This document shows positions 1-7,149 of a stretch of DNA of 7,149 nt, piece by piece. A program made the translations under genes and the position numbers. The stretch is taken from assembly GCA_040755715.1 (NCBI GenBank), contig JBFLXN010000140.1:1-7149 (forward strand), given 5' to 3'. The notes beneath the pieces are model-generated. The model was not told the origin of the DNA. It saw nothing but the letters and a program-made list of their open reading frames with translations, and did no database searches. Each line of letters begins with the position of its first letter. Position 1 is the stretch's first letter. This DNA is from JBFLXN01 sp040755715 [NCBI: Candidatus Edwardsbacteria bacterium]. GTDB lineage: Bacteria > Edwardsbacteria > AC1 > JBFLXN01.

Positions 1-120
1 CAATTTGATTAATTTTTTTTCATGATTAGATATTATACCGACTTTATCAGATTTTTCAAGTTTTTTAAAATATCTCATTGAAATTTGAGCCGCTGAAAAC
101 TGCTCAAATTCATTTTGCAT
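1..120 (-). CDS. Possible 5' part of an unidentified gene leaving the left edge
   Basis: On the minus strand an ATG at 120-118 opens 40 codons without a stop to the window edge. The in-frame codon run upstream is closed by a TAA within the repeat block. The predicted peptide starts MQNEFEQFSAAQISMRYF and continues Lys/Glu-rich; I do not recognise it. An alternative start is the internal Met15. No convincing Shine-Dalgarno lies before either ATG, and a 40-codon open frame in AT-rich DNA can arise by chance. A 9-bp inverted repeat (82-90 with 102-110) lies inside it. It would be co-directional with the ispH fusion gene, 209 bases downstream of its stop codon. Confidence 0.25.
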   Translation of the reverse strand, partial: MQNEFEQFSAAQISMRYFKKLEKSDKVGIISNHEKKLIKL

Positions 121-130
121 ATAACCAGTA

Positions 131-157
131 GTGGTTAAGGGGAAAAAACCTTACCAC
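131..157. repeat. Hairpin beside nested repeat block
   Basis: GTGGTTAAGG (131-140) pairs with CCTTACCAC (149-157) with one bulged T, around an 8-base A-rich loop. On neither strand does a T-run directly follow the stem, so it is not a standard intrinsic terminator. Its right arm overlaps the left end of the larger inverted repeat at 152-322. Confidence 0.6.
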
Positions 158-161
158 GCCC

Positions 162-179
162 CCCTGCCGTCGGGCAGGG
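162..179. repeat. Small GC-rich palindromic insert
   Basis: CCCTGCC and GGCAGGG form a perfect 7-bp stem with a four-base GTCG loop. It is C/G-rich in an otherwise AT-rich spacer. With flanking bases 159-182 and the CACG duplication, it looks like a tiny inserted palindromic element. Confidence 0.65.
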
Positions 180-203
180 AAGCACGGAATTTACCAGAAC
201 TAA

Positions 204-304
204 TTGTGTAAGGTGAAATGTTTGATGTGTAATGAAGAACATGACGATTATGGTGAGCAAAGCCGAACCATTACATTACACATTTCACATAACACATTAC
301 ACAA
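204..304. repeat. Inverted pair of heptamer tandem arrays
   Basis: Bases 205-232 read as four 7-mers, the first and fourth both TGTGTAA. Bases 276-303 read as four 7-mers, the first and fourth both TTACACA, which is the reverse complement of TGTGTAA. The outer units pair perfectly (8 bp, 204-211 with 297-304), as do the inner ones (226-232 with 276-282). A shifted register also pairs GTGAAATG (213-220) with CATTTCAC (281-288). The 43-base spacer has no clear feature. The same 7-bp design recurs elsewhere in the window. Confidence 0.8.
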
Positions 305-329
305 AAATGTGATTCCGTGGTATAATTTC

Positions 330-2063
330 TTAGGCCATTAAAAGGTAAAACCAAAGAAAAGTAATCCCCCCGGAGATGAGAAAACTAGCGTCAACCATAA
401 ATTCAAAACTCAAACCACGCCATACCATTCTTTGATGATACAAATAGAGATAGAGAAAGAGATAAAAAATAGGAATAATAAGGAGAAAACTTAAAACCGG
501 GTCTAGCCAGGAATTTCGTCCAGCGAAAAAAATGAATAGACCTAAAATGGAAATGAGGAATGTCAGAAGGAGTTTTGTCTTTTCTTTACCAATAAGAATG
601 GGCAGGGTTTCTTTGCCTACAATCATATCTCCTTGAATATCTCTGATGTCAAAAATTACAGAGCGGACAAAGACCAGAATGAATGAGAACAAGCCGGCAG
701 TCAAAGTATCCATTCCTAAGCCTTTATTTTGGCTAAATGGAGGTAAGACCGCAATGATTAAAGTCCAGGCCAGACTTTGAAACAGGTCTCTGGAGGCAGG
801 CAATTCTTGTAAACTGCGGAAGCCAAAAAATTTTGGGATAATTCTGATTCGGTAGACTAACCCGAATGCCGAAGCCAACAATACTACCAAAAAGGGCCGT
901 AAACCCAATAGAATTGAAAGAAAGAGTGTCCCCAGGCTTGAACATAGACCCAAGGTGACAAGTAAGAATTTATAATGTTCATAAAAAGCCACTCTGGCAG
1001 GCTCATTGAGTCTATTTGCCTTCTTATCGGTGAACTGGTTTAAAAGATGCATAGCAAAGACATAGAAGCCAGCGATGAAATGATAGATGAGACTTGGTTC
1101 AATTGCCTGCATCCGACAGGCGGCATAACTCAAACTTCCTGCTCCCAAGGCCAAAAAGAGATTGCTCTTGAATAAAAATGTCCAAAGAAAAGAGAGAAAA
1201 GTAAAAAGTCGGCTTTCATCTTTACCTCTAATGCTTTCTACAAGGCTTATTACCCTCTCAATCATCCAATTTGGAGTAGAAGCTCCAGCAGTAATACCAA
1301 TGCAATTAAATTGCCTCAGCCAGTCAGGATTTAATTCCTCTTCAGTCTCAACTCTAATTGTAGGTGTGCCCGAGGATTTAGAAATCTCGGCCAAGCGAGA
1401 GGTATTGGCACTCTCCCTACCTCCCACCACAACCATTGCCTCAACACTCTTTGCCAACTTTCTTACTTCCTTTTGTCTATCAGAAGTAGAACTGCAAATA
1501 GTATTAAAAACTTTGAAATCTTTGACTTTTTCTCCTACCCTTTTGGCAATCTCTCTAAAGACTTCTTCGTTTTGAGTAGTCTGAGCCACCAGACAAATTT
1601 TCCCCGCAGGGTCAATCTCTTCAAAAGATTCTCTCACATTGTTGATGACTCTTCCCTTTTCTTGAGCAAAATCAAGCAAAGCCTGCACTTCCGGATGCTC
1701 TTTGTCCCCGAGAATGAGAATTGTATAATCTTGAGTCACATATTTTTTTATGATGGCTTGAACTTTAGCCACTTTAGGGCAGGTGGCATCACAAATTTTA
1801 GCACCGCTGTTTTTGACTTTTTCTCGTTCTTGGGGACTAATTCCGTGAGTGCGAATGACTATTGTCTGACCGGCCAAGTCATTCAAATGGCTCTTTACTT
1901 CAATCCCTCGCAGGCGGAGCATTTGTAAAGCCTGATTGTTATGAATAAGTGGACCGTAAGTATAGATTGGCAGATTCTCTTTATTAGTTAAGCTAAGCAC
2001 CATTCCTATGGCTCGTCTGACGCCCCAGCAGAACCCAGCAGTTTTCGCTACTTTTACTTTCAT
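330..2063 (-). CDS. ispH: 4-hydroxy-3-methylbut-2-enyl diphosphate reductase (IspH/LytB) fused to a UbiA-type membrane prenyltransferase domain
   Basis: Residues 1 to about 280 are a full-length IspH, the last MEP-pathway enzyme, which uses a [4Fe-4S] cluster to turn HMBPP into IPP and DMAPP. Visible are cluster cysteines C12, C95 and C190, H41, H73 and H123 with E125 in HPEV, the QTT motif at 161-163, and S262 in TAGAS. The usual SSN substrate motif reads S218-A219-N220, so one serine is lost. Residues from about 290 to 577 are hydrophobic, with roughly nine membrane segments, and match UbiA-superfamily prenyltransferases. The second Asp motif is intact (D472, D475, G478, D479, then GKETLP). 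The first (342-350) keeps N342 and D346 but has Q343 and N350 where Asp is usual. The start is the only sensible one because residue 1 begins the IspH fold; GAGAGG lies about 12 bases upstream, with a promoter at 2123-2095. The prenyl substrate and acceptor cannot be read from sequence. Confidence 0.92.
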   Translation of the reverse strand: MKVKVAKTAGFCWGVRRAIGMVLSLTNKENLPIYTYGPLIHNNQALQMLRLRGIEVKSHLNDLAGQTIVIRTHGISPQEREKVKNSGAKICDATCPKVAKVQAIIKKYVTQDYTILILGDKEHPEVQALLDFAQEKGRVINNVRESFEEIDPAGKICLVAQTTQNEEVFREIAKRVGEKVKDFKVFNTICSSTSDRQKEVRKLAKSVEAMVVVGGRESANTSRLAEISKSSGTPTIRVETEEELNPDWLRQFNCIGITAGASTPNWMIERVISLVESIRGKDESRLFTFLSFLWTFLFKSNLFLALGAGSLSYAACRMQAIEPSLIYHFIAGFYVFAMHLLNQFTDKKANRLNEPARVAFYEHYKFLLVTLGLCSSLGTLFLSILLGLRPFLVVLLASAFGLVYRIRIIPKFFGFRSLQELPASRDLFQSLAWTLIIAVLPPFSQNKGLGMDTLTAGLFSFILVFVRSVIFDIRDIQGDMIVGKETLPILIGKEKTKLLLTFLISILGLFIFFAGRNSWLDPVLSFLLIIPIFYLFLYLYLYHQRMVWRGLSFEFMVDASFLISGGITFLWFYLLMA

Positions 2064-2094
2064 TTGATTCGGTAACCTCTCACCTGACCACTAT

Positions 2095-2123
2095 ATTTTA
2101 TCAGAAAAAAATTCTCTTGTCAA
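2095..2123 (-). promoter_or_regulatory. Sigma-70-type promoter for the ispH fusion gene
   Basis: Read on the minus strand, TTGACA (2123-2118) is followed by a 17-base spacer and TAAAAT (2100-2095). The -10 lies about 31 bases upstream of the ATG at 2063, leaving a leader of roughly 25 bases. Confidence 0.75.
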
Positions 2124-2127
2124 ACAA

Positions 2128-2148
2128 TTTTCAGAGCTCTCTTGAAAA
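2128..2148. promoter_or_regulatory. Imperfect dyad between the two divergent -35 boxes
   Basis: TTTTCA (2128-2133) and TGAAAA (2143-2148) flank the 8-bp palindrome AGAGCTCT (2133-2140). The two symmetry centres are offset by about 1.5 bases. The site sits midway between the divergent -35 hexamers, where a bound protein could affect both promoters. No known regulator motif is recognised. Confidence 0.3.
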
Positions 2149-2152
2149 AGAC

Positions 2153-2182
2153 TTGACAGAAGCAGTGTTTTTGTATTATAAT
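2153..2182 (+). promoter_or_regulatory. Sigma-70-type promoter of the purD-purE operon
   Basis: TTGACA (2153-2158), an 18-base spacer and TATAAT (2177-2182) are both perfect consensus hexamers. Transcription would begin near 2189, giving a leader of about 147 nt before the first ATG at 2336. It is divergent from the ispH promoter, with 29 bases between the two -35 boxes. Confidence 0.85.
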
Positions 2183-2220
2183 TTTATCAGTCCTGAAAGG
2201 TAGTGTCAAAAATAGTATGA

Positions 2221-2303
2221 GACTATGAATTAACATGAAAGAGATAATCCATAGTCGACAGCAAATATTTTATCCGTGGACTATTGACCGTTGACTGTGG
2301 ACT
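2221..2303 (+). repeat. Leader with heptamer array and mutually exclusive hairpins
   Basis: Bases 2274-2303 are four 7-mers plus three bases, consensus C(C/T)(G/A)T(G/T)GA. Bases 2248-2261 are two units of the same kind in inverted orientation. The inverted pair can fold onto units 1-2 (2274-2287, 11 of 14 Watson-Crick, 12-base loop) or onto units 3-4 (2288-2301, 11 Watson-Crick plus 2 G-U of 14). A third hairpin, GACTATG 2221-2227 with CATAGTC 2250-2256 plus four further pairs, competes for the same strand. No T-run follows, so a terminator is not indicated. Known metabolite riboswitch features are not recognisable. Confidence 0.65.
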
Positions 2304-2335
2304 AAAAAATTCGTGGCAAAATTGAGGAGTAAAAT

Positions 2336-2899
2336 ATGGATAAAACAAACGATTTTAACGAAATAAAAGAAAGTATCAAAGACCTTATTGAAAGACAAAA
2401 GAAGACTGATGAGCAACTCAAGAAGACTGATGAGCAGATAAGAAGGACTGATAGAAATGTGGGAAATCTGACAGATGGATGGGGAAAGTTTGTGGAAGGG
2501 TTGGTTGAACCTTCTGTTCCTAAATTGTTTTCAAAATTGGGAATAAAGATATACGGGATATATCCGAGAGCAAGAAAGATTCTTAACAGAAGATATTTAG
2601 AGATAGATGTTTTAGGAACAGGGCAAAGAAAGGATGGGAGAGAAGTAGTCATTGTTACAGAAGTAAAAAGTGAATTAAAGCAACGAGATGTAGATGATGT
2701 AGTAGAAACTTTAAATCTCTTTCCAAAGTTTTTTAAAGAATATAAAGACAGAGAGATAATTGGTGCGGTAGCAGGTATAAGACTTCAAAAAGGGATAGAG
2801 AGATATGCTGAGAGACGGGGATTGTATGTGTTGGCTCCCTCTGGGGAGACGATGATGATTCTGAATGAGAAGGGTTTTAAGCCAAAGGTTTGGTCATGA
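2336..2899 (+). CDS. Coiled-coil protein with PD-(D/E)xK nuclease-like domain
   Basis: The protein has 187 residues. Residues 1 to about 45 are charged and helical, with three near-identical heptads at 22-42 (KKTDEQL, KKTDEQI, RRTDRNV), typical of a coiled coil. Residues from about 50 to 187 look like a PD-(D/E)xK fold: a helix carrying E54 and E58, a strand with E89-I-D91, and a second strand with E109-V-K111, giving a D...E-x-K active-site pattern. The architecture resembles the DUF3782-type proteins seen in cyanobacteria, archaea and candidate phyla; substrate and role are unknown. TGAGGAG lies 6 bases before the ATG. The stop overlaps the purD start (ATGA, 2896-2899), so it is probably translationally coupled to purD, although no purine role is known for the family. 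No signal peptide or membrane segment is seen. Confidence 0.8.
   Translation: MDKTNDFNEIKESIKDLIERQKKTDEQLKKTDEQIRRTDRNVGNLTDGWGKFVEGLVEPSVPKLFSKLGIKIYGIYPRARKILNRRYLEIDVLGTGQRKDGREVVIVTEVKSELKQRDVDDVVETLNLFPKFFKEYKDREIIGAVAGIRLQKGIERYAERRGLYVLAPSGETMMILNEKGFKPKVWS
2399..2461 (+). repeat. Three 21-bp in-frame repeats encoding coiled-coil heptads
   Basis: Units start at 2399, 2420 and 2441. The first two share the initial 17 bases exactly (aagaagactgatgagca), and the third has diverged. Each encodes one heptad. Slippage would change coiled-coil length without breaking the reading frame. Confidence 0.85.
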
Positions 2900-4179
2900 A
2901 AGTTTTAGTAGTTGGTTCTGGAGGGAGAGAACATGCCCTCATCTGGAAGATAAACCAGAGTGAGAAAGTAAGTAAGATTTATGCCGCCCCGGGCAATCCA
3001 GGCATCGCCAAATTGGCGGAATGCGTGAATATTCAAGCTTTAGCCATAGAAGACTTAGCTAACTTTGCCAATAAAGAGAAGATAGACCTCACTGTAGTAG
3101 GCCCAGAATCACCCTTGATTGCCGGGATTACAGACGAATTTGAAAAGAGAGGATTAAGAATCTTTGGACCGAACAAGAAAGCCGCCGCCCTTGAAGGAAG
3201 CAAAGCCTTTGCTAAGGAATTGATGCATAGATATAAAGTGCCTACTGCTGACTATCAGATTTTTTCTGATTTTGAAAAAGCATCTCAATATGTAAAAAAT
3301 TGTCCTTTCTCTTTTGTGATTAAAGCCGACGGTGAAGCTGCCGGTAAAGGAGCAATCATTCCCAAAGACAAAGAAGAAGCCATTTCTATTTTGCAAAATA
3401 TGATGATAGAAAAAATCTTCGGACCTTCGGGAGAAAAAGTTGTCATTGAACAAAAATTAGAAGGTGAAGAAATTTCTCTTTTGGCTTTCACTGATGGTGA
3501 AACTGTTTTGCCGATGATTCCTTCGCAAGACCACAAACGAGTTTTTGACTACAATCAAGGTCCGAATACCGGCGGAATGGGAGCCTATGCCCCAGTTCCT
3601 TTTATAAATGCAGAAATGGTGGAGAGAATGAAGAGAGAGATTTTAGTTCCTGTAATTAAAGGGCTAAAAGGAGAAGGAATAAAATATAAAGGGGTAATTT
3701 ATGCCGGTTTAATCTTAACTAAAGACGGTCCGAAAGTTTTGGAATTTAATTGTCGTTTTGGCGACCCCGAAACACAAGCAATCTTGCCCCTACTGCAAAC
3801 TGATTTAGTAGATTTACTTTTGGCTACTTTAGAAGAAAGACTAAATGAAATTAACTTTTTCTGGTATGAAGGTTTTTGTGTCTGTGTAGTCTTGGCCTCT
3901 AAGGGGTATCCCGGGAAATATAAAAAAGGCAAAGTAATTAAAGGGATGGAAGAAGCAGAAAAAGAAGCGCTACTCTTTCATGCTGGAACCAGTTTTTTAA
4001 GCACGCCTGCTGCCTACTGCTCACTGCCTACTGTAGTTACCGGGGGGGGAAGAGTTTTGGGAGTGACTGCCTTAGGAGACACGCTCAAGGAGGCAAGGGA
4101 CAAGACCTATCAGGCAGTAGCCAAAATACAATTTGAGGGAATGCATTATCGCCGAGATATCGGAGAGAAGTATGAATAA
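2896..4179 (+). CDS. purD: Phosphoribosylamine-glycine ligase (GAR synthetase)
   Basis: PurD joins glycine to phosphoribosylamine using ATP, the second step of de novo purine synthesis in the cytoplasm. The 427-residue protein is a typical length. It shows the N-terminal GSGGREHAL (8-16), GPESPL (69-74), GSKAFAKELM (101-110), the ATP-grasp glycine loop ADGEAAGKGA (144-153), QDHKR (211-215), PNTGGMGAY (223-231) and the metal-binding EFNCRFGDPETQ (283-294). ATG 2896 is chosen over TTG 2890: it begins the conserved MKVLVVG strand, has AAAGG 7 bases upstream and makes an ATGA overlap with the previous gene. Near the C terminus, between HAGT (362-365) and VVT (380-382), there are 14 residues where I expect about seven. 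The excess coincides with three 7-bp repeats at 4010-4030. The ATP-grasp core is intact, so the enzyme is probably functional. Confidence 0.97.
   Translation: MKVLVVGSGGREHALIWKINQSEKVSKIYAAPGNPGIAKLAECVNIQALAIEDLANFANKEKIDLTVVGPESPLIAGITDEFEKRGLRIFGPNKKAAALEGSKAFAKELMHRYKVPTADYQIFSDFEKASQYVKNCPFSFVIKADGEAAGKGAIIPKDKEEAISILQNMMIEKIFGPSGEKVVIEQKLEGEEISLLAFTDGETVLPMIPSQDHKRVFDYNQGPNTGGMGAYAPVPFINAEMVERMKREILVPVIKGLKGEGIKYKGVIYAGLILTKDGPKVLEFNCRFGDPETQAILPLLQTDLVDLLLATLEERLNEINFFWYEGFCVCVVLASKGYPGKYKKGKVIKGMEEAEKEALLFHAGTSFLSTPAAYCSLPTVVTGGGRVLGVTALGDTLKEARDKTYQAVAKIQFEGMHYRRDIGEKYE
4010..4030 (+). repeat. Three-unit heptamer array inside purD
   Basis: Three consecutive 7-mers read CTGCCTA, CTGCTCA, CTGCCTA, with a fourth partial unit starting CTG at 4031. 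Twenty-one bases keep the frame and encode residues 372-379 in part. Removing exactly 4010-4030 rejoins the frame as ...STPA-VVT and leaves seven residues between HAGT and VVT. Confidence 0.8.
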
Positions 4180-4615
4180 GAAGAATATTGTCACCGCCTT
4201 AAAGAATTTCTTCAAAGAAAACGCTTCTCTATTTAATATTGACATGGCATTTTTGTATGGTTCCTGGGCCAGAGGATATCCCAGAAAGGATTCGGATGTA
4301 GATATAGCCTTAGTATTCCTGGCTAAATCCAGTAATGAAAATATTACTTTTAAAATTCTAACAGACATATCCTTTGAGCTCTCTATGAAGGTAAAAAAGG
4401 AAGTTAATATTATCTCTATTAGTTGGGATTTCGTCAAACCTCTAGTATCTTACAATGCCATTGTCTTAGGCCTACCACTTTATATTAAAGATTTTGAAAG
4501 ATATGTTGCTTTAAAGAATTATGCGATTGTCCAGATGGAGGATTTTCGTCTTTTTGGACTTAAATGGCAGTTAGAAATAGCCGAAAGAAACCTTGAGGTT
4601 TTAAGATATGCCTAA
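4172..4615 (+). CDS. mntA: MntA-like minimal nucleotidyltransferase (probable antitoxin)
   Basis: The protein has 147 residues. It carries the nucleotidyltransferase signature as GS (30-31), ten residues, then D42-V-D44, exactly the GSX10DXD pattern of MntA. In the studied type VII systems MntA uses ATP to add AMP units to a tyrosine of its HEPN partner and so silences it. The next gene encodes such a partner. The position where many family members have a third acidic residue (vDl) appears to be N79 in EVNII, which may lower activity; this is an inference from family memory. ATG 4172 is preferred to the TTG at 4133: GGAGA lies 5 bases upstream and it overlaps purD by only 8 bases. It overlaps the HEPN gene by 8 bases. 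Some MNT/HEPN pairs are uncharacterised, so function is by motif only. Confidence 0.82.
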   Translation: MNKKNIVTALKNFFKENASLFNIDMAFLYGSWARGYPRKDSDVDIALVFLAKSSNENITFKILTDISFELSMKVKKEVNIISISWDFVKPLVSYNAIVLGLPLYIKDFERYVALKNYAIVQMEDFRLFGLKWQLEIAERNLEVLRYA

Positions 4616-5039
4616 ATTTTCTTATGCAAAAGGTAGAGTTAATGAATCATTACAATTTATTACGGAAGAAATGCGCGAGTTTAAAGAAGAGTATTCTTCT
4701 AAACTTTGGCAAGATTATCAAAATGATAAAAAACTTCAGAAGCTAATGGATAGAACCGTAGAGAATATTCTTACTGCATTGATTGAGATGAGCGGAACTT
4801 TACTAACGGAAGAAGAAGTGGCGGTGGAAAGTTATTCGGATGCCTTAAAAAAGGTGGCGTCTCTCTTAAGGTTTAATGAGGAAGAACAAGAAGAACTGGC
4901 TAAATTGGCAATTGCTCGCAATCGGTTAGCCCATCGGTATCTAAACTTTCGCTGGCAAGCTATAAAAATGTATGTGGAGAAGCAAAATTTGATTCAAAGA
5001 CTACTTACCGCGGTGTTGGAAAAAGAAAAGGGGCTTTAA
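4608..5039 (+). CDS. hepT: HepT-like HEPN-domain protein (probable RNase toxin)
   Basis: The protein has 143 residues and is predicted all-helical, as in the HEPN/DUF86 family. The signature RNRLAHRY (104-111) gives R104-X4-H109-X-Y111, the complete RX4HXY motif. In HepT toxins R and H form the RNase site and the Tyr is the residue AMPylated by MntA. A helix DRTVENILTALIE (48-60) matches the family's conserved dimer helix. GAGG lies 9 bases upstream of the ATG, and the start overlaps the mntA stop by 8 bases. Gene order is antitoxin then toxin, inside a purine operon. Housekeeping HEPN-MNT pairs without demonstrated toxicity also exist, so toxin activity is inferred. Confidence 0.82.
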   Translation: MPKFSYAKGRVNESLQFITEEMREFKEEYSSKLWQDYQNDKKLQKLMDRTVENILTALIEMSGTLLTEEEVAVESYSDALKKVASLLRFNEEEQEELAKLAIARNRLAHRYLNFRWQAIKMYVEKQNLIQRLLTAVLEKEKGL

Positions 5040-5042
5040 AAT

Positions 5043-5504
5043 ATGAAAAAACCATTAGTAGGTATTTTAATGGGTAGTGAGACTGACCGGGAAGTAATGC
5101 AAGAAACAGTGAAGTTGTTAGAGAGATTGAATATTGAGTATGAAATGATTGTCTCTTCAGCTCATCGCCAGCCGCAAAAGACAAGAAAGTTTGTCCGGCA
5201 AGCCGAAAGGAAAGGAATAAAAGTCTTAATCTGTGGTGCGGGAATGGCCGCCCATTTGGCTGGGGTAGTGGCAGGAGAGACAATTTTACCAGTGATTGGT
5301 GTTCCCTTAAGCACCTCGTCTCTCGGCGGTATGGATTCACTCCTCTCTATAGTGCAGATGCCTGCGGGTGTTCCTGTAGCCACCATGGCTATTGGGTCTT
5401 CTGGAGCCCGAAACGCTGCCATTCTAGCAGCGGAAATTTTGGCATTGCAAGACGAAAGAATTAGAGACGCTTTGAAACGATATAGAAAGGAATGGACAAA
5501 ATAA
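5043..5504 (+). CDS. purE: Phosphoribosylaminoimidazole carboxylase catalytic subunit (N5-CAIR mutase)
   Basis: PurE produces CAIR in de novo purine synthesis: class I enzymes rearrange N5-CAIR made by PurK, while class II use AIR and CO2. The 153 residues are the normal length of a stand-alone PurE. Visible are MGSETD (10-15), SAHRQP (39-44) with H41 as the likely catalytic histidine, GAGMAAHLAG (65-74) with H71, and DSLLSIVQMPAGVPVAT (98-114). The SAHR motif favours class I. The usual GAGGAAHLPGM reads GAGMAAHLAGV, a variant I believe occurs in other bacteria. No purK is in the window. AAGGGG (5028-5033) lies 9 bases before the ATG, and only 3 bases separate it from hepT. No terminator is obvious after the stop. 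Confidence 0.96.
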   Translation: MKKPLVGILMGSETDREVMQETVKLLERLNIEYEMIVSSAHRQPQKTRKFVRQAERKGIKVLICGAGMAAHLAGVVAGETILPVIGVPLSTSSLGGMDSLLSIVQMPAGVPVATMAIGSSGARNAAILAAEILALQDERIRDALKRYRKEWTK

Positions 5505-5541
5505 ATAAGGCTCTTCACGGAGTATACTGGATAGATAAATT

Positions 5542-5621
5542 TCAATTATCAATTGGCAATTAACCATGGAGAATACAGAGAAGGAGAAAAAAATAATGTT
5601 GAAATGCTAATTGACAATTTT
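5542..5621. repeat. Inverted heptamer arrays upstream of the HTH-KaiC pair
   Basis: Bases 5542-5562 are three 7-mers (TCAATTA, TCAATTG, GCAATTA). Bases 5601-5614 include GAAATGC and TAATTGA, the latter being the exact reverse complement of TCAATTA, with a partial unit to 5621. The 38 bases between include AAGGAG (5581-5586) and an ATG at 5596 that opens only four codons. The right array abuts a 22-bp perfect palindrome. Confidence 0.7.
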
Positions 5622-5641
5622 GTCCCGATATATCGGGACAA
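5620..5641. repeat. Perfect 22-bp palindrome, possible operator or RNA hairpin
   Basis: TTGTCCCGATA and its exact reverse complement TATCGGGACAA lie back to back with no spacer. In RNA this gives a stem of about nine pairs with a short AT loop. It ends 24 bases before the ATG at 5666, just upstream of AAAGGAG (5651-5657). No T-run follows on either strand, which argues against a terminator. It could be an operator for the downstream HTH protein, or a dispersed palindromic repeat. Confidence 0.75.
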
Positions 5642-5665
5642 TGAATAAATAAAGGAGACTTAAAT

Positions 5666-6004
5666 ATGAAATTTGGACCAGAGATAGAGCAGTTCGTGGA
5701 AGAGGTGGTTAACTCTTTTACCAAATGGGAACTCATCAAGTTCTTCCACGAAAATCCTTTCACCTTTGATACAGCTGAACGATTAGCCAAGCATCTCGGA
5801 AGGAAAGAAACAGAGGTGAAACAGGCTGCTGAAGAACTGAAAAAGTCCGGCCTATTAAGAAATGGTAGCATCCCCGGCGAGTATTCATTCACTGAGGATG
5901 AACAGAAACAAAAATTAGTAAAAAAATTAGTTCAACTTTGTGCCGATAGAACTAATAGACTCTTTCTCGCCAGCAAGATTTTAAAGGAGGAGACTAAAAA
6001 ATGA
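5666..6004 (+). CDS. Small winged-helix HTH protein
   Basis: The protein has 112 residues. Residues 18-65 read as a winged helix: FTKWELIKFFHENP, then TAERLAKHLG (36-45), then a recognition helix KETEVKQAAEELKKSG (47-62) and a short wing. The last 40 residues are charged helix, possibly for dimerisation. No ligand domain, cysteine cluster or membrane segment is seen. AAAGGAG lies 8 bases upstream of the start. The stop overlaps the KaiC-like start by four bases (ATGA), so the two products are probably made in a fixed ratio. A DNA-binding regulator, perhaps acting with or on the KaiC-like ATPase, is likely; target sites are unknown, although the 22-bp palindrome upstream is a candidate. Confidence 0.75.
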   Translation: MKFGPEIEQFVEEVVNSFTKWELIKFFHENPFTFDTAERLAKHLGRKETEVKQAAEELKKSGLLRNGSIPGEYSFTEDEQKQKLVKKLVQLCADRTNRLFLASKILKEETKK

Positions 6005-6753
6005 AACGGATGAAGACAGGCATTCCAGGCCTGGACGAAATGCTGGACGGAGGCTTGATAGAAGGAACTTCCACGCTACTTAAAGGTCCAGCCGGAATAG
6101 GTAAAACCACGCTGGGGTTGCAATTTATCTATAAAGGTATTGTTGAACATAACGAGCCGGGGTTGATTGTCTCGTTTGAACATCTCCCTGCCAAAATCTA
6201 TCGGGATGCCGAAAGCTTCGGTTGGAATTTGAGAAAACTTGAGGAAAATGGTAAATTACGCACTATTCTCACTTCTCCTCAAATCTTTCATCAAGAATTG
6301 ATGATCACTGGGGGGATGCTTGACAGACTTACTTGCGAAATGAATCTGAAACGATTCTTGATTGACAATATCAGTTACTTTGAAGTTGGCTATGCCCAAC
6401 CGGTGAATCTGCGCGGCGTCTACAATACCCTTATTGGCGGTTTAGAAAGGAATGGACTCACCTCTATTCTTATCAGTGAGTCAAGTCATATCTCTACCGA
6501 CTATGTCGTCTATGACCACGGTCTCTCATATCTGACTGACTGTGTGGTTCTCTTGCGCTTCGTGGAGATCGAGGGAGAAATGGAAAAAGCCATCCTGATT
6601 TTGAAGATGCGAGCTACCAGTCACGATACAAAAATCCGGCGGCTGGAAATCAGTGAAAAAGGAATGACTATTAAGAGTGACTTTAAAGGTTATGAGCAGA
6701 TGCTGACGGGCATTCCCAGAAGATTTGCTAGGGTGAGAGGAAAGATTATTTGA
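6001..6753 (+). CDS. Single-domain KaiC-like RecA-superfamily ATPase
   Basis: The 250 residues form one KaiC/RadA-type ATPase domain. Seen in order are TGIPGLDEMLDGGL (6-19), the Walker A loop GPAGIGKTT (29-37), a strand ending SFEH (58-61) where KaiC usually has paired glutamates, the Walker B strand RFLIDN (118-123), and the C-terminal KaiC signature LKMRATSHDTKIRRLEI (201-217). Only E60 of the usual EE pair is kept; the second is H61. Circadian KaiC has two such domains, and no kaiA or kaiB is here, so a clock role is unlikely. Single-domain relatives in bacteria and archaea are mostly uncharacterised signalling ATPases. AGGAGG (5985-5990) precedes the ATG by 10 bases. The coding sequence looks somewhat richer in G and C than purD or mntA by eye, which might reflect separate ancestry. 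Confidence 0.88.
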   Translation: MKRMKTGIPGLDEMLDGGLIEGTSTLLKGPAGIGKTTLGLQFIYKGIVEHNEPGLIVSFEHLPAKIYRDAESFGWNLRKLEENGKLRTILTSPQIFHQELMITGGMLDRLTCEMNLKRFLIDNISYFEVGYAQPVNLRGVYNTLIGGLERNGLTSILISESSHISTDYVVYDHGLSYLTDCVVLLRFVEIEGEMEKAILILKMRATSHDTKIRRLEISEKGMTIKSDFKGYEQMLTGIPRRFARVRGKII

Positions 6754-6834
6754 CCTAACCCCCCAGCCCCCTTCCCCGAGGGGGAAGGGGGGAAAAACAA
6801 GTCCCTTCCCTATGGGGAAGGGATATAGTTAGGT
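6753..6834. repeat. 82-bp C/G-rich element folding as a three-way junction
   Basis: ACCTAAC (6753-6759) and GTTAGGT (6828-6834) form terminal inverted repeats. Inside are two hairpins: an 11-bp stem 6767-6777 with 6781-6791 (3-base loop) and a 9-bp stem 6802-6810 with 6815-6823 (4-base loop). Both are built from C-runs around TTCCC. The element begins at the last base of the KaiC-like stop codon. Similar CCTAACCCCC...CCTTCCC units are familiar as dispersed intergenic repeats in cyanobacteria and other bacteria, so a small non-autonomous repeat is likely. It may also act as a 3' end structure, but no T-tract follows either stem. Confidence 0.75.
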
Positions 6835-6880
6835 AAGAGGTTATCTTAGAGGCCTAGGAATTTCAATAAAGCCACAGAAT

Positions 6881-7024
6881 TACACAGAAACATACAGAAA
6901 AATAGAAATTCATAGAAATATAAGAAGAAATTCATAGAAATAGATTGAAACTGATAGAAATTAATTGAAAAGATGAATTCCAATGAGTTTCCATAAATTT
7001 CAATGAATTTCAACAAATTTCTGT
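6881..7024. repeat. Phased 10-bp repeat array with inverted halves
   Basis: In the left half, GAAA recurs at 10-base spacing (ending at 6890, 6900, 6930, 6940, 6950, 6960 and 6970, with a short phase slip at 6904-6920). In the right half, TTTC recurs at 10-base spacing (starting at 6988, 6998, 7008 and 7018). The halves are imperfect inverted repeats: 6934-6970 against 6988-7024 gives 28 Watson-Crick pairs and one G-U in 37 positions. A 17-bp exact direct repeat occurs at 6904-6920 and 6926-6942. No coding potential is seen. The stretch 6835-6880 just before it shows nothing recognisable. Confidence 0.8.
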
Positions 7025-7031
7025 ATTATAG

Positions 7032-7149
7032 TTACTGGTGAAGAATCAAGACTTCAATATAACTGGTTCCTGATAAGGGAAGCCAAAGTTTTTGCTCTTT
7101 GACATTTTCTATTCTTATTTTCTTTTTCCTTTGCGAGAACGATAAATTC
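7032..7149 (-). CDS. Possible 3' end of a minus-strand gene entering from the right
   Basis: On the minus strand two frames are open from the right edge: one for 38 codons to TAA (7034-7032), with a peptide ending SGTSYIEVLILHQ, and one for 31 codons to TGA (7056-7054), ending TLASLIRNQLY. At most one is real. Neither tail is recognised, and both are short enough to be chance. If one is real, the repeat array at 6881-7024 lies between convergent genes. Confidence 0.2.
   Translation of the reverse strand, partial: NLSFSQRKKKIRIENVKEQKLWLPLSGTSYIEVLILHQ

What the first reader, a model, noticed from the sequence alone, without database searches (positions are those of the whole stretch)
4010..4030. 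Heptamer repeat inserted in frame in purD
Three 7-bp units (CTGCCTA-like) lie exactly where the protein is seven residues longer than I expect between HAGT and VVT. Removing 4010-4030 restores a seven-residue spacing and rejoins the frame cleanly. Three units is the smallest number of heptamers that keeps frame, so this looks like expansion or insertion of an intergenic-type repeat in an essential gene.
Basis: partly seen in the sequence, partly recalled or inferred. Interest (0 to 1): 0.72.

Follow-up and report, generated by a model that had tools for sequence, protein, structure and literature searches.

The report
Heptamer repeats inserted into enzyme loops
A short 7-letter DNA repeat appears to have slipped into a tolerant loop of an essential purine-making enzyme without breaking its reading frame, and related bacteria carry other 7-letter repeats in the same loop and in other essential enzymes, which points to spreading repeat DNA that keeps remodelling protein surfaces.

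Summary
The purD repeat is about 4.1 imperfect 7-nt copies at 4005-4033, not three at 4010-4030. The loop has 16 residues; 76 of 135 loops compared have 8 and 13 have 9, so the excess is 7 or 8 residues and exactly 21 bp is not shown. By itself the repeat is only moderately unlikely (7 of 5000 codon shuffles; 20 of 1000 over several periods). Relatives decide it: 17 of 135 loops, window included, carry a 7-nt array, mostly with different units, needing at least 13 changes on a PurD tree. In-frame arrays recur in PurL, PurM and PurQ and lie in MurB, MurE, PheT, RecG and SerS of one genome. Units are shared within a neighbourhood far above chance, two tested units are dispersed families of single genomes, and units at one site do not follow relatedness. 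Best reading: small arrays are copied around the genome and survive in frame at tolerant loops, like Rickettsia palindromic elements but built of heptamers. The copying enzyme is unknown; the window's phylum (probably Omnitrophota) is not certain.

The parts
2896..4179 (+). purD, phosphoribosylamine--glycine ligase (GAR synthetase), the host gene; its ATG overlaps the stop of the upstream ORF
   Evidence: ORF list (the ATG at 2896 is my choice over the listed TTG at 2890); Pfam GARS_N, GARS_A, GARS_C; 56-59% identity to the ten best matches in the phylum of an Omnitrophota genome
4005..4033 (+). array of about 4.1 imperfect heptamers, consensus unit GCCTACT (other strand, rotated: CAGTAGG)
   Evidence: TRF period 7, 77% matches; lag-7 16 of 21
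3991..4038 (+). extended loop of the PurD C domain, SFLSTPAAYCSLPTVV, 16 residues against 8 or 9 in most relatives
   Evidence: survey of 135 loops; alignment with 9 homologues; AlphaFold2 model: coil between strands 364-367 and 378-381, pLDDT under 50 at residues 370-374, numbered from the lysine at 2899
202..304 (.). intergenic heptamer array with an inverted partner, a potential hairpin (arms 204-234 and 274-304, 81% complementary)
   Evidence: TRF 273-303 period 7; inverted repeat
2221..2307 (.). intergenic stretch with 7-nt periodicity and short inverted arms (2221-2232 with 2245-2256; 2248-2259 with 2276-2287)
   Evidence: lag-7 15 of 21 at 2276, not listed by TRF; inverted repeats
5534..5619 (.). 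intergenic stretch with 7-nt periodicity and inverted arms (5544-5567 with 5596-5619, 79% complementary)
   Evidence: lag-7 15 of 21 at 5537, not listed by TRF; inverted repeat

Best explanation
The purD loop carries one copy of a small tandem array (about four 7-nt units) of a kind that this group of bacteria spreads through its genomes. Arrays are copied to new places, in either orientation; those landing in genes survive only if they keep the frame, bring no stop codon and fall in a tolerant surface loop. Shown here: the array, its frame, its place in a loop, recurrence at the same loop with other units, recurrence in other essential enzymes, and genome-specific dispersed families for two units. 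Inferred: that copying, rather than only local slippage, places the arrays, and that the window's own array arose that way. Unknown: the enzyme. The effect on PurD is most likely neutral: a disordered extension of a hairpin turn (inferred from the model).
For: Same loop, mostly different units, in 17 of 135 loops, at least 13 changes on the tree, 7 of them forced by supported branches. 157 arrays in 62 of 141 neighbourhoods, 90 inside ORFs, 80 of those 90 internal, most in PurL 25, PurM 19, PurD 17, PurQ 16. In two array-rich genomes 18 of 29 further arrays lie in ORFs, among them CarA in one and MurB, MurE, PheT, RecG, SerS in the other. Exact unit sharing in 9 of 173 pairs within a neighbourhood against 39 of 12047 between; 0 of 2000 permutations reach 9. 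TTGGTCG x3: 15 hits in G110, 3 in G160, 2 in G345, none in the other 381 of 384 genomes. CAGTCAC x3: 18 hits (14 places) in G021, 0-2 hits in the 19 others. Unit similarity at a site does not follow relatedness. A 57-nt composite of heptamers and a palindrome is identical in two genes of one genome, MiaB and a PurM. Loop with low confidence, hence probably disordered, in the model.
Against: No genome is held for the window, so its own unit could not be sought elsewhere in its genome, and CTGCCTA x3 was absent from the 20 genomes tried. The window's array is degenerate (77%). Its intergenic arrays have other units. ACGAGGG x3 occurred at only one place in each of two of 20 genomes, so not every unit is a dispersed family. 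No empty and filled pair of very close relatives was available (highest PurD identity to the window 60%); no target-site duplication was sought. Presence of the array is somewhat clustered on the tree (13 changes against a shuffled mean of 16.3), so some arrays may be inherited. Minor 8-nt arrays exist. Net loop lengths are not clean multiples of 7 residues.
Confidence: 0.68

Rival explanations
1. Local expansion: replication slippage amplified a chance 7-nt duplication inside each purD gene, and selection kept the frame. 7 nt is favoured because of polymerase contact length.
For: Arrays are tandem with a preferred period; PMC4679880 reports the proposal of Mrazek and colleagues (2007) that 7 nt may be the length contacted by DNA polymerase; mixed and alternating units within single arrays.
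Against: Exact units are shared between distant places of one neighbourhood far above chance; two tested units are dispersed in single genomes; a composite heptamer-palindrome copy is identical in two genes. Slippage may still homogenise arrays once placed.
Confidence: 0.2
2. The extended loop is adaptive, for example a contact surface between purine enzymes or an RNA-level signal, and the repeats are its raw material.
For: In the purD neighbourhoods 77 of 90 coding arrays lie in PurL, PurM, PurQ and PurD ORFs; a 17-residue non-periodic loop with similar residues recurs in several genomes.
Against: Units and peptides differ between sister genomes; unrelated enzymes carry arrays as well; most relatives have the short loop.
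Confidence: 0.07
3. Chance 7-nt similarity inside an ordinary loop extension.
For: 20 of 1000 codon shuffles of this gene reach the same score at some lag from 4 to 20 not divisible by 3; 26 of 135 loops are long without an array.
Against: The array coincides with the extra residues; the same loop bears arrays in 16 other sequences of the 135.
Confidence: 0.05

Closest known systems
Rickettsia palindromic elements (RPE) in protein genes (review PMC2229807, passages seen)
   Same: Repeat DNA found between genes and also fused in frame inside conserved proteins, apparently tolerated; the same review describes a repeat-derived signal peptide for a Yersinia element
   Different: RPE are 105-146 bp palindromic elements with terminal inverted repeats; here the coding element is tandem heptamers with a median span of 31 nt, and 4 of 90 coding arrays have an inverted partner within 250 nt
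Dispersed bacterial heptamer arrays: TAACTGA in Beggiatoaceae, cyanobacteria and Bacteroidetes (PMC4679880, passages and introduction read); GGGAATC in Xanthomonas and GGGGA(C/T)T in Nostoc (PMC4692102, passages); four-unit GGACCGG in Geobacter metallireducens (PMC2700814, passages); GATAGRA in Chloroflexus (PMC6749651, passages)
   Same: Unit of 7 nt; four units commonest in Xanthomonas and given as the rule for the Geobacter element; genome-specific families; inverted pairs in Xanthomonas; copies inside genes in Geobacter, Nostoc and a few in Xanthomonas; transposition suspected for short-repeat satellites
   Different: The passages seen describe one or a few unit sequences per genome and no repeated in-frame insertion at one loop; here 118 different units in 157 arrays and the same loops of essential enzymes hit again and again
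Constant-size, variable-sequence tandem repeats in Bacillus and other bacteria (PMC8161180, passages seen)
   Same: Fixed unit length with genome-specific sequence families
   Different: Units of 52 or 20-21 nt; the large families are stated to lie outside protein-coding genes
Borg tandem repeats (PMC9879509, passages seen)
   Same: Tandem repeats inside proteins, often disordered, arising independently
   Different: Borg coding units are divisible by three; 7 nt is not, so here the net insertion, not the unit, keeps the frame

Membership tests
Bacterial heptamer simple-sequence arrays (the name STRR for the cyanobacterial kind is recalled) | tandem units of 7 nt, period 7 dominant over neighbouring periods | tested here: met
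   118 arrays of period 7 at score 40 or more against 2 (period 6) and 21 (period 8); 0 of each in block shuffles; the window array has period 7. In regions of G378 and G110 periods 7 and 8 are nearly equal, 22 and 20
Bacterial heptamer simple-sequence arrays (the name STRR for the cyanobacterial kind is recalled) | mostly intergenic | tested here: inconclusive
   by number more lie inside ORFs (90 of 157); by density noncoding DNA is richer (49 in 157 kb, 0.31 per kb)
Bacterial heptamer simple-sequence arrays (the name STRR for the cyanobacterial kind is recalled) | one or few unit sequences per genome | tested here: not met
   118 distinct units in 157 arrays over 62 neighbourhoods; several different units in single neighbourhoods such as L085, L080 and L170
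Rickettsia palindromic elements | in-frame insertion into conserved protein genes | tested here: met
   arrays inside PurD, PurL, PurM, PurQ, CarA, MurB, MurE, PheT, RecG, SerS and MiaB frames
Rickettsia palindromic elements | palindrome of about 100-150 bp with terminal inverted repeats | tested here: not met
   no inverted partner of the window's purD array found at 3950-4180; only 4 of 90 coding arrays have one within 250 nt
REP elements moved by Y1 (RAYT) transposases | dependence on a Y1 transposase | tested here: inconclusive
   Y1_Tnp matches 3.5 per genome in 25 genomes with array-rich neighbourhoods against 1.6 in 25 with array-free ones, Mann-Whitney p 0.028, not corrected for relatedness; 2 of 25 rich genomes have none
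PurD (GAR synthetase) | GARS_N, GARS_A (ATP-grasp) and GARS_C domains | tested here: met
   all three over the Pfam cut-off

The most novel reading that the evidence does not exclude
These bacteria run an active, enzyme-driven process that writes short arrays of about four 7-nt (sometimes 8-nt) units, with unit sequence drawn from a genome-specific and fast-changing pool, at many sites and on both strands. By repeatedly extending tolerant loops of essential enzymes, and supplying hydrophobic cores of signal peptides, it works as a standing generator of new protein surface.
Probability: 0.25. Interest if true: 0.85.

Novelty: new variant of a known kind. Interest (0 to 1): 0.62.

Why it matters
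Why 7-nt repeats abound in bacteria, and how they spread, is open. Here they recur in frame at the same loops of essential enzymes with units that differ between near relatives, so each protein loop is an alignable trap that records arrival, unit type and turnover. That turns the question of dispersal versus local slippage into something countable, and offers a natural experiment in which loops of conserved enzymes tolerate insertion. It also warns that loop indels in such genomes are poor phylogenetic markers.

Tried and rejected
Pur-only targeting: in the purD neighbourhoods 77 of 90 coding arrays lie in PurL, PurM, PurD and PurQ ORFs, 2 more in ORFs I read as PurM, 11 elsewhere (the zero shown there for 'other' ORFs is by construction, because every hit family was made a reference). 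The starts of 20 other contigs of two array-rich genomes show arrays in many other genes, so purine genes alone are not the target; an enrichment in them is not excluded.

Inherited unit: if one ancestral array had been passed down, near relatives should share units at a site. Rank correlation of PurD identity with unit distance was 0.06, -0.06 and -0.05 for PurM, PurD and PurQ (17, 17 and 15 genomes; two of the 17 PurD ORFs, L087 and L161, bear their array at the C terminus, not in the loop), none significant. Mean unit distance was 2.76 in 96 pairs at 70% PurD identity or more and 2.86 in 281 pairs below; random pairs of arrays gave 3.14, so units at one site are slightly more alike than random ones. 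Inheritance is rejected only at this divergence.

One consensus unit: no common motif; ACT/AGT occurs in 37 of 118 units against 17.3 expected, too weak for a recognition site. My early impression of a CAGTNNN family is not upheld.

Y1 transposase as mover: weak association only.

Exact 21-bp insertion: loop lengths with arrays are 12, 13, 14 (3), 15 (6), 16 (2), 18 (2), 21, 26, so not a clean +7 residues.

Outside controls are thin: Elusimicrobiota purD loops could not be read; seven loci of other phyla, 116 kb, have one period-7 array at score 40. An IspH-UbiA search to place the window gave 26-43% identity to full-length IspH matches; the phylum stays probable, not shown.

Sampling and dropped rows: 140 of the 370 genomes with a PurD match were fetched, best-scoring first, so the sample leans to the window's relatives. 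12 of 151 purD sequences did not fit the loop pattern (listed there) and are not in the tree. Six rows of other or unnamed phyla were left out of the tree and one (L004, Nitrospiraceae) kept, leaving 133. Near-threshold hits in AT-rich DNA (such as L076, L109) are counted among the 157 and may be chance. The script label PurC is PurQ by NCBIfam, tested on the L085 member.

Full report
What is in the window. purD runs from about 2896 to 4179 on the + strand; all three GARS domains are over their cut-offs. A period-7 array lies at 4005-4033, 4.1 copies, 77% matches. Lag-7 matching is 16 of 21 there. The other places at 15 or more of 21 are intergenic: around 270-280, 2276 and 5537. All three have inverted arms: 204-234 with 274-304; short arms around 2221-2287; 5544-5567 with 5596-5619.

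How unusual it is by itself. Shuffling the codons of purD gives a lag-7 score of 16 or more in 7 of 5000 trials; shuffling synonymous codons in 6 of 2000; allowing any lag from 4 to 20 not divisible by three, 20 of 1000. So the array alone is suggestive, not decisive.

Loop length. In an alignment with nine homologues (45-54% identity) only the window has the long segment after HAGT. Of 135 loops read from 140 fetched neighbourhoods and the window, 76 have 8 residues, 13 have 9, and the window 16. The excess is therefore 7 or 8 residues. The AlphaFold2 model (mean pLDDT 89) shows the segment as a coil between strands 364-367 and 378-381, with pLDDT under 50 at residues 370-374, which the array encodes: a hairpin turn by my reading.

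Relatives. The first named relative was an Omnitrophota genome at 53% identity. In 384 genomes of its phylum 370 had a match, the ten best at 56-59% identity. I fetched neighbourhoods of purD, up to 19 kb each, from 140 of those 370, best-scoring first. 17 of 135 loops hold a 7-nt array, window included. The units mostly differ, for example GTCCCTC in L057, AACTCCG in L098, GTCCACA in L054; CAGTCAC recurs in L060, L070, L080 and L134. On a FastTree tree of 133 PurD rows with the loop left out, presence of the array needs at least 13 changes, 7 of them forced by well supported branches; the shuffled mean is 16.3, so there is some clustering. Neighbouring rows bear different units: L049, L052, L060; L134, L144; L050, L057, L080.

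A wider process. In 2.10 Mb (141 sequences, window included) Tandem Repeats Finder gives 118 arrays of period 7 at score 40 or more, 2 of period 6 and 21 of period 8; block-shuffled sequence gives 0 of each. After merging, at a looser cut, there are 157 arrays in 62 of 141 sequences: 90 inside ORFs of 100 codons or more, 18 partly, 49 outside. The coding ones lie at recurrent places: PurM between YVKPVLSLL and GIAHITGG, PurQ between FEDRWVYL and CVWTK, four places in PurL, and the PurD loop. By family: PurL 25, PurM 19, PurD 17, PurQ 16, 2 in ORFs I read as PurM, 11 elsewhere (of the PurD 17 those of L087 and L161 are C-terminal; PurM, PurQ and PurL names were confirmed by NCBIfam on L085). 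80 of 90 are internal and 10 near a terminus, where a wrong start may explain some.

To see whether purine genes are special I read 320.9 kb from the starts of 20 other contigs of two array-rich genomes, G378 and G110: 29 arrays, 18 in ORFs, 2 partly, 9 outside. Hosts confirmed by NCBIfam are CarA (G378) and MurB, MurE, PheT, RecG and SerS (G110); MiaB in a further genome, L093. Several arrays make up the hydrophobic part of what look like signal peptides (my reading), such as LLVIGYWLLVIGLCGC in L198.

Units. 157 arrays show 118 different units; four units is the commonest array length inside and outside genes, though the detection threshold favours four or more. Pairs of arrays more than 500 bp apart in one neighbourhood share the exact unit in 9 of 173 cases, against 39 of 12047 between neighbourhoods; none of 2000 permutations reached 9. 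Whole-genome searches show dispersal for two units: TTGGTCG three times in tandem gives 15 hits in G110, 3 in G160, 2 in G345 and none in the other 381 of 384 genomes; CAGTCAC three times gives 18 hits at 14 places in G021, 2 in G124, 1 each in G378, G234 and G015, none in the 15 others of 20. Hits that overlap in one array count more than once. Against this, ACGAGGG three times occurs at one place in each of two of 20 genomes, and the window's CTGCCTA three times in none of 20. At a given site unit similarity does not follow PurD identity, though units at one site are slightly more alike than random ones. In L093 a 57-nt stretch (heptamers, a palindrome, heptamers) is identical in MiaB and in an ORF similar to the L085 PurM. 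Intergenic arrays have an inverted partner within 250 nt in 16 of 49 cases, partly coding ones in 2 of 18, coding ones in 4 of 90; distant controls 0 of 46, 0 of 18 and 0 of 87. Palindromes are nested in coding arrays of L093, L108 and L178 (my reading).

Reading. Local slippage alone does not readily give the same unit at many places in one genome and nowhere in hundreds of others, nor an identical composite in two genes. Copying of small arrays with a filter for frame and tolerant loops does. The mover is not known: Y1 transposases are somewhat commoner in genomes with array-rich neighbourhoods (3.5 against 1.6 per genome, p 0.028, 25 and 25 genomes), but two rich genomes lack a match. Octamer arrays of about four units also occur, so period 7 is the main, not the only, unit.

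Known comparisons. In-frame repeat elements in conserved genes are known from Rickettsia (PMC2229807, passages). Heptamer arrays are known from several bacteria, including within genes (PMC4679880, PMC4692102, PMC2700814, PMC6749651; passages and one introduction), and fixed-length variable-sequence arrays from Bacillus (PMC8161180, passages). In the rows shown by nine searches of the held open-access library I saw no report of heptamers in Omnitrophota protein loops; the listings were capped and subscription papers are not held, so this is not proof of absence in print.

Noticed in passing
window 330-2063 (-): One ORF of 577 aa joins a LytB (IspH) domain to a UbiA prenyltransferase domain; in 78 genomes of the phylum of G001 no match spanned both parts (one weak separate match lay in the UbiA part).
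   Followed up: partly
window 4169-5039: A nucleotidyltransferase (Polbeta/NTP_transf_2) gene and a HepT-like gene, a likely toxin-antitoxin pair, sit between purD and purE; the first also matches PADLOC candidate PDC-S09.
   Followed up: partly
window 6884-7021: AT-rich tract of degenerate 10-nt repeats (AATAGAAATT, ATGAATTTCA), a different period from the heptamers.
   Followed up: no
L161 10060-10109: The purD loop of this genome holds a different element, a palindrome GGGGACAGGTCTC...GAGACCTGTCCCC, also in frame.
   Followed up: partly
L093 602-658 and 4690-4746: Identical 57-nt composite of heptamers and a palindrome in two genes of one genome, in frame in both.
   Followed up: partly
L198 12051-12096, L202 10160-10191, L194 18372-18401: Heptamer arrays form what look like the hydrophobic cores of N-terminal signal peptides.
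   Followed up: no
L067, L074, L087, L091, L116, L137: A non-periodic 17-residue purD loop with similar residues (around NDVGQ) recurs in genomes several of whose tree neighbours have short loops; possibly an old insertion kept or repeatedly lost.
   Followed up: no
L189, L202, L203, L205 and others: Octamer arrays of about four units, nearly as many as heptamers in the regions read from G378 and G110 (20 against 22).
   Followed up: partly
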